DNA of 64,000 nt from an uncultured Spirochaetota bacterium (GTDB lineage: Bacteria > Spirochaetota > Brachyspiria > Brachyspirales > Brachyspiraceae), in the NCBI GenBank assembly GCA_944390575.1, contig CALXQJ010000012.1:1-64000 (forward strand), written 5' to 3'. Position numbers and translations under genes: made by a program. The notes below the pieces were generated by a model. It had not been told where the DNA came from. It ran no database searches and worked only from the letters and a program-made list of their open reading frames with translations. This document shows positions 1 through 64,000 of this stretch, in pieces. Positions within the stretch are counted from its first letter, which is position 1; each line of letters begins with the position of its first letter.

Positions 1-1177
<1,177 letters not shown>

Positions 1178-1302
1178 ATATTATCCTTCCCTTCTTAAAA
1201 TAAAAGAAATATCAAATACAATCTGAATGAGACTTAGCTCTAAAAACTGTTTCTAATCTTATTCTTTAGTAACTCTTCCGCTTATTGTTTCTACTCTAAG
1301 AC

Positions 1303-1425
1303 ACACAATCTTAATTGTGTATTTTCTTTATCTAGTGAAGATTTTTATTTATCGCTGATTTTCGCAATTTACTATTGGAAAATACTTTTATAAAAATCTA
1401 CGCTCTTATATATCTGTCAAAGAAC
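1303..1425 (-). promoter_or_regulatory. 23S rRNA leader with boxA-like and hairpin elements
   Basis: The leader transcript contains GTTCTTTGACA (1425-1415), resembling the boxA antitermination element of bacterial rRNA leaders. Further on, a 7-bp perfect hairpin (acacaat / attgtgt, 1303-1320) with a four-base loop could act as a boxB-like or processing structure. The rest of 1178-1300 is AT-rich leader with no gene. Known biology: Nus factors load at boxA in rRNA operons. The assignment here rests on motif resemblance alone. Confidence 0.45.
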
Positions 1426-1472
1426 TTTCAGTTTCAGAGTCTCTTTTTTTCTTTCTCATCAACTGTTTTATT

Positions 1473-1536
1473 ATTATAGCACACTATTATTTTAAAACAA
1501 TAATACAAACTATATTTTTTTAAAAAATTTTGTCAA
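1473..1536 (-). promoter_or_regulatory. Tandem sigma-70-type promoters for 23S rRNA
   Basis: Two promoters read toward the 23S gene. Upstream: TTGACA (1536-1531), 16-bp spacer, TATAGT (1514-1509). Downstream: TTGTTT (1500-1495), 16-bp spacer, TATAAT (1478-1473), with TG bases just upstream of the -10. Tandem promoters are common for rRNA. Their position directly before 23S, with no 16S in between, implies that 23S is transcribed on its own. Confidence 0.65.
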
Positions 1537-1654
1537 AAACAAAATAATATATATAAACATAATACATTTCATACATATTTTGCCTCATCTTAAAACTAAA
1601 TATTTATTTAGACTTTATTTTTAGCAAAAATATGATATTTTTTATAAAATTTGA

Positions 1655-1660
1655 TATAAT
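1655..1660 (+). promoter_or_regulatory. Extended -10 promoter for the 824-residue protein gene
   Basis: TATAAT at 1655-1660 is preceded by TGA, which gives an extended -10 (TGnTATAAT) 49 bases before the start codon. No good -35 is seen 17 bases further upstream. The stretch 1540-1708 is otherwise very AT-rich and holds no gene. It separates this unit from the divergent 23S rRNA promoters. Confidence 0.4.
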
Positions 1661-1708
1661 ATGTTTTCTATTTTTAAAACAAAATTTTTATAAAAAAGTG
1701 AGAATAAT

Positions 1709-4183
1709 ATGAATATAAACTTAGATGTAAATGGAAATTTGATGATTAATAAAAATACAACTATATTTAATGAGGGACAAAGTATAAAAAATTTATTTAT
1801 TTTTAGAAAAGGAGAAAATGACATTTATATAAAAATTGATGAAAATGATATAAATAATTGGAAACTTTTTTCTATACCTGCAAATATTGTACTTGGAATT
1901 GCAAATTACAATGAGGATAATAAACTTTTACCATTTACATTAAAAGCAAAAACTGATAATGAAGTATATATTGTTAAGATAGAAACAAAAGAAGATTTAA
2001 AAAAATTCTTTGAAAATAATAAAACATATCTATTAAATATAAATCAATCTACAAACTATATACTATTAAAATTTAATGATGCATATTTGAAAATAAAAAA
2101 AATAAGTGATGAATTAAAAAATATAACAACAAATCTGGCATTAACATACTATAACTTTGCTAGTAAAAAAAATACATTCAAGTCTAAACTATTTACAAAT
2201 GCAAAAATGATTTTTAATGAAATTAAAAATTCAAACTTCACATTCCCTGATACTTTTGATGAAAACTTTATAAAAACTACTCATTATGAATTTATAAATA
2301 ATGATGAAAAAAGTGAAGAGATAAAACAAAAAAGAAAAAAAACAGAAATGAAAGTAGATTATGTAAGAAGATTATTAACTATGCCTAAAGATATAAAAAA
2401 GACTTTTTTCACATATGATATTAGCATTAGCTTAGATCTAACATATATGATATACGAAGAATCTTTAGAAATTATTAATGCAATTAAAGAAAGTATGAAT
2501 GATATTGTTGAAAATATTAATTTTTTATATTCTGAGGATGGAGAATCTTTATTTCAAGAATACAAAAAAGAAGCTAAAAGCTTAGAAAAACAAAAGAAAG
2601 ATAATGAAATATTTATAAGATATTCAAGATTAATAACAAATATTGCAAAAGAATATAAAAATATAATACAAAAAGAATATGAATATAATATTGAAATTGA
2701 TGAACAAAAAATGGAAGAGACGCTTGAAGAGTTAAACACTTGCTTACTTATTAAAAAAGAAGAACATAACAATAATGAAAATAATGTTGAAGTGATAATG
2801 GGGGCTGAGAGCATACCTGATGAAATAAAAAATGCATCTAGAAAAATATTGGAATTGGCTGATATTGATAGTGAAACTTTAAATATGTTTGAAAAAACTA
2901 TGAATGAGTTTAAAAAATTAAAAGATAAATTCTCAACAGATGATGAAGCAAGAAAAATAAGAAGAACAATAACAAATATATTCTTCGAAGTATATAAAGT
3001 CATAGCAAGAAAGTATATAGAAGAATCAGAAAAAACACCTCTAACAAAAATGTTTTTAAATTATGGATTTATGGATGAAACATTATTAACTCCAAATCAG
3101 GTTATAGACTTATATGAGCTAAAAGAAGATAGTTTAGTAAATTATATAAACGTATATCATTTAGATGAATGGCTACAAATGATTTATGATAAAGAAGAAC
3201 CACCTTCTGTTAATGGTTTTGGACAGGATTATAGAGAAGCTTTAAGAGAAATGAAAAAGAGAGCTATAATTACAAATGAAGAACTTGAAGAATATTGGGA
3301 AAACCCTCTTAAAAGATTAGAATATGAAATAGATAATATGATATTAACTACTCATAGACTTTGCTATGGACAGGTGAGCGTATACTTCCCTATTCTTTAT
3401 AGTGATATGATTACAAAAGATATTAAATCTGCATACGTATCTAAAAATGATATACAAAGAGCTATAAAAAATGTTATAGATGTTGACTTCTCTGCATTCT
3501 ATAGAGAGGTGCTATATAGAAATAAAGATTTAAATATAGATAAAGAATTAGTAATGCAAGAAATATTACCTAATATTATATTAATGCCTACATTCGGAGC
3601 AAAATCTATAATGTGGCAAGAGCTTGCTACTAAACAAAAAAATAGTAAAGGTAGATTCTTATACCCTATATTTACATCAGAAGACTTAGAGGCACTAACT
3701 ATAAATACTATAGCAGCATTTAGATGGGAGCTTTGTAAGACTATATTAGGTCCTTCTTGGAATGATATTAGTCAATTATCATTAACTTCTGAATACTCTG
3801 ATTATGTACAATTCTATAAGAAAAATAGAGCATTATCTAATGATGCTAAAGAAAAAATGAAAATACAAATTAAAAAAGCAAGAAATAATCTAAAAGAAGT
3901 ATTTATAAGTGATTACAATCTATGGATGAAATATGAAAGAAATGGAATTATGAAATTAAATAAAGTATCAAGAAGCATACTATTTAGACATGTTCCTTTT
4001 GCAAAAGAAATAAGAGATGAACTTGAAAAACAACCTATGTTCTCTGATATAGCAAATAAATTCAAAAATATAAGAGCAAAAAAAGCTACAGAAGTAGAAT
4101 TTAAATATCATAAGTTCACAAAAACAGGAAATCCTCTACCAGAAGAGCTTGAAAACTGTATAAAATTCTATAAAGAATTATAA
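1709..4183 (+). CDS. Large protein with N-terminal cyclic-nucleotide-binding-like domain, function unknown
   Basis: 824 residues with no signal peptide or membrane segment, so probably cytoplasmic. Residues about 10-95 resemble the start of a cyclic-nucleotide-binding (CAP_ED) beta-roll: a segment like TTIFNEGQSIKNLFIFRKGE, then short beta-prone stretches. I cannot see the full phosphate-binding cassette, so ligand binding is uncertain. The rest is long, lysine/glutamate-rich and mainly helical, with coiled-coil-like stretches near residues 250-430 and a more conserved-looking C-terminal third (for example a PTFGAKSIMWQE stretch). The start ATG is preceded by GTGAG about 6 bases upstream. The gene is convergent with serS. 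I recall similar large proteins in other spirochaetes, but no function. High confidence that it is a gene, low for the domain. Confidence 0.85.
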   Translation: MNINLDVNGNLMINKNTTIFNEGQSIKNLFIFRKGENDIYIKIDENDINNWKLFSIPANIVLGIANYNEDNKLLPFTLKAKTDNEVYIVKIETKEDLKKFFENNKTYLLNINQSTNYILLKFNDAYLKIKKISDELKNITTNLALTYYNFASKKNTFKSKLFTNAKMIFNEIKNSNFTFPDTFDENFIKTTHYEFINNDEKSEEIKQKRKKTEMKVDYVRRLLTMPKDIKKTFFTYDISISLDLTYMIYEESLEIINAIKESMNDIVENINFLYSEDGESLFQEYKKEAKSLEKQKKDNEIFIRYSRLITNIAKEYKNIIQKEYEYNIEIDEQKMEETLEELNTCLLIKKEEHNNNENNVEVIMGAESIPDEIKNASRKILELADIDSETLNMFEKTMNEFKKLKDKFSTDDEARKIRRTITNIFFEVYKVIARKYIEESEKTPLTKMFLNYGFMDETLLTPNQVIDLYELKEDSLVNYINVYHLDEWLQMIYDKEEPPSVNGFGQDYREALREMKKRAIITNEELEEYWENPLKRLEYEIDNMILTTHRLCYGQVSVYFPILYSDMITKDIKSAYVSKNDIQRAIKNVIDVDFSAFYREVLYRNKDLNIDKELVMQEILPNIILMPTFGAKSIMWQELATKQKNSKGRFLYPIFTSEDLEALTINTIAAFRWELCKTILGPSWNDISQLSLTSEYSDYVQFYKKNRALSNDAKEKMKIQIKKARNNLKEVFISDYNLWMKYERNGIMKLNKVSRSILFRHVPFAKEIRDELEKQPMFSDIANKFKNIRAKKATEVEFKYHKFTKTGNPLPEELENCIKFYKEL

Positions 4184-4195
4184 AAATATAAAAAA

Positions 4196-4229
4196 TAGAT
4201 TAACAACTAAAAACATAGTTGTTAATCTA
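4196..4229 (-). terminator. Rho-independent terminator of serS
   Basis: A perfect 13-bp inverted repeat (tagattaacaact / agttgttaatcta) with an 8-base loop lies between two convergent genes. On the minus strand it is followed by a T-rich tract, so it mainly terminates serS. On the plus strand it is followed by an A-run, so it is a poorer terminator for the 824-residue gene. Confidence 0.75.
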
Positions 4230-4251
4230 AATAAAAAAATTATATATACTA

Positions 4252-5541
<1,290 letters not shown>

Positions 5542-5635
5542 TTAAATAAAATATTATTAGAAAAAATATTATAATATTATAATAAAAAAATGTGTAGATA
5601 TCATCTTATTTTAATAAATAAAAAATATATAATTT

Positions 5636-6064
5636 CTAATCTATACTAAAATGTATATAAACATCATCATATCCCAATATATTTTTCAAATTATCAAAAT
5701 TCTCTATATATCCTATTTTTGTATATTTATACGAAGTTCTAAAACTTTCATAAAATAAAACTATACAATTATTTCCATAAAGCATAAAATCACCTGTTTT
5801 TATATTATTAATGCTTTCTGTTTTTGTCTTAAGATTTTTATCTAAATAATAATACTTTTCATTTCTATTAAGATCATTCATTTTTATATTCAAAGGAAGA
5901 AGAGACAAAAAATCTCTTGCAGTATCATTATCATATAATATCAGCTTAAAATCATTATTATTCACTCTAACATTCACTATTTGATTCATCTTATATTCAT
6001 CTCCATAAATAAAATTACATATATTAAAAAATAATAAAAAGAACAATATCTTAATACATCGCAT
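5636..6064 (-). CDS. Secreted cyclophilin-like fold protein
   Basis: 142 residues. The first 21 (basic start, hydrophobic core, small residues before Asp) form a signal peptide with no lipobox cysteine, so export to the periplasm is likely. Residues about 27-142 match the small cyclophilin-like family (Cyclophil_like2 type), with a DNDTARDFLSLLP segment, a NEKYYYLD stretch, a GDFMLYGNNCIVLFYESF core and a final GYDDVYIHF strand. Canonical cyclophilins isomerise prolyl bonds; for this family the activity is not established. It lies 9 bases after the aldo/keto reductase stop and is probably in the same operon. The family assignment is from memory. Confidence 0.85.
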   Translation of the reverse strand: MRCIKILFFLLFFNICNFIYGDEYKMNQIVNVRVNNNDFKLILYDNDTARDFLSLLPLNIKMNDLNRNEKYYYLDKNLKTKTESINNIKTGDFMLYGNNCIVLFYESFRTSYKYTKIGYIENFDNLKNILGYDDVYIHFSID

Positions 6065-6073
6065 AATAATTAA

Positions 6074-6922
6074 TTATTTAACCTCCCTCTGAGATATAAA
6101 CTTAACCATCTCAACATCCTGATGTGAGAAAAATACACTCTTATTCTTATCCAAAGTAGAAATCTTTTGTATATCTTCTTGCTCTAATTGAAAATCAAAT
6201 ATTTCTATATTTTCTTTCATTCTTTTTATATTTGTACTTTTTGGTATAGTAATAATATTTCTTCTTACTATCCAGTTTAATATTATCTGAGCTACAGATT
6301 TATTATATTTTTTAGCAAGTGTAAGTAATATATCATCATTAAATATCCCCTCTTTTCCCTCAGCAAAAGGAGCCCAACCTTGTGGCTGTACATTATACTC
6401 TTTCATTATAGCTTGATAATGCACCCTCTGATAAAAAGGATTAATCTCTATTTGATTTATAGCAGGAGTTATATTATTATGTATTATCAAATCAACAAGT
6501 CTATCTTCAAGAAAATTTGAAACTCCAATAGCCCTTATTTTACCACAACTATAAAGCTCCTCCATACAACGCCACTCAGCATAATAATCTCCAAAAGGCT
6601 GATGTATCAAATATAAATCTAAATAGTCTATTTGCAATTTTTCAAGAGACTCATTAAATGCTTTTTTAGTACCATCATACCCATCTTTTTGTATCCATAA
6701 CTTTGTAGTTATAAATAATTCCTTTCTATCTATACCACTTTCTTTAATAGCATCTCCAACTGCTTTCTCATTTTCATAAGAAGCTGCTGTATCTATAAGT
6801 CTATATCCAGACTCTATAGCATTTAAAACTGCATTTTTACACTCTTTATAATCTTGAAGCTGAAAAACCCCAAACCCTAAAATAGGCATCTCAACACCAT
6901 TATTTAATTTAACATATCTCAT
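6074..6922 (-). CDS. Aldo/keto reductase (2,5-diketo-D-gluconate reductase-like)
   Basis: 282 residues, a single TIM barrel. It should reduce carbonyl substrates with NADPH in the cytoplasm. The catalytic tetrad is visible: Asp in IDTAASY, Tyr in the same segment, Lys in TTKLW and His in LIHQP. The cofactor-binding C-terminal signature IPKSTNIKRMKEN is present. The N-terminus (LNNGVEMPILGFGVFQ) is typical of the YvgN/dkgA branch. The substrate cannot be read from sequence. It lies directly upstream of the cyclophilin-like gene. Confidence 0.94.
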   Translation of the reverse strand: MRYVKLNNGVEMPILGFGVFQLQDYKECKNAVLNAIESGYRLIDTAASYENEKAVGDAIKESGIDRKELFITTKLWIQKDGYDGTKKAFNESLEKLQIDYLDLYLIHQPFGDYYAEWRCMEELYSCGKIRAIGVSNFLEDRLVDLIIHNNITPAINQIEINPFYQRVHYQAIMKEYNVQPQGWAPFAEGKEGIFNDDILLTLAKKYNKSVAQIILNWIVRRNIITIPKSTNIKRMKENIEIFDFQLEQEDIQKISTLDKNKSVFFSHQDVEMVKFISQREVK

Positions 6923-7082
6923 ATTTCAATAACCTCTAACAATATGCTATTATTAGTATAGTTAAAATTTTAAATAAATGAAAAAAAAATTAATATTTTA
7001 TGATAAAACTTAATATATTAAAAAATATACATAAATATCCGAAATTAAAAAATAAATAATATGTAGTAAAAGATATAATAAT

Positions 7083-8234
7083 ATGTCAGTAATAGAGTTT
7101 AAACTACCAACAAAAATAATATTCGGAGCAAATTCACTTGACTCCCTATCTAAAACTATAAAGCAATATGGAAGTAGAGCAGTTATTGTTACAGATGGTG
7201 GATCTTTTAATCAAATAGGATTGATAGATCAAATTGTAAAAAAGCTAAATGATGACTTTATTAATGTTATTGTATATTCTGATATTAATAGCAAAAGTAC
7301 AAGTGATGATGCCGATATTATTGCTAATTTAATACGATATAGTAAAGCTAATTGTATTGTTTCTATTGGTGGGTTTAAAGTTCAAAATATTGCTAAGGGT
7401 GCTGGGGTAGTTGTCTCTAATAGTGGAGAGGCTTCTGATTATGTTAATGGGCAACCTGTTTATCATACTCCTATTCCTATTATATCTGTACCTACTATAT
7501 TTGGATGTTTATCTGAGATTAATCAGGGTATGTACTTATTTGATAAATATGACAATATACTTAAAGAATCTACTGATAAAAATATATTAGTAAAAGATTG
7601 TATTATAGACCCTCTACTATATGCTACTATACCTGTAAAATATTTTATGAGTAGTGCTTTATCTGTTTTTGCTCTTGCTTTTGATGCTTATATGAGTACT
7701 TCTCTTAATATTATGAATGATCCTATTGTAAAACATTCTATGGGTATGAGTATTAATAGTATTAATAAACTTATGCTTAATAGTTCTGATACAGAAAATA
7801 TATCAAATATGGCTATGGCTAATATATTATGTGGTATTACTACTTCTAATGGTAGTTTTGGTGCCATTAGGGCTTTATCTATTGCTGTTAGCAGTATATA
7901 TTCTGTAAACAAGTCTATTGTAAGCACTATAATGTTGCCACATATAATGGAATACTATATTACTGTTGTACCTGATAAATATACAATACTTGCGGATATT
8001 ATAGATGATATAGACCCTGAAATGACTCCATTTGAAATAGCAAGTCAGGGTGGTACTTATATTAAAAGAATACTACAAAATATTAATTTACCTACAAGAC
8101 TTAATGAAATAAATATAGATAGAAGTAAATTCAATAAAGTAGCAGAATTAGCTCTTACATATAGTGGTATGAATGAGTTACCAAGAGCTATGAACTATGA
8201 ATCTTTAATTACTCTATTAGAACAGGCTTATTAA
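7083..8234 (+). CDS. Iron-alcohol-dehydrogenase family protein lacking the metal ligands (probable pseudoenzyme)
   Basis: 383 residues, full length for group III (FucO-like) alcohol dehydrogenases, and alignable from the N-terminal TKIIFGANSLDSL to the C-terminus. The functional residues are changed. The dinucleotide loop GGGSPxD reads GGFKVQN (residues 96-102), and PTTAGTxSE reads PTIFGCLSE. The four metal ligands of FucO (Asp, His, His, His) align with Ser194, Leu198, Arg263 and Lys277. The flanking LPHIMEYY and DAYMS segments keep the alignment in register. The reading frame is intact and codon use normal, so it is not a decayed gene. I infer a protein without Fe-dependent dehydrogenase activity, either regulatory or structural. 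It is divergent from the aldo/keto reductase gene. Confidence 0.88.
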   Translation: MSVIEFKLPTKIIFGANSLDSLSKTIKQYGSRAVIVTDGGSFNQIGLIDQIVKKLNDDFINVIVYSDINSKSTSDDADIIANLIRYSKANCIVSIGGFKVQNIAKGAGVVVSNSGEASDYVNGQPVYHTPIPIISVPTIFGCLSEINQGMYLFDKYDNILKESTDKNILVKDCIIDPLLYATIPVKYFMSSALSVFALAFDAYMSTSLNIMNDPIVKHSMGMSINSINKLMLNSSDTENISNMAMANILCGITTSNGSFGAIRALSIAVSSIYSVNKSIVSTIMLPHIMEYYITVVPDKYTILADIIDDIDPEMTPFEIASQGGTYIKRILQNINLPTRLNEINIDRSKFNKVAELALTYSGMNELPRAMNYESLITLLEQAY

Positions 8235-8239
8235 AAAAA

Positions 8240-9103
8240 TTACTTCTCCCCTTTTGGTGAGTATTTATGAGGATTTTTGTGTAGGAAATCTATTAACTTC
8301 TTATTAGGTTTATAATTATCTATAGTTGGAAGTTTATGATACTCTATTTTTTCTGTATTATACATCTCTGCATATTTATTATAAGAAAAACAAAGTAAAT
8401 ATTCTAAATTAATAGTATCAAGCAAATTATAATGAACTAAAGATTCTATAGCACTTTCATCATTAGTATCCAAATAATAATTCCAAAGTAAAACAGCAGT
8501 ATAGCCATTAACACCCTGCATATCATCACCCCTACTAAGTCCAAGCTCCTCTTCTATTTTTTTTAGTCCACCAGTATACCCTAAATCCTTTAACACAAAA
8601 CGTAAATCTATTTGCTTACACTTAATCTTAGTAGAAAAATATTTCTCTAAAAAAGGTATATCAAAGCAAGAACCATTAAAAGTAACAACTATAGAATAAT
8701 TATTAATATAATCTAAAAACTCTCTTTCATTTCTATTATAAATAAAAACCCTAGTATCAACCCCATCATAACAACCTATAACTGTTATATGTGCCTTTGA
8801 AGGTTTGATGCCTGTTGTTTCTATATCGAGAAAAACTGTTTTCTCTCTAAGAAGTGGATATAATCTATATAATACAGAAGATGATAATCTTTTTAAAAAA
8901 TAATGATAATTTTTAGAATTATATGCATATATAGTTTTAGGAAGTTCTTCTTTAAGAGAAATTCTCATACTTTGTGGCATAGCATAATAGTCTATATTAT
9001 CTAAAACATCTTGCCAATCTTTAGCACCCTCTTCCCAAAGTAATAACTCTTTTTTTGATCCTATACCTTCTATATGTTGAAAAGTCTTTTTTAATAAATA
9101 CAT
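8240..9103 (-). CDS. RNase H-like (YprB-type) exonuclease-domain protein
   Basis: 287 residues, cytoplasmic. From about residue 88 it carries a DEDD-type 3'-5' exonuclease/RNase H-like core: FLDIETTG (exo I, Asp and Glu), VTFNGSCFDIPFL (exo II, Asp) and HYNLLDTINLEYLL (exo III, Asp). The layout fits the RNase H-like family of YprB. The nucleic acid substrate is unknown. The N-terminal 85 residues begin with IEGIGSKKELLLWEEG, the usual prelude in this family. It lies 8 bases after cysS, so the two are co-transcribed. Confidence 0.9.
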   Translation of the reverse strand: MYLLKKTFQHIEGIGSKKELLLWEEGAKDWQDVLDNIDYYAMPQSMRISLKEELPKTIYAYNSKNYHYFLKRLSSSVLYRLYPLLREKTVFLDIETTGIKPSKAHITVIGCYDGVDTRVFIYNRNEREFLDYINNYSIVVTFNGSCFDIPFLEKYFSTKIKCKQIDLRFVLKDLGYTGGLKKIEEELGLSRGDDMQGVNGYTAVLLWNYYLDTNDESAIESLVHYNLLDTINLEYLLCFSYNKYAEMYNTEKIEYHKLPTIDNYKPNKKLIDFLHKNPHKYSPKGEK

Positions 9104-9111
9104 ACTATTTT

Positions 9112-10524
9112 CTATTTACGCTTCCACTTAACACCTTGAGGAGTATCCATTATCTCTATTCCCATACCAATAAGCTCATCTCTAATCTTATCAGCCAAAG
9201 CAAAATCCTTATTCTTCTTAGCAATACTTCTCTCTTCTATAAGTTTATTAATCTTAGCCTCATCTTCTAAAACAATATCTTCTTTAACATTAAAACAATC
9301 AACTATATTATTAACTCTCTCTATAAACTTAAGTGCCTCATCACGAACACTATTATTAACATTATCAAAAGAAGTATTAATAAGTTTAACAAAAGTAAAA
9401 AATACTCCCAAAGCCTCAGAAATATTTAAGTCATTATAAATAGCTAAAGTAAAATTATTATTAAACTCAGATATTTTCTCTAATAAATCAGAACTATCAG
9501 AAGTACTATCATTATTAATATCTTTAAGTCTAAAAATAAGATCATTAACTCTATCAATAGCACTCTGAGACTGCTTAATTCCTTCTATAGTGAAATTAAG
9601 TTGTTTTCTATAATGAGAATTAATTAAAGAATATCTAATAGCAAGAGCAGATATTCCCTTATCAAGTAGATCTCTTAAAGTATAAAAATTCCCCTTAGAC
9701 TTAGACATCTTCTCCCCATCAACAATTAAATGCTCACAATGAAGCCAATAATTAACAAACTTTTCATTAAAAGCACATTCATTTTGAGCAATTTCATTTT
9801 CATGATGAGGAAACTTATTATCAACACCCCCAGTATGTATATCAAAATGCTTTCCCAAATATTTAGCACTCATAGCAGAACATTCTATATGCCAACCAGG
9901 ACGCCCCTTACCAAAAGGACTATCCCAATAAACTTCACCATCCTCAGGAGTATAAGCCTTCCACAAAACAAAATCAGAAGCATTCTCTTTATCATACTCA
10001 TCAGAAGAAACTCGTCCAGAAGCACCAGCTATCAATTCCTGCTTATCTAAATTTGCTAATTCCCCATATCCCTTAAAAGTGCTAATCTTAAAATAAACAG
10101 AACCATCAACTTCATAAGTATGCCCATTTTTCTTAAGAAGTTTTATAATATCAATCATTTCTTTTATATGATCTGTAGCTGAAGGATTAGTATCTGCAGG
10201 TTTTATACGAAGAGCCTTTATATCTTCAAAAAATGCGTTTTTATATTCTTTTGTATATTCATCTAATGAAACTTTTTTTTCTATAGAGTTTTTAATAGTT
10301 TTATCATCAACATCAGTAAGATTCATAACAAGTTTAACATCATATCCAGCATCTTCTAATACACGCCTAATAAGATCGCTAAACACATAAGCTCTTAAAT
10401 TACCAATATGAGCATAATTATAAACAGTAGGTCCACAAGAATACATACCAACCTGTTTATCATTAATAGGCTTAAAAACTTCTTTTTGACGAGTAATTGA
10501 ATTATAAAAACTTAGATTATACAT
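9112..10524 (-). CDS. cysS: Cysteinyl-tRNA synthetase
   Basis: 470 residues, normal length. Class I synthetase that attaches cysteine to tRNA-Cys. Visible: the zinc ligand and start of the Rossmann fold in YSCGPTVYNYAHIGN (HIGH motif as HIGN), the WHIECSAMS cysteine, the zinc-binding GGVDNKFPHHENEIAQ stretch and KMSKSKGNF (KMSKS). The C-terminal helical bundle binds the anticodon. It is the first gene of a two-gene unit with the RNase H-like protein; a promoter is seen upstream. Confidence 0.98.
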   Translation of the reverse strand: MYNLSFYNSITRQKEVFKPINDKQVGMYSCGPTVYNYAHIGNLRAYVFSDLIRRVLEDAGYDVKLVMNLTDVDDKTIKNSIEKKVSLDEYTKEYKNAFFEDIKALRIKPADTNPSATDHIKEMIDIIKLLKKNGHTYEVDGSVYFKISTFKGYGELANLDKQELIAGASGRVSSDEYDKENASDFVLWKAYTPEDGEVYWDSPFGKGRPGWHIECSAMSAKYLGKHFDIHTGGVDNKFPHHENEIAQNECAFNEKFVNYWLHCEHLIVDGEKMSKSKGNFYTLRDLLDKGISALAIRYSLINSHYRKQLNFTIEGIKQSQSAIDRVNDLIFRLKDINNDSTSDSSDLLEKISEFNNNFTLAIYNDLNISEALGVFFTFVKLINTSFDNVNNSVRDEALKFIERVNNIVDCFNVKEDIVLEDEAKINKLIEERSIAKKNKDFALADKIRDELIGMGIEIMDTPQGVKWKRK

Positions 10525-10574
10525 AATTAATAATAATTCCTATTAAAATACTTCCTACTTAGAAATCTTAATAC

Positions 10575-10602
10575 ATTCTACTTAAAAAGCTTCTTTTGTC
10601 AA
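10575..10602 (-). promoter_or_regulatory. cysS promoter
   Basis: TTGACA (10602-10597), 16-bp spacer, TAGAAT (10580-10575), pointing at cysS about 50 bases away. Confidence 0.6.
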
Positions 10603-10750
10603 GTATAATTTATATCTAAAAAAGAATTAAGAAAAAATTATATTAATATAAAAAGTTTTAATTTATTTATTTTTTTACAATTTAATGTGCAAATATTATT
10701 TTTGTATATACTATATTAAGTATATTATATTTTTTATTAAGGATATTTTA

Positions 10751-11722
10751 ATGAAAAAAAGAAAAATAGGAAATTTAGAAGTATCTACTCTTGGGCTTGG
10801 ATGTATGGGATATGGTGTATCTTATGATGAGAATTATAATAAAAAAGAATTAATATACACTATACATCAAGCATTAGATTTGGGTATAAATTTCTTTGAT
10901 ACTGCAGAGGCTTATGGTCCATATATAAACGAAGAAATAGTAGGAGAAGCTTTAAAAAATAAAAATGCTATTATAGCTACAAAATTTGGAATAAAACATG
11001 AAAATGGAAAACCTATATTAAACTCTAAACCTAAAGTAATAAAAGAATCATTAAATGGTTCTCTAAAAAGATTAGGTGTTGAATGTATAGATTTGTATTA
11101 TTTACATAGGGTAGATACAAATACTCCTATAGAAGATGTTGCAAGCACTATGAAAGAATTAATAAAAGAAGGTAAAATAAAATATTGGGGATTATCAGAG
11201 GCTGGTGTTAATACTATAATAAAAGCAGATAGTATATGTAAGGTTACTGCTATACAAAGTGAATACTCTATGATATATAGAGAAGCAGAAAAAGAAATTA
11301 TGCCTCTTCTAAAAAAATTAAATATAGGATTTGTAGCTTTTTCACCTTTAGGAAAAGGTTTTTTATCTGGGGCTTTGGATGAAAATAGAATTTTAAATAA
11401 TAATGATTTTAGAAAATCAATACCAAGATTTAATAAAGAAAATATTATAAAAAATAAAGAAATATTAAATATATTAAAAGATATAGCAAATAATAAAAAA
11501 GCAACTATGGCTCAAATAGCATTATCTTGGATACTGCACAAAGAAAACTTTATAGTTCCTATATTTGGAGCTAGTAAAATTGATAGACTAAAAGAAAATA
11601 TTTTATCTGTAGATATTAAATTATCAGAAGAAGAACTAAATTTATTAGAAAAGTCTATGCAAAGTATAATTATATATGGAGATAGATACCCTAAAGAACA
11701 TCTTGATATAGTAAATAAATAA
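10751..11722 (+). CDS. Aldo/keto reductase
   Basis: 323 residues from the ATG at 10751, which is preceded by AAGGA at 10739-10743. A start at 10685 would add 22 hydrophobic residues foreign to the family and lacks a good ribosome binding site. The catalytic tetrad of NADPH-dependent aldo/keto reductases is present: Asp in FFDTAEAYG, Tyr in the same segment, Lys in ATKFG and His in YLHRVD. The segment IEDVASTMKELIKEGKI and the C-terminal IVPIFGASKIDRLKEN are typical of the YdjG/AKR13-like branch. The substrate is unknown. It is a monocistronic gene. Confidence 0.94.
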   Translation: MKKRKIGNLEVSTLGLGCMGYGVSYDENYNKKELIYTIHQALDLGINFFDTAEAYGPYINEEIVGEALKNKNAIIATKFGIKHENGKPILNSKPKVIKESLNGSLKRLGVECIDLYYLHRVDTNTPIEDVASTMKELIKEGKIKYWGLSEAGVNTIIKADSICKVTAIQSEYSMIYREAEKEIMPLLKKLNIGFVAFSPLGKGFLSGALDENRILNNNDFRKSIPRFNKENIIKNKEILNILKDIANNKKATMAQIALSWILHKENFIVPIFGASKIDRLKENILSVDIKLSEEELNLLEKSMQSIIIYGDRYPKEHLDIVNK

Positions 11723-11759
11723 TGTATCAGTAAAAAATAATTTTTTTATAGATTAATAT

Positions 11760-11840
11760 ATTTTACTTTAACTGCCTAATTTGTCAAGCATAATTTATTA
11801 TTAAAAATAATTTGACAATATTATATTATTTGATATGCTA
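11760..11840. promoter_or_regulatory. Divergent promoter pair in a 315-bp intergenic region
   Basis: Minus strand: TTGACA (11787-11782), 16-bp spacer, TAAAAT (11765-11760), reading back into the 3' end of the aldo/keto reductase gene. Plus strand: TTGACA (11812-11817), then a weak -10 such as TATGCT (11834-11839), reading toward the gene at 12038. Downstream, the 200-nt leader has a 7-bp hairpin (11982-11988 with 11995-12001). I see no gene in 11723-12037. Confidence 0.4.
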
Positions 11841-12037
11841 AAACTAGTTTAGTTATAAATTATTTTTATGACAGCAAGATACATTATATACATTTTTATA
11901 TAATAAACTAAATCTTCGTTTTAAAGTAGAAAACAACATAATATCTTCAAAAAGATCTTTTATTTTTAACTTAAATATTAACTACATACCAATTTATGTA
12001 GATAGTATAAATTTAATTTTTAAGGAGAAGCTTAATT

Positions 12038-12760
12038 ATGGAAAATAATGAGTTAGATAAATGGTTTGAAAATGATGCTAAAAATCAAGAACTATTAAAG
12101 TTATATGAATCTAAATGGAATGTTATTGAAAAAGTATCAGAGATTAGTAAAGATGAGGAAAATTGGTTAGTCTTATTATTAGCATCTATTCCATATAACT
12201 ATTATAAAACAAAAAATAAAATTCTTATAATCGGGCAAGAAAATAATGGTTGGAGTTATTTTGAAACGGCAAAAGAATCTATGAGATATACTCTTGGTTT
12301 TCAGAATATAACAAGATGGGAGCAGTATCCAATATTTACATTTCCTTATAATTTTTGTAAATCAATAAATGAATGTGATGATAATGAAACTAAGAAATCA
12401 TATTTAGCTTGGACTAATTTGAAAAAATTCTCTTTTGATGATACGCCAAAAAAAAGTTTAAGTGATAATATTCAAAAAATAATAGATGAAGAATTTAATG
12501 TTTTAGAAGATGAGATAAAAATTATTAATCCTGATATTATATTGTTTTTAACAGGTCCTGATTATGATATTGAAATAAAAACACAATTAAAAGATATAGA
12601 ATTTTTACCTATAGAAGGATATTCTATTAGAGAGTTTGCAAGATTAAAACATAATTCTTTACCTCATAATTCTTTTAGAGTATATCATCCTTCATACTTA
12701 AGACGTTCTGGAAGAGAAGAAGAATATTTAATAAAGTTAAAAGAAGAATGTAATTTATAA
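12038..12760 (+). CDS. Hypothetical protein with uracil-DNA-glycosylase-like motifs
   Basis: 240 residues, cytoplasmic, with a strong AAGGAG ribosome binding site. Two segments recall the uracil-DNA glycosylase fold: KILIIGQENNGW (residues about 61-72), in the place of motif GQDPY, and YHPSYLRR near the C-terminus (about 216-223), in the place of the HPS motif. A central NPDIILFLTGP strand would fit the third core strand. No iron-sulfur cysteine cluster is seen. If it belongs to this superfamily it may act on DNA bases, but GQENN lacks the usual catalytic Asp/His, so activity is uncertain. Otherwise unrecognised. Confidence 0.75.
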   Translation: MENNELDKWFENDAKNQELLKLYESKWNVIEKVSEISKDEENWLVLLLASIPYNYYKTKNKILIIGQENNGWSYFETAKESMRYTLGFQNITRWEQYPIFTFPYNFCKSINECDDNETKKSYLAWTNLKKFSFDDTPKKSLSDNIQKIIDEEFNVLEDEIKIINPDIILFLTGPDYDIEIKTQLKDIEFLPIEGYSIREFARLKHNSLPHNSFRVYHPSYLRRSGREEEYLIKLKEECNL

Positions 12761-12827
12761 ATTATTTTTATTTGAATAAAGAAATAGTTAATTTATTTAC
12801 TATTATATTTTTATAAATATATAAATT

Positions 12828-12856
12828 TTGAGTTTTTTAATTCTTCAATATATAAT
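12828..12856 (+). promoter_or_regulatory. gpmA promoter
   Basis: TTGAGT (12828-12833), 17-bp spacer, TATAAT (12851-12856), 39 bases before the gpmA start codon. AAGGAG lies just before the start. Confidence 0.6.
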
Positions 12857-12895
12857 GTACCAAGTAAAAACAAAAAATTTTAAGGAGTTTTTGTA

Positions 12896-13642
12896 ATGAC
12901 AAAGGTTGTTTTAATAAGACACGGTGAGAGTGTGTGGAACAAAGAAAATCTTTTCACTGGTTGGGCTGATGTTACTCTTTCTGAAAAAGGAATTGAAGAG
13001 GCTAAAAATGGTGGTAAGGAATTAAAAAAAGCTGGTTTTACTTTTGATAAGGCATACACTTCTACATTAACTCGTGCTATCAAAACATTAAACTTAGTAT
13101 TAGAGGAAATGGGACTTTTATGGCTACCTACAGATAAATGTTGGCAATTAAATGAAAGACATTATGGTGCTTTACAGGGGTTAAACAAGTCTGAAACTGC
13201 TGAGAAGTATGGTGAAGATCAGGTTAAAATATGGAGAAGAAGCTATGATGTACCACCTCCTGCTTTAGAAAAATCTGATGAGAGATATCCTGGAAATGAT
13301 CCAAGATATGCTAATCTTAAAGAAAATGAACTTCCATTAACTGAGTGTTTAAAAGATACTGTAGCTCGTGTTGTACCTTTTTGGGAAAACACTATTCTTC
13401 CAGATATTAAAGCTGGTAAAAAGATTATTATTGCTGCACATGGTAATTCTTTAAGAGCATTAGTAAAATACTTAGACAATATGAGTGAAGAAGATGTTTT
13501 AGAGCTTAATATTCCAACAGGTATGCCACTTGTTTATGAACTTGATGATAATTTTAAGCCTATTAGTAAGAATTACTTAGGTGATCCTGAAGCTGTTAAG
13601 GCTGCTATGGAAGCTGTTGCTAATCAGGGTAAAAAGAAATAA
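12896..13642 (+). CDS. gpmA: 2,3-bisphosphoglycerate-dependent phosphoglycerate mutase
   Basis: 248 residues. Interconverts 3- and 2-phosphoglycerate in glycolysis. The phospho-acceptor histidine is in [10 protein letters not shown], the substrate loop in [13 protein letters not shown], and the second catalytic histidine in [12 protein letters not shown]. The length and the [14 protein letters not shown] insert match the dPGM class rather than the cofactor-independent enzyme. It has its own promoter and a strong terminator. Confidence 0.98.
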
Positions 13643-13663
13643 TTAATTTACTAAAAAAATAAT

Positions 13664-13695
13664 AAGGCATTAGAGATTATAATTTCTAATGCCTT
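13664..13695. terminator. Bidirectional terminator between gpmA and rseP
   Basis: An 11-bp perfect stem (aaggcattaga / tctaatgcctt) is followed on the plus strand by TTTTTATTT. On the minus strand it is followed by a weaker T-rich stretch. It lies between convergent genes. Confidence 0.85.
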
Positions 13696-13723
13696 TTTTA
13701 TTTAAATTATATTTTTTTATATA

Positions 13724-15091
13724 CTATCTAAAAAGCTGAGTTATATCATTAATTGTTATAAATATAGCTAATGTTATTAAAAAAGCAGCTCCTATAGCTT
13801 GTATTTTTGTAAGTATTGCTCTATCTATAGGGCGTCTCATAATAAGCTCTATAATAGCAAATAGTATCATTCCACCGTCTACTACTGGAAGTGGTAATAG
13901 ATTCATTAAAAATAATATTAAACTAATAGTAGCTGTAAAAGATAGAATAGTTCTTATTCTATATTCAGCTTCTGTAGATATAACTTGTGAAGATATTTGT
14001 AGTATTCTAACAGGTCCACCTAAATTTTCTTTCAATGATAATTGTCCTGTAAATAATAATTTAAGCCCATTAATGTATGATATAATATAATTCCCAGTCT
14101 CTACAAATGCTGAGCCTATAGACTTAGGAAAAGCAACTCCATCTATAGTTTCAACTCTCATAGGAGTACTTTCAAAAGAAACTCCTAAACTACCATAAGT
14201 ACCAATAGTCTTAGAAGAAACAGGTCTTGGTATAGCCTCTCTTATCATCTCAACCCCATCTCTTACTATTGTAATAGCAACTTTCTCAGAAGGACTCTCC
14301 ATAATAATAGGTCTAAAATCTGCAATAGTTTGAGCTTTATTTCCATTTACAGCTATAATCTTATCTCCAGATTTAAGTTCAGCCTCTTCAGCAGCAGAAT
14401 CTTTCATAACCTCTTTAATAATCAAATCATTCCCAAAATAAAGCCCCAAAGCTCTCTCCCCACTTAATGCCTTTAGAACTTCTACAGATGGTAATGTAAT
14501 TTCTTTTATTTCATTATCTCTATCTAATGCAACTACTATATTCTTTTCATTTTTCTGCAAAGCCTCTTCTGCTAAAAAAGTAGTAATATCATAATCAGAA
14601 TCTACTTTTCTACCATTAATAGAAAGAATAGTATCTCCACTTTGAATTCCATACTCATATGCTAATGTAGTACCCATTCTATTATTAATATAGCGAGAAT
14701 CCTTAAATACTGATACTGTAGGAGAAAATAATTCTCTCTTAGAAGGCATAGATACTAAAATAGTAAGAAGAAATAAAGCAAATAAATAATTAAAAAAAGG
14801 TCCTGCAAAATATACAATAATACGACGCATAGGAGAAAGATTTAAAAATCCATCAGAGGCAACTTCTCCATTCTCATCAGCAGTCTCCCCCGCAAACTTA
14901 CAATACCCCCCAAAAGGAATAGCAGAAAATCTAAAATCAATACCCTTAATTTCTTTTCTAAATAAAATAGGACCAAAACCTACAGAAAAAGCATCAGCTT
15001 TAATACCCACTGCAAGCCCTGCAAGTAAATGTCCCATCTCATGTACAAATACTAATATGCTTAATAAAATTAAAGCAATAATCCAACTCAA
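13724..15091 (-). CDS. rseP: RIP site-2 protease, RseP family
   Basis: Membrane zinc metalloprotease that cuts transmembrane anti-sigma factors or signal-peptide remnants. The zinc motif HEMGH lies in the first membrane helix, and NLLPLPVVDGG in the last helices supplies the third ligand. Two PDZ domains occupy the middle (segments with GDTILSINGRKV and GDKIIAVNGNKA). I place the start at a TTG (15091): AAGGAG at 15103-15098 sits 6 bases before it, giving 456 residues beginning MSWIIALILLS. A TTG eight codons further upstream (15115) would put the Shine-Dalgarno inside the gene. The gene is alone between terminators. Confidence 0.93.
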   Translation of the reverse strand: MSWIIALILLSILVFVHEMGHLLAGLAVGIKADAFSVGFGPILFRKEIKGIDFRFSAIPFGGYCKFAGETADENGEVASDGFLNLSPMRRIIVYFAGPFFNYLFALFLLTILVSMPSKRELFSPTVSVFKDSRYINNRMGTTLAYEYGIQSGDTILSINGRKVDSDYDITTFLAEEALQKNEKNIVVALDRDNEIKEITLPSVEVLKALSGERALGLYFGNDLIIKEVMKDSAAEEAELKSGDKIIAVNGNKAQTIADFRPIIMESPSEKVAITIVRDGVEMIREAIPRPVSSKTIGTYGSLGVSFESTPMRVETIDGVAFPKSIGSAFVETGNYIISYINGLKLLFTGQLSLKENLGGPVRILQISSQVISTEAEYRIRTILSFTATISLILFLMNLLPLPVVDGGMILFAIIELIMRRPIDRAILTKIQAIGAAFLITLAIFITINDITQLFR

Positions 15092-15285
15092 AATAAACTC
15101 CTTAAAAATATACAATTATTATTGATAATTATTATTAATAATCTTATATTCTAAAAAAAAATTTTTCAATTATTTTAAATGATTTTTTAATTTTAATATA
15201 ACATTATTTATATATTGACAAAATTACGATATTATAAGATTATAGACAAATAATAATCTATTATTATAAAAGGGAAATTAAATAA

Positions 15286-15839
15286 ATGAAAAAATTTATA
15301 CTAATGTATTTTATACTATTTTTAATAGGATGTGGTGGCAATAGTATATCATCTCCTACTGGTAACAACTCAAATACTGGAAATAATACAACAACAAATA
15401 ATAATTCTAATAAAACAGAAAGCATAAAAATAAAATTAAAAATAAAAGGGGAATCAAATTCTGCATTCTTTGTAAAATATGGAAATAAATATGCAAATGA
15501 AATAAGTATACAAGCAAATGGAAAGATAAATACTTTTAAGTCAGACTTTAATGGTGGATATTATTTATCAGATAATAGCTCTATGGGAAAAAAATATACA
15601 CTAGAAGCTACTTATCTTATGATAATTTATATACAACTTATAATACAGAAAATAAAGAAGCATATTTTAATGCTTATATATGGATTGGTAATGGTGGAGA
15701 GTTGTATTTAAGAAAAAGTGTTGATATAACTTTAAACTTAAAAGACTTTGATAGTAATACACAAACTACAGCTTTAATAACTCTTACATTTACTCCAGAT
15801 AATGATAGCTATACATATACTTTAGATGGATATGAGTGA
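15286..15839 (+). pseudogene. Lipoprotein gene interrupted by a single-base frameshift
   Basis: The frame from 15286 encodes a lipoprotein signal (lipobox LIGC, Cys at residue 16), an Asn/Thr/Gly-rich linker and about 110 sensible residues. It then runs into 36 unlikely residues and stops at 15711. From 15618 a different frame continues with normal composition (YDNLYTTYNTENKEAY...) to a TGA at 15837-15839. Adding one base near 15612-15618 would give about 184 residues. The site is not a long homopolymer. Either the gene is newly inactivated or there is a sequence error; the truncated 141-residue form could still be lipidated. Function unknown. Confidence 0.7.
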
Positions 15840-16269
15840 TTATAATATGATAAATAAACAACAATATGTAAAATTTGGTAGTAGACGTGGCGAACACGGA
15901 GATATTTTTCTTTTAGATATATTCTATAATCATAATATAGTATTTGCAGAAATAAAAGCAGGTGCTAAAAAGGTTCAAGAAAAATCTTTCAAAAAAGGAA
16001 CAAAAATTATTATAGCTGATGGGCTTACTGTTGTAGCATTAGCAATAGCTGAAACTGATTCTAACTCTATTGATACTTTTACAGATATAAACTTCTCTGA
16101 AGAAGAACGCTCAAGAATGAATATTTCAAACTCTGTTATAGCTGCAAAAGTAAAAATATATACTCTAAAAGAAGAAGATAAATTCAAAACTATAATAGGG
16201 AAATTCTTTCACATAAAAAAAGAAGAAATAAAAAACAAAATAGACTCCATACTAAGCAAATATAATTAA
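15826..16269 (+). CDS. Hypothetical protein of unknown function
   Basis: 147 residues from 15826. In-frame ATGs at 15832 and 15847 are also possible, and none has a strong Shine-Dalgarno. It overlaps the end of the frameshifted lipoprotein reading frame by 14 bases, so it was probably translationally coupled to it. There is no signal peptide or membrane helix. The composition is mixed alpha/beta, with SRRGEHGDIFLLDIF near the N-terminus and a Lys-rich C-terminal helix. I do not recognise the family. Confidence 0.7.
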   Translation: MDMSDYNMINKQQYVKFGSRRGEHGDIFLLDIFYNHNIVFAEIKAGAKKVQEKSFKKGTKIIIADGLTVVALAIAETDSNSIDTFTDINFSEEERSRMNISNSVIAAKVKIYTLKEEDKFKTIIGKFFHIKKEEIKNKIDSILSKYN

Positions 16270-16277
16270 TAAAAAAA

Positions 16278-16301
16278 AGAGACTTAATTAATAAGCCTCT
16301 T
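16278..16301. terminator. Bidirectional terminator before trxB 3' end
   Basis: Imperfect hairpin aagagactta / taagcctctt (one A-C mismatch), flanked by an A-run on the left and TTTTTT on the right. It can serve the plus-strand gene ending at 16269 and trxB on the minus strand. Confidence 0.65.
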
Positions 16302-16313
16302 TTTTATATTAAT

Positions 16314-17252
16314 TTAAGAATTATGCTGTAAGTAGTGAGTAACACTCATAGCAGCAACAGCACCATCTCCAACAGCATTAGCAACCTGTCTAACAGGCTT
16401 ATTAATAATATCACCACAAGCAAATACACCAGGTATATTAGTTTCCATAGTAGCTAAATTAGCTTCTATATGACCAGTAGAACTCATTGTTATTCCACTA
16501 TCTTTAATAAACTCACTAGCAGGCTGTTGTCCTACAAATACAAATACTCCATCAAGTTCCTGTTCACGTATAGAATTATCTAATACATTCTTAATTTTAA
16601 TATGAGTAACCTTTTTCTCTCCACATATCTCATCTATTACAGAATCTAATACATACTCAACCTTACCAGTATCTGTTAAATGTTTAATGTTAATAGGCTC
16701 AGCTCTGAACTCTTTTCTTCTATGAATAAGATAAATCTTCTTAACAAAACGTGTTAAAAAATAAGCTTCATCAAAAGCACTGTTTCCACCACCAACAACA
16801 GCAACAACCTTATCCTTATAAAAAGCACCATCACAAGTAGCACAATATCCAACACCACGACCTATAAACTCAGCCTCTCCCTTAGCACCAAGCTTACGAG
16901 CAAAACCTCCAGTAGTGATAATAATAGTTTTAGTCTCATAAGTTTTACCAGAAGCTGTAACTACTTTTTTTACTTTATCATTAATATTTTCTATTTTTAC
17001 AACCTCATCAGAGATTATAGGATTCTTAGAAAATTTCTCAGCATGAGCCTGCATCTTTTGTACCAGCTCAAAAGAACTAATCTCCTCAGGGAATCCTAAA
17101 TAGTTCTCAACAGTATCAGTAGCCATCATCTGACCACCTGTAGACATTTTTTCAATAAGTATAGAATTAGTTAAAGCTCTACCTAAATATAATAGTGCAG
17201 AAAGCCCTGAAGGACCTCCTCCTATAATAATAGAATCATATATTGTAGACAT
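16314..17252 (-). CDS. trxB: Thioredoxin-disulfide reductase
   Basis: 312 residues. FAD enzyme that passes electrons from NADPH to thioredoxin in the cytoplasm, important for oxygen tolerance in an anaerobe. The FAD-binding motif GGGPSGLSA is near the N-terminus, the redox-active pair is CATC, the NADPH-binding motif GGGNSAFDEA follows, and the C-terminal FAD motif is GVFACGDI. It has AAGGAG and a good promoter, and is monocistronic. Confidence 0.97.
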   Translation of the reverse strand: MSTIYDSIIIGGGPSGLSALLYLGRALTNSILIEKMSTGGQMMATDTVENYLGFPEEISSFELVQKMQAHAEKFSKNPIISDEVVKIENINDKVKKVVTASGKTYETKTIIITTGGFARKLGAKGEAEFIGRGVGYCATCDGAFYKDKVVAVVGGGNSAFDEAYFLTRFVKKIYLIHRRKEFRAEPINIKHLTDTGKVEYVLDSVIDEICGEKKVTHIKIKNVLDNSIREQELDGVFVFVGQQPASEFIKDSGITMSSTGHIEANLATMETNIPGVFACGDIINKPVRQVANAVGDGAVAAMSVTHYLQHNS

Positions 17253-17297
17253 AATATATAATCTCCTTAAATAAATATAAGTTTAATAGTAATAATT

Positions 17298-17326
17298 ATT
17301 ATATAGTATCAGTTGTTCTTCGTCAA
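17298..17326 (-). promoter_or_regulatory. trxB promoter
   Basis: TTGACG (17326-17321), 17-bp spacer, TATAAT (17303-17298), 45 bases before the trxB start. Confidence 0.65.
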
Positions 17327-17344
17327 ATAGTTTTTTCACAAATA

Positions 17345-17662
17345 AACATAATATTTTTATAAATATATAGAAATAAGTTAATAATTTTAGTTGTAAACTT
17401 TAATAATATATACTATAATTAATCTATAAAGTATCTTTAAAATCAATTAAGGAGTATAAAAATGTTTAAAAAACTTATACCTATACTACTTATATTAAGT
17501 TTATTAGTAGTTGGTTGTGGAGGTGGAAAAGCTTTTGGTCCACTAAAAACAGATAGTGATTATAATTCTAATGAAAATGTATCTGGTGATAATGGTTTAA
17601 ATAACCCTGATGACAACAATGGTGAAGATGGGGATAATAGTGGCAACACTGGTGATAATGGT
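17345..17662 (+). repeat. Direct repeat, copy 1 (promoter plus 5' part of lipoprotein gene)
   Basis: About 318 bp, near-identical to 18464-18781. It covers the promoter, leader, Shine-Dalgarno, signal peptide and the start of the Asp/Asn/Gly linker. The start codons are 1119 bp apart, so the whole gene appears to have been duplicated in tandem, after which the 3' parts diverged. Confidence 0.85.
17391..17419 (+). promoter_or_regulatory. Promoter of first duplicated lipoprotein gene
   Basis: TTGTAA (17391-17396), 17-bp spacer, TATAAT (17414-17419), followed by a 42-base leader with AAGGAG at 17449-17454. Confidence 0.65.
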
Positions 17663-18334
17663 GAAGACAATAATAATGGTTCTGGCGGAGATAATAATAA
17701 TAATGGTAGTACTAATCCAGATCATGTACCAGATTATAAATACTATACAGTTAGAGTAACAGATCCTAGAGCTGGTTCTAAAGATATATCTGTAAAAGTA
17801 GATGTAAGTAGTTGGAATATAAATAATTTCTCTAAAAATAATAAAGAATTGGGAGATATGTTCTTAAAGAAAGTAAAAAGTGGTAGTCAAAAAATTAAGT
17901 ATAATAATGGACAGGTAAGATTCTATGTAGATTCTAACGGGGATATTTATTTAATATCTGGAGGGCGAAAAGTTGTATATAAAAAATATATAGGTGCTGT
18001 ATTAATAAAGCATACAGATCCTGATTATTCTGGTATTCATAGAAAATATGTTGTAGGTATGCTTTATAAAGTTAGGAAAAAAGATAGTAGAGTTACAGAA
18101 GAGTTTGAACAATATAGTCTTCCTGAAGTTGGTGAGTATGAAGTTCTTATCTTAAATCAAGATAAAACTAATGTACCTAATACTAAAACTATTTATATGG
18201 ATTCATATAAAATAGATACAAGATATGATCTTAACCCTGAAAATTTCTATAATGATCTACCAAGAATAGGGGGATATCATAAAAGAACAAGACTTGTTCC
18301 TCAAAACTGGAGAGATTATATATTTAGCAACTAA
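17462..18334 (+). CDS. Lipoprotein with Asp/Asn/Gly-rich linker (tandem paralogue 1)
   Basis: 290 residues. Lipoprotein signal peptide with lipobox VVGC (Cys19). Residues about 35-85 are a low-complexity Asn/Gly/Asp linker that probably holds the C-terminal domain away from the membrane. The globular domain (about 90-290) begins with a YYTVRVTDPRAG strand, contains a YKKYIGAVLIKHTDPD segment and ends HKRTRLVPQNWRDYIF. The same elements recur in the neighbouring paralogue. No enzyme motif is seen. It is probably an envelope or surface lipoprotein; membrane side unknown. It has its own promoter and terminator. Confidence 0.88.
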   Translation: MFKKLIPILLILSLLVVGCGGGKAFGPLKTDSDYNSNENVSGDNGLNNPDDNNGEDGDNSGNTGDNGEDNNNGSGGDNNNNGSTNPDHVPDYKYYTVRVTDPRAGSKDISVKVDVSSWNINNFSKNNKELGDMFLKKVKSGSQKIKYNNGQVRFYVDSNGDIYLISGGRKVVYKKYIGAVLIKHTDPDYSGIHRKYVVGMLYKVRKKDSRVTEEFEQYSLPEVGEYEVLILNQDKTNVPNTKTIYMDSYKIDTRYDLNPENFYNDLPRIGGYHKRTRLVPQNWRDYIFSN

Positions 18335-18360
18335 TAAATTATAATAATTAAATAGTGTAG

Positions 18361-18389
18361 AAAAGATCTTTATATATAAAAGGTCTTTT
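18361..18389 (+). terminator. Terminator of first duplicated lipoprotein gene
   Basis: Hairpin aaaagatctt / aaggtctttt (one G-T pair) followed by CTTTTTTAT. Confidence 0.75.
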
Positions 18390-18463
18390 CTTTTTTATAT
18401 AATTATAAATAATTAAAATAGTATATAAAAGTTACGATAGTGTAGTAAGAACTATTATAATTG

Positions 18464-18781
18464 AACATAATATTTTTATAAAATATAAAAAATAAGTTGA
18501 TAATTTCAGTTGTAAACTTTGATAATATATACTATAATTACTATATAAAGTATCTTTAAAATCAATTAAGGAGTATAAAAATGTTTAAAAAACTTATACC
18601 TATACTACTTATATTAAGTTTATTAGTAGTTGGTTGTGGAGGTGGAAAAGCTTTTGGTCCATTAAAAACAGATAGTGATTATAATTCTAGTGAAGATGTA
18701 TCTGGTGATAATAGTTCAAATAACCCTGATGACAACAATGGTGAAGATGGGGATAATAGTGGCAACACTGGTGATAATGGT
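18464..18781 (+). repeat. Direct repeat, copy 2 (promoter plus 5' part of lipoprotein gene)
   Basis: Second copy of the 17345-17662 repeat. It has a few substitutions and a one-base length difference upstream of the promoter. The first 28 residues of the two lipoproteins are identical. Sharing promoter and leader suggests both copies are expressed alike, and makes recombination between them possible. Confidence 0.85.
18510..18538 (+). promoter_or_regulatory. Promoter of second duplicated lipoprotein gene
   Basis: TTGTAA (18510-18515), 17-bp spacer, TATAAT (18533-18538), the same as in the first copy. Confidence 0.65.
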
Positions 18782-19561
18782 AATAATGGTGATGGAGACA
18801 ATAATAGTGGATCTGGTGGTGGCGATAATAATGGAGGAAGCACAGGCGGTGGTAACACTGATGGTGGTGACAACAACAATGGTTCTGGTAATAATGGTGG
18901 CGGTACTACAAATCCTCCTGCTACTAAAACAGTAACTATAAGATGGGATGGAAGAGATATGGATGTACAAGTAAATGATAGTAGCTATTCTCTACAAAAC
19001 TTCCCAGCAAATAATAAAGCATTAAGCGACCTATACTTAAAAAGATTTAGTCGTGGTTGGGCTGGTATTACAGATAGAACTGGAAAAACTAAATACTATT
19101 TTGGCACTAATGGAGATATACACATTCCAGGAGAGAGACCAGTTCGAAATGTAAAAGCAAAATATATAGGACCTGTTTTAGTAAAAGTTGCAGATCCTGA
19201 TAAAAAGAATATTCATGGAAAATTAACTGTCGGAGGACTTTATCAGGTTATAAGACCTGACGTTTGGCAGAAAGATGGAGAATATCAAATTGGTGGTGTA
19301 TGGTATAAGGGAGAACCTAATGAGCCTACTCAAATGGGTGGACGTGAAGTTTTAATCTTTAATAAAGACAAAGGGGATGGTCAGATTTATGTAGACGCAT
19401 ATAGAGTATATGGTGATTCTTCTTTCTTTGTTGATCATGATTTATTTAATCCACAAAATTTTTATTCTGAAAGTATAACAAGACAGGGTAAACATAAAAG
19501 AGTGAGATGGCTACCTCAAAACTGGTTTGACTGGATTTATAAAGATTTTGTAAGTAAGTAA
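18581..19561 (+). CDS. Lipoprotein with long Gly/Asn/Asp-rich linker (tandem paralogue 2)
   Basis: 326 residues. The signal peptide and lipobox (Cys19) are the same as in the upstream paralogue. The low-complexity Gly/Asn/Asp linker is longer (about residues 35-110), built from repeated GGT, AAT and GAT codons that could expand or contract by slippage. The C-terminal domain shares with paralogue 1 the KYIGPVLVKVADPD segment, the GxYxVxxxxx region and the HKRVRWLPQNWFDWIY end, but is otherwise clearly diverged. Unrecognised family, probably envelope-anchored. Flanked by its own promoter and terminator. Confidence 0.88.
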   Translation: MFKKLIPILLILSLLVVGCGGGKAFGPLKTDSDYNSSEDVSGDNSSNNPDDNNGEDGDNSGNTGDNGNNGDGDNNSGSGGGDNNGGSTGGGNTDGGDNNNGSGNNGGGTTNPPATKTVTIRWDGRDMDVQVNDSSYSLQNFPANNKALSDLYLKRFSRGWAGITDRTGKTKYYFGTNGDIHIPGERPVRNVKAKYIGPVLVKVADPDKKNIHGKLTVGGLYQVIRPDVWQKDGEYQIGGVWYKGEPNEPTQMGGREVLIFNKDKGDGQIYVDAYRVYGDSSFFVDHDLFNPQNFYSESITRQGKHKRVRWLPQNWFDWIYKDFVSK

Positions 19562-19585
19562 TATACTATTATTAGAGTTAAAATA

Positions 19586-19610
19586 AAAAGGAGATCTTGA
19601 ATCTCCTTTT
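19586..19610 (+). terminator. Terminator of second duplicated lipoprotein gene
   Basis: A 10-bp perfect stem (aaaaggagat / atctcctttt), a five-base loop, then TTTAT. The A-run on the other side may also help end the convergent minus-strand gene at 19641. Confidence 0.8.
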
Positions 19611-19640
19611 TTTATATATAAATTTATTTATTTTAATATA

Positions 19641-21122
19641 TTATAACTTCTTAAAATGCTTCTTGATATAGTCTATAACTTCACTTGTATTCGATAATTC
19701 TCGAGAAGAATTTCCAACGCGTATAAAGAACTTCTCTTCTTTAGCACCTTGCTTATTTGTAATTTTTGTATATATAGGCTCAATACTTTTTCTAATATAA
19801 ACAATACAAATATCCTTACCATCTTCTTCTACAAAGTCTATTCTAATACACTGTGAAGAAAAAGCATTTCCATAATAAGTTTCAACTACAGTTCTAAGAT
19901 GAAGCTCAAAAAAGTCACGATTAGGATGTTTAAGAGTAGAATAGTCATACTCAAGCCCTGTTATATCTCCATAATTACCAATACCTATAAATAAACGTCC
20001 ACCTTCTGTATTTGCAAAAGCAGCTATAGACTTCATTATAACTTCTTCCAAAGCCTTATTAATCTTCTCTGTACTATGATCATATCTTAAAGTAGACTTA
20101 AACTCAACAATAGTACTCTCACCATCTTCTATTATCTTTTTAATATTCATATGATTTGTTTTTAATTCTTCAATTATTCTAAGATAATGCATTGTAATAA
20201 AAATAATAATGAATATGATAAGAATTAAAATAAGTGCAATAATAAAAATAGCAGGTAATTCTAATTTCTTTACAACCTCTGTTTCAGGAATAATAATACC
20301 AATACCATTAGTATTATTAGCTACAGAAAAAGTACCTCTATATCCCCAATATGATTTATTATTATATTGTACTTTGACTACATCCTCTTTTGTTGCTAAG
20401 AACTCTTTTGTGAGCATATTTGCTATCTCTGTATAAACAATACTATTAGAAATAGACTCAGCACTATCTTCTATATCCTCTATTGGAAAAGTAACTGTAC
20501 TATTACCCGCAAGTAAATAAGCATATATATCCTTAGTTCTACCAACATCCAAATTAGAAAAATCTATATTAAACTCAGAAATATATTCAAAACCTATACT
20601 CTCATTTGCAATATAAAGAAGATGTATATAAGGTTTTCTATTTTTTATATAAAAAGAATCTATACTAAGTTGCTCATAAGGAATAAGAGCATCTTTAAAA
20701 TCTTTAATAGACTTATTTTTATCAATATAAGCTAATACATTATAACCACCTTTATCTTTTACTATAGATAAAAAACTATAGCCAAATTTCATAGTAGCTT
20801 TTTCAATAAAATTATGTCTTGGAAAAAAATTAGTAATAAGAACTTTATAATCATCTAAATTATCACTTGCAATATCAAACAAAGGCGTCATCTGTATAGA
20901 AAAATAATATGTAGGATAATATATCTTAGAATATTCTTCTACAACACTATTTTTTACATCTTGAAATAAAGATCTAAATAAAAACTTAACAGGGATAGGA
21001 CTTCTTATTTGAAAATATATTAAAGTAATAATAGCAAGAAATATAATAACTAACAAAACATCTCTAAAAATTTTATTTCTAAGTTCTTTTTTAGAGATAA
21101 ATCTACCAGATACAACTTTCAT
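19641..21122 (-). CDS. Membrane sensor-like protein with cytoplasmic AlbA_2 (Schlafen-type) domain
   Basis: 493 residues. One membrane helix near residues 19-37, a presumed periplasmic region of about 250 residues, a second helix near 289-314, then a cytoplasmic AlbA_2 putative DNA-binding domain (about 333-487). The domain shows the usual signatures: ESTIVEFKSTL, a KSIAAFANTEGGRLFIGIG core and a C-terminal FFIRVGNSSREL. The layout, an extracytoplasmic domain between two helices, resembles Cache-type sensors. AlbA_2 domains are usually in soluble proteins with a winged helix, so a membrane-tethered one without helix-turn-helix, ATPase or kinase parts is unusual. Function unknown. Confidence 0.88.
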   Translation of the reverse strand: MKVVSGRFISKKELRNKIFRDVLLVIIFLAIITLIYFQIRSPIPVKFLFRSLFQDVKNSVVEEYSKIYYPTYYFSIQMTPLFDIASDNLDDYKVLITNFFPRHNFIEKATMKFGYSFLSIVKDKGGYNVLAYIDKNKSIKDFKDALIPYEQLSIDSFYIKNRKPYIHLLYIANESIGFEYISEFNIDFSNLDVGRTKDIYAYLLAGNSTVTFPIEDIEDSAESISNSIVYTEIANMLTKEFLATKEDVVKVQYNNKSYWGYRGTFSVANNTNGIGIIIPETEVVKKLELPAIFIIALILILIIFIIIFITMHYLRIIEELKTNHMNIKKIIEDGESTIVEFKSTLRYDHSTEKINKALEEVIMKSIAAFANTEGGRLFIGIGNYGDITGLEYDYSTLKHPNRDFFELHLRTVVETYYGNAFSSQCIRIDFVEEDGKDICIVYIRKSIEPIYTKITNKQGAKEEKFFIRVGNSSRELSNTSEVIDYIKKHFKKL

Positions 21123-21225
21123 AAAATATATACCACTTTAATAATCACAACTTAATAATATCATAATATATATAATATATCAATATCATTATGAAAAAGT
21201 ATAATACTATATAAAACACATATAT

Positions 21226-21253
21226 TTGACAAATTGTAGTATTTTAGTATAAT
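21226..21253 (+). promoter_or_regulatory. Promoter of the ispF operon
   Basis: TTGACA (21226-21231), 16-bp spacer, TATAAT (21248-21253), 34 bases before the ispF start. Confidence 0.7.
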
Positions 21254-21286
21254 TTTTTATCTTAAATAAAATAGGAATATACAAAA

Positions 21287-21763
21287 ATGCGTATAGGCTA
21301 TGGATATGACTCTCATATATTTGAAGAAGGACGAAAATTAATACTTGCAGGAATAGAAATACCATATGAAAAAGGACTTAAAGGGCATTCTGATGCTGAT
21401 GTCGTTGTACATTCTATTATAGATTCTATTTTAGGAGCATTAGCACTTGGAGATATAGGAAGTCATTTTCCAGATACTGATGATAAATATAAAAATATAA
21501 ACTCTATAGAACTTCTAAAAGAAACTATATCTATAATGAAAAAAAATGGATTTGAAATAATAAATACCGATACTACTATAATAATTGAAAAACCTAAATT
21601 AAGAAATTATATTGATGATATGAGAAAAAACTTATCTAAATATTTAGAAACAGATATTAGTAATATATCCATAAAGGCAAAAACTAATGAAAAAATGGAT
21701 GATGTTGGAAGTGGAAAGGGAGTTATTACTCACTCTATCACATTATTAAAAAAAATTAATTAG
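21287..21763 (+). CDS. ispF: 2-C-methyl-D-erythritol 2,4-cyclodiphosphate synthase
   Basis: 158 residues, normal length. Catalyses the cyclisation step of the MEP isoprenoid pathway in the cytoplasm. The metal ligands are seen in GYDSHIF (Asp, His) and GHSDADVVVHSI, with HFPDTD following. The C-terminal signature KAKTNEKMDDVGSGKGV is typical of IspF. It is the first gene of a two-gene unit; the next gene, 12 bases on, uses isoprenoid diphosphates, which makes biochemical sense. Confidence 0.97.
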   Translation: MRIGYGYDSHIFEEGRKLILAGIEIPYEKGLKGHSDADVVVHSIIDSILGALALGDIGSHFPDTDDKYKNINSIELLKETISIMKKNGFEIINTDTTIIIEKPKLRNYIDDMRKNLSKYLETDISNISIKAKTNEKMDDVGSGKGVITHSITLLKKIN

Positions 21764-21775
21764 GACGAAAATAAT

Positions 21776-22837
21776 ATGCCAGCATCTAAAATTACAACAA
21801 AATATTTATTAGATTTAGTTTCAAGAAGCTTTGCCCTTACAATACCATTATTAGATAAAAATAAAAAATTAAAAGTAGAAATACAATACCTACTTGCAAG
21901 AATTATAGATACAATAGAAGATTCTAATCATAATATTCAAGATAAAGAAACATTAATAAGTGCATTTATAAATATACTAAATGATATTAATGCTAAAGCT
22001 ATAAAAAAAGATAGTATGAAAGATATGCAGATAGAAGATGATTCTTTAGCTGAAAGTACTGCAAATATTGAAAATAAAAAATTTAATGAAGAATTAGAAA
22101 ACTTTAAAAGAGTAGTTATAGATAAAACAATAAATGACAATGATAAAATACTGATAGAGAATATGAATATAGTTCTAAAAACTTTTACTACATTCTCTGA
22201 AGATATTAGAAAAACATCTATATCATACTTAAAAGAAATGGGATATGGAATGATTTATTATCAGGATCATCCTATAAGAACATTTGAAGATTTGAATGAT
22301 TATTGTTATTATGTAGCTGGTACTGTTGGTCTTTATTTAACAGATATATCTAATACATTAGATAAACTTAATATTGATAAAGATAAAGCTAAAAGGTTTG
22401 GATTATTCTTACAAAAAGTGAATATCATAAAAGATGCACCAAAAGACTATACAGAAAATAGAGTATTTTGGCCTTTATCTATGTTTGATAATGAAAATCC
22501 AGCTCCATATTTTGAAGATGAAGCTTATAGAGAACTTTTTATTCATATCTTAGAGGCAATGATATCTAATGCATTAAATGACTTTAAAGACTCTATAGAA
22601 TATATTATCAGTATAGATAATAAAAAAGCTCCTGGATATAAACAATTTTGTATAATAGTAGCATTAATGGGATATGAAACTCTAAAGTTTATTAGTGAAA
22701 ATAAAGAAAACTTCCTAACTTTAGAAGAAATAAAAATAGCAAAAAAAACAACAACGAATATAGTAACAAAAGCAAAATCAGGATTCTATACAAATAAAAA
22801 GTTAGAAGACTTTATACAAAAAGCATTAAAAATATAA
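21776..22837 (+). CDS. Squalene/phytoene synthase family protein
   Basis: 353 residues, all-helical. The family joins two prenyl diphosphates head to head. Visible: the N-terminal SRSFALTIPLL signature, the first Asp-rich motif DTIED (residues 45-49), the YCYYVAGTVGLYLTD segment (176-190), and the second Asp motif DAPKD (220-224) followed by ENRVFWP. This pattern is closer to squalene synthase than to phytoene synthase. A C-terminal membrane anchor, as in eukaryotic enzymes, is not seen. Residues about 70-110 are a less conserved insert. No carotenoid or hopanoid gene is nearby, so the product cannot be told. Confidence 0.88.
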   Translation: MPASKITTKYLLDLVSRSFALTIPLLDKNKKLKVEIQYLLARIIDTIEDSNHNIQDKETLISAFINILNDINAKAIKKDSMKDMQIEDDSLAESTANIENKKFNEELENFKRVVIDKTINDNDKILIENMNIVLKTFTTFSEDIRKTSISYLKEMGYGMIYYQDHPIRTFEDLNDYCYYVAGTVGLYLTDISNTLDKLNIDKDKAKRFGLFLQKVNIIKDAPKDYTENRVFWPLSMFDNENPAPYFEDEAYRELFIHILEAMISNALNDFKDSIEYIISIDNKKAPGYKQFCIIVALMGYETLKFISENKENFLTLEEIKIAKKTTTNIVTKAKSGFYTNKKLEDFIQKALKI

Positions 22838-22840
22838 TAA

Positions 22841-23434
22841 TCATCTAAAAAATACTATTTTAGCACCACTACCCCCTAAATTATTAGGAGCTTCTATATA
22901 CTTTTTTATTTTATAAATATCCTTATTCTCTGATAGATAATCCTCAACAAGACTCTTTAAAACAGACATACCATTTTCACTACCATACCCCTTACCATGA
23001 ATAATAAGAACACAATTATAATTACTATTAGTATATCTATTAAAAAAAGCATCTAATTCTCTCTTAGCATCTTTATACTTAGTACCGTGCAAATCTAAAG
23101 TTGCATTTGGAGTTATTTTATCTAATTTAACTTTTTTTATATTATTATGTGTTTGTCTTTTGGGGTATACTATCTTCTCATAATTTGAAAAGTTAGAATT
23201 TTTTAAATATTCTATCCAAACTGCTTCTTCTTTTTCAAGATTATATTCTTCTATTTTTTTATTAATATCTGAGTAATTACTACTTTTATCTTTTTTTTTA
23301 TTATCTACTAACTTTATATCTTTTTTTCTATTAACTTTTAAATCAACATTTTTATTTCTAAAATCTATAGGTAAATGTCCATTATTAAGATAATACATAA
23401 AAAGTTCATAATCATCATTATGATTAGTAGACAT
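22841..23434 (-). CDS. Smr-domain protein
   Basis: 197 residues. The C-terminal Smr (MutS2-related) domain starts near residue 110 with LDLHG and continues with CVLIIHGKGYGS and the final GAKIVFFR strand. Smr domains are nucleic-acid nicking endonucleases or RNA-binding units. The N-terminal half is charged and probably disordered. The MutS-like ATPase is absent, so it is a stand-alone Smr protein. It lies convergent to the squalene synthase homologue and 31 bases after rho. Confidence 0.9.
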   Translation of the reverse strand: MSTNHNDDYELFMYYLNNGHLPIDFRNKNVDLKVNRKKDIKLVDNKKKDKSSNYSDINKKIEEYNLEKEEAVWIEYLKNSNFSNYEKIVYPKRQTHNNIKKVKLDKITPNATLDLHGTKYKDAKRELDAFFNRYTNSNYNCVLIIHGKGYGSENGMSVLKSLVEDYLSENKDIYKIKKYIEAPNNLGGSGAKIVFFR

Positions 23435-23465
23435 ATAATTACCCTATAATAAAAAATATATATAA

Positions 23466-24926
23466 TTATGAGTTTAAAAGCTTCAAAAACTCAGCATTAT
23501 TCTTAGTAGAGTTCATCTTATCTACTACAGTCTCTATAATCTCATCCTCATTAATACTCTGAGCCTGCATAATCTTTCTTAAAGCCCACATCTTAGTCAT
23601 CTCCTCTTCAGTAAGAAGTAAATCTTCACGACGTGTAGAAGAAGAATCAATATCAATAGCAGGAAATAATCTTCTATTAGCAAGTCTTCTATCTAAATGA
23701 AGTTCCATATTTCCAGTACCCTTAAACTCTTCATAAATATATTCATCCATTCTACTTCCAGTATCAACCAAAGCAGAAGCAATAATAGTTAAAGAACCAC
23801 CCTCTTCAATATTACGAGCAGCACCAAAAAATCTCTTAGGCTTATGAAGAGCATTAGAATCAACCCCCCCAGTAAGTACCTTACCACTAGCAGGTACCAC
23901 TAAGTTATAAGCCCTTGAAAGTCTTGTTATAGAGTCTAATATAATAACAACATCATGTTTATTTTCAACAAGTCTCTTAGCCTTCTCTAAAACCATTTCA
24001 GATACCTGACAATGCTTATCAGGTGTTTCATCAAATGTAGAAGCAACAACCTCAGCATTAGGTACATTTCTCTTCATATCTGTAACTTCTTCAGGACGCT
24101 CATCTATAAGCAAAATAAAAAGTTTAATATCAGGATAATTATGACAAATAGAGTTTGCAATTTCCTGTAGCATCATAGTTTTACCAGCCTTAGGAGGCGC
24201 TACTATAAGTCCACGTTGACCTTTACCAATAGGCGCTACTAAGTTAATAATACGAGTAGAAATCTTATTCGGTACAAACTCCAAATTAATACGCTCATTT
24301 GGAAATATTGGTGTTAATTTATCAAACATAGGTCTTTTATATAGATTTTCAGGCTTTTCATTATTAACACTCTCTATTCTTAAAAGAGCAAAAAATTTCT
24401 CCCCAACATTATCCTTAGGAGGACGAACCTCACCAGATACTAAATCCCCCGTTCTAAGTCCAAATAATCTTATCTGAGATGGAGAAATATATATATCATC
24501 TTGTCCTACTAAATAATTAGTATTTTTAGAACGTAAAAAACCAAAACCATCTTGAAGTATCTCTAAAGTACCCTCAGCGACAACTTTTCCTCCAGCATTA
24601 ATATGATTTCTTACTATAGATTGCATTAATTCTTGACGTCTAAAAGTAGTATCTTTTTTTATGTCATACTGCAAGGCAAACTCAGAAAGCTCATCAAAAG
24701 TAAATGCACTTAATTTACTAATATAAAGCACTTCTAAATTTTGAATATTCTTAACCTTTGTCTCTTCAGTATTATCTTCTAAAGCTAATACATTTTCCTC
24801 TTGTATTTCTTCAGTGTTAGCATTAGAAACCTTTACTACTTTCTTTTTAACACTCTTAACCTTAACAGGCTCTATAGTATTTTCATCAGCTATTACAACT
24901 TTTTTAGGTTTGTTAGAAAAAGCCAT
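23466..24926 (-). CDS. rho: Transcription termination factor Rho
   Basis: 486 residues. Hexameric RNA helicase that terminates untranslated transcripts. Residues about 1-60 are a charged extension rich in Lys, Val and Glu. Then come the Rho N-terminal helical domain, the cold-shock RNA-binding domain ([20 protein letters not shown]), the Walker A motif APPKAGKT and the Walker [14 protein letters not shown]. The extension makes it longer than E. coli Rho (419). The start is the ATG at 24926 with GGAG 7 bases upstream; a TTG at 24929 is less likely. It lies downstream of rplQ with a 160-base gap. Confidence 0.97.
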
Positions 24927-24984
24927 CAAATATCTCCTTAAATTTAGGCGTATAATTTTAGTTTGATATATATTATATAAGCTA

Positions 24985-25004
24985 CAGTCTTTTATTTAAG
25001 ACTG
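24985..25004 (-). terminator. Hairpin in the rplQ-rho gap
   Basis: A 7-bp stem (cagtctt / aagactg) with a six-base loop, extended by one G-C on the minus-strand 5' side. The following minus-strand sequence is only weakly T-rich, so it is an uncertain terminator or attenuator at the end of the ribosomal cluster and ahead of rho. Confidence 0.4.
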
Positions 25005-25091
25005 CAACTTATTATTTTAATGTATATATTTTTTATTTAGATATATAAATATAGACTAATTTATTCTCATTTAATAAATTATATTTAAGAT

Positions 25092-25472
25092 TTAATTTTT
25101 AGTAGCAAATGAATTATTAGATTCAGTAAGCATTACAATACACATATCAGCAGCATCACCAAATCTCTTGTATGATAAAATCTTTCTAACAAAACCCCCA
25201 TTCTTATCAGCATAACGAGGAGCAATATCAGTAAATAATTTAGCTAAAATAGCCTTGTCTTTTACATACTTAGCAATCATTCTTCTATTATGTACACTAT
25301 CAGTTTTAGCCTTATAAATAATTTTATCTGCTAACTGTTTTAATGCTCTACCTTTCTCTTTAGTAGTTTCAATTTTTTCATATTTCAAAAGAGAAGTTAG
25401 CATATTTGAAAACATAGCCTTTTTATGAGCTGATGTTTTATTAAATTTTTTAACGGTAACTCTATGTCTCAT
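25092..25472 (-). CDS. rplQ: Ribosomal protein L17
   Basis: 126 residues. Large-subunit protein near the peptide exit. The N-terminus MRHRVTVKKFNKTSAHKKAMFSNM is the usual L17 start, followed by IETTKEKGRALKQLADKII and the C-terminal KRFGDAADMCIVML. It is the last gene of the alpha cluster, right after rpoA as in most bacteria. Confidence 0.97.
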   Translation of the reverse strand: MRHRVTVKKFNKTSAHKKAMFSNMLTSLLKYEKIETTKEKGRALKQLADKIIYKAKTDSVHNRRMIAKYVKDKAILAKLFTDIAPRYADKNGGFVRKILSYKRFGDAADMCIVMLTESNNSFATKN

Positions 25473-25513
25473 AATCTTAATCCTTAAAAGTGTTTAATAC
25501 TTTTTTATTCTCT

Positions 25514-26485
25514 TTATCCTCTCATACCAAGATGAGCACCATACTCTGCTAATTTTTCCTTAATCTCTTCAAGAATCATCTCATTAGCACCCTGCATTCT
25601 TAGAAGATCAGCATCAGTTTTTTCTGACACTTTATCTAAAGTTTTTAAGTCAGAAGACATTAAAAAGTTAGCAGTTCTAACAGAGAATTCCACTTCCTCT
25701 ATATGCTTACCCTTTAAAGAATCGAATACAGAGTTTTTAGGCATTTCTTCAATTCTTTCATCATCACTATTAGATTCTTCTGGAAGCATAAAAGAAGAGA
25801 AATTATCTCTAAGTAATTTAGCAGCTAAAGATAAAGCTTTATCAGGAGCAATATTACCTTTAGTTTCTATCTCTAAAATAAGCTTTCCATAATAATTAAT
25901 ACGCTGACCTACTCTAACATCCTCTACACTATATTTTACATTAAGTATAGGAGAGTAAATAGCATCTATAGTAATAGCATTGATATCTTCAAGTAACTCC
26001 TGATTTACATCTGCAGGTACATAGCTATATCCAGCTTCTACTTGAAGATCCATCTCAAAAGTATAACCCTCTGCAATAGTAGCTATATAATAATCTGGAT
26101 TATGAACTTTTATTTCAGTATCTTGAAAGTCGCCTGCTGTAATAGTACAAGGACCTTCTTTTTTAATATGTATAGTTTTAGTTTCTAAATGATCTGGAAG
26201 AGATACTACAACATTTTTAAGATGCATAATCATCACTATAGTATCTTCTTTCATACCAGCTACATTTTCAAATTCATTACTAACGCCATTAATTTTAATA
26301 GCAGTAATAGCATAACCAGGAATTGAAGATAATAATACTCTTCTTAAAGCATTTCCAACAGTAACAGCATATCCTCTTTCAAAAGGCTGAGCTACAAACT
26401 TACCATAAGTTTCAGTTAAATCTTTAGATTCAAAAGTAACCTTATGCGGATGTTTAATAGATTCTAATATTTCTTTTAAAGCCAT
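25514..26485 (-). CDS. rpoA: RNA polymerase alpha subunit
   Basis: 323 residues. Assembles RNA polymerase (N-terminal domain) and contacts UP elements and activators (C-terminal domain). PFERGYAVTVGNALRRVLLSSIPG is the conserved dimerisation segment. The C-terminal domain (about 250-323) has the two helix-hairpin-helix units including ANFLMSSDLKTLDKVSEKTDADLLRM. It sits between rpsD and rplQ in the standard alpha operon order. Confidence 0.98.
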   Translation of the reverse strand: MALKEILESIKHPHKVTFESKDLTETYGKFVAQPFERGYAVTVGNALRRVLLSSIPGYAITAIKINGVSNEFENVAGMKEDTIVMIMHLKNVVVSLPDHLETKTIHIKKEGPCTITAGDFQDTEIKVHNPDYYIATIAEGYTFEMDLQVEAGYSYVPADVNQELLEDINAITIDAIYSPILNVKYSVEDVRVGQRINYYGKLILEIETKGNIAPDKALSLAAKLLRDNFSSFMLPEESNSDDERIEEMPKNSVFDSLKGKHIEEVEFSVRTANFLMSSDLKTLDKVSEKTDADLLRMQGANEMILEEIKEKLAEYGAHLGMRG

Positions 26486-26510
26486 TTTTTATAATACTCC
26501 TTAAATATTA

Positions 26511-27137
26511 TTACTTAGAGTAGTATTCAATGATTAGCTGTTCATTAATTGGATACTCCACGTGTGATCTAATAGGTAAAGTTACAACTTCTCCTGATTT
26601 AGCAGATAAATCTAAACTTAACCATTCTGGTACATATTCACTTTTTAATCCCTCTACAAGAGATTTAACTTCAGTGATATTTTTACCTCTTTCTGTAATA
26701 GAAACTTTATCACCAACTTTCACACCATATGAAGGTATAGTCATTTGTTTTCCATTAACAGAAATAAATCCGTGAGTTACAAACTGTCTTGCCTGAGCTC
26801 TACTTTTAGCAAGACCTAATCTATAAACAACATTATCTAATCTCAATTCTAATAATCTTAAAAGGTTTTCACCAGAAACACCAGGTACACGTATAGCTTC
26901 ATGATAATAATTTCTAAACTGTTTTTCTAATACACCATATATACGCTTAACTTTCTGTTTTTCTCTCATCTGAATACCATATTCTGATAATTGCTTCATT
27001 TTACGATTAACAGGACCTGGAACTTCTCTTTTTTTAGTAATAGCACATTTAGCAGTTAAACATCTTTCACCTTTAAGGAAAAGTTTCATCTTTTCACGGC
27101 GACATAATCTACAACTTGCATCTCTATATCTAGCCAT
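26511..27137 (-). CDS. rpsD: Ribosomal protein S4
   Basis: 208 residues. Primary 16S-binding protein and, in many bacteria, a translational repressor of the alpha operon. The N-terminus has a four-Cys zinc site (CxxC, then C-x5-C: CRLC... CLTAKC), so this is the zinc-containing form. The S4 RNA-binding domain contains RLDNVVYRLGLAKSRAQARQ. Confidence 0.97.
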   Translation of the reverse strand: MARYRDASCRLCRREKMKLFLKGERCLTAKCAITKKREVPGPVNRKMKQLSEYGIQMREKQKVKRIYGVLEKQFRNYYHEAIRVPGVSGENLLRLLELRLDNVVYRLGLAKSRAQARQFVTHGFISVNGKQMTIPSYGVKVGDKVSITERGKNITEVKSLVEGLKSEYVPEWLSLDLSAKSGEVVTLPIRSHVEYPINEQLIIEYYSK

Positions 27138-27163
27138 AATATTTTACTCCTATAACAATACAA

Positions 27164-27574
27164 TTAGTTTCTTCTTCTTTTACGAGGACGACATCCATTA
27201 TGAGGCATTGGAGTAACATCCTTAATAAGCTTCACTTTTAGACCAGCAGCTTCTACCGCTCTAATAGAGCTTTCTCTACCCATACCAGGACCTTTTACAT
27301 AAACATCTACTTCTCTAACACCCATAGCATAAGCTTTTTCTGAAGCTTTTTGACTAGCTACTTGTGCTGCGAAAGGAGTACCTTTTTTACTACTTTTGTA
27401 CTCTCCATCAAGACCTGCACTAGCCCAAGATAGAGTATCACCATTTCTATCTGTGATTGTAACTATTGTATTATTAAAACTTGCTTTTATATGTACTATA
27501 CCAAAAGCTTCTATTTTTTTATCTCTTTTTTGTTTTTTATCTTTTAACGTCTTTTTACCTTTTTGAGTAGCCAC
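27164..27574 (-). CDS. rpsK: Ribosomal protein S11
   Basis: 136 residues. Small-subunit platform protein. Signature segments: [19 protein letters not shown], a GRESSIRA loop and the C-terminal [18 protein letters not shown]. It follows rpsM by 16 bases. Confidence 0.98.
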
Positions 27575-27590
27575 TATTGTCCCCCATTAA

Positions 27591-27980
27591 TTATTTTTTA
27601 CCTGGTGCTTTTTTCTTTCCAGCAATAGCTTTACGAGCACCACCGCCACGAGCGTTTCTTGAGTTAGTACGAGTGCGTTGTCCACGTACAGGTAATCTTT
27701 TAATATGACGCATTCCTCGATATGAGTGAATATCTTTTAAGCGTTTAATATTATTAAAAATCTCTGTTCTTAAATCACCTTCTACTTTAGTTGTTGCTTC
27801 TATAGCATCTCTTAAAGCTGTAATTTGAGCATCTGTCAGGTCTTTAGCTTTAACAGAGTAGTCTATATTAGCTTTATCACAAATCACATGTGCTAAAGTA
27901 CGACCTATACCATAAATATCAGTAAGGGCTATCTCTATTCTTTTATTATTTCTAATTTCAACACCCATTAAGCGTGCCAT
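27591..27980 (-). CDS. rpsM: Ribosomal protein S13
   Basis: 129 residues. Small-subunit head protein contacting P-site tRNA and L5. The N-terminus ARLMGVEIRNNKRIEIALTD and the H2TH region with YGIGRTLAHVIC are typical; the C-terminal tail GQRTRTNSRNARG is basic. It follows rpmJ, the usual order infA-rpmJ-rpsM. Confidence 0.98.
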   Translation of the reverse strand: MARLMGVEIRNNKRIEIALTDIYGIGRTLAHVICDKANIDYSVKAKDLTDAQITALRDAIEATTKVEGDLRTEIFNNIKRLKDIHSYRGMRHIKRLPVRGQRTRTNSRNARGGGARKAIAGKKKAPGKK

Positions 27981-27997
27981 ATTAACTTCTCCTTAAA

Positions 27998-28114
27998 TTA
28001 CTTCTGTTTTTGTTTATGTCGAGGGTTCTTTTTACAGATTACTCTAACAACACCTTTTCTCTTAACTATTTGACAATCATTACAGCGTTTTTTTATTGAA
28101 CTTTTTACTTTCAT
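27998..28114 (-). CDS. rpmJ: Ribosomal protein L36
   Basis: 38 residues, read directly from the sequence. It begins [14 protein letters not shown] and ends PRHKQKQK. The zinc-ribbon ligands Cys11, Cys14, Cys27 and His33 are all present, so this is the zinc-binding (C+) type. It lies between infA and rpsM as in most bacteria; the stop codon is 17 bases before the rpsM start. Confidence 0.95.
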
Positions 28115-28142
28115 TATGATTTATCTCCATAATTTTCTTTTA

Positions 28143-28361
28143 CTACTTATAACGATAAATTATTCTACCCTTAGTTAAATCATAGGGTGACATCTCTATA
28201 GTTACTTTATCTCCAGGAAGAATACGAATAAAGTTCATACGCATCTTACCAGATATATGAGCTAATATTTTATGACCATTTTCTAATTCAACTCTAAATG
28301 TAGCATTAGGAAGTGGTTCTACTACTGTACCTTCTACTTCTATAGTTTCTTTTTCAGCCAT
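28143..28361 (-). CDS. infA: Translation initiation factor IF-1
   Basis: 72 residues, an OB-fold protein that occupies the A site during initiation. Signature: [37 protein letters not shown] and [11 protein letters not shown]. It lies 6 bases after secY. The adk and map genes often found in between are missing. Confidence 0.98.
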
Positions 28362-28367
28362 TTTATT

Positions 28368-29708
28368 TTACCTTTTTACTTTTGATTTTTTAAGTATGCC
28401 ATCATAATTATGCATCTGAAGATGTGATTCTATTTGTTTTAATAGCTCTACTGCTACGCTAACACTAATCATTACAGATGTTCCACCCATTAAATATACA
28501 AGGGAATTATTTGTTCCTCTAAAAGGTGCAAATATAGGTATTTTAGACATTAAGTCTGGAAATATAGCTATAGCTGCTAAGAATAAAGAACCGCCTATAG
28601 TAATTCTTGATAGAACTGTTCTTAGATATTCTGCAGTTTGCGTACCAGGTCTGTAACCAGGTATAAATCCACCTTGTTTTTTTAGGTTTTCAGCTATATC
28701 ATCTGGATTAAATTGTACAGATGTATAGACATAAGCAAACATAATAACCAAAAGACCGTATAAAATTATATAAGCCCAGCTACCATAAGAGAAGAATCTT
28801 AATAATGCATCAAGCCATCTCCACTCAACGCCACGAGTTAAACTAGCTATTTGAGCTGGAATCGCCATTAATGCAGAAGCAAATATTATAGGGATAACTC
28901 CTGATGGATTTATCTTGAAAGGTATATGTGTTGATTGTGCACCATAAACTCTTCTTCCTACTACTCTTTTAGCATATTGAACAGGAATTCTTCTCTGTCC
29001 ACTTTCTTCATATACTACACAGAATATTACTATTGCAAATATGATAAAGAAAAGAACTATAACTAAAGAGTTTAGATATTCGCTATCTCTCTTTTGTATA
29101 ACATCATAAAGACCAGCAGGTATACGAGCAACTATACCAGCAAATATTATAACAGAAATACCGTTACCAAGGCCGCGTTCTGTAATTTGATCACCCAACC
29201 ACATTAAGAACATGGTACCAGCAGTAGCTGTTACAACTACTAGTAATACAAATCCAATACCAGGATCTAAAAAGATCATAGCACCTTCATTAATACTCTG
29301 AATCCAACTAGCCAAAGCTCCCGATTGTATCACACAAAGTACTAATGTTAGATATCTAACATATTGATTTATTTTCTTTCTACCACTCTCACCCTCTTTT
29401 TGCATTCTTTCTAATGCAGGAATAACAACTCCAAGAAGTTGCATAATAATAGAAGCAGAAATATATGGAGTTATTCCAAGTGCAAGTATAGAAAATCTAA
29501 ATAAAGCTCCACCAGAGAAGAGGTCCATAATAGTAAGAAGACCTGCTGCTCCTTGAGAAGACTCTAAGAAACCAAGTAAAGCTGTAGGATCAACTCCAGG
29601 TGTAGGAATGTGACTACCTATTCTATAAACTAAAAGAGCTAAAATAGTAAATATTATTTTACTTCTTAACTCTTGAACTTTAAATATATTAGCAAACGAC
29701 TTCAACAT
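28368..29708 (-). CDS. secY: SecY preprotein translocase subunit
   Basis: 446 residues with ten hydrophobic membrane segments. Forms the protein-conducting channel with SecE and SecG. Conserved marks: the N-terminal RSKIIFTILALLVYRIGSHIPTPGVD, the plug-region GGALFRFSILALGITPYI, the cytoplasmic loop QYAKRVVGRR, and KKQGGFIPGYRPG before the last helices. It sits at the end of the spc cluster after rplO. Confidence 0.98.
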   Translation of the reverse strand: MLKSFANIFKVQELRSKIIFTILALLVYRIGSHIPTPGVDPTALLGFLESSQGAAGLLTIMDLFSGGALFRFSILALGITPYISASIIMQLLGVVIPALERMQKEGESGRKKINQYVRYLTLVLCVIQSGALASWIQSINEGAMIFLDPGIGFVLLVVVTATAGTMFLMWLGDQITERGLGNGISVIIFAGIVARIPAGLYDVIQKRDSEYLNSLVIVLFFIIFAIVIFCVVYEESGQRRIPVQYAKRVVGRRVYGAQSTHIPFKINPSGVIPIIFASALMAIPAQIASLTRGVEWRWLDALLRFFSYGSWAYIILYGLLVIMFAYVYTSVQFNPDDIAENLKKQGGFIPGYRPGTQTAEYLRTVLSRITIGGSLFLAAIAIFPDLMSKIPIFAPFRGTNNSLVYLMGGTSVMISVSVAVELLKQIESHLQMHNYDGILKKSKVKR

Positions 29709-29724
29709 CTATAATTACCTTAAT

Positions 29725-30216
29725 TTAAGCTTTTACTTTTTTTTCTCTAATATATTTTTTGCGTTCTTTAACTATTACCTTACCACCAGCTTTTTCAATT
29801 TTTTCTATAGCTTTTTTACTAGCCTTATCTACAGTAATAGTAACAGCACTTTTTATTTCACCCATAGATAATAATTTGATATAATCTCTTTTAGTAGATA
29901 AATATCCAAGATCTAATAACATTTCTCTAGTTATTTCACTACCACCTATTTTTTCCAAGTCAGAAATATTAATAATATCTACATGTTTTTTAAATGCAAG
30001 ATTAGAAAAACCACTTTTAGGGATTCTTCTATGTAAAGGCATCTGTCCACCTTCAAATCCAGCTCTTCTACTATAACCAGAACGAGACTTAGCACCTTTA
30101 TTACCACGTCCAGCTGTACAACCCCAACCAGAACCTTGTCCGCGACCTACTCTACGACGCTTTTTACTAGAACCTTTAGGAGCATTCAATATTTTTGTAT
30201 TTTCTTGTGCCATCAT
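29725..30216 (-). CDS. rplO: Ribosomal protein L15
   Basis: 163 residues. The Gly/Arg-rich N-terminus (GSSKKRRRVGRGQGSGWGCT) and FEGGQMPLHRRIPKSGF are L15 signatures. Tandem ATGs at 30216 and 30213 leave the start ambiguous by one residue. It is followed by secY. Confidence 0.97.
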   Translation of the reverse strand: MMAQENTKILNAPKGSSKKRRRVGRGQGSGWGCTAGRGNKGAKSRSGYSRRAGFEGGQMPLHRRIPKSGFSNLAFKKHVDIINISDLEKIGGSEITREMLLDLGYLSTKRDYIKLLSMGEIKSAVTITVDKASKKAIEKIEKAGGKVIVKERKKYIREKKVKA

Positions 30217-30245
30217 TTATATCCTTCACTATATACTTAAATAAA

Positions 30246-30425
30246 TTACTTATACTCTACTTTAAGCATATGAGATATTTTATTTATCATTCCATTAATT
30301 TGAGGCGTAGCTTCATGTTCTACAACTCTTCTCTTCTTTTTAAAACCTAAAGCCACAACTGTAGCTCTTTGAGATTTTTCATACCCTATAGGAGATTTTA
30401 CTAATGTTAGAACAACCTTAGACAT
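30246..30425 (-). CDS. rpmD: Ribosomal protein L30
   Basis: 59 residues, read directly: begins [20 protein letters not shown] and ends SHMLKVEYK. The family pattern with LVKSPIG and a [17 protein letters not shown] segment is clear. Its ATG shares one base with the rpsE stop (TAATG), which implies translational coupling. It lies between rpsE and rplO as in the standard spc order. Confidence 0.95.
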
Positions 30426-30934
30426 TATTCACCTCTTCCATAAATTTTTTCTATAGTTAGTCCTCTTTTGTTAGCCATTTGCTCTACTGTTTTTAAAGAC
30501 TTAAGTCCTTCAAAAGTAGCCTTAGCAAGGTTCATAGAGTTATTATTTCCAAGAGACTTAGAAAGAATATTATGAACTCCAGCCAACTCTAATACTGCAC
30601 GAGCAGGACCTCCAGCTATAACACCTGTACCTTTAGAAGCAGGTTTCATTACTATTCTACTACTTCTAAATTCACCTATTGTATTATGAGGTATAGTACC
30701 ACCTTTAAGATTAACTTCAATCATATTTTTCTTAGCTTGCTCAATAGCCTTTCTAATAGCATCAGGAACCTCATTAGCCTTACCATAACCAAGACCAACA
30801 TGACCATTCTTGTCACCTAAAACCATAAGAGCAGCAAATCTAAAACGTCTACCACCTTTCATAACTTTAGCAACACGATTTAAAGTTATAAGACGCTCTT
30901 CATACATATTTTTTTCTTCGTTATTATTCATCAC
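30425..30934 (-). CDS. rpsE: Ribosomal protein S5
   Basis: 169 residues. Small-subunit fidelity protein. [27 protein letters not shown] and the [15 protein letters not shown] segment are typical. The annotated start is GTG, directly followed by ATG; GGAG lies 7 bases before the GTG. The stop overlaps the rpmD start by one base. Confidence 0.97.
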
Positions 30935-30945
30935 GTCTATACTCC

Positions 30946-31302
30946 TTAGAATTTAAGTCCAGCTTCACGAGCACCGTCAGCTAAAGCTTTTACTTTACCA
31001 TGATAAATATAACCATTTCTATCAAAAACAACCTGACTAATATTTTTATCTTTTGCTCTAGTAGCTAATATTTTACCTATTTCTTTAGCAATATCTACAT
31101 TCTTACCACTTTTTAGATCTTTTTCTTGAGAAGAAGCAGAAACTAAAGTTAAACCTTTACTATCATCTATAATCTGAGCTGATATATACTTAAGACTTTT
31201 ATAAACAGTAAGTCTAGGACGTTCAGAACTTCCTTCTATTTTTATACGAATACTTCTTTTTCTTCTTTGACGTTGAGCTTTAATTTTTTCTCTTAAACCC
31301 AT
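30946..31302 (-). CDS. rplR: Ribosomal protein L18
   Basis: 118 residues. 5S rRNA-binding protein. The basic N-terminus, then [20 protein letters not shown] and the C-terminal [19 protein letters not shown], are L18 marks. It lies between rplF and rpsE. Confidence 0.97.
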
Positions 31303-31312
31303 ACTACTCCCC

Positions 31313-31885
31313 TTACTTAGCTGCCTTTTTACTTTCTTTCATCTTAACATACTCGCCTTCAAAACGAACACCTTTACCTTTATAAGGCTCTACAGGTCTT
31401 TTCTTTTTAATATTCATAGCGAGTTCACCTACTTGCTCTTTATCATTACCTTCTATAATGATTCTAGTATCTTTCTCTATAGTAACTGTAAGACCAGCAG
31501 GAACTTTCATTTTTACATCACTAGAAAATCCAAGTTGTAAAGTTATAATATCACCTTGTATATTAGAACGATAACCTGTACCTTCTAATTGCAATACTTT
31601 TTTATATCCAGTATTAACACCTTCTATCATATTAGAAATTAGCTTCCACACCAAACCCAGCTGTGCAGAATATTTGCTTTTATTTTCTTTAATAGCATTT
31701 TCATCTGTGCTATTTATTTTAGGAGGTTTAACCCATACTGAGTTATTATCAAGTTCGATAATTATATAATCAAAGAACTCTCTTGTCAACTCTCCTCTTT
31801 TACCTTTTACTGTTACCTTAGAACCTTCTATTTTAACTTCCACACCATTAGGTACAAGTATAGGTTTATTAGCTAATCTACTCAT
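31313..31885 (-). CDS. rplF: Ribosomal protein L6
   Basis: 190 residues, slightly longer than E. coli L6 (177) because of an insert near residues 54-70 ([17 protein letters not shown] region). The family signature [10 protein letters not shown] appears as [16 protein letters not shown] at the C-terminus. It binds near the sarcin-ricin loop. It lies between rpsH and rplR. Confidence 0.97.
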
Positions 31886-31906
31886 TATAATTACCCTCTT
31901 ATTTTA

Positions 31907-32308
31907 TTACCAAACATAGCATAAAACTTCGCCACCAACATTTTCTTTACGAGCTTCTTTATCTGTCATAACACCTTTACTTGTAGAGATAACAGAGATA
32001 CCGAAACCATTTTTTACTTGAGGAATAGTATCTACAGAAGTATAAACTCTAAGACCTGGAGTAGACACTCTTTGAATACCTTCTATAACAGAAGCTCCCT
32101 CATAATATTTAAGTTCTATTTCTAGGCGAAAAAAATTTTTATCTTTAACTTCTACTTTTTTGAAGTCTATAATATAACCTTCTTTCTTTAAAATTTCAAG
32201 TATATTTTGCATTTTTGTAGAAAAAGGAATAGAAACGCTGTTTTTCTTAGCTCTACAACCGTTTCTAATAACAGTTAAAGCATCTGCAATTGGATCATGT
32301 ACGCTCAT
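31907..32308 (-). CDS. rpsH: Ribosomal protein S8
   Basis: 133 residues. 16S-binding protein and, in E. coli, spc operon repressor. DPIADALTVIRNG at the start and the C-terminal GISVISTSKGVMTDKEARKENVGGEVLCYVW are diagnostic. Confidence 0.98.
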   Translation of the reverse strand: MSVHDPIADALTVIRNGCRAKKNSVSIPFSTKMQNILEILKKEGYIIDFKKVEVKDKNFFRLEIELKYYEGASVIEGIQRVSTPGLRVYTSVDTIPQVKNGFGISVISTSKGVMTDKEARKENVGGEVLCYVW

Positions 32309-32329
32309 CTTATTCTCCTTAAACCTTTA

Positions 32330-32515
32330 TTACCAACTAGACTTAGTTACACCAGGTATTAAACCTTTATTAGCTAAATCTCTAAAACAAATTCTACACA
32401 TCTTATATTGTCTTATATAAGCACGAGGTCTACCACAAATAGGACAACGATTATACTGTCTTGTTTTATATTTTTGTTTTTTTGTTGCTTTAACTTTTAG
32501 TGCTAATCTAGCCAT
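32330..32515 (-). CDS. rpsN: Ribosomal protein S14, zinc-binding type
   Basis: 61 residues, the short type Z form. Zinc ligands Cys24, Cys27, Cys40 and Cys43 lie in [20 protein letters not shown]. Its start overlaps the rplE stop by one base (TAATG), a coupling arrangement repeated several times in this cluster. Confidence 0.98.
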
Positions 32516-33078
32516 TATTTACTCTCCTGACTTTTAGGTGCTGCACGAAATGGTAAGCCTACTCTTTCTAATAGGGCACGAGCCATTTCATCATTATCAG
32601 CAGTAGTTACTATAGTTATATTCAAACCCTTTACTGCATCCGTTTTATCAAAACTAATTTCTGGGAATATAATATGCTCTTTAATTCCTAAGTTATAGTT
32701 TCCTCTACCATCAAAACCTTTTCTTGGAATACCTTGAAAGTCTCTTACTCTTGGTAGAGCTATAAATATTAGTCTCTCTAAGAAGTCATACATTCTATCA
32801 CCTCTTAAAGTAACTCTACAACCTATAGGCATACCTTCTCTTAATTTAAAGTTAGCTATAGATTTTTTAGCTCTTGTTATAACAGCTCTCTGACCTGATA
32901 TTTGGCTTAATTCTTCTACAGCAAAATCAATATGTTTTTTATCTTTAACAGCATCACTAATACCCATATTGATAACTATCTTTTCTATTTTAGGTATTCC
33001 CATAGTAGAACCCAAATTAAAATCTTTTAGAAGAGACTGCTTTACTTCATTTTCATATTTATCTTTCAATATAGACAT
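32515..33078 (-). CDS. rplE: Ribosomal protein L5
   Basis: 187 residues. 5S rRNA-binding protein. Signatures: [40 protein letters not shown] and [20 protein letters not shown]. It follows rplX by 8 bases. Confidence 0.98.
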
Positions 33079-33086
33079 ATTTTCTC

Positions 33087-33428
33087 CTACTTATCAAGAA
33101 TCTCGCCTGACTTCTTAGAATATCTTTTTAATTTTCCGTCTACTTCTTTAATACCAACTCGAGTAGCTTTACCACTTTTATCTACTACCATTACATTGGA
33201 AATATGTATAGAAGCCTCACGTTCAACTATACCACCCTTTTGATTTTCTTGAGTTTTAGGCATAGTCTTTTTTATCATATTAATATTTTTTACAAAAACT
33301 CTTGCATTTTTTCTATCAATAGACAATACTTCGCCACGTTCTCCGCTATGTTCACCTGCTATAACTTCAACAGTATCGCCTTTTTTTACTTTATATTTTG
33401 TTTTACTAAAATCTAATCTTTTTTTCAT
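33087..33428 (-). CDS. rplX: Ribosomal protein L24
   Basis: 113 residues. Assembly initiator of the large subunit. KOW motif: [20 protein letters not shown], then [21 protein letters not shown]. The start overlaps the rplN stop by one base. Confidence 0.97.
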
Positions 33429-33796
33429 TATATTACCTCTGGTGCAAGTGATACTATTTTCATAAAGCCTTTATCTCTAAGTTCACGAGCTACAGGTCCG
33501 AAAATACGCTTACCTCTTGGCTCTTTTTTATCATCTACAATAACTGCAGCATTTTCATCAAAGCGTATATAAGAACCATCAGGACGTCTAACTTCTTTCT
33601 TTACTCTAACAATAACAGCCTTAACAACTTTACCTTTCTCTATAGAGCAAGTAGGAATAATATCTGTTACAGAACAAACTATAACATCACCCAAAGTAGC
33701 ATATCTGCGTCTACTTCCTCCAAGAACTTTAATACACTTTAATCTTTTTACACCTGTGTTATCCGCTACATTAAGGGAAGTTGGTACTTGAATCAT
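33428..33796 (-). CDS. rplN: Ribosomal protein L14
   Basis: 122 residues, exactly the family length. [21 protein letters not shown] and the [15 protein letters not shown] signature are visible. It binds near the subunit interface. Confidence 0.98.
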
Positions 33797-33800
33797 TTAC

Positions 33801-34172
33801 TTACTCTCCTTTACTGTCAACTGTATTAACTGAATTAGAAGCATTTACTTCTGGAGAATGTTTTTCACGTTTTAATACGCTTTCTACATCTTTATCCATA
33901 GAATCATTCTCTACACGCTCAGACTTCTTTACTATCTTTGTTAATCTAAACTTTTTATCTTTACTAATAGGTCTACACTCTATTATTCTAACTAAATCAC
34001 CATCCATACACTCATTTTTTTCATCATGAGCTTTATAACGCTTACTCTTAGTGATTGTTTTACCATATAGAGGGTGTTTCTGTTTTCTTTCAACTTTAAC
34101 AACTATAGTTTTATCCATTTTATCAGAAACTACAATTCCCTCAAGTACTCTTTTATATTTTTTTGCTTCCAC
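33801..34172 (-). CDS. rpsQ: Ribosomal protein S17 with acidic C-terminal tail
   Basis: 123 residues against about 84 in E. coli. The S17 core ([45 protein letters not shown]) ends near residue 83. The remaining 40 residues are Ser/Glu/Asp/Asn-rich and look disordered. It is in normal order after rpmC. Confidence 0.96.
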
Positions 34173-34185
34173 AGTAACACCTCAA

Positions 34186-34392
34186 TTATTTTTTTATACC
34201 AAGTTCGTGCTGACGAATAAATGTCTTAACTCTTGCTATATCTTTACGAGCTTTTTTTAATTTATGAGTCTGACGTGCATCGCCTACTACTTTTTCAAAT
34301 CTATGTTCTTGATATTCTTTTTCTAACTTTAAAAGTTCTGCTTTTAAAGCTTCTACACTTAAAGTTTTATAATCTTTAGTATTCTTAGCCAT
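34186..34392 (-). CDS. rpmC: Ribosomal protein L29
   Basis: 68 residues, a two-helix protein at the exit tunnel. [19 protein letters not shown] and the C-terminal [16 protein letters not shown] are typical. It overlaps the end of rplP by 8 bases. Confidence 0.96.
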
Positions 34393-34804
34393 TATTAACC
34401 TCCCTCTTTATGAACTTAGTTTTTATAGGAAGTTTAAAACCAGCAAGTCTAAATGCAGACTGTGCTAATTCTTCTGGTACTCCTGCTATTTCAAAAATAA
34501 CTTTACCAGGCTTTACAACTGCTACCCAATACTCAACATTACCTTTACCTTTACCCATTCTTGTTTCTGCTGGTTTCTTAGTATAAGGTTTATCAGGAAA
34601 TACTTTTATCCATAATTTACCTACACGCTTTACATGTCTTGATATAGCAACACGTGCAGCTTCAATTTGTCTATCTGTTAGCCAAACTGGCTCTAAAGCC
34701 ATTAAGCCATAATCTCCAAAAGTTAAGTTACTACCTCTTTTAGATTTTCCTTTTAATCTACCTCTATGATGCTTACGATACTTCATTCTTGATGGTTGTA
34801 ACAT
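34385..34804 (-). CDS. rplP: Ribosomal protein L16
   Basis: 139 residues. A-site region protein of the large subunit. [24 protein letters not shown] start, then [13 protein letters not shown] as [18 protein letters not shown]. The start overlaps the rpsC stop by one base. Confidence 0.98.
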
Positions 34805-35541
34805 TATATATCTCCTTTAGCACTGATAACTTTACCAGCATCATCTTGCTTATGCTCTTTCTTATCAAGAATTTCACCTTTATATATCCAAACTTTAATT
34901 CCGATAATACCAAAAGTAGTAAGAGCTTCAGCTGTACCATAATCAATATTAGCTCTTAGAGTATGAAGCGGTACAGAACCATTCTTATACTGCTCTGTTC
35001 TTGCAATATCAGCTCCTGCTAATCTACCAGAACACATTACCTTAATACCCTTAGCACCTTTTTTCATAGCTTGTGTTATAACACTTTTCATAGCTCTTCT
35101 AAAAGCAACACGTGACTCTAATTGACGTGCAACGCTTTGAGCAACTAAAGTAGCATCTAATTCTGCATCTTTAATTTCTTTAATAGATACATTAATAGGT
35201 TTTTTTACCATCTTTTGAATAACAGATTTAACCATATCAACTCTCTGTCCCTTAGGACCTATTACAACTCCAGCTCTTGCTGTAGATATATAGATATTAA
35301 TTCTATCTGGCAAACGAACTATTTCCACATTTGAAATAGCTGGATCAAAAGATTCTCTTTTACCACCTAATTTTTTTTGCTCATCTTTTAATGTTTTATA
35401 ATAATATTTCATTATATAGCGTCTAATAGATAAATCCTCATGTAGAGAATCTGCATAAGTTCTAGAATCCTCAAACCATCTACTAGACCAAGTCTTATTA
35501 ATTCCAAGTCTTAAACCTATTGGACTAACCTTTTGACCCAT
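34804..35541 (-). CDS. rpsC: Ribosomal protein S3
   Basis: 245 residues. mRNA-entry protein with a KH domain (GxxG loop in [12 protein letters not shown]). [14 protein letters not shown] and the C-terminal domain with [13 protein letters not shown] and [19 protein letters not shown] identify it. A short charged tail follows. Confidence 0.98.
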
Positions 35542-35544
35542 AGT

Positions 35545-35967
35545 TTATACCTCCGCTGGTGCTTCTGTTTTTGTTATTTTTTCTACTTTAGCTTTTGCAC
35601 CACCTGATTTAATTTTTTTCTTTTCTTCTTTTTTCTCATCACTTAATACAATAGTTATATGACAATTTCTTTTTAAGATAGGATCAGCACTACCACGGCT
35701 TGCTGCACGTATTCGCTTTAGCGTTGGTGCTTTATCTACATAAGCTGTCTTAACCCATAGAGTATCTGGATTAATATTTCTTGACTGGAAAATTGCATTA
35801 GCAATACCACTCTTAATAGCTTTTCTAAGTACAACTGATGACATTTGAGGCATAGCTGTTAGATTAGCAATAGCATGATTAACATATTCTCCTTTAATGA
35901 AAGGAAGAAGTCGAGATACTTTTCTACGACCTATGCGTAAATGACGTACTTTAACCTTGTATTCCAT
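35545..35967 (-). CDS. rplV: Ribosomal protein L22 with Lys/Ala-rich tail
   Basis: 140 residues. Its beta-hairpin lines the exit tunnel. AIANLTAMPQMSSVVLRKAIKSGIANA and RIRAASRGSADPILKRNCHITIVLS are the core. Residues about 111-140 form a Lys/Glu/Ala-rich extension absent in E. coli L22 (110 residues). Confidence 0.97.
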   Translation of the reverse strand: MEYKVKVRHLRIGRRKVSRLLPFIKGEYVNHAIANLTAMPQMSSVVLRKAIKSGIANAIFQSRNINPDTLWVKTAYVDKAPTLKRIRAASRGSADPILKRNCHITIVLSDEKKEEKKKIKSGGAKAKVEKITKTEAPAEV

Positions 35968-35979
35968 AGTCTAATATCC

Positions 35980-36249
35980 TTATTTTTTACCTACTTTAGC
36001 AGCTCCAGCGTGTCCACGAAAAGTTCTAGTTGGAGCGAATTCACCTAATTTATGTCCTATCATATTCTCTTGAATATAAACAGGAACAAAAGTTTTACCA
36101 TTATGTACATTTATAGTAAAGCCAATCATCTCTGGAATAATAGTAGAAGCACGACTATATGTTTTTATATTATGCTTATTATCTCCAGCTTGCACTTTCT
36201 TATAAAGATTTTTATCTACAAAAGGTCCTTTTTTAATAGAGCGAGACAT
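35980..36249 (-). CDS. rpsS: Ribosomal protein S19
   Basis: 89 residues. Head protein. [19 protein letters not shown] start and the [15 protein letters not shown] signature. The ATG overlaps the rplB stop by one base. Confidence 0.98.
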
Positions 36250-37085
36250 TACTTCTTACCCCCTCTTCTCTTAATTATTAATCTATCAGAATACTTATTT
36301 TTCTTTCTTGTTTTGTATCCTTTAGTTGGCACACCTGTAGGAGATACTGGGTGTGGATTACCTTGTCCACTCTTACCTTCTCCACCTCCATGTGGGTGAT
36401 CTACAGGGTTCATTACAACACCTCTTACTTTAGGTCTTCTACCTTTATGTCTTGTAGTACCTGCTTTACCATCAGTAGTATTAAAGTGATCTACATTACC
36501 TATTTGACCTATAGTAGCACAACAATTCTCTAAGATTCTTCTCTCTTCTCCAGAGCGAAGTCTTATTACACAGTATCCACCAGACTTTGCTGTTATTTGA
36601 GCACCACCGCCTGCTGCTCTAACAAGCTGACCACCTTTACCTGGTGTTAATTCTATGTTATGAATAATAGTACCAAGAGGTATTTTTCTTAGAGGTAAAG
36701 TACAACCTACTTTAACTTTAGCGTTCTCACCACTAACTACTCTGTCACCTACTTTCAAACCCAATGGCCATAGTATATATCTTTTTTCGCCATCTGTATA
36801 GTGTAAAAGAGAAATAAATGCACTTCTATTTGGATCATACTCTACAGAAACAACTTTTGCTTCTATATCGTGCTTATCTCTTCTAAAATCTACAAATCTA
36901 AAAAGTTTCTTATGTCCGCCTCCACGACGACGCATAGTTATACGACCATTTGAAGCTCTACCACTAATACGTCTTTTACCACATACTAATGATTTACAAG
37001 GCTCGTTTGTTGTTATATCCGAAAAGTCTACCACTGTACGATAGCGTAAACTTGGTGTTGTCGGTTTAAATTTCTTAATAGCCAT
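36249..37085 (-). CDS. rplB: Ribosomal protein L2
   Basis: 278 residues. Needed for subunit association and the peptidyl-transferase centre. The conserved histidine region reads [31 protein letters not shown] and [22 protein letters not shown] mark the N-terminus. Confidence 0.98.
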
Positions 37086-37100
37086 CGGTTTCCCTCATCA

Positions 37101-37400
37101 TTATTTTACTATATCTATCTTTTCTTTACCATCAAGAACGATTATCGCTTTCTTATAACTGCGAGTATAACCACGTCTACTCATTCTGCGATTCTTCTTT
37201 TTAGGCTTAACATTTATTATCTTACAATCAAGTGGATGTACATTAAATATTTTTTCCACTGCCTTCATCAATTCTGTCTTATTAGCATCCTGTCTTACTT
37301 TAAATACATAATAACGCTTATCTGTGCCTCTTGGCTCAGTTCTAAGTATATTACTCTTCTCTGTAAGAATAGGCTCTATTAAAAGTGAATACATACTCAT
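37101..37400 (-). CDS. rplW: Ribosomal protein L23
   Basis: 99 residues. Exit-tunnel docking site for trigger factor and SRP. LIEPILTEKSNIL and YVFKVRQDANKTELMKAVEKIF are the typical L23 pattern. Confidence 0.97.
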   Translation of the reverse strand: MSMYSLLIEPILTEKSNILRTEPRGTDKRYYVFKVRQDANKTELMKAVEKIFNVHPLDCKIINVKPKKKNRRMSRRGYTRSYKKAIIVLDGKEKIDIVK

Positions 37401-37405
37401 AATAC

Positions 37406-38053
37406 TTAACCCTTAATTCTATCATTTAACTTAGATAAAGCAGTCTTTGTGAAATATACCTCATCTGCATAGAATAAAGGATGTACTGACATACTATCAG
37501 CATTCACAAGCTTTAAATCTTTAATATTTCTTAGTGATAATAATAATCTATCATAATTATCACCTAATGACTCAGCTTTACCAACTACAAATGCTACCTT
37601 TCTTGTATTAGGTCCTTTTACCTTATTTATAAAACTTGCCATTCTCTTAGTCTTTGGAGCATCAAATGTGAAATCTTCAAAAACTTTAAGAACATTTTCA
37701 CCATACTTTAGAGATAAAACAGATAATAATGCCTTACGCTTCATTTTCTTTGGCAATCTATAACTATAATCACGTGGCTTTGGAGTGTGTGTCTTACCAC
37801 CGCCTACCCAAATTGGTGATCTAGTAGAACCTGCTCTTGCACGTCCTGTACCTTTTTGTCTCCAAGGCTTCTTACCACCTCCAGAAACTTCAGCTCTTGT
37901 CTTTGTAGAGTGAGTACCTTGACGTCTATTAGCTAATTCATTTTTTATTGCTTCATAAAGTAAATTCTTATTTACTTCTGATTTAAAAATCACATCAGCA
38001 ACTTCCAAATTACCAGCTTTATCACCATTTTCATTTAGTAATACTACTTCCAT
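37406..38053 (-). CDS. rplD: Ribosomal protein L4
   Basis: 215 residues. RQGTHSTKTRAEVSGGGKKPWRQKGTGRARAGS is the tunnel loop and RNA-binding segment. In E. coli it also regulates the S10 operon; whether that holds here is unknown. Confidence 0.97.
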   Translation of the reverse strand: MEVVLLNENGDKAGNLEVADVIFKSEVNKNLLYEAIKNELANRRQGTHSTKTRAEVSGGGKKPWRQKGTGRARAGSTRSPIWVGGGKTHTPKPRDYSYRLPKKMKRKALLSVLSLKYGENVLKVFEDFTFDAPKTKRMASFINKVKGPNTRKVAFVVGKAESLGDNYDRLLLSLRNIKDLKLVNADSMSVHPLFYADEVYFTKTALSKLNDRIKG

Positions 38054-38073
38054 TCTTAAACACCCTATTTTTA

Positions 38074-38727
38074 TTAGATCATTGAGTTCTTTTTCTTATT
38101 ACGCTTTTTTACCGCTGATGTTAATTTCACTATACTATTAACAGCACCTGGTATAGCACCTTTTACTATTATTAGGTTATCTTCTGGTCTTATTTCTACT
38201 ACCTTTAAATTCTGTATAGTAGTCATAGCATTTCCCATATGACCAGGCATACCCTTACCTTTCCAAACTCTTGCAGGATAACTATTACAACCTATAGAAC
38301 CAGCTCTTCTTCTGAAGTTAGATCCATGACTCATTGGACCTCCATCATAGTTGTGTCTTTTCATAACACCTGCAAATCCACGTCCTTTACTTAAAGAACT
38401 AACATCTATAAAATCGCCTGCTTGAAATATATCTGCTTTTAATTCCTGACCTACTGTATACGCATTTGTATCGTCCATTCTGAACTCTTTCAAATATTTC
38501 TTAGGCTCTAAGTTTGCTTTTTTAAACTGACCTATTTGTGGTTTCTTTAAGTGCTTTTCTTTTACTTTACCATAACCTAATTGAATAGCACTATAACCAT
38601 CTTTCTCATTATCTCTTATCTGCATAACCGTGCATGGACCAGCTTCTACAACTGTTACTGCTATTGCATTACCAGTTTCATCAAAAACTGTTGTCATACC
38701 CAATTTTTTGCCAATTATTCCTACCAT
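38074..38727 (-). CDS. rplC: Ribosomal protein L3
   Basis: 217 residues. Assembly initiator that reaches the peptidyl-transferase centre. The loop GPMSHGSNFRRRAGSIG is intact. Residues 148 and 149 are Asn and Ser. To my knowledge, substitutions there are linked to pleuromutilin (tiamulin) resistance in Brachyspira, so this allele looks wild type at both positions. Confidence 0.97.
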   Translation of the reverse strand: MVGIIGKKLGMTTVFDETGNAIAVTVVEAGPCTVMQIRDNEKDGYSAIQLGYGKVKEKHLKKPQIGQFKKANLEPKKYLKEFRMDDTNAYTVGQELKADIFQAGDFIDVSSLSKGRGFAGVMKRHNYDGGPMSHGSNFRRRAGSIGCNSYPARVWKGKGMPGHMGNAMTTIQNLKVVEIRPEDNLIIVKGAIPGAVNSIVKLTSAVKKRNKKKNSMI

Positions 38728-38801
38728 CGGCTTTCTTCCTCTATAATGATTTTACTACTTCTTTAATTTCTAAAAAACTATTAATATCAAACTATAAACA
38801 T

Positions 38802-39107
38802 TTACTTTAACTGAACATCAACTCCAGCTGAAAGTGATAACTTCTTTAGAGCTTCTGTTGTTTGAGGTGTTACATCAAATATATCTATCAACCTCTTGTA
38901 TATACGCATCTCAAATTGCTCTCTTGATTTAATATTAACGTGTGGACTTCTAATTACTGTTACCTTCTTTATACTAGTAGGTAAAGGTATAGGTCCTGAA
39001 ACTCTCGCTCCTGTTTTTTTTACACTATCTACTATAGATTGAGCTGATTGATCTATTACCTCTATATCAAATGCTTTTAATTTAACTCGTATTTTCTGTT
39101 CTTTCAT
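38802..39107 (-). CDS. rpsJ: Ribosomal protein S10
   Basis: 101 residues. Small-subunit protein and NusE in antitermination. [22 protein letters not shown] and [31 protein letters not shown] are diagnostic. It is the first gene of the S10 cluster, 82 bases after tuf. Confidence 0.98.
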
Positions 39108-39135
39108 AGCTTGATTACCTATTTTTCATTTATTC

Positions 39136-39164
39136 ATTATAAGGGTATATGCTTAAAAAGTTAA
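39136..39164 (-). promoter_or_regulatory. Possible S10 operon promoter overlapping the tuf terminator hairpin
   Basis: On the minus strand: TTAACT (39164-39159), 17-bp spacer, TATAAT (39141-39136), 29 bases before the rpsJ start. The -35, the spacer and the first base of the -10 lie inside the hairpin listed at 39141-39175. Confidence 0.45.
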
Positions 39165-39175
39165 GATATACCCTT
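39141..39175 (-). terminator. Hairpin between tuf and rpsJ
   Basis: A perfect 10-bp inverted repeat (aagggtatat / atataccctt) with a 15-base loop, immediately downstream of tuf. On the minus strand it lacks a strong T-run after it, so it may be a partial terminator or attenuator separating the str and S10 units. Confidence 0.55.
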
Positions 39176-39189
39176 AAATATTTTTATAA

Positions 39190-40416
39190 TTATTCTAAAA
39201 TCTTAGTTACAACACCGTTTCCTACTGTCTTACCACCTTCACGAATAGCGAATCTCTGCTTCTCTTCCATAGCGATAGGAGAAATTAACTCGATAGTTAA
39301 GTTAGCATTATCGCCTGGCATAATCATTGGAGCACCTTCTGCTAATGTAATAACACCTGTTACGTCTGTTGTTCTGAAGTACATCTGTGGTCTATAACCT
39401 GTTACAAATCCACTGTGTCTACCACCTTCTTCTTTCTTTAAGATATAAACTTCAGCTTCAAATTTCTTATGAGGAGTAATAGTACCAGGCTTAGATAATA
39501 CCTGACCTCTTTCTACTGCCTTACGCTCGATACCTCTTAAAAGACATCCAACGTTATAACCAGCTTGTCCTACTACCTCTTTCTTAAACATTTCTACACC
39601 AGTACAAGTAGTTTTCTGAGTTTCTCTAATACCAACGATTTCTACTTCATCACCTTTCTGTATAGTTCCTCTTTCAATTCTACCTGTTACTACTGTACCT
39701 CTACCAGGAATTGAGTAAACATCTTCAATAGACATTAAGAAGTCTTTGTCTATTTCACGTACTGGATCTGGAATATAAGAATCTAAAGCAGCTAAAAGAT
39801 CCATTATACACTTACAATCTGCATCTTCTCTTGGGTTCTTACCTGCTGCAATAGCATTAAGAGCTTTAATAGCAGAACCTTTAATAATAGGAGTTTTAGA
39901 TCCATCAAATCCATAATGATCTAATACGTCTATAATTTCTGATTCTACGATTTCAGCCATTTCTGGGTCATCTAATTTATCTATTTTATTTAAGAATACA
40001 ACGATATATTCTACACCTACCTGTCTTGAAAGAAGAACGTGCTCTTTAGTTTGAGGCATAACTCCGTCTTCTGCTGATACTACTAAGATAGCTCCGTCCA
40101 TCTGAGCAGCACCTGTAATCATGTTTTTAATATAGTCAGCGTGACCTGGACAGTCAACGTGTGCATAGTGTCTTGTATCTGATTCATACTCTACGTGTGA
40201 AGTTGCGATTGTTACAATCTTAGTAGAGTCTCTTCTACCTTGTGATTCTGAAGCTTTTGCTACTGAGTCATAAGCTACAGACTGTACTGTTTCTGGAAAC
40301 ATTGCTGATGATACAGCTGTTAATGTAGCAGTTAATGTTGTTTTACCATGGTCAACGTGCCCTATAGTACCAACGTTAACGTGCGTCTTTTTACCTTCGT
40401 AAGTTCCTTTAGCCAT
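39190..40416 (-). CDS. tuf: Elongation factor Tu with atypical switch I
   Basis: 408 residues against 394 in E. coli. GTPase that delivers aminoacyl-tRNA to the ribosome. G1 (GHVDHGKT), G3 (DCPGH) and G4 (NKID) are normal, and domains 2 and 3 align throughout. The switch I segment is not standard: instead of EEKARGITINTSHVEY it reads [22 protein letters not shown] (residues 55-76), about 7 residues longer overall. The Mg-binding Thr of RGITI has a counterpart, but Arg-Gly is lost. I recall a very similar segment in Brachyspira EF-Tu, so it is probably genus-wide rather than damage. It is the only tuf copy in the window, after fusA. Confidence 0.97.
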
Positions 40417-40461
40417 TTTATTCCTCCAAATTTATTTATTACTTAAATCTTTATTTTTATA

Positions 40462-42543
40462 TTAATTTTTATTACCCATTCTAGCACCGATTATCTCTTC
40501 AGCTACATTCTTAGGCACTTCTTCATAATGTGAAAACTGCATAGTATAGCTTGCTCTACCCTGAGAAACGTTTCTTATAGAAGTTGTATAACCAAACATT
40601 TCTGCAAGTGGAACTGTTGCATCAATAGACTTATAACCATTCTTATCTGTAAAGCCATGTACCTGACCTCTTCTTGATGATAAGTCTCCAATAATATCTC
40701 CCATATAATCTTCTGGAGTTACAACTTCAACACTCATCATAGGCTCTAAAAGATAAGGATTAGCTTTTTTACAAGCCTCTTTAAAACCCATAGAAGCAGC
40801 AATCTTAAATGCCATTTCTGAAGAGTCTACTTGGTGATAAGAACCATCAAATAATGAAACTACAACATCAAGCATAGGATAATTAGCAAGTACACCTGTA
40901 TTCATAGCTTCAATACAACCTTTCTCTACTGCTGGTATATATTCTTTAGGTACAACACCACCAACTATCTCATTATTAAACTTAAATCCTGCATTTGTTT
41001 CATTAGGTCCAACTCTAAGCCATACGTGTCCATACTGACCTTTACCACCAGACTGACGAACAAATTTATTTTCATGCTCTACTGTATCTTTAATACCTTC
41101 TCTATAAGATACCTGTGGACGACCAACATCAGCTTCTACTTTAAATTCTCTTTTCATTCTATCACAGATAATCTCTAAGTGCAACTCACCCATACCTGCA
41201 ATAATTGTCTGACCAGTCTCCTCGTCAAAGCTAACCTTAAAAGTAGGATCTTCTTCTGCAAGTCTTGATAAAGCAACAGACATTTTATCTCTATCACCTT
41301 TAGTTTTAGGCTCTATAGCAACATTAATAACAGGCTCAGGGAAGTTCATAGACTCCAATATAATAGGAGAGTTCTCAGGACATAATGTATCACCTGTTGT
41401 AGTATCTTTAAGACCAACAGCTGCTGCAATATCTCCAGAATAAACTATATCTATTTCTTCTCTTTTATTTGAATGCATTTGAAGTATTCTACCAACACGC
41501 TCTCTTTTACCTTTAGTAGCATTAAATACATAAGAACCAGATTCTAAAGTACCAGAATAAACTCTAAAGAAAGCTATTTTACCAACGTGTGGATCTGTCA
41601 TTATCTTAAATGCTAAAGCAGAAAACTTCTCATCATCTGATACTTTACGAGAAATCTCATTACCATTTAAGTCAGTACCTTTAATTTCTGGCTTATCAAC
41701 AGGAGATGGTAAATAATTAACAACACCATCTATTAAAACCTGAATACCTTTATTCTTAAAAGCAGTACCACAGAACATAGGGAAAAACTCACCAGATAGC
41801 GTAGCTTTTCTAATAATATTTCTTAAAGTAGCCTCATCAAAATCCTCACCCTCTAAAAACTTCTCTGTAGCTTCATCATCAAATTCTACAGCAGCCTCTA
41901 TTAGAGAATGTCTATATTTTTCAGCTTTTTCTTTTAAATCAGCTCTAATATCTCTCTCTTCGAACTTCATACCATCTTCAGAAGTCCAAATTATCTCTTT
42001 CATTTTTATTAAATCAACAATACCTTCAAAATTACTTTCAGCACCAATAGGTATTACAACAGGATGACTATTAGCCTTTAATTGCTCTCTAGTTTGATTT
42101 AACACAGCATAGAAATCAGCACCTATTCTATCCATCTTATTAACAAAGATAGCTCTTGGAATTTTATAATTAGAAGCTTGTCTCCAAACCGTCTCAGACT
42201 GAGGCTGTACACCGCCTACAGAACAGAAAACACCAACAGCACTATCTAAAACTCTCAAAGATCTTTCTACTTCAACTGTGAAGTCAACGTGACCTGGAGT
42301 ATCTATCAAATTAATTCTATGATCTTTCCAAAAACAAGTAGTAGCAGCAGAAGTAATAGTAATACCTCTTTCTCTTTCTTGTTCCATCCAGTCCATCTCA
42401 GCTGCACCTTCATGAACCTCACCTATTTTATGTGTTTTTCCTGTAAAATATAAAATACGCTCACTTAAAGTTGTCTTACCAGCATCAATATGAGCCATAA
42501 TACCAATATTACGTGTATTCTCTAAAGAAATCTTACGTGCCAC
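40462..42543 (-). CDS. fusA: Elongation factor G
   Basis: 693 residues. GTPase for ribosomal translocation. [20 protein letters not shown] (normal switch I), DTPGHVDF and NKMDR are intact, with a typical domain IV ([13 protein letters not shown]) and domain V. Unlike the neighbouring EF-Tu, nothing is unusual. It is in the str order rpsL-rpsG-fusA-tuf. Confidence 0.98.
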
Positions 42544-42560
42544 TTTTTATTCTCCCTAAA

Positions 42561-43031
42561 TTACCACTTAAAATGAGCAAAAGCCTTATTACCTTCAGCC
42601 ATTCTATGAACTGTATCTCTCTGAGCTACTGCCTGACCTTTACCAGCCAATGCATCTATAATCTCATTAGATAAACGCTCTATCATACTTCTACCAGCTC
42701 TTTTTCTTGAAGCATTTATAAGCCATTTAAAAGCTAAAGAGTTTTGTCTATCAGGTCTAACATCAACGGGAACTTGATAAGTAGAACCACCTACTCTTCT
42801 TGACTTAACTTCAACTCTTGGCTTAATATTATTTATAGCCTCATTAAAAGCCTCTAAACCATCTTTACCTGTCTTTTCTTTTACAACTTCCATAGATTTA
42901 TAAAAAATCACTTCTGCCTTAGATTTTTTACCATCATACATTAATTTATTAATAAACTTACTAATAACTTCAGAACCATAAACAGGATCAGCAGCTATTT
43001 TTCTAACTTGAGCTCTTCTTCTTCTTGCCAT
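42561..43031 (-). CDS. rpsG: Ribosomal protein S7
   Basis: 156 residues. Head assembly initiator. MARRRRAQVRKIAADPVYGSEVISKFINK start, RRVGGSTYQVPVDVRPDR signature. It follows rpsL by 16 bases. Confidence 0.98.
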   Translation of the reverse strand: MARRRRAQVRKIAADPVYGSEVISKFINKLMYDGKKSKAEVIFYKSMEVVKEKTGKDGLEAFNEAINNIKPRVEVKSRRVGGSTYQVPVDVRPDRQNSLAFKWLINASRKRAGRSMIERLSNEIIDALAGKGQAVAQRDTVHRMAEGNKAFAHFKW

Positions 43032-43047
43032 TCTTTTTTACTCCAAT

Positions 43048-43422
43048 TTAAGCCTTAGGTCTCTTAGTACCGTACTTACTTCTACCTTTCATTCTCTTTT
43101 CTACACCTGTAGCTTCGCGACTTCCACGAACTATGTGATAACGACAACCTGGTAAGTCTTTAACACGACCACCTCTTATCAATACACGGTTATGCTCTTG
43201 AAGTGTATGATCTATACCAGGAATATAAGCTGTAACCTCTATACCATTAGTGATTCTAACACGAGCAATCTTTCTCATAGCTGAGTTAGGTTTCTTAGGC
43301 GTAGTAGTTGTAACACGAGTACAAACACCCTCTCTTTGAGGACATTTCATTAATGCAGGCGATTTAGTTTTATTAACTATACGCTTACGACCTTTTCTTA
43401 CTAACTGATTAATTGTAGGCAT
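43048..43422 (-). CDS. rpsL: Ribosomal protein S12
   Basis: 124 residues from the ATG at 43422 ([12 protein letters not shown]), the family length. A TTG nine bases upstream (43431) is too close to the GAGG. Decoding-centre protein. [13 protein letters not shown] keeps Lys43, and [10 protein letters not shown] keeps Lys88, so no known streptomycin-resistance change is seen. It is the first gene of the str cluster. Confidence 0.98.
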
Positions 43423-43545
43423 ACTATACAAAACCTCTATATTAAAATTTCTTTTATATTAATGTAAACCCATTATTAGGCAAACAAAAATTTCATTATA
43501 TTAAAATATTTATAAAAGCAAGCGAAACGAATCTTAAAAAACTTT

Positions 43546-43603
43546 CAAGAAACGAGCTTTAAACAAAAAATTGTATTTAATAAATTGTGAGATTAAGATA
43601 TTA
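43546..43603 (+). repeat. Intergenic direct repeat, copy 1
   Basis: 58 bp, near-identical to 44154-44210. The first 28 bases (starting CAAGAAACGAGCTTTAAAC) are the same in both. The remainder differs by two extra bases, a missing base and substitutions. A short GCAAGCGAA element stands 20 bases before this copy, and 4 bases after the second copy. The rest of 43432-43707 holds no gene. Confidence 0.85.
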
Positions 43604-43707
43604 ATACAATCAGCTTTAATCGCATCCATAAAAGATAAAAGAATTATAAAGCAACAAAATAAAAAAATCAATACCAAAAAATACTATATTTTACTTTTTT
43701 TAATAAA

Positions 43708-44094
43708 CTAAATTGTTATTTCTATCTTATTTCCTTCTGGAGCTAATACAACACTTTCGTAGTAGCCGTCTCCTGTTATACGAGGATCTGAGAAGACTGT
43801 AAATCCATCTGCTCTCAAAATATTTGTAATATAATCAACTCTATCTTTACTACCAACAGATATTGCTATATGTGCATAACCATAATAGACACAACTATCT
43901 TGCTTTTCTAATCCACCTATGTTCATTATTTCAATTCTACTTCCATCATTATTATTAAAATTAAGAAAATAAGAAGAAAAAAATTTTTTACTATTTATAT
44001 ACTTATCAGAACTTTTACAATTAAAATACTTAATATAGAAGTCTCTAATAATTTCTAAATCTTTGACCCAAATAGCGATATGCTCTATTCTCAT
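43708..44094 (-). CDS. VOC-superfamily (glyoxalase/dioxygenase-like) protein
   Basis: 128 residues, two beta-alpha-beta-beta-beta repeats. The N-terminus MRIEHIAIWVKDLEIIRDFYIKYF and the second half HIAISVGSKDRVDYITNIL, ending with PEGNKIEI, are typical of the vicinal oxygen chelate family. Candidate metal ligands are His5, Glu55, His77 and the Glu of the last EITI strand. The substrate is unknown. The gene sits between the two copies of the intergenic repeat. Confidence 0.9.
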   Translation of the reverse strand: MRIEHIAIWVKDLEIIRDFYIKYFNCKSSDKYINSKKFFSSYFLNFNNNDGSRIEIMNIGGLEKQDSCVYYGYAHIAISVGSKDRVDYITNILRADGFTVFSDPRITGDGYYESVVLAPEGNKIEITI

Positions 44095-44153
44095 AACAAA
44101 CTCCTATAAAATTTACAAATATTTAATAGCAAAAGGAATATTAAAAATACTTC

Positions 44154-44210
44154 CAAGAAACGAGCTTTAAACAAAAAATTGATTTAACAAATTGTAAGAT
44201 TAAGATATTA
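44154..44210 (+). repeat. Intergenic direct repeat, copy 2
   Basis: 57 bp, matching 43546-43603 in the same orientation. Followed by TAAAGCAAGCGAATAAAAAATAA, which resembles the sequence before and after copy 1. The 44095-44327 gap contains no gene. Confidence 0.85.
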
Positions 44211-44327
44211 TAAAGCAAGCGAATAAAAAATAAATGCCACAATCTATATACTTTTAATTTATTTTCAACTAAAAAACAAAAAAGTAGAAGCACAACATAA
44301 TATACTTCTACCTTTTCATATAAAAAA

Positions 44328-45158
44328 TTATATAGACTTTATTAAATCAATAACATACTCATTACACCATACAGCACTTTCTGGATTAAACTCTTCATTA
44401 TGTAAGTCTGTATTAGAGAGTATTCTAACAGCCAAAAAAGGAATATTAAAAGCACTACAAACTTGAGCAACAGCAACTGTCTCCATTTCCTCTACTGAAG
44501 TGTTAAACTTACTGTGAATCATATTAATTCTTTCTAACTCTCTATTCCATTGATCAGCACTACCAATAGTACCCTCAACTAACTTTCCTCTTACATAAGG
44601 AACTTTTTTTGCTATTTCTACATATTCTGATGTACTATAAAAACTATTATTAGTTATCATATTATCATTATTGTCTCTTAGTCTTTGTGGAGCCTCCATA
44701 AATATCCAATTATTCTGATCACTGCTTTCACTTCTTTCTGTTCTAAAAGAGCCAAAATTTACTATATTAGTACCCAAAACTATATCTCCAGTCTTTAATT
44801 CTATATCATGTCCTCCAGATGTACCCTGATTAATAACAAGTGTAGGATGATATTTTTCTATACCAATAGTAGTAGAAGCAGAAGCATTAACAAGACCAAC
44901 TTCTGTTCTTGAAACTATAACTTTATTATCTCCACTCTTACCCTTTATAGTGCCAATATAAAATACCCAAGAGCCATACCTCTCTATCTTAACATTTTCC
45001 AAAGCATTTATTAAAGTATTAACCTCAATATCTAATGCCCCTTGCACCAATATCACATTCTTATATTTTTTAGCATCTTGAACACTATTATCAGCACTAC
45101 AAGATACAAAAATAAAAAACATAATGATTGAAAAAAGTTTAAGCGTATTATTCTTCAT
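44328..45158 (-). CDS. Lipoprotein nucleosidase of the Pfs/MTAN family
   Basis: 276 residues. Lipoprotein signal peptide with lipobox FVSC (Cys20), so it is exported and lipidated, unlike the usual cytoplasmic enzyme. The phosphorylase/nucleosidase fold follows: VQGALDIEV (Glu45 aligns with catalytic Glu12 of E. coli MTAN), NQGTSGGHD, and EEMETVAVAQVC (Glu226 binds ribose). The catalytic Asp197 of MTAN (RAISD) aligns with Asn249 in RILSNTD. Known MTANs cleave 5'-methylthioadenosine and S-adenosylhomocysteine. Borrelia also has an exported Pfs paralogue (Bgp) that binds glycosaminoglycans. Activity here is uncertain. Confidence 0.88.
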   Translation of the reverse strand: MKNNTLKLFSIIMFFIFVSCSADNSVQDAKKYKNVILVQGALDIEVNTLINALENVKIERYGSWVFYIGTIKGKSGDNKVIVSRTEVGLVNASASTTIGIEKYHPTLVINQGTSGGHDIELKTGDIVLGTNIVNFGSFRTERSESSDQNNWIFMEAPQRLRDNNDNMITNNSFYSTSEYVEIAKKVPYVRGKLVEGTIGSADQWNRELERINMIHSKFNTSVEEMETVAVAQVCSAFNIPFLAVRILSNTDLHNEEFNPESAVWCNEYVIDLIKSI

Positions 45159-45258
45159 AATATTACTCCATATAGTTATTATTTTTTATGAAAGAATTAT
45201 ACATTCTATAAATAAAAATACAATATAAAAAATGATTACTTATAAAACAAATACTTTC

Positions 45259-45287
45259 TTGTTATAATATTTATATTATGATATAAT
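45259..45287 (+). promoter_or_regulatory. dnaN promoter
   Basis: TTGTTA (45259-45264), 17-bp spacer, TATAAT (45282-45287), followed by a 69-base leader and an AGAGG ribosome binding site. Confidence 0.55.
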
Positions 45288-45356
45288 TATTTTTTAATAT
45301 ATCAGTTTTTATTAAATATAATTCTTAAAAAGTTAAAATAAGTTAAAGAGGAAAAT

Positions 45357-46484
45357 ATGAAATTCAGATGCTTAAAAAAAGATATAGTAAAATCTATAGG
45401 AGTAACAGAAAACGTAGTTGAAGGAAAAGTAATATATAATATAGAAAGCAATGTATTATTTCATCTTGCTGGGAATATGCTTACTCTAACGGCTACTGAT
45501 GGATCTGTATGGGCTCGTAGTAGAATAATGCTTGATGATTATGAAGGAGAAGGATCTGTTGCAGTATATGCTAAAAAAATAAGCTCTATAATAAAAGAAA
45601 TGCCTGATGGACTTATTACTATAAATGTAGAAGAAAATGAAAAAATTAATATAGAATCTGAAAATGGAAAAACAAAACACCTTATTATAGGTATGAAAGC
45701 TGATGATTTTCCTCAATACCCAGAAACTCAAGGTGATATAAACTATATAATGTTTCCTACAAAAGAATTAGTTACTATGATTAATAAAACTATTAGCTCT
45801 ATAGCAAAAGAACCTTTTAAACCTGCTTTGCGTGGTATTTGTTTTGAAAAGAATGAAAATAAGGTTTTGGCTGTAGCTACTGATGGACGTAGAATGGCTA
45901 TTATAGAAAGGGAGTTTGAGGGACTTGATTCTAGTTCTTTTTCTATAATAATAGAGCCTAAGGTATTAAGTGAAATACTTGTAACTGCTAATTTTGATGA
46001 AGTTGAACAAGTAAAAATGGGTGTAGATGGACAGCAGGTATATTTTCAAGTTGGAAAGTATGATTTTGTATCAAGCCTTATAGAAGGAAAATATCCAAAC
46101 TTTAGACAGGTTATACCAAAAGAGTTTGCTTATAGCTTTAGAGTAAATAAAAATGAATTGGTTGACGCTATTAGAAGAATTACTCCTATGATTAATGATA
46201 TACGTTCTAAGAGAATGATATTAAATATTTCTGAAGAATCTCTAAAAGTAAAAGGCATTAATCAGGAGATGGGAGAATCTGTTCAAGAGATTGATATTAA
46301 ATATTCTGGTGAAGAAAACTCTGTTGCATATAATTATACTTATATTCAAGATGTAATAAAGCAAATAGACTCTGAAATAGTAACTTTTATGGTTAATAAA
46401 GACTCAAGCCCTACTATGATTAAAGAAATAGAGAGAGAGGACTATTATTACATCATAATGCCTATGAGTATTGGTGAGGATTAA
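45357..46484 (+). CDS. dnaN: DNA polymerase III beta subunit (sliding clamp)
   Basis: 375 residues, three clamp domains. Ring-shaped processivity factor for replication. Marks: the N-terminal KFRCLKKDIVKSIGVTENVV, the KPALRGICFE segment, ATDGRRMAI, and the C-terminal YYYIIMPMSI (family end MPMR-like). It stands on the plus strand with recF 305 bases later, the usual dnaN-recF neighbourhood but without dnaA. Confidence 0.97.
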   Translation: MKFRCLKKDIVKSIGVTENVVEGKVIYNIESNVLFHLAGNMLTLTATDGSVWARSRIMLDDYEGEGSVAVYAKKISSIIKEMPDGLITINVEENEKINIESENGKTKHLIIGMKADDFPQYPETQGDINYIMFPTKELVTMINKTISSIAKEPFKPALRGICFEKNENKVLAVATDGRRMAIIEREFEGLDSSSFSIIIEPKVLSEILVTANFDEVEQVKMGVDGQQVYFQVGKYDFVSSLIEGKYPNFRQVIPKEFAYSFRVNKNELVDAIRRITPMINDIRSKRMILNISEESLKVKGINQEMGESVQEIDIKYSGEENSVAYNYTYIQDVIKQIDSEIVTFMVNKDSSPTMIKEIEREDYYYIIMPMSIGED

Positions 46485-46522
46485 TTTTTTATATTTCATC
46501 TAATTAAATTGTTTTATATAGT

Positions 46523-46594
46523 ATGACAGAGTTAAGAAGAAAAACTTTAGAGTTAATAGAAAATCTACCTGAAGATAGACTTTCTTATATATAA
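46523..46594 (+). other. Tiny 23-codon reading frame, possible gene remnant
   Basis: A 23-residue frame, MTELRRKTLELIENLPEDRL plus three residues, without a ribosome binding site. The pattern LELIENLPEDRL resembles the first helix of small antitoxin-type proteins (DUF2281-like). It may be the remains of such a gene. The rest of the 305-bp dnaN-recF gap (46485-46789) is AT-rich and shows no other gene. Confidence 0.3.
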
Positions 46595-46627
46595 TATCAT
46601 TATAGATAAAGCATATATATAATGATA
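46595..46627 (+). terminator. Hairpin after dnaN
   Basis: A perfect 10-bp inverted repeat (tatcattata / tataatgata) with a 13-base loop, then CTTTAAATAATTTTAT. It is a weak terminator candidate 110 bases after dnaN. Confidence 0.35.
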
Positions 46628-46789
46628 CTTTAAATAATTTTATAAAAAATATAATTATAAAACTAATGTATTAAATAACTTACAAAAATACAGAAGAAAA
46701 ATACCAGAAAAAATTTATACTATAAAAAACAATTAACATAATACAGAAATAAATTATTATGAAAAATATAAAGGTTTGATTATAATAAT

Positions 46790-47851
46790 ATGACACTCAA
46801 AGAACTTACACTTCGTTCTTTTAGAAATTATACAGATAATACTTTTGAGTTTTCTGATAAAATAAATGTTTTATATGGACATAATGGTGCTGGTAAAACA
46901 AATATTTTAGAAGCTATATATATGCTCGGAAATGGTGTATCATTCAAAACAAGACTTGATAGAGAAATAATACAAAATGGACAAGATAATTATTTTATAC
47001 GTGGTGTATTTAGAGAAGATGATTTAGTTTATGACACAAATATAGAAATAATTTATCAAAAAAAACAAAAAAAAGTTTTTATAGATAAAAAAGAAATACA
47101 AGCAAGAAAAAACTTTATAGGTAGAATACTATACGTTATATTTTTACCAAATGATACAGAATTAGTCACAGATGAGCCACAACTTAGAAGAGACTATTTC
47201 AATATGATAATATCAACAATATCTGCAGAATATCTAAAAGCAATAATAGAATATAATAAAATATTAAAAATGCGAAACTCAATGATAAACTCAAAACCAA
47301 ATGAAGCATTTATATATAATGAAAAAATAGCAAATCTTGCAATATACATATCAAGCATAAATAAACAATACTCAAAAATATTAGAAGATAAAATGAATGA
47401 AATATACAAAGAAATATTTAATAAAGATAATCCATACACCATAAAATATAATTCCACAATAGAAGATATACAAACAGAAAGTGAATATATTAAAAAATTA
47501 GAAAATACATTAAAAGAACAAATAAAACTACGTACTACATATTTTGGTATACATAGAGCAGATTATCAATTTTTCTATAAAGACTCCCTATCAAAAAAAT
47601 TCTCTTCTCAGGGTGAAAAAAGAATGTTTACCCTAATAATGAAATTAGCCACAGAAAAAATATTTTCAGAATATAGAAAAAAAATACCAATACTACTAAT
47701 AGATGATGCAATGCTTGAGCTTGATAATTACAGAAGAGATAGCATACTCGAATATATAAAAACATTAGGACAAGTATTTATAACTGTAACAGAAAAAGAA
47801 AAAGTAAAAAATTTTGAAAGTGGAAAAATATTCGATATAGCAAATTTATAA
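46790..47851 (+). CDS. recF: DNA replication and repair protein RecF
   Basis: 353 residues. SMC-like ATPase that helps load RecA at gaps. Walker A GHNGAGKTN near residue 31, signature SSQGEKRMFTL and Walker B ILLIDDAMLELD near the C-terminus. The N-terminus MTLKELTLRSFRNY is typical. The start lacks a clear Shine-Dalgarno nearby (AAAGG is about 17 bases upstream). Confidence 0.96.
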   Translation: MTLKELTLRSFRNYTDNTFEFSDKINVLYGHNGAGKTNILEAIYMLGNGVSFKTRLDREIIQNGQDNYFIRGVFREDDLVYDTNIEIIYQKKQKKVFIDKKEIQARKNFIGRILYVIFLPNDTELVTDEPQLRRDYFNMIISTISAEYLKAIIEYNKILKMRNSMINSKPNEAFIYNEKIANLAIYISSINKQYSKILEDKMNEIYKEIFNKDNPYTIKYNSTIEDIQTESEYIKKLENTLKEQIKLRTTYFGIHRADYQFFYKDSLSKKFSSQGEKRMFTLIMKLATEKIFSEYRKKIPILLIDDAMLELDNYRRDSILEYIKTLGQVFITVTEKEKVKNFESGKIFDIANL

Positions 47852-47857
47852 TAAAAA

Positions 47858-47891
47858 AGAGATTATAAATATATACATATCTATAATCTCT
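47858..47891. terminator. Bidirectional terminator between recF and ptsI
   Basis: A perfect 10-bp stem (agagattata / tataatctct) with an A-run on the left and CTTTCTTT on the right, between convergent genes. Confidence 0.75.
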
Positions 47892-47916
47892 CTTTCTTTA
47901 TAAAAATACTTATAAA

Positions 47917-49662
47917 TTAATAACTAACAGTATCACCCTTTTCATGTACTTCTAAGAAGCGTAATAATTCAGCCTTAACTTCCTCAGCAGTAGATAAAGC
48001 AAGCACTCTCTTAGCAAGCATCTTACACTCAGGCTTATAAAGAGATATAATCATCTTCTTAACCTCAGGTATAGAAATAGCAGACATAGAAAATACATCA
48101 AGTCCAAAACCAAATAGTAAAGGAACAGCCATTAAATCACCAGCCAACTCACCACACATAGAAATAATAATACCATTAGAATGTGCCCCATCAATAGCCA
48201 TCTTAATAGCAGCAAGTACCGAAGGATTATAAGGATCAGCAATATCTGCTATCTTTTCATTCATTCTATCAGCAGCTAATGTATACTGAGTTAAATCATT
48301 AGTACCTATAGAGAAGAAATCAGCCTCACGAGCAAAAGCCTCAGCTTTAAATACAGCAGCAGGAGTTTCTATCATCATACCAAGCTCAAGTGCCTCATTA
48401 AAAGCAATATTATCTCTCATAAGCTCCAGTTTACACTCATTAAAAATAGCCTTAGAACGTCTAAACTCATCTATAGACACTATCATAGGAAGCATAACCT
48501 TAATCTTACCAAAAGCAGAAGCTCTAAGTAATGCTCTAAACTGAGTTTTTAAAATAGCAGGCTTATCCAAACATATTCTTAAAGCTCTCCAACCTAAAGC
48601 AGGATTCTCCTCCTCAGGCATCTCAAGATAAGGAAGCTGTTTATCAGCACCTATATCCATAGTTCTAATAGTAACAGTGTGTCCAGCCATAGCCTCAGCT
48701 ACAGTTTTATATGCTTGAAACTGTTCCTCTTCTGTAGGGAAATTAGTATTCTCCATAAAAAGAAACTCAGTTCTATAAAGACCAATACCATCAGCACCAT
48801 TTTTTAATACACCCTGTAAATCTGCAGGTGAACCTATATTAGCATATACTCTAATTTTAGTTCCATCTTTACTAATAGCATCTCTATGAGCAAACTCTTT
48901 TAATAAAGCTTTTTTATTATCAAATTCTTCTTTAAGTTTCTCAGCCTCAGCAATAGACTTCTCAGAAGGATTGAATACTACATGCCCAGTAGTACCATCT
49001 AAAATAACAGTAGTATTATTAGTAAGAGTTTTCATAATGTCACCCATACCAACAACAGCAGGAAGCTCTAAAGAACGAGCCATAATAGAAGTATGAGAAG
49101 TTCTACCACCTATCTCTGTCATAAAACCTACTGTATTTTCTAAGTCAATATTTGCTGTATCTGAAGGAGTTAGATCTCTTGCTATAACTATAGAATTTGC
49201 AGGCAAGTCTGATAACTCAAGAATATCCTGACCTTGTATATTACGAAGCCATCTATCAGAAATATCCTCTAAGTCACCTGCTCTCTCTCTTAAATACTCA
49301 TCTTCAACTTCTAAAAGCATTTGTTTATAGCCTTCAATACCTTTAGATAAAGCATAATCACAATTTACATTTTCATCGTCTATAATACTATGAACTTCCT
49401 CAAGTAAATCATCATCCTCTAATAAAGTAATATGAGCATCAAATATCTGAGCCTTTTCTTCGGATACCTTTTTCGCAGTATTTGCTCTAATTTTTAATAA
49501 TTGCTCTTTTGTTTTATTACGAGCTTCCATAAGCTTATTTTTCTCAGCTGTAATATCAGAACAATTAACTTTCTTTATTTCAATATGAGACTTTTGAAAT
49601 AAATAAATATTTCCTATAGCAATACCCGGAGATACACCTATTCCAGTAAACTTTTTTTCCAT
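47917..49662 (-). CDS. ptsI: PTS enzyme I (phosphoenolpyruvate-protein phosphotransferase)
   Basis: 581 residues, normal length. Transfers phosphate from PEP to HPr. The phosphorylated histidine lies in GGRTSHTSIMARSLELPAVVG. PEP-binding marks: GIGLYRTEFLFM, TIRTMDIGADKQLPYL and FSIGTNDLTQYTLAADR. It is directly downstream of ptsH (8 bases). No sugar-specific enzyme II is in the window. Confidence 0.98.
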   Translation of the reverse strand: MEKKFTGIGVSPGIAIGNIYLFQKSHIEIKKVNCSDITAEKNKLMEARNKTKEQLLKIRANTAKKVSEEKAQIFDAHITLLEDDDLLEEVHSIIDDENVNCDYALSKGIEGYKQMLLEVEDEYLRERAGDLEDISDRWLRNIQGQDILELSDLPANSIVIARDLTPSDTANIDLENTVGFMTEIGGRTSHTSIMARSLELPAVVGMGDIMKTLTNNTTVILDGTTGHVVFNPSEKSIAEAEKLKEEFDNKKALLKEFAHRDAISKDGTKIRVYANIGSPADLQGVLKNGADGIGLYRTEFLFMENTNFPTEEEQFQAYKTVAEAMAGHTVTIRTMDIGADKQLPYLEMPEEENPALGWRALRICLDKPAILKTQFRALLRASAFGKIKVMLPMIVSIDEFRRSKAIFNECKLELMRDNIAFNEALELGMMIETPAAVFKAEAFAREADFFSIGTNDLTQYTLAADRMNEKIADIADPYNPSVLAAIKMAIDGAHSNGIIISMCGELAGDLMAVPLLFGFGLDVFSMSAISIPEVKKMIISLYKPECKMLAKRVLALSTAEEVKAELLRFLEVHEKGDTVSY

Positions 49663-49670
49663 AAAATTAA

Positions 49671-49937
49671 TTAGTCCTTTAAATTAGCAAAAAAATCCTG
49701 TATCTTAGCCAAATTACCCGCTTCATCACCACCATCAACATAAATAGTAAGTTCAGAACCCTTTTTTACACCTAAAGATAATACCTTAAGTAAAGAAGAA
49801 GCATTAACTTTCTTACCAGAATCATTCTCTATCTCTACTTTACAACCCTCTAAAGTTTTGATAAAAGAAACAAACTCATTACCAGGACGAGCATGTAATC
49901 CTGTCTCATTTTGTATAGTTACTTTTCCTGTAGTCAT
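49671..49937 (-). CDS. ptsH: Phosphocarrier protein HPr
   Basis: 88 residues. His15 in ETGLHARPG is the phosphorylated residue. The regulatory serine region reads VNASSLLKVLSLGVKKG, where Ser48 takes the place of Ser46 of Bacillus HPr; an HPr kinase is not in the window. It is co-transcribed with ptsI from the promoter just upstream. Confidence 0.97.
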   Translation of the reverse strand: MTTGKVTIQNETGLHARPGNEFVSFIKTLEGCKVEIENDSGKKVNASSLLKVLSLGVKKGSELTIYVDGGDEAGNLAKIQDFFANLKD

Positions 49938-49972
49938 AATCTTAACTCCTTAATCCTTAAATTAATTTTGTA

Positions 49973-50000
49973 AGTATATAATATTTATATCATTTGTCAA
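49973..50000 (-). promoter_or_regulatory. ptsHI promoter
   Basis: TTGACA (50000-49995), 16-bp spacer, TATACT (49978-49973), 36 bases before the ptsH start. An AAGGAG ribosome binding site follows. Confidence 0.65.
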
Positions 50001-50040
50001 ACAATATAAATCTAACAAATTTTCGGAAATTTAGTAGTTA

Positions 50041-50802
50041 TTATTTATTATCTGATACAGTAAAGTATATACCTTGTAAAACTAAATAAGGATATACCTT
50101 ACATTGTAGTAAATTAAGATTAGAAATACCTCCTGTTAAAAATATCTTAACGGGAATATTATATTTTTCTTTTATATATTCTTTTGTAGAATTTACTGTA
50201 TACATTATACTACCTATAGTATTATAAATAGAACCTGTAATAAGTGCATCTTTTACATTATTCATAATAGGAGAAGGAATACTATCTATATGCTCTATTT
50301 CATAGTAAGGAAGCGAAGTCTTTTCTGAAAGTGCAAGAGAACTTGTTTTAGTACCAGACATAATAAGTCCACCCAAAAATACAAAGTCTGAAAGCATAAC
50401 ACTGATAGTAGTAGCTGTTCCCATATCTACAACTAAAGAAGCATACTTATCTTGTGTATTACCCTCTATACATATAGAAGCGTATGTTGATAATATTCTA
50501 TCAATACCTACAGCGTTTTCTGGCTCATATAAATTATCTTTTAAGTTTATATCTCTATGAGTAATCATATAAGCCTCTATATTAAATACTTCTCTAACAC
50601 AATCACAGAAAATAGTGTTAAAATCATACTTAACACTACAAAAAAATATTTTCTCTATACATTGATTTTCTTTAATCTTAGTAAGAATAGAAATAATCTC
50701 ATCTTTAATATGATATGATGTAAAATAACAATAAGGATTATAACTATCAAAAAAGCATCCAAGTTTAATTCTACTATTTCCAATATCTGCTATCAAATAC
50801 AT
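50041..50802 (-). CDS. coaX: Type III pantothenate kinase
   Basis: 253 residues. First step of coenzyme A synthesis, the CoaX form. Marks: the N-terminal phosphate loop IADIGNSRIKLG, AVGIDRI, the VVDMGTATTISVM segment and GGLIMSG. It is in an apparent unit with the nucleotidyltransferase upstream (60 bases). Confidence 0.94.
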   Translation of the reverse strand: MYLIADIGNSRIKLGCFFDSYNPYCYFTSYHIKDEIISILTKIKENQCIEKIFFCSVKYDFNTIFCDCVREVFNIEAYMITHRDINLKDNLYEPENAVGIDRILSTYASICIEGNTQDKYASLVVDMGTATTISVMLSDFVFLGGLIMSGTKTSSLALSEKTSLPYYEIEHIDSIPSPIMNNVKDALITGSIYNTIGSIMYTVNSTKEYIKEKYNIPVKIFLTGGISNLNLLQCKVYPYLVLQGIYFTVSDNK

Positions 50803-50862
50803 AAATAATCTCTACCTTAATAATCTATACCTTACTTGTATTACAAGCTAAAAAAACAAATT

Positions 50863-52260
50863 CTATACTCTCTGCTCTATATTATTACTTTCTATAAATA
50901 TTTTAGCACGCTCCAACAGTAACTCTCTATCATTTAAATTAGGATCATCCAAAATCAAATCAAGCAAATAATTTAGTATTTTACCTATAATAGGACCTTG
51001 TCTAAAATTAAATGTTTCTATTAAATCATTACCATTAATTTTTAAATCTTTAACTGTAATAGCATTCTGTGCCTCTATAATCTTTTCTATACGAGCCAAA
51101 AGCTTAGGTATAGCCTTACTTTCCCTATCTTTTCTATTTCCACTAGCTATTCTATCAGCCTCTCTTAACTTTAATAAAGGGCGAATATTTTCAATTCCAA
51201 CAGCATTCATAAAACGACGTACAGCCCCGTCAGTCCACTCATCTTGATAGTAAAACATATGTTGACGAACTAATAAACTAACAAAATTTATCTCATTATT
51301 AGAATACTTAAAACGCTTCATAACCCTCTTACAAACATTAGCCCCAACAACCTCATGATTATAATAAACAGGATCCTCTTGCTTATCTATTTTTTTCTGT
51401 ACTATAGGTTTTGCAATATCATGAAACAATGCTGCAAGTCGTATAAGAAGTGTCATCTCTTCCGAGTCTACTCTCTCTACAGCCTGTACTGTATGAAGTA
51501 TATGATAATAAACATCATATTTATGATATTTATTTTGCATTACTCCATAACCCTTCATAAGCTCAGGTAAAATAAAATCTAATATCCCAGATTCTCTTAA
51601 AAGTTCAAGCCCTCTAAATGGATTATCTGAAATTAATATACCATTAAACTCATCTCGTATACGCTCTGAAGATATACTATAAAGCATATTTATAGATGCA
51701 CAAACTGCCTCAAAAGTTTCTTTTTCTATTTCAAAATCAAAACGTGTAGCAAAGCGTATAGCTCTCATTACTCTAAGTCCATCTTCTGTAAAACGCTCAT
51801 AAGCATTGCCTACAGCTCTGATAGTTTTGTTTTTTATGTCAGCAACACCATTAAACATATCTATAAGTTCATCTTCAAGAACATCATAAGCAAGTGCATT
51901 TATAGTTAAATCTCTACGTGGTAAATCTTCCTCTATAGTCTTTGCATATTTTACATAGTCTGGATGACGTCCATCTGTATATTTACCATCATTTCTAAAA
52001 GTAGTAACCTCAACTTGCATATTATCTAATATTACTAAAATAGTACCATGCTTAATACCTGTAGGAACTGTATGCTTAAATATTCTTTGAACATCCTCTG
52101 GAGTGGCATCTGTAGTAATATCATACTCTTTAGGCTCTTTACCCATTATACTATCTCGAACAGATCCACCAACTAAATAGGATTTGAAACCTTCTTTTTT
52201 TAAAATTTCTGATATTTTAATAATAGGTTTTGGTATATACTTAAATACTTTTTCCTGCAT
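50863..52260 (-). CDS. CCA tRNA nucleotidyltransferase / poly(A) polymerase family protein with HD domain
   Basis: 465 residues. Class II nucleotidyltransferase head: YLVGGSVRDSIMGKEPKEYDITT (GGxVRD and the metal-binding motif as EYD), then RRDLTINALAYD and RFTEDGLRVMRAIRFATRF. An HD domain follows (LAALFHDIAKP, with the earlier H of HILHTVQAVE). This layout fits bacterial CCA-adding enzymes of the HD type, which repair tRNA 3' ends; a poly(A) polymerase role cannot be excluded. It lies upstream of coaX. Confidence 0.93.
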   Translation of the reverse strand: MQEKVFKYIPKPIIKISEILKKEGFKSYLVGGSVRDSIMGKEPKEYDITTDATPEDVQRIFKHTVPTGIKHGTILVILDNMQVEVTTFRNDGKYTDGRHPDYVKYAKTIEEDLPRRDLTINALAYDVLEDELIDMFNGVADIKNKTIRAVGNAYERFTEDGLRVMRAIRFATRFDFEIEKETFEAVCASINMLYSISSERIRDEFNGILISDNPFRGLELLRESGILDFILPELMKGYGVMQNKYHKYDVYYHILHTVQAVERVDSEEMTLLIRLAALFHDIAKPIVQKKIDKQEDPVYYNHEVVGANVCKRVMKRFKYSNNEINFVSLLVRQHMFYYQDEWTDGAVRRFMNAVGIENIRPLLKLREADRIASGNRKDRESKAIPKLLARIEKIIEAQNAITVKDLKINGNDLIETFNFRQGPIIGKILNYLLDLILDDPNLNDRELLLERAKIFIESNNIEQRV

Positions 52261-52364
52261 TAGAACTCTTTTTAATAAATAATGTCTAATATAGTATATA
52301 TGATTTTATATTAATTTACAAATATATAAAAATTAAATTATGACAACTCTAAAAAATAAATAAC

Positions 52365-52406
52365 TTATTGTATGCAAGCAGTTATATAAACACTTACACA
52401 CAATAA
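52365..52406 (-). terminator. Strand-specific RNA hairpin downstream of the polytopic membrane protein gene
   Basis: On the minus strand, 52406-52391 pairs with 52380-52365 through 16 consecutive pairs, four of them G-U. The plus strand would instead have four A-C mismatches. So the structure is meant for a minus-strand RNA. It is followed by GTTATTTATTTTTTAG, giving a likely terminator 110 bases after the stop at 52516. The rest of 52261-52515 holds no gene. Confidence 0.6.
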
Positions 52407-52515
52407 TGAATAAAAAGATGTTTTTTAATTACAATATATGACGTATTTATAAATATTAGTATACAAAAAAAATATACTATAAGTCAAATAAAAATATTAT
52501 TTTATACATAAAAAA

Positions 52516-53793
52516 CTAGTGAAGTCTAAATAAAAAAATAGAAAATATATTAAAAAAAGAGTATATAGATATAAGCAATAATACTCTATTCATATTCTTC
52601 ATATTCAAATACTCTAAAAAATAAATAAATGGAATAAAAGCTAAAGTAAATGAAGAATAAAAATAATGTGGGCGACCAGATCCTATATTTGCAAGCATAA
52701 AAAATACTATAGAAGTAATAATATATAATAAATAGAAAAATAGTAAGTCATAAAAAACTGATGTCTTTTTATCATCATTTGTAATAATTTTTTTTCTAAA
52801 AAATTGTTTATAAACATATATTAAAATAAATAATGAAAGTAAAATAGAAGCTATATAAAACAGAAATGAATAAATATTAAAATAATTTTCATTAAAATAT
52901 AATCTAAGTATATCTTTAATACCATTAACATATTTTCCACCTCTTTCATTTGTTGGAAAAAGCATAATAGAATATATTTGAGGAGGCTGAATAATGTTAA
53001 TAACATCTATTTCACCTTTTCTTGATAATATTTTTTTTAATCCTACAAAATTATTATTTATTTGATAAATTAAATATGGTACATAAAGTAAAAAAGATAT
53101 AAAAACACCTATAGCTAATTGCACTAAACTTTTTTTTGTGTATTTATTATATTTAATAATCAAAAATATTATAAGAGTTGGTATCAAAGAAAAAAAGTTA
53201 GAAAAATGACACTGTGCCATCAAAGCTAGTACAGGAAACAAAAAAATAGCATATATACTACCTTTCTGATTATATAAATACTCATAAAGTAAAGGAATAA
53301 ATAAAAATGATAAAAGAAGAGGATTATTTGGATTATAAATACTCATTGAAACATTTATATAATAAAAATTCATAAAAATTAAAGCACTTATAATACTTGC
53401 TGTAGAAAAAGAAAATCTCTTAAAAGTCCAATAAATAAAAGAAAATCCTGCAATGATACTAACAACTAAATTAACAAATATAGCACCTCTATAAGAAGCC
53501 CCACCAAGAAAATATTTAATTAAATATGATGTATAAAAATATCCACCGGGTATCCTTGCATTACTATCATCATAATAATAATCAGGACTATTTAAAAATA
53601 CACCTTCTATAGGAAATTCTTTATTTATAACATAATTAGTAAGATGATAAAACTGATATTCCCCATCAAGCCCTATAGGATAATCTTTTACATCTTTATT
53701 AAAAAGATAAAATCGAAGAAAAACACCTAAAACAATAGAAAATATAACTAAAACAATAAATAAATATTTTTGATTATTGTAAGTAGTATTCAT
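52516..53793 (-). CDS. Polytopic membrane protein, GT-C glycosyltransferase-like
   Basis: 425 residues with about ten hydrophobic helices. After the first helix comes an outside-facing loop with acidic residues (YPIGLDGEYQFYHL), followed by PGGYFYTSYLI. This arrangement recalls GT-C glycosyltransferases of the PMT/ArnT type, which use lipid-linked sugars. No diagnostic motif beyond that is seen, so the enzyme class is an inference. It has no obvious functional link to its neighbours. Confidence 0.8.
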   Translation of the reverse strand: MNTTYNNQKYLFIVLVIFSIVLGVFLRFYLFNKDVKDYPIGLDGEYQFYHLTNYVINKEFPIEGVFLNSPDYYYDDSNARIPGGYFYTSYLIKYFLGGASYRGAIFVNLVVSIIAGFSFIYWTFKRFSFSTASIISALIFMNFYYINVSMSIYNPNNPLLLSFLFIPLLYEYLYNQKGSIYAIFLFPVLALMAQCHFSNFFSLIPTLIIFLIIKYNKYTKKSLVQLAIGVFISFLLYVPYLIYQINNNFVGLKKILSRKGEIDVINIIQPPQIYSIMLFPTNERGGKYVNGIKDILRLYFNENYFNIYSFLFYIASILLSLFILIYVYKQFFRKKIITNDDKKTSVFYDLLFFYLLYIITSIVFFMLANIGSGRPHYFYSSFTLAFIPFIYFLEYLNMKNMNRVLLLISIYSFFNIFSIFLFRLH

Positions 53794-53804
53794 AATAAAA
53801 AACT

Positions 53805-54455
53805 CTAATTACCTCTCTGACCATACCCCTTAAAACGTTCAAGCATATTATTCATCTCTTCATCGCTAAGAAGTATAGGAGTCCCTATAGATTTAGCTTT
53901 CACATAAACTTCAGCACAAAACTCAATCTCTAAAGCAGTAGAAAAAGCACTAGATATATTACGCCCAGCAGTTAAAAGACCATGATTAGCCAAAAATACA
54001 GCCTTACGATTTAACATAGACTCAAAAGCATTATGGGCAAGTTCTTTAGTTCCAAAACTCGCATACTCAGCACATCTAATATCACTACCGCCCCCAACAG
54101 CAACAAGATAATTAGAAGCAGGTAAACTCTCTCTAATAGTAGATAAAACAGTAGAATAAACACTATGACAATGTACTACAGCATCTATATCATCTCTTTT
54201 TTCATAAAATATTCTATGAAGTTCAAGCTCACTAGAAGGCTTTCTATCCCCCTCTACAATATTTCCATTAATATCAAGTATAACAATATCAGAAACTTCA
54301 AGCTCATAATAATCTATACCACTTGGACTAATAGCAAATAAACCCTTATCTCTATTTAATATAGAAATATTTCCTCCAGTGCCTCGTGTAAGATTACACT
54401 CTATTAATTTTCTGCAATACTTAATAATATCTTCTCGCTCTTTTTCTAACAACAT
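53805..54455 (-). CDS. Class II aldolase (fuculose/ribulose-phosphate aldolase-like)
   Basis: 216 residues. Zinc aldolase/epimerase family acting on sugar phosphates. Marks: GTGGNISIL, the PSSELELHRIFYEKR segment with the catalytic Glu, the zinc histidines in VVHCHSVYS, and NHGLLTAG with the third histidine. Length and pattern are closest to L-fuculose-phosphate aldolase, but the substrate cannot be fixed. It lies 11 bases upstream of the membrane protein gene. Confidence 0.92.
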   Translation of the reverse strand: MLLEKEREDIIKYCRKLIECNLTRGTGGNISILNRDKGLFAISPSGIDYYELEVSDIVILDINGNIVEGDRKPSSELELHRIFYEKRDDIDAVVHCHSVYSTVLSTIRESLPASNYLVAVGGGSDIRCAEYASFGTKELAHNAFESMLNRKAVFLANHGLLTAGRNISSAFSTALEIEFCAEVYVKAKSIGTPILLSDEEMNNMLERFKGYGQRGN

Positions 54456-54568
54456 ATAAAAAATCCTAATGAAATTGTAAAAATTATAACATAAAATAAT
54501 AAAATTATTAATACATTAAAAATGATTATAAAACTTAATTTTTATTCGATAATATATAAGTTATAATT

Positions 54569-55600
54569 ATGAAAAGAATATTATTTTTAATAGTCATAAT
54601 AAATTTGAATCTCTTCTCAAATACAAATCTAATAATAGAAAAAATAGAAAATAATGACATAGAAGCTATAAGACAAATTCTAAGAGATGGAGAAAATATT
54701 AATACTTATAATAGTGAAAATGTTATGAGTCCTTTAATGTATGCTTCAAAAGTTGGCAATATTGATATAGTTAGAGAATTATTAAACTTTGGTGCTAAAG
54801 ACTATGAATATGCATTTTATATTGCTTGTGAGTATGGACATTGGAATATAGCAAAAGAGCTTATGCAAGTTGGAGAAGTTAATCTTAATATTGCTTTAAG
54901 CTATGCTTCTTTTGGTGGACAAATTGAAATTGTAAATAATTTAATAGAGTATGGTGCTACTGATATTAATTCTGCTTTAGTATCTGCTTCTGAGGGTAAT
55001 CACTTAGATATTATTAATTTACTTTTAGAAAAAGGTGCAAATATTAATACATATAGATATATACAAGCATATAGAAACAATAAAGGAGCAGAAAGAAAAT
55101 ATCCAATAACAGCTACAACAGATATTAATATAATAAAAGAACTTATAGAAAAAGGTGCTACAAATATTAATGAGGCACTTTTATATAATGCAAAGAATAA
55201 TACAAATAATAATGATATAATATTTGAGCTTATAGATCTTGGTGCTGATGTAAACTATGCAAACCCTCTAAATGGAACAACTACATTAATGTATATGATA
55301 GAAAAAGAAAATGTAAAAGATGAAGATATAAAAAAGTTAATAGAAATAGGAGCTAATGTAAACTCTAAAGATAGAAGTGGAAATACTGTTTTAATAAGAG
55401 CATTAATGTATAATTATACAAAGCCTATAGATGAAAATTATTCTACATACAAAACAATGTATACACCTTTAAGTATTATAAAGCTATTAGTAGAAAATGG
55501 TGCAAGTCCTAATGAAAGAAACTCTTTTGGAAATACAGCAAAATCTATAGCAAGCAAGTATAAAAGAAAAGATATAATAGAATATTTTGATACTAAATAA
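54569..55600 (+). CDS. Secreted ankyrin-repeat protein
   Basis: 343 residues. The N-terminal 18 form a signal peptide without lipobox. The rest is a solenoid of about nine ankyrin repeats; typical units are MSPLMYASKVGNIDIVRELLNFGAK, SASEGNHLDIINLLLEKGAN and SGNTVLIRALM. Several repeats lack the usual TPLH start, so the solenoid is irregular. It probably binds proteins in the periplasm or outside. It ends 3 bases from the convergent ABC transporter gene, with no terminator between. Confidence 0.9.
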   Translation: MKRILFLIVIINLNLFSNTNLIIEKIENNDIEAIRQILRDGENINTYNSENVMSPLMYASKVGNIDIVRELLNFGAKDYEYAFYIACEYGHWNIAKELMQVGEVNLNIALSYASFGGQIEIVNNLIEYGATDINSALVSASEGNHLDIINLLLEKGANINTYRYIQAYRNNKGAERKYPITATTDINIIKELIEKGATNINEALLYNAKNNTNNNDIIFELIDLGADVNYANPLNGTTTLMYMIEKENVKDEDIKKLIEIGANVNSKDRSGNTVLIRALMYNYTKPIDENYSTYKTMYTPLSIIKLLVENGASPNERNSFGNTAKSIASKYKRKDIIEYFDTK

Positions 55601-55603
55601 TTT

Positions 55604-56332
55604 TTATTTATTAAGCACTTTATATAAAAACTCTTTAGTTCTATCATGTTTAGGATTATCAAAAAACTCCTTAGGACTTTCATCCTCAAGTATATTACCA
55701 TAATCCATAAATAATATTCTACTTGAAATATTTCTTGCAAAACCCATCTCGTGAGTCACTATAAGCATAGTCATACCATCACGAGCAAGATTAGTCATAA
55801 CATCCAAAACTTCTTTAATCATCTCAGGATCTAATGCAGAAGTAGGCTCATCAAAAAGCATAACCTCAGGCTCCATAGCCAAAGCACGTGCTATAGCTAT
55901 ACGCTGTTTTTGACCACCAGAAAGCTTACTTGGATAAACATCTTTTTTTTCTAAAAGTCCAACTTTATTAAGTAAATCATGAGCCTTATGAGAAGCATCC
56001 TCAAAACTAAGACCTCGAACTTTCATAGGAGCTAAGATAATATTTTCTAATACAGTCTTATGAGGAAATAAGTTAAAATGTTGAAAAACCATTCCAACTT
56101 TCTCTCGTACTTTATTAATATTAACATTCTTATCTAATATATTTTCATTATCAATAAATATATTACCCAAAGAAGGTTCTTCCATTCTATTAATACATCT
56201 TAAAAAAGTAGACTTTCCAGAACCAGAAGGTCCTATAATAGAAATTATCTCACCCTTATGAACATTTAAATTAATGCCTTTAAGAACCTCTAATTGATTA
56301 AATTTCTTATGTAAATTTTCTATTCTAATCAC
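55604..56332 (-). CDS. Polar amino acid ABC transporter, ATP-binding protein
   Basis: 242 residues. Walker [15 protein letters not shown]-loop [14 protein letters not shown], signature [15 protein letters not shown], Walker [16 protein letters not shown], and the switch histidine in VTHEMGF. The GlnQ/ArtP-type profile points to import of a polar amino acid. It overlaps the permease gene by 8 bases. Confidence 0.96.
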
Positions 56333-57038
56333 TTTCTTTAAGCCCCTTTTCTACTCTAATCATAATAAAAGCAAAAGCAGAAGTTAATATTAAATAAATC
56401 AAACCAACAGCAATAAGTGGTTCAACACCCCTATAAGTTTGACTTGTAATAATATTAGCAGAACGAAGTAAATCTATTCCACCAATAAAACCTACTATAG
56501 AAGTCTCTTTAAGCAAAGTAATAAACTCACTAACTAAAGCAGGCAAAATCTTTCTAATAGCTTGAGGTATAATTATTTCTTTCATAGTTAAGGCATAATT
56601 AAGCCCTAAAGCACGAGAAGCTTCCATTTGCCCTTTATCAAGTCCATCTATACCAGCACGTATAATCTCAGCTACATAAGCAGATGAATTAATACCGAAA
56701 GCAATAGCAGCTATTATAAGTATAGGAGTATCTCTTAAAGCCCCAACAAAAATAGCATTAGACCATATAAGAAGCTGTACAACGGCAGGAGTACCTCTAA
56801 TTATATTCACATATATAAAAGCCACCTTTGATAGAGGATTAAAAGTTTCAAATCCCTTTTTATGCTTTAGAGGATAAAAATGTGAAAGCTGTAAAAGAGA
56901 AATAAATATTCCAAGTATTATACCTATAATAGTTGCTAAAGCAGTAGTACCTACAGAAAATAAAAGTCCTCTTATAATATACATATATCTATTACCAGAT
57001 ATAAAAACCTCTTTAAGTATATCTATATATTCCATCAT
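56325..57038 (-). CDS. Polar amino acid ABC transporter, permease
   Basis: 237 residues with about five membrane helices. The EAA loop reads [28 protein letters not shown], and PAVVQLLIW lies earlier, both typical of the HisM/GlnP family. Tandem ATGs begin the gene. It pairs as a homodimer or with a partner not seen here. Confidence 0.95.
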
Positions 57039-57094
57039 CTTTTATTTTCCTTTTATTTTTTATTATTATTTTTACTAATTTAAATATAAAAACT

Positions 57095-57826
57095 TTAATT
57101 AAAATACTTATTTACAAGCATCTCATAAGTGCCATTTTCCTTTAAAGTATTAATAGCATTATTAACTTCTTCAATTAAAGCATTATCACCCTTTCTAAAA
57201 GCAATATAAAGATCTTGTGTCTCCATATCCACTTCTACAACTTTAATATCAGGATTAGTCTTAGCATAACCAGTAGCTGTAAGATAGCTCATAACTGTAG
57301 CATCAGATTTACCATTCTTAACTGCAAGTATACAAGCATAACTACTATTAAGTCTATCTATCTTTTTAATACCCTCAATATCAGAAACTATACTATCTGC
57401 AATATACCCCAAAGCAACAGCAACATTCTTTCCAACTAAAGAATTAAAATTCGTAATACTATCATCATCAGCACTAACAACTATAGCCTGTTTTCCACCA
57501 TAATAAGGTTCAGAAAAATCAACAAGTTTTCTACGCTGAGGTGTAGCAACCATACCAGCAATAACAAGATCAACTTTTTTACTCTCTAAAGCAGGTAAAA
57601 GTCCATCAAAAGTCATATCTTTTATTTCTATTTTTTTATTAATAAGCTTTGCAACTTCATTAATATAATCTATATCAAATCCAATAATATTTCCATTCTC
57701 ATCTAAATACTCATAAGGAGGATACTCAGCACTAGTACCTACATATAATACAGAATCATCCTTAGTTTTATTAGAACAAGATATAATAAATAATAGAGAT
57801 AATAATAATATTTTTATCTTCATCAT
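57095..57826 (-). CDS. Polar amino acid ABC transporter, substrate-binding lipoprotein
   Basis: 243 residues. Lipobox ISC (Cys17) after a hydrophobic signal. The SBP_bac_3 fold: YVGTSAEYPPYEYLDENGNIIGFDIDY, FDGLLPALESKKVDLVIAGM and VDFSEPYY. It delivers the amino acid to the permease encoded 56 bases downstream. A paralogue, frameshifted, lies directly upstream. Confidence 0.95.
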   Translation of the reverse strand: MMKIKILLLSLLFIISCSNKTKDDSVLYVGTSAEYPPYEYLDENGNIIGFDIDYINEVAKLINKKIEIKDMTFDGLLPALESKKVDLVIAGMVATPQRRKLVDFSEPYYGGKQAIVVSADDDSITNFNSLVGKNVAVALGYIADSIVSDIEGIKKIDRLNSSYACILAVKNGKSDATVMSYLTATGYAKTNPDIKVVEVDMETQDLYIAFRKGDNALIEEVNNAINTLKENGTYEMLVNKYFN

Positions 57827-57852
57827 AATATTTTTTCCTTATATAAACTTTA

Positions 57853-58577
57853 TTAATTCTCAAAATAAGTCTTTAAAAGATTATCATAAGTACCATTTTC
57901 TTTTATAGTAACTATAGCCTTATTAATCTTTTCTAAAAGCTCAGTATCTTCTTTTCTTATAGCAATAGCATACTCTTCTTGTTCTAATTTAGTATCTAAT
58001 AACTTTATATCATCATTTATATTAGCATAAGCTTTGCAGGCTCATAGTCTAATATAACAGCATCTACTTTCTTAAATTTTAATCCTAAAACAGATTCAGA
58101 AGTAGCATTAAATTGTTGTACATTGGCATTTTCTATTTTTGATGCTATTAAATCCCCAGTAAAGCCTAATACTACTCCTACTCTTTTTCCTTTTAAATCA
58201 TCAATAGAGTTAATATCTGTATTATCTTTAGATACTAAAATAGATTGTTTAGATTTATAATAAGGGTCTGTAAAATTTACAAACTTCTTTCTCTCATCAG
58301 TAGCTGTCATACCCGCTATAATCAAATCTATCTTTTTAGATTGTAAAGCAGGAAGAAGTCCATCAAAAGACATATCTACAATCTCAACATCTTTTTCTAT
58401 AATATCAGCAACAGCCTTGATAAGATCTATATCAAATCCAACTATAGTTTGTCCATCTCTATACTCAAAAGGTTCAAATTCAGCATTAGTCCCAACATAA
58501 ATCTTATTCTTATCCTCCTTAGAACAAGCAAGCAACATAAGTACAGAAATAAGTAAACATAATATTTTTTTAATCAT
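57853..58577 (-). pseudogene. Second substrate-binding lipoprotein gene, broken by a one-base deletion
   Basis: The frame from 58577 encodes a lipoprotein (lipobox LLAC, Cys18) very similar to the neighbouring binding protein, then stops at 58017 after 186 residues ending DYEPAKLMLI. Restoring one A in the short run at 58035-58033 continues the frame: EPAKAYANINDDIKLLD and on to a TAA at 57853-57855, for 241 residues, the family length, ending KENGTYDNLLKTYFEN. A true frameshift mutation or a sequence error are both possible. AAGGAG precedes the start. The duplicated binding proteins may have had different ligands. Confidence 0.8.
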
Positions 58578-58842
58578 TTTAATACTCCTTATAGATTATC
58601 ATAATAAAAATAGTTAATTAAACAAAAAAATGAGAATTATATACCAATACTTAGATATATTTAATTATTTTTTGAATTGAACGTTATTTAATGAGATACG
58701 CCTACTTTTATATGAATTATAATAAATCTTCATAATAAATAGTCCTAATGTATGAAATATTAATATTGATTAAAAAAATTGTCAATATTCTTAAAAATAA
58801 AAATACTATCTTTTTTATAAAAAATAATATAATATAAAAATT

Positions 58843-59223
58843 ATGAGAGATGATAATAACTATAAAGAGATAGATGATAAAGATATAGAAATATTTGATA
58901 AAGATGGAAATAGAATATATAGTAAAAAAGAATCAAAATCAAAAAATACTATATTAGCATGGATACCTTTATTATTAGCTTTTATATATACTATATCTCC
59001 TATAGATATAATTCCAGACATTCCAATTATAGGCTGGACGGATGATTCTCTACTCATTATCACAGCTCTATTAAATGGAATACAAAATGGAATATTTGCA
59101 GATAATCCATATATAAATAAAGTATTAAATTATATAAAGTGGTCTATATTTATATTTGGAGTTATAGCAATACTTATAATGATTCTTTTAATTACATTAA
59201 TATTCAAACTCATAGTAAAATAA
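58843..59223 (+). CDS. DUF1232 (YkvA-type) membrane protein
   Basis: 126 residues. The DUF1232 signature YTISPIDIIPDIPIIGWTDD lies in the first hydrophobic segment, and there is a second helix at the C-terminus. The N-terminal 35 residues are charged and cytoplasmic. The family function is not known. It ends one base before the convergent TDT gene. The 265-bp gap before it (58578-58842) is AT-rich with no gene. Confidence 0.88.
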   Translation: MRDDNNYKEIDDKDIEIFDKDGNRIYSKKESKSKNTILAWIPLLLAFIYTISPIDIIPDIPIIGWTDDSLLIITALLNGIQNGIFADNPYINKVLNYIKWSIFIFGVIAILIMILLITLIFKLIVK

Positions 59224-60162
59224 TTATGCTTTTTTAATAGCATTTCTATATATAAAAAACATCATATTTAAAAACACCCAAAAAATCATAATAGAAGCTA
59301 CAATAAGTTCAAATATAGCAATAGCATTCCAAATATAAAAATACTCACTATTGATACTATTCATATACTTAGCATACTTAAGTAAAGCCTGAGCACCTAT
59401 AGCAAGAGGGAAAGTATAAGCTGCAAATAATGGAATAAACTTAATTCTAAAAGCTCTAAATAGAGATAAATAAACTTTAAAAGTAGTAAAAAGACCAAGA
59501 CCTACAAGTATAGTAAGAAGTATAGTATTATAACTATCAAAAGCAGTTAAATATCCACAAAGACAAAGATTTGCAGGAGCTCCCATCACAGCAAAAGCAG
59601 GAAACCTATCATCAGAAAGCGAATCACTAAAAAGCATTCTATAAAAAATAAAAGGAAAAAGTATTAAATATAAAATAAGACCAACATATACAATAATCTG
59701 AGAAACCAAAGGAAAACCCATATTACTACCAGTAACAGCAGCTACAACAATACCAACAGGAGGTACAAACCAAGTAGGTACTACATTATGATGATCTTTA
59801 AAAGTTAATCTATGAAAAATAAACGTAAAAGCAAAAATAATATGAATAATAATAGCCAAAAACCATAAAGCAACACCCAGTGGACGAATAAATTGTACAA
59901 CAGTAGAAGATATAACCATCAAAGACATATCCAAAGTAGGAATAGTACTACCAGATACAGGATGTTCTAAATCTTTAAGAAAATCATTAAAAGTATGAAA
60001 TATCTTTGTTATAATAGTAAGTATTAATATAGCAGATATAAAAGCTCCTATATATGCAAAATACTTATTAGAAGTATATATAGTCCAAGAATTAAATATA
60101 CCCCCAATTCCAAGTGCAAGTCCAGTTAATGCAGTAGGTATTTTAGAAATAGTCTGTTTCAT
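59224..60162 (-). CDS. TDT-family transporter (TehA/SLAC1-like anion channel)
   Basis: 312 residues with ten hydrophobic helices. The start IPTALTGLALGIGGIFNSW and the TWFVPPVGIVVAA segment are typical of the tellurite-resistance/dicarboxylate transporter family. Members include anion channels and malate or sulfite exporters; the substrate here is open. It lies downstream of rpoC after a strong terminator, so it has separate transcription. Confidence 0.92.
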   Translation of the reverse strand: MKQTISKIPTALTGLALGIGGIFNSWTIYTSNKYFAYIGAFISAILILTIITKIFHTFNDFLKDLEHPVSGSTIPTLDMSLMVISSTVVQFIRPLGVALWFLAIIIHIIFAFTFIFHRLTFKDHHNVVPTWFVPPVGIVVAAVTGSNMGFPLVSQIIVYVGLILYLILFPFIFYRMLFSDSLSDDRFPAFAVMGAPANLCLCGYLTAFDSYNTILLTILVGLGLFTTFKVYLSLFRAFRIKFIPLFAAYTFPLAIGAQALLKYAKYMNSINSEYFYIWNAIAIFELIVASIMIFWVFLNMMFFIYRNAIKKA

Positions 60163-60188
60163 AATATATTCTCCTTATAATAAAATAA

Positions 60189-60218
60189 AAGCCCCTATCT
60201 CATAAGAAATAGAGGCTT
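60189..60218 (-). terminator. Terminator of the rpoC transcript
   Basis: On the minus strand, AAGCCTCTAT pairs with ATAGGGGCTT (one G-U) around a ten-base loop, followed by TTATTTTATT. It lies 11 bases after the rpoC stop. Confidence 0.85.
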
Positions 60219-60229
60219 TATAACTAAAA

Positions 60230-63200
60230 TCAAACAGTAATTTGCATTACTTCATCTTCTTTAGGTTTAGTATCACTATTATGAGCATTTTTATATAGGT
60301 CACCGCTCTCTTTATTGTATACACGAAGTTTATTATAAAGTTTAATACCAGTACCAGCAGGTATCAAGTGTCCTATAATAACATTCTCTTTTAATCCAAG
60401 AAGCTTATCAACCTTACCCTTAATAGCAGCATTAGTTAATACTTTTGTAGTCTCTTGGAATGAAGCAGAAGAAATAAAGCTTTCAGTATTAAGGGCAGCC
60501 TTAGTAAGTCCAAGTAATACAGGACGACCAGCAGCACCAACACCACCAGATTCTATAACCTTTCTATTTTCCTCTTCATACTCATACTTATCAACATACT
60601 GTCCAACAATATACTTAGTATCCCCAGTTTCATATATTTCAAGTCTTCTAAGCATTTGTCTAATTATAATAGCAAAGTGTTTATCATTAATAATAACTCC
60701 CTGCTGAGTATAAACACCTTGAATTTCATCAAGTAAGTAAGTCTGTAAAGCAAGATCTCCTTGAGTTTCTAATATGTCATGAGGATTAATTTTTCCAGCA
60801 CATAATTGAGTACCAGCCTCAACATAGTCTCCATTACGTACTAAAAGCATCTTACCATGAGGAATTAAATGCTTAGTCTCTTCATTACCCTCTTCATCCT
60901 TAATCTTAACAACTTTCTTACCCTTATGTGAACCACCAATCTCAACCTCACCAGAAATACCAGCAATAATAGCAGCATCTTTAGGCTTCTGAGCTTCAAG
61001 TAATTCTTGTACACGAGGAAGACCTCCTGTAATATCCTTACTCTTTTGCTGTACACGAGGTAATTTTGCAATAACTTCACCTATTTCCACATTAGAGTTA
61101 TTTTCAACAAGAAGCTGAGCACCATTAGGAATATCAGTTTCAGATACAGCACCATCAGCACCTATAATAAGCACCTTAGGCTGTAATTTTTCATCTTTGA
61201 ACTCCTGAATAATATAAGTCTTATTTCCAGTCTGTTCATCTATCTCTTCAATCATTGTTCTACCAAGTTCAATTTCATGATACTTAACAACACCAGCAGC
61301 TTCAGCAATGATAGGTTCATTATAAGTATCAAAACTTGCAATAACAACATTTTCATCAATAAATGTATGCTCTTCAACCTTATACTCAGTACCAACCTTA
61401 ATTTGTATAGTATGAGTAATACCAGTAATCATTAAATACTTATCATCAGCAGTAATTTTTAAAGTACCAATATGAGTAGCTTTAATCTCCTCACCCGACT
61501 TAGTACGAGCAATAACATCTCCAATTAAAACCTGAGCATTATTTTCAAATAATACCTCATCAATATCACTCTTCTCCCACTTATCTAATACACGTCTAAT
61601 AGTTAAATCACCCTTACGAGCTGTAATCTTAACACCATTAGGCTGTACAATATAATTAGAAAACTGCTCTATATAAACAGGATATTTAACCTTAACTTCA
61701 TTTTCCTCAACCGAACTTGAAGCAACACCACCAATATGGAAAGTTCTCATCGTAAGCTGAGTACCAGGCTGACCAATAGATTGAGCAGCAACAACACCGA
61801 CAGCCTCACCAATAGCAGCCAAATTATTAGTAGATAAACTTCTACCATAACATTTCTGACAAACACCCATCTTACTTTCACAAGTTAAAGGATGACGAAT
61901 ATTAATTTTTTCTATACCAGCTTTTTCTATTAATTCACCAATTTCTTCTGTAATTTCAGTATCAGGAGAACATATAAGCTCTTTAGTATTAGGATTATAA
62001 ATATGCTCATTGCTGAAAAATCCAATAACACGATTCTTTAAAGGATCAACAATTTCATCACCCGAACGTATAGCCTCAACAGTAATACCCTTAATAGTAC
62101 CACAATCAGGCTCAGAAACAACAACTCCAATAGCAACATCAACAAGTCTTCTTGTAAGATATCCAGCATTAGAAGTTTTAAGAGCAGTATCGGCAAGACC
62201 TTTTCTCGCACCGTGAGTAGAAATAAAGTATTCTTGTACTGTTAGTCCCTCTTTAAAGTTTGAGATAATAGGAAGCTCAATAATGTCCCCATTAGGCTTA
62301 GCCATAAGACCACGCATACCTGCAAGCTGTCTTATCTGCTGTTTAGAACCACGAGCTCCTGATTCTGCCATTATATAAACAGGATTAAATCCATCCTGAT
62401 TTTGTCTTAAATTAGCCATCATAGCTTCAGTAATTTTACTTTCAACTGTAGTCCAAAGGTCTATAACTTTCTGACTTCTTTCATCATTAGTCATAATACC
62501 ATTCATATACTGAGCTTGAAGATTTTCTACCTCTTTTGTAGCAGCTTCTATTTCATTTTTCTTCATTTCTGGAATAACTATATCAGAAATAGAAATAGTA
62601 GAAGCAAATATAGTAGCACTATTATAACCAAGCTCTTTAATATCATCAAGCATAGTTACAGTTACAGCAGTACCATGTTTTAAGTATACATTATGAATAA
62701 GATTAGCTAAATCTTTACTGTTAAAGTCTCTATTTTGGAATCTAAAGTCTTCTGGTAGTACTTCATTAAACTTAATTCTACCAACAGAAGTTTCAACAAA
62801 CTCTTCTTCACCAGTATCTTTATTAGTCATTAATACTTTTATACGAGCTTCTAACTCTACTAAATTACAATCATAAGCAAGTAAAGCATCTCTACAAGAA
62901 GAGAATACCTTATTTTCTCCCTTACATCCAGTTCTAAGTTTAGTTAAGTAGCTAATACCAAGAACTATATCCTGAGTAGGATTTACTACAGGTTCACCGT
63001 TTGCAGGGTTTAGAATATTATGAGGAGCAAGCATTAAAGTCCAAGCCTCAATTTGAGCCTCTGCAGAAAGTGGAGTGTGAACAGCCATCTGGTCACCGTC
63101 AAAGTCAGCATTGTAGGCATGACACACTAAAGGATGAAGCTGTATAGCCTTACCCTCTACTAATACAGGTTCAAAAGCCTGAATACCAAGTCTGTGAAGA

Positions 63201-64000
63201 GTAGGAGCTCTGTTTAATAATACAGGATGTTCTTTAGCAATTTCCTCTAAAGCACCCCAAACTTCTTCTCTACCCTCTTCTACTATCTTTTTAGCACTTT
63301 TAATATTATGAGCATTATTAGTTTCTACTAACTTTTTCATAATAAAAGGCTTAAATAATTCAACAGCCATTTTCTTAGGAAGACCACATTGATGCATTTT
63401 TAAACGTGGTCCTGCAACAATAACAGAACGTCCAGAATAGTCTACACGCTTACCTAAAAGGTTTTGACGGAAACGTCCTTGCTTACCCTTTAACATATCT
63501 GAAAGAGATTTTAAAGGTCTATTTCCTGGTCCTTTTACTACTTTCTTTCTTCTGCTATTATCAAATAAAGCATCAACAGCTTCTTGTAGCATTCTCTTTT
63601 CATTTCTTATGATAATATCAGGAGCTCTTAATACTAAAAGTCTCTTAAGACGTATATTTCTGTTAATTACTCTTCTATATAAATCATTCAAATCAGAAGT
63701 AGCAAATCTACCACCATCAAGCTGTACCATAGGACGAAGTTCTGGTGGTATAACAGGTACAACATCAAGTATCATCCAAGTAGGATCATTTCCAGAAGCT
63801 TTGAAATCTTCAAATATTTCAAGACGCTTTCTAGTACGTCTATCAGATTTTTCACCTTTTTTAATCATCTCTTCACGAAGTTTTCTAATTTCTTCATCTA
63901 TATCAAGGTCTTTAAGCATATTTCTAATGCCCTCAGCACCTATTCCTATTCTAATATCATCACCATACTTATCTAAAGCTTCATTATACTGTTCTTCAGT
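60230..64000 (-). CDS. rpoC: RNA polymerase beta' subunit, C-terminal part (cut by window edge)
   Basis: The frame runs to the window edge: the 27 codons from 64000 to 63920 are in frame and open ([19 protein letters not shown]), so the ATG at 63919 is internal. 1256 residues are present; about 140 N-terminal residues with the first zinc finger are missing. The catalytic [12 protein letters not shown] (three Asp binding Mg) is present. The second zinc site is formed by the Cys in EPDCGTIKG and the three in [13 protein letters not shown]. The bridge/trigger region ([20 protein letters not shown]) is normal. Confidence 0.98.

Follow-up and report, generated by a model that had tools for sequence, protein, structure and literature searches.

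The gene examined here lies near the start of a 64,000-nucleotide stretch of DNA (the window) from a Brachyspira-like spirochaete with a 2.0 Mb genome, and encodes a protein of 383 residues whose nearest named relatives, in B. pilosicoli, are 68–69% identical. It is flanked upstream by a divergent aldo/keto reductase gene, beside which is a gene for a small, putatively secreted protein with a Cyclophil_like2 domain (PF18050, 106.5 bits), and downstream by a convergent gene with an RNase_H_2 domain; a second aldo/keto reductase gene is also present in the window. The features of the locus are given in the table below.

Features of the locus in the 64-kb window, including the positions that correspond to the metal ligands of E. 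coli FucO
Position	Strand	Feature	Remarks
5636–6064	−	Small putatively secreted protein, Cyclophil_like2 domain	Beside the aldo/keto reductase gene
6074–6922	−	Aldo/keto reductase	Divergent from pADH; at this locus only in the window's species (0 of 25 other Brachyspira loci)
7019–7045	+	Candidate sigma-28-type promoter, TAAA-N15-TCCGAAAT	Begins 64 nt before the ATG; sequence match only
7083–8234	+	pADH, full-length metal-ligand-less Fe-ADH homologue	383 aa
7368–7388	+	Degenerate NAD pyrophosphate loop GGFKVQN	GGGSxxD in true Fe-ADHs
7662–7664	+	Ser194	Position of metal ligand Asp196 of FucO
7674–7676	+	Leu198	Position of metal ligand His200 of FucO
7869–7871	+	Arg263	Position of metal ligand His263 of FucO
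7911–7913	+	Lys277	Position of metal ligand His277 of FucO
8028–8111	+	C-terminal helix and turn, residues 316–343	Most conserved pADH-specific segment (A320, R328, P337, R339, L340); candidate binding face, binding role inferred; helix limits from the predicted model
8240–9103		RNase_H_2-domain gene	Convergent; at this place in all the Brachyspira loci
10685–11722	+	Second aldo/keto reductase	

The protein, which we refer to as pADH, was assigned to the group III iron-containing alcohol dehydrogenases by Pfam, with scores of 99.9 bits for Fe-ADH (cut-off 31.3) and 85.4 bits for ADH_Fe_C (cut-off 27) that together cover the whole chain (PF00465 and PF25137). Its predicted structure (pLDDT 88.2, pTM 0.88) is a complete two-domain Fe-ADH fold, Rossmann-like plus helical, that superposes on FucO (1rrm) over 378 residues at 2.2 Å with a Z score of 50 (Foldseek TM 0.91), although the two proteins have only 18% identity. 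Alignments with 1,3-propanediol oxidoreductase (3bfj) and with FucO from E. coli K-12 placed Ser, Leu, Arg and Lys opposite the four metal ligands, with Ile at a fifth position (H267). There is no shift in these alignments because the DAYMS and LPHIMEYY segments anchor both sides. In addition to the metal ligands, the third G, the S and the D of the GGGSxxD loop and the TxGTxSE motif (PTIFGCLSE in this protein) have been lost, while the GG, D176 and LPHxMEY motifs are retained.

A sequence-only reading of the region from codon 96, at the start of GGFKVQN, to codon 277 had noted a full-length Fe-ADH homologue with all four ligands replaced and the NAD loop altered, and our analyses confirmed this observation in every detail. 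That reading further proposed that the intact frame had been selected for another role, such as sensing, binding or scaffolding, and that the aldo/keto reductase was its partner; this interpretation is partly supported. The ligand loss is real and ancient and the gene is under strong purifying selection, so it was kept for a role other than metal-dependent dehydrogenation, but the proposed partnership is not supported since the aldo/keto reductase gene is absent from the other 25 Brachyspira loci. The sequence-only reading had named conserved Asp or His ligands elsewhere in the protein as grounds for rejecting its proposal. This condition did not refute the proposal: we found no conserved replacement set of Asp, His, Cys or Glu near the cleft, and the only His conserved in at least half of the pADHs is H287 of the LPHIMEY motif.

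The gene is present with an intact reading frame in all 29 Brachyspiraceae genomes. In 28 Brachyspiraceae orthologues S194, R263 and N102 are invariant, K277 is Lys in 26 of 28, and position 198 is Leu in 23 and Met in five, far beyond what would be expected by chance. Pairwise dN/dS values among near Brachyspira species were mostly 0.02–0.10, with a median of 0.10. Profile searches of 393 spirochaete genomes, and of 55 chosen genomes with a second profile, identified relatives in most spirochaete families. The first profile gave the impression that Treponemataceae lack the family (best E value about 1e-50); however, this proved to be wrong, as diverged pADHs, mostly beside flgM, were found there from the coordinates of FlgM and with the second profile.

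In total we collected 131 distinct spirochaete homologues, of which 98 keep none of the four ligands, 31 keep one (mostly the first Asp), two keep two, and none keeps three or four, with Lys at the fourth ligand position in 55 of the 131. By comparison, all 24 true Fe-ADHs examined (Brachyspira and other spirochaete paralogs, E. coli FucO, YiaY, EutG, AdhE and YqhD, and one proteobacterial protein) have the Asp-His-His-His set. In two trees, one of 70 ligand-less and 20 true proteins and the other of 78 and 22, the ligand-less proteins, including that of the window, formed a single clade with SH-aLRT support of 100 and 99, respectively, although the trees were made by a quick method and contain some long branches. 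The clade spans about 50 spirochaete families, and the simplest reading is a single ancient loss before these families diverged, followed by vertical descent. A search for close relatives among 84,980 species returned only spirochaete proteins, one protein from a MAG without a named phylum and one true ADH, although this was a weak test and restriction to the phylum is not proven. The superfamily is also unusually expanded in one spirochaete genome (of a family we label f57), which has at least 16 Fe-ADH-family matches.

Outside Brachyspira the gene has a fixed address, usually in the order rsmI-flgM-pADH. Clustering of the neighbors of 60 loci identified RsmI (TP_methylase) in 39 of them, at the second position upstream in 37, and FlgM (PF04316), the anti-sigma-28 factor, at the first. 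With a spirochaete FlgM profile, flgM was found directly upstream on the same strand in 43 of these 60 loci, with gaps of 4–183 nt, in 25 of 29 loci of a second set, in six of six further Treponemataceae- and Spirochaetaceae-type loci, in six of six very diverged loci, and in two of four loci of a last set in which the other two are cut by contig ends. Overall, the adjacency holds in 82 of the 105 genomes examined. The exceptions are Brachyspiraceae, its sister family (f2), families f31, f15, f26, f34 and f29 (all our labels), one Treponema-like genus and truncated contigs. In families f29 and f15/f26/f34 the upstream neighbors are a transporter-like membrane protein or an uncharacterized membrane protein. 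In the genome of the window, flgM still overlaps rsmI by 4 nt on another contig (6796–7092 and 7089–7883 of the extracted locus), so it is pADH that has moved, and for this reason the flgM linkage could not be seen from the window itself. The genes downstream of pADH vary and include LarB- and LarC-like genes, cheW, bactofilin genes and a SpoU methylase gene, some of them named from sequence only. In about ten loci a LarB-like AIRC-domain gene, often with a LarC-like gene, directly follows rsmI-flgM-pADH.

The distribution of pADH follows that of FlgM. Lineages without FlgM lack pADH: the Borreliaceae-like family f37, with no FliA above the cut-off, and family f22, with FliA and FlhA, are both flagellated but have neither gene, and family f49 lacks FlhA as well. 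The case of f22 argues against a link to FliA alone, and also raises the question of how sigma-28 is controlled in these spirochaetes. Four genomes (G183, G036, G127 and G204) appeared to have pADH without FlgM, but two were found to have FlgM on inspection and in the other two the contigs end, and thus no pADH was found without FlgM once assembly gaps are allowed for. The reverse is not strict, since three genomes, G079 (1.1 Mb), G145 and G245, have FlgM and FliA without pADH and mark secondary losses; in G145, flgM (near 6973–7276 of the − strand of its extracted locus) is not followed by pADH. The protein therefore goes with FlgM but is dispensable, and is not essential to FlgM function.

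In Brachyspira, where pADH has left flgM, a sigma-28-like sequence, TAAA-N15/16-TCCGA, is kept upstream of the gene in 25 of 26 species within otherwise diverged AT-rich DNA. For the window species alone, a shuffle test of the single best match was not significant, and the case rests on conservation and rarity: on both strands of the window there are only two matches to the corresponding pattern, of which this is the only one in front of an ORF. Similar sites lie upstream of several flagellin genes, of a longer flagellin-family gene and of one chemoreceptor gene. At relocated loci an xCCGA(T/A)(A/T) box was found upstream of 10 of 17 pADH genes, compared with 23 of 187 neighboring ORFs (Fisher p = 3e-5) and two of 43 flgM-adjacent pADH genes. 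These results are suggestive of sigma-28 control, but the motif was chosen after the sequence had been seen, related loci are not independent, and such sites were not found in f29 (2 of 3), parts of f31 or the Treponema-like genus g23.

To determine where selection acts, we compared 104 pADHs (58 effective) with 23 true ADHs. The columns fixed in the true enzymes but lost in pADHs are the metal ligands, the third G, S and D of GGGSxxD, the TxGTxSE motif, K160 and a few others. The columns newly conserved in pADHs lie mostly in the C-terminal helices: A320 (.89, versus.32 in true ADHs), E325 (.73 versus.11; Thr in the window protein), R328 (.90 versus.23; Lys in the window protein), P337 (.90 versus.43), R339 (.89 versus.31) and L340 (.96 versus.50). 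This is what one expects of a binding protein rather than an enzyme, although this remains an inference.

The window protein did not reach any NCBIfam equivalog cut-off, and no paper on the family was found in the literature searched, so that, as far as could be established, pADH is a new, unnamed pseudoenzyme subfamily of a known fold. The best-scoring curated model was ErcA (NF041833), an "alcohol dehydrogenase-like regulatory protein" and hence also an Fe-ADH homologue named as regulatory rather than metabolic, but the score of 151.3 bits against a cut-off of 550 indicates that pADH is not an ErcA; the genomic context of the family is flagellar. The same general Fe-ADH models match all 30 members of a representative alignment. 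Maleylacetate reductases (such as PcpE; PDB 3w5s and 3hl0) belong to the same superfamily, and PcpE is reported to depend on His172 and Lys238 (PMC5741723); 3w5s aligns with the pADH model at the level of the fold (Z 41.6), but these are active NADH-dependent reductases, whereas pADH has lost the NAD loop and stands apart in its genome context. A dead enzyme fold reused as a protein-binding regulator of flagellar genes would have an analogy in YdiV, the enterobacterial EAL-domain pseudoenzyme that acts on FlhDC, although its fold is unrelated and it acts at a different step.

Based on these data, we consider with moderate confidence that pADH is a catalytically retired group III alcohol dehydrogenase that works as a cytosolic, non-enzymatic partner protein in the late stage of spirochaete flagellar assembly, in the sigma-28 (FliA)/FlgM circuit. 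Our analyses establish the Fe-ADH homology and (predicted) fold, the loss of the metal ligands and the NAD loop, the single clade, the strong purifying selection, the rsmI-flgM-pADH arrangement and the occurrence only in lineages that have FlgM, while it is suggested by sequence alone that pADH in lineages where it left the operon is read from its own sigma-28-type promoter and so stays in the same regulon. The remainder is inferred: that pADH has no metal-dependent dehydrogenase activity, of which we are nearly certain; that it has a role in the sigma-28/FlgM late flagellar program, which is somewhat more likely than not; and that it contacts FlgM or FliA directly, which is only tentative. 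In this view, the pADH dimer would present its conserved C-terminal helical face to FlgM, FliA or another late flagellar protein and modulate stability, sequestration or hand-over for export, and the old active-site cleft would be either filled or reused in some lineages as a ligand-binding pocket. Since gene order also links pADH to RNA methyltransferase genes, the operon alone does not prove a flagellar role, and the retention of the first Asp in some lineages, together with the common Lys at the fourth position, means that reuse of the cleft is possible.

Of the alternatives, the one that survives best, though we consider it unlikely, is that pADH is a metal-independent enzyme that uses the old cleft, with Lys277 and Arg263 as anion binders or general acid, on a phosphorylated or carboxylated substrate, much as maleylacetate reductases work with essential His/Lys residues. 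The conservation of S194, R263, N102 and K277 within Brachyspiraceae and the frequency of Lys at the fourth position are consistent with this possibility. However, across the clade the cleft positions (98, 99, 141, 142, 145, 160, 198, 263 and 277) all vary and are among the least conserved of those fixed in true ADHs, and the NAD loop is lost everywhere, whereas an enzyme should conserve its active site more than its surface; here the reverse holds. It is also doubtful that pADH scaffolds or polymerizes as a structural element of the flagellar or cytoskeletal apparatus, exploiting the oligomer-forming habit of Fe-ADHs, as relatives in AdhE spirosome filaments and the bactofilin genes that adjoin pADH in some loci might suggest, since there is no direct evidence of assembly and the adjacency to bactofilin genes is limited to five loci. 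Slightly less likely again is a role in RNA modification or ribosome maturation, as a scaffold beside RsmI and a SpoU-type methyltransferase, with the position beside flgM being incidental. This is based on the upstream rsmI, the SpoU methylase gene directly downstream in Treponemataceae- and Spirochaetaceae-type loci, and, in family f31, a neighboring gene that from its sequence has an RsmG-like and a SpoU-like part; but rsmI and SpoU genes are housekeeping genes that most bacteria keep without any pADH, whereas pADH is missing just where FlgM or flagella are missing, and relocated loci have candidate sigma-28 promoters. A decaying duplicate, or a still-active metal dehydrogenase with its ligands elsewhere, is contradicted by the dN/dS values, the intact frames in 29 of 29 Brachyspiraceae genomes and the absence of an alternative ligand set.

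The retention of a dead dehydrogenase almost throughout the spirochaetes, usually next to the flagellar anti-sigma factor, cautions against automatic annotation as "iron-containing alcohol dehydrogenase" and against the inclusion of such genes in metabolic models. Spirochaete flagella are internal, with tightly set number and polarity, and FlgM, an unrelated protein of ~100 residues, is the probable functional partner of pADH. The FlgM of Treponema denticola is TDE0201 (PMC9481697), and TDE0200 is annotated as a tetrapyrrole methylase family protein (PMC3914990), which fits rsmI, so that the rsmI-flgM order appears to hold there. In a review (PMC12655853) that covers the key paper on this protein (PMC9945498), T. 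denticola FlgM is reported to stabilize FliA, and its loss to lower flagellin expression and to alter flagellar number and polarity, unlike textbook FlgM; no mention of pADH was found in the passages on this FlgM. A conserved pseudoenzyme encoded in the flgM operon is a direct and natural candidate to explain this difference. It is possible, though tentative, that nearly all flagellated spirochaetes with FlgM carry a phylum-specific third component of the sigma-28 checkpoint, an alcohol-dehydrogenase-fold pseudoenzyme that would bind FlgM or FliA and set the timing, number or polarity of the periplasmic flagella, possibly gated by a small ligand in the old active site.
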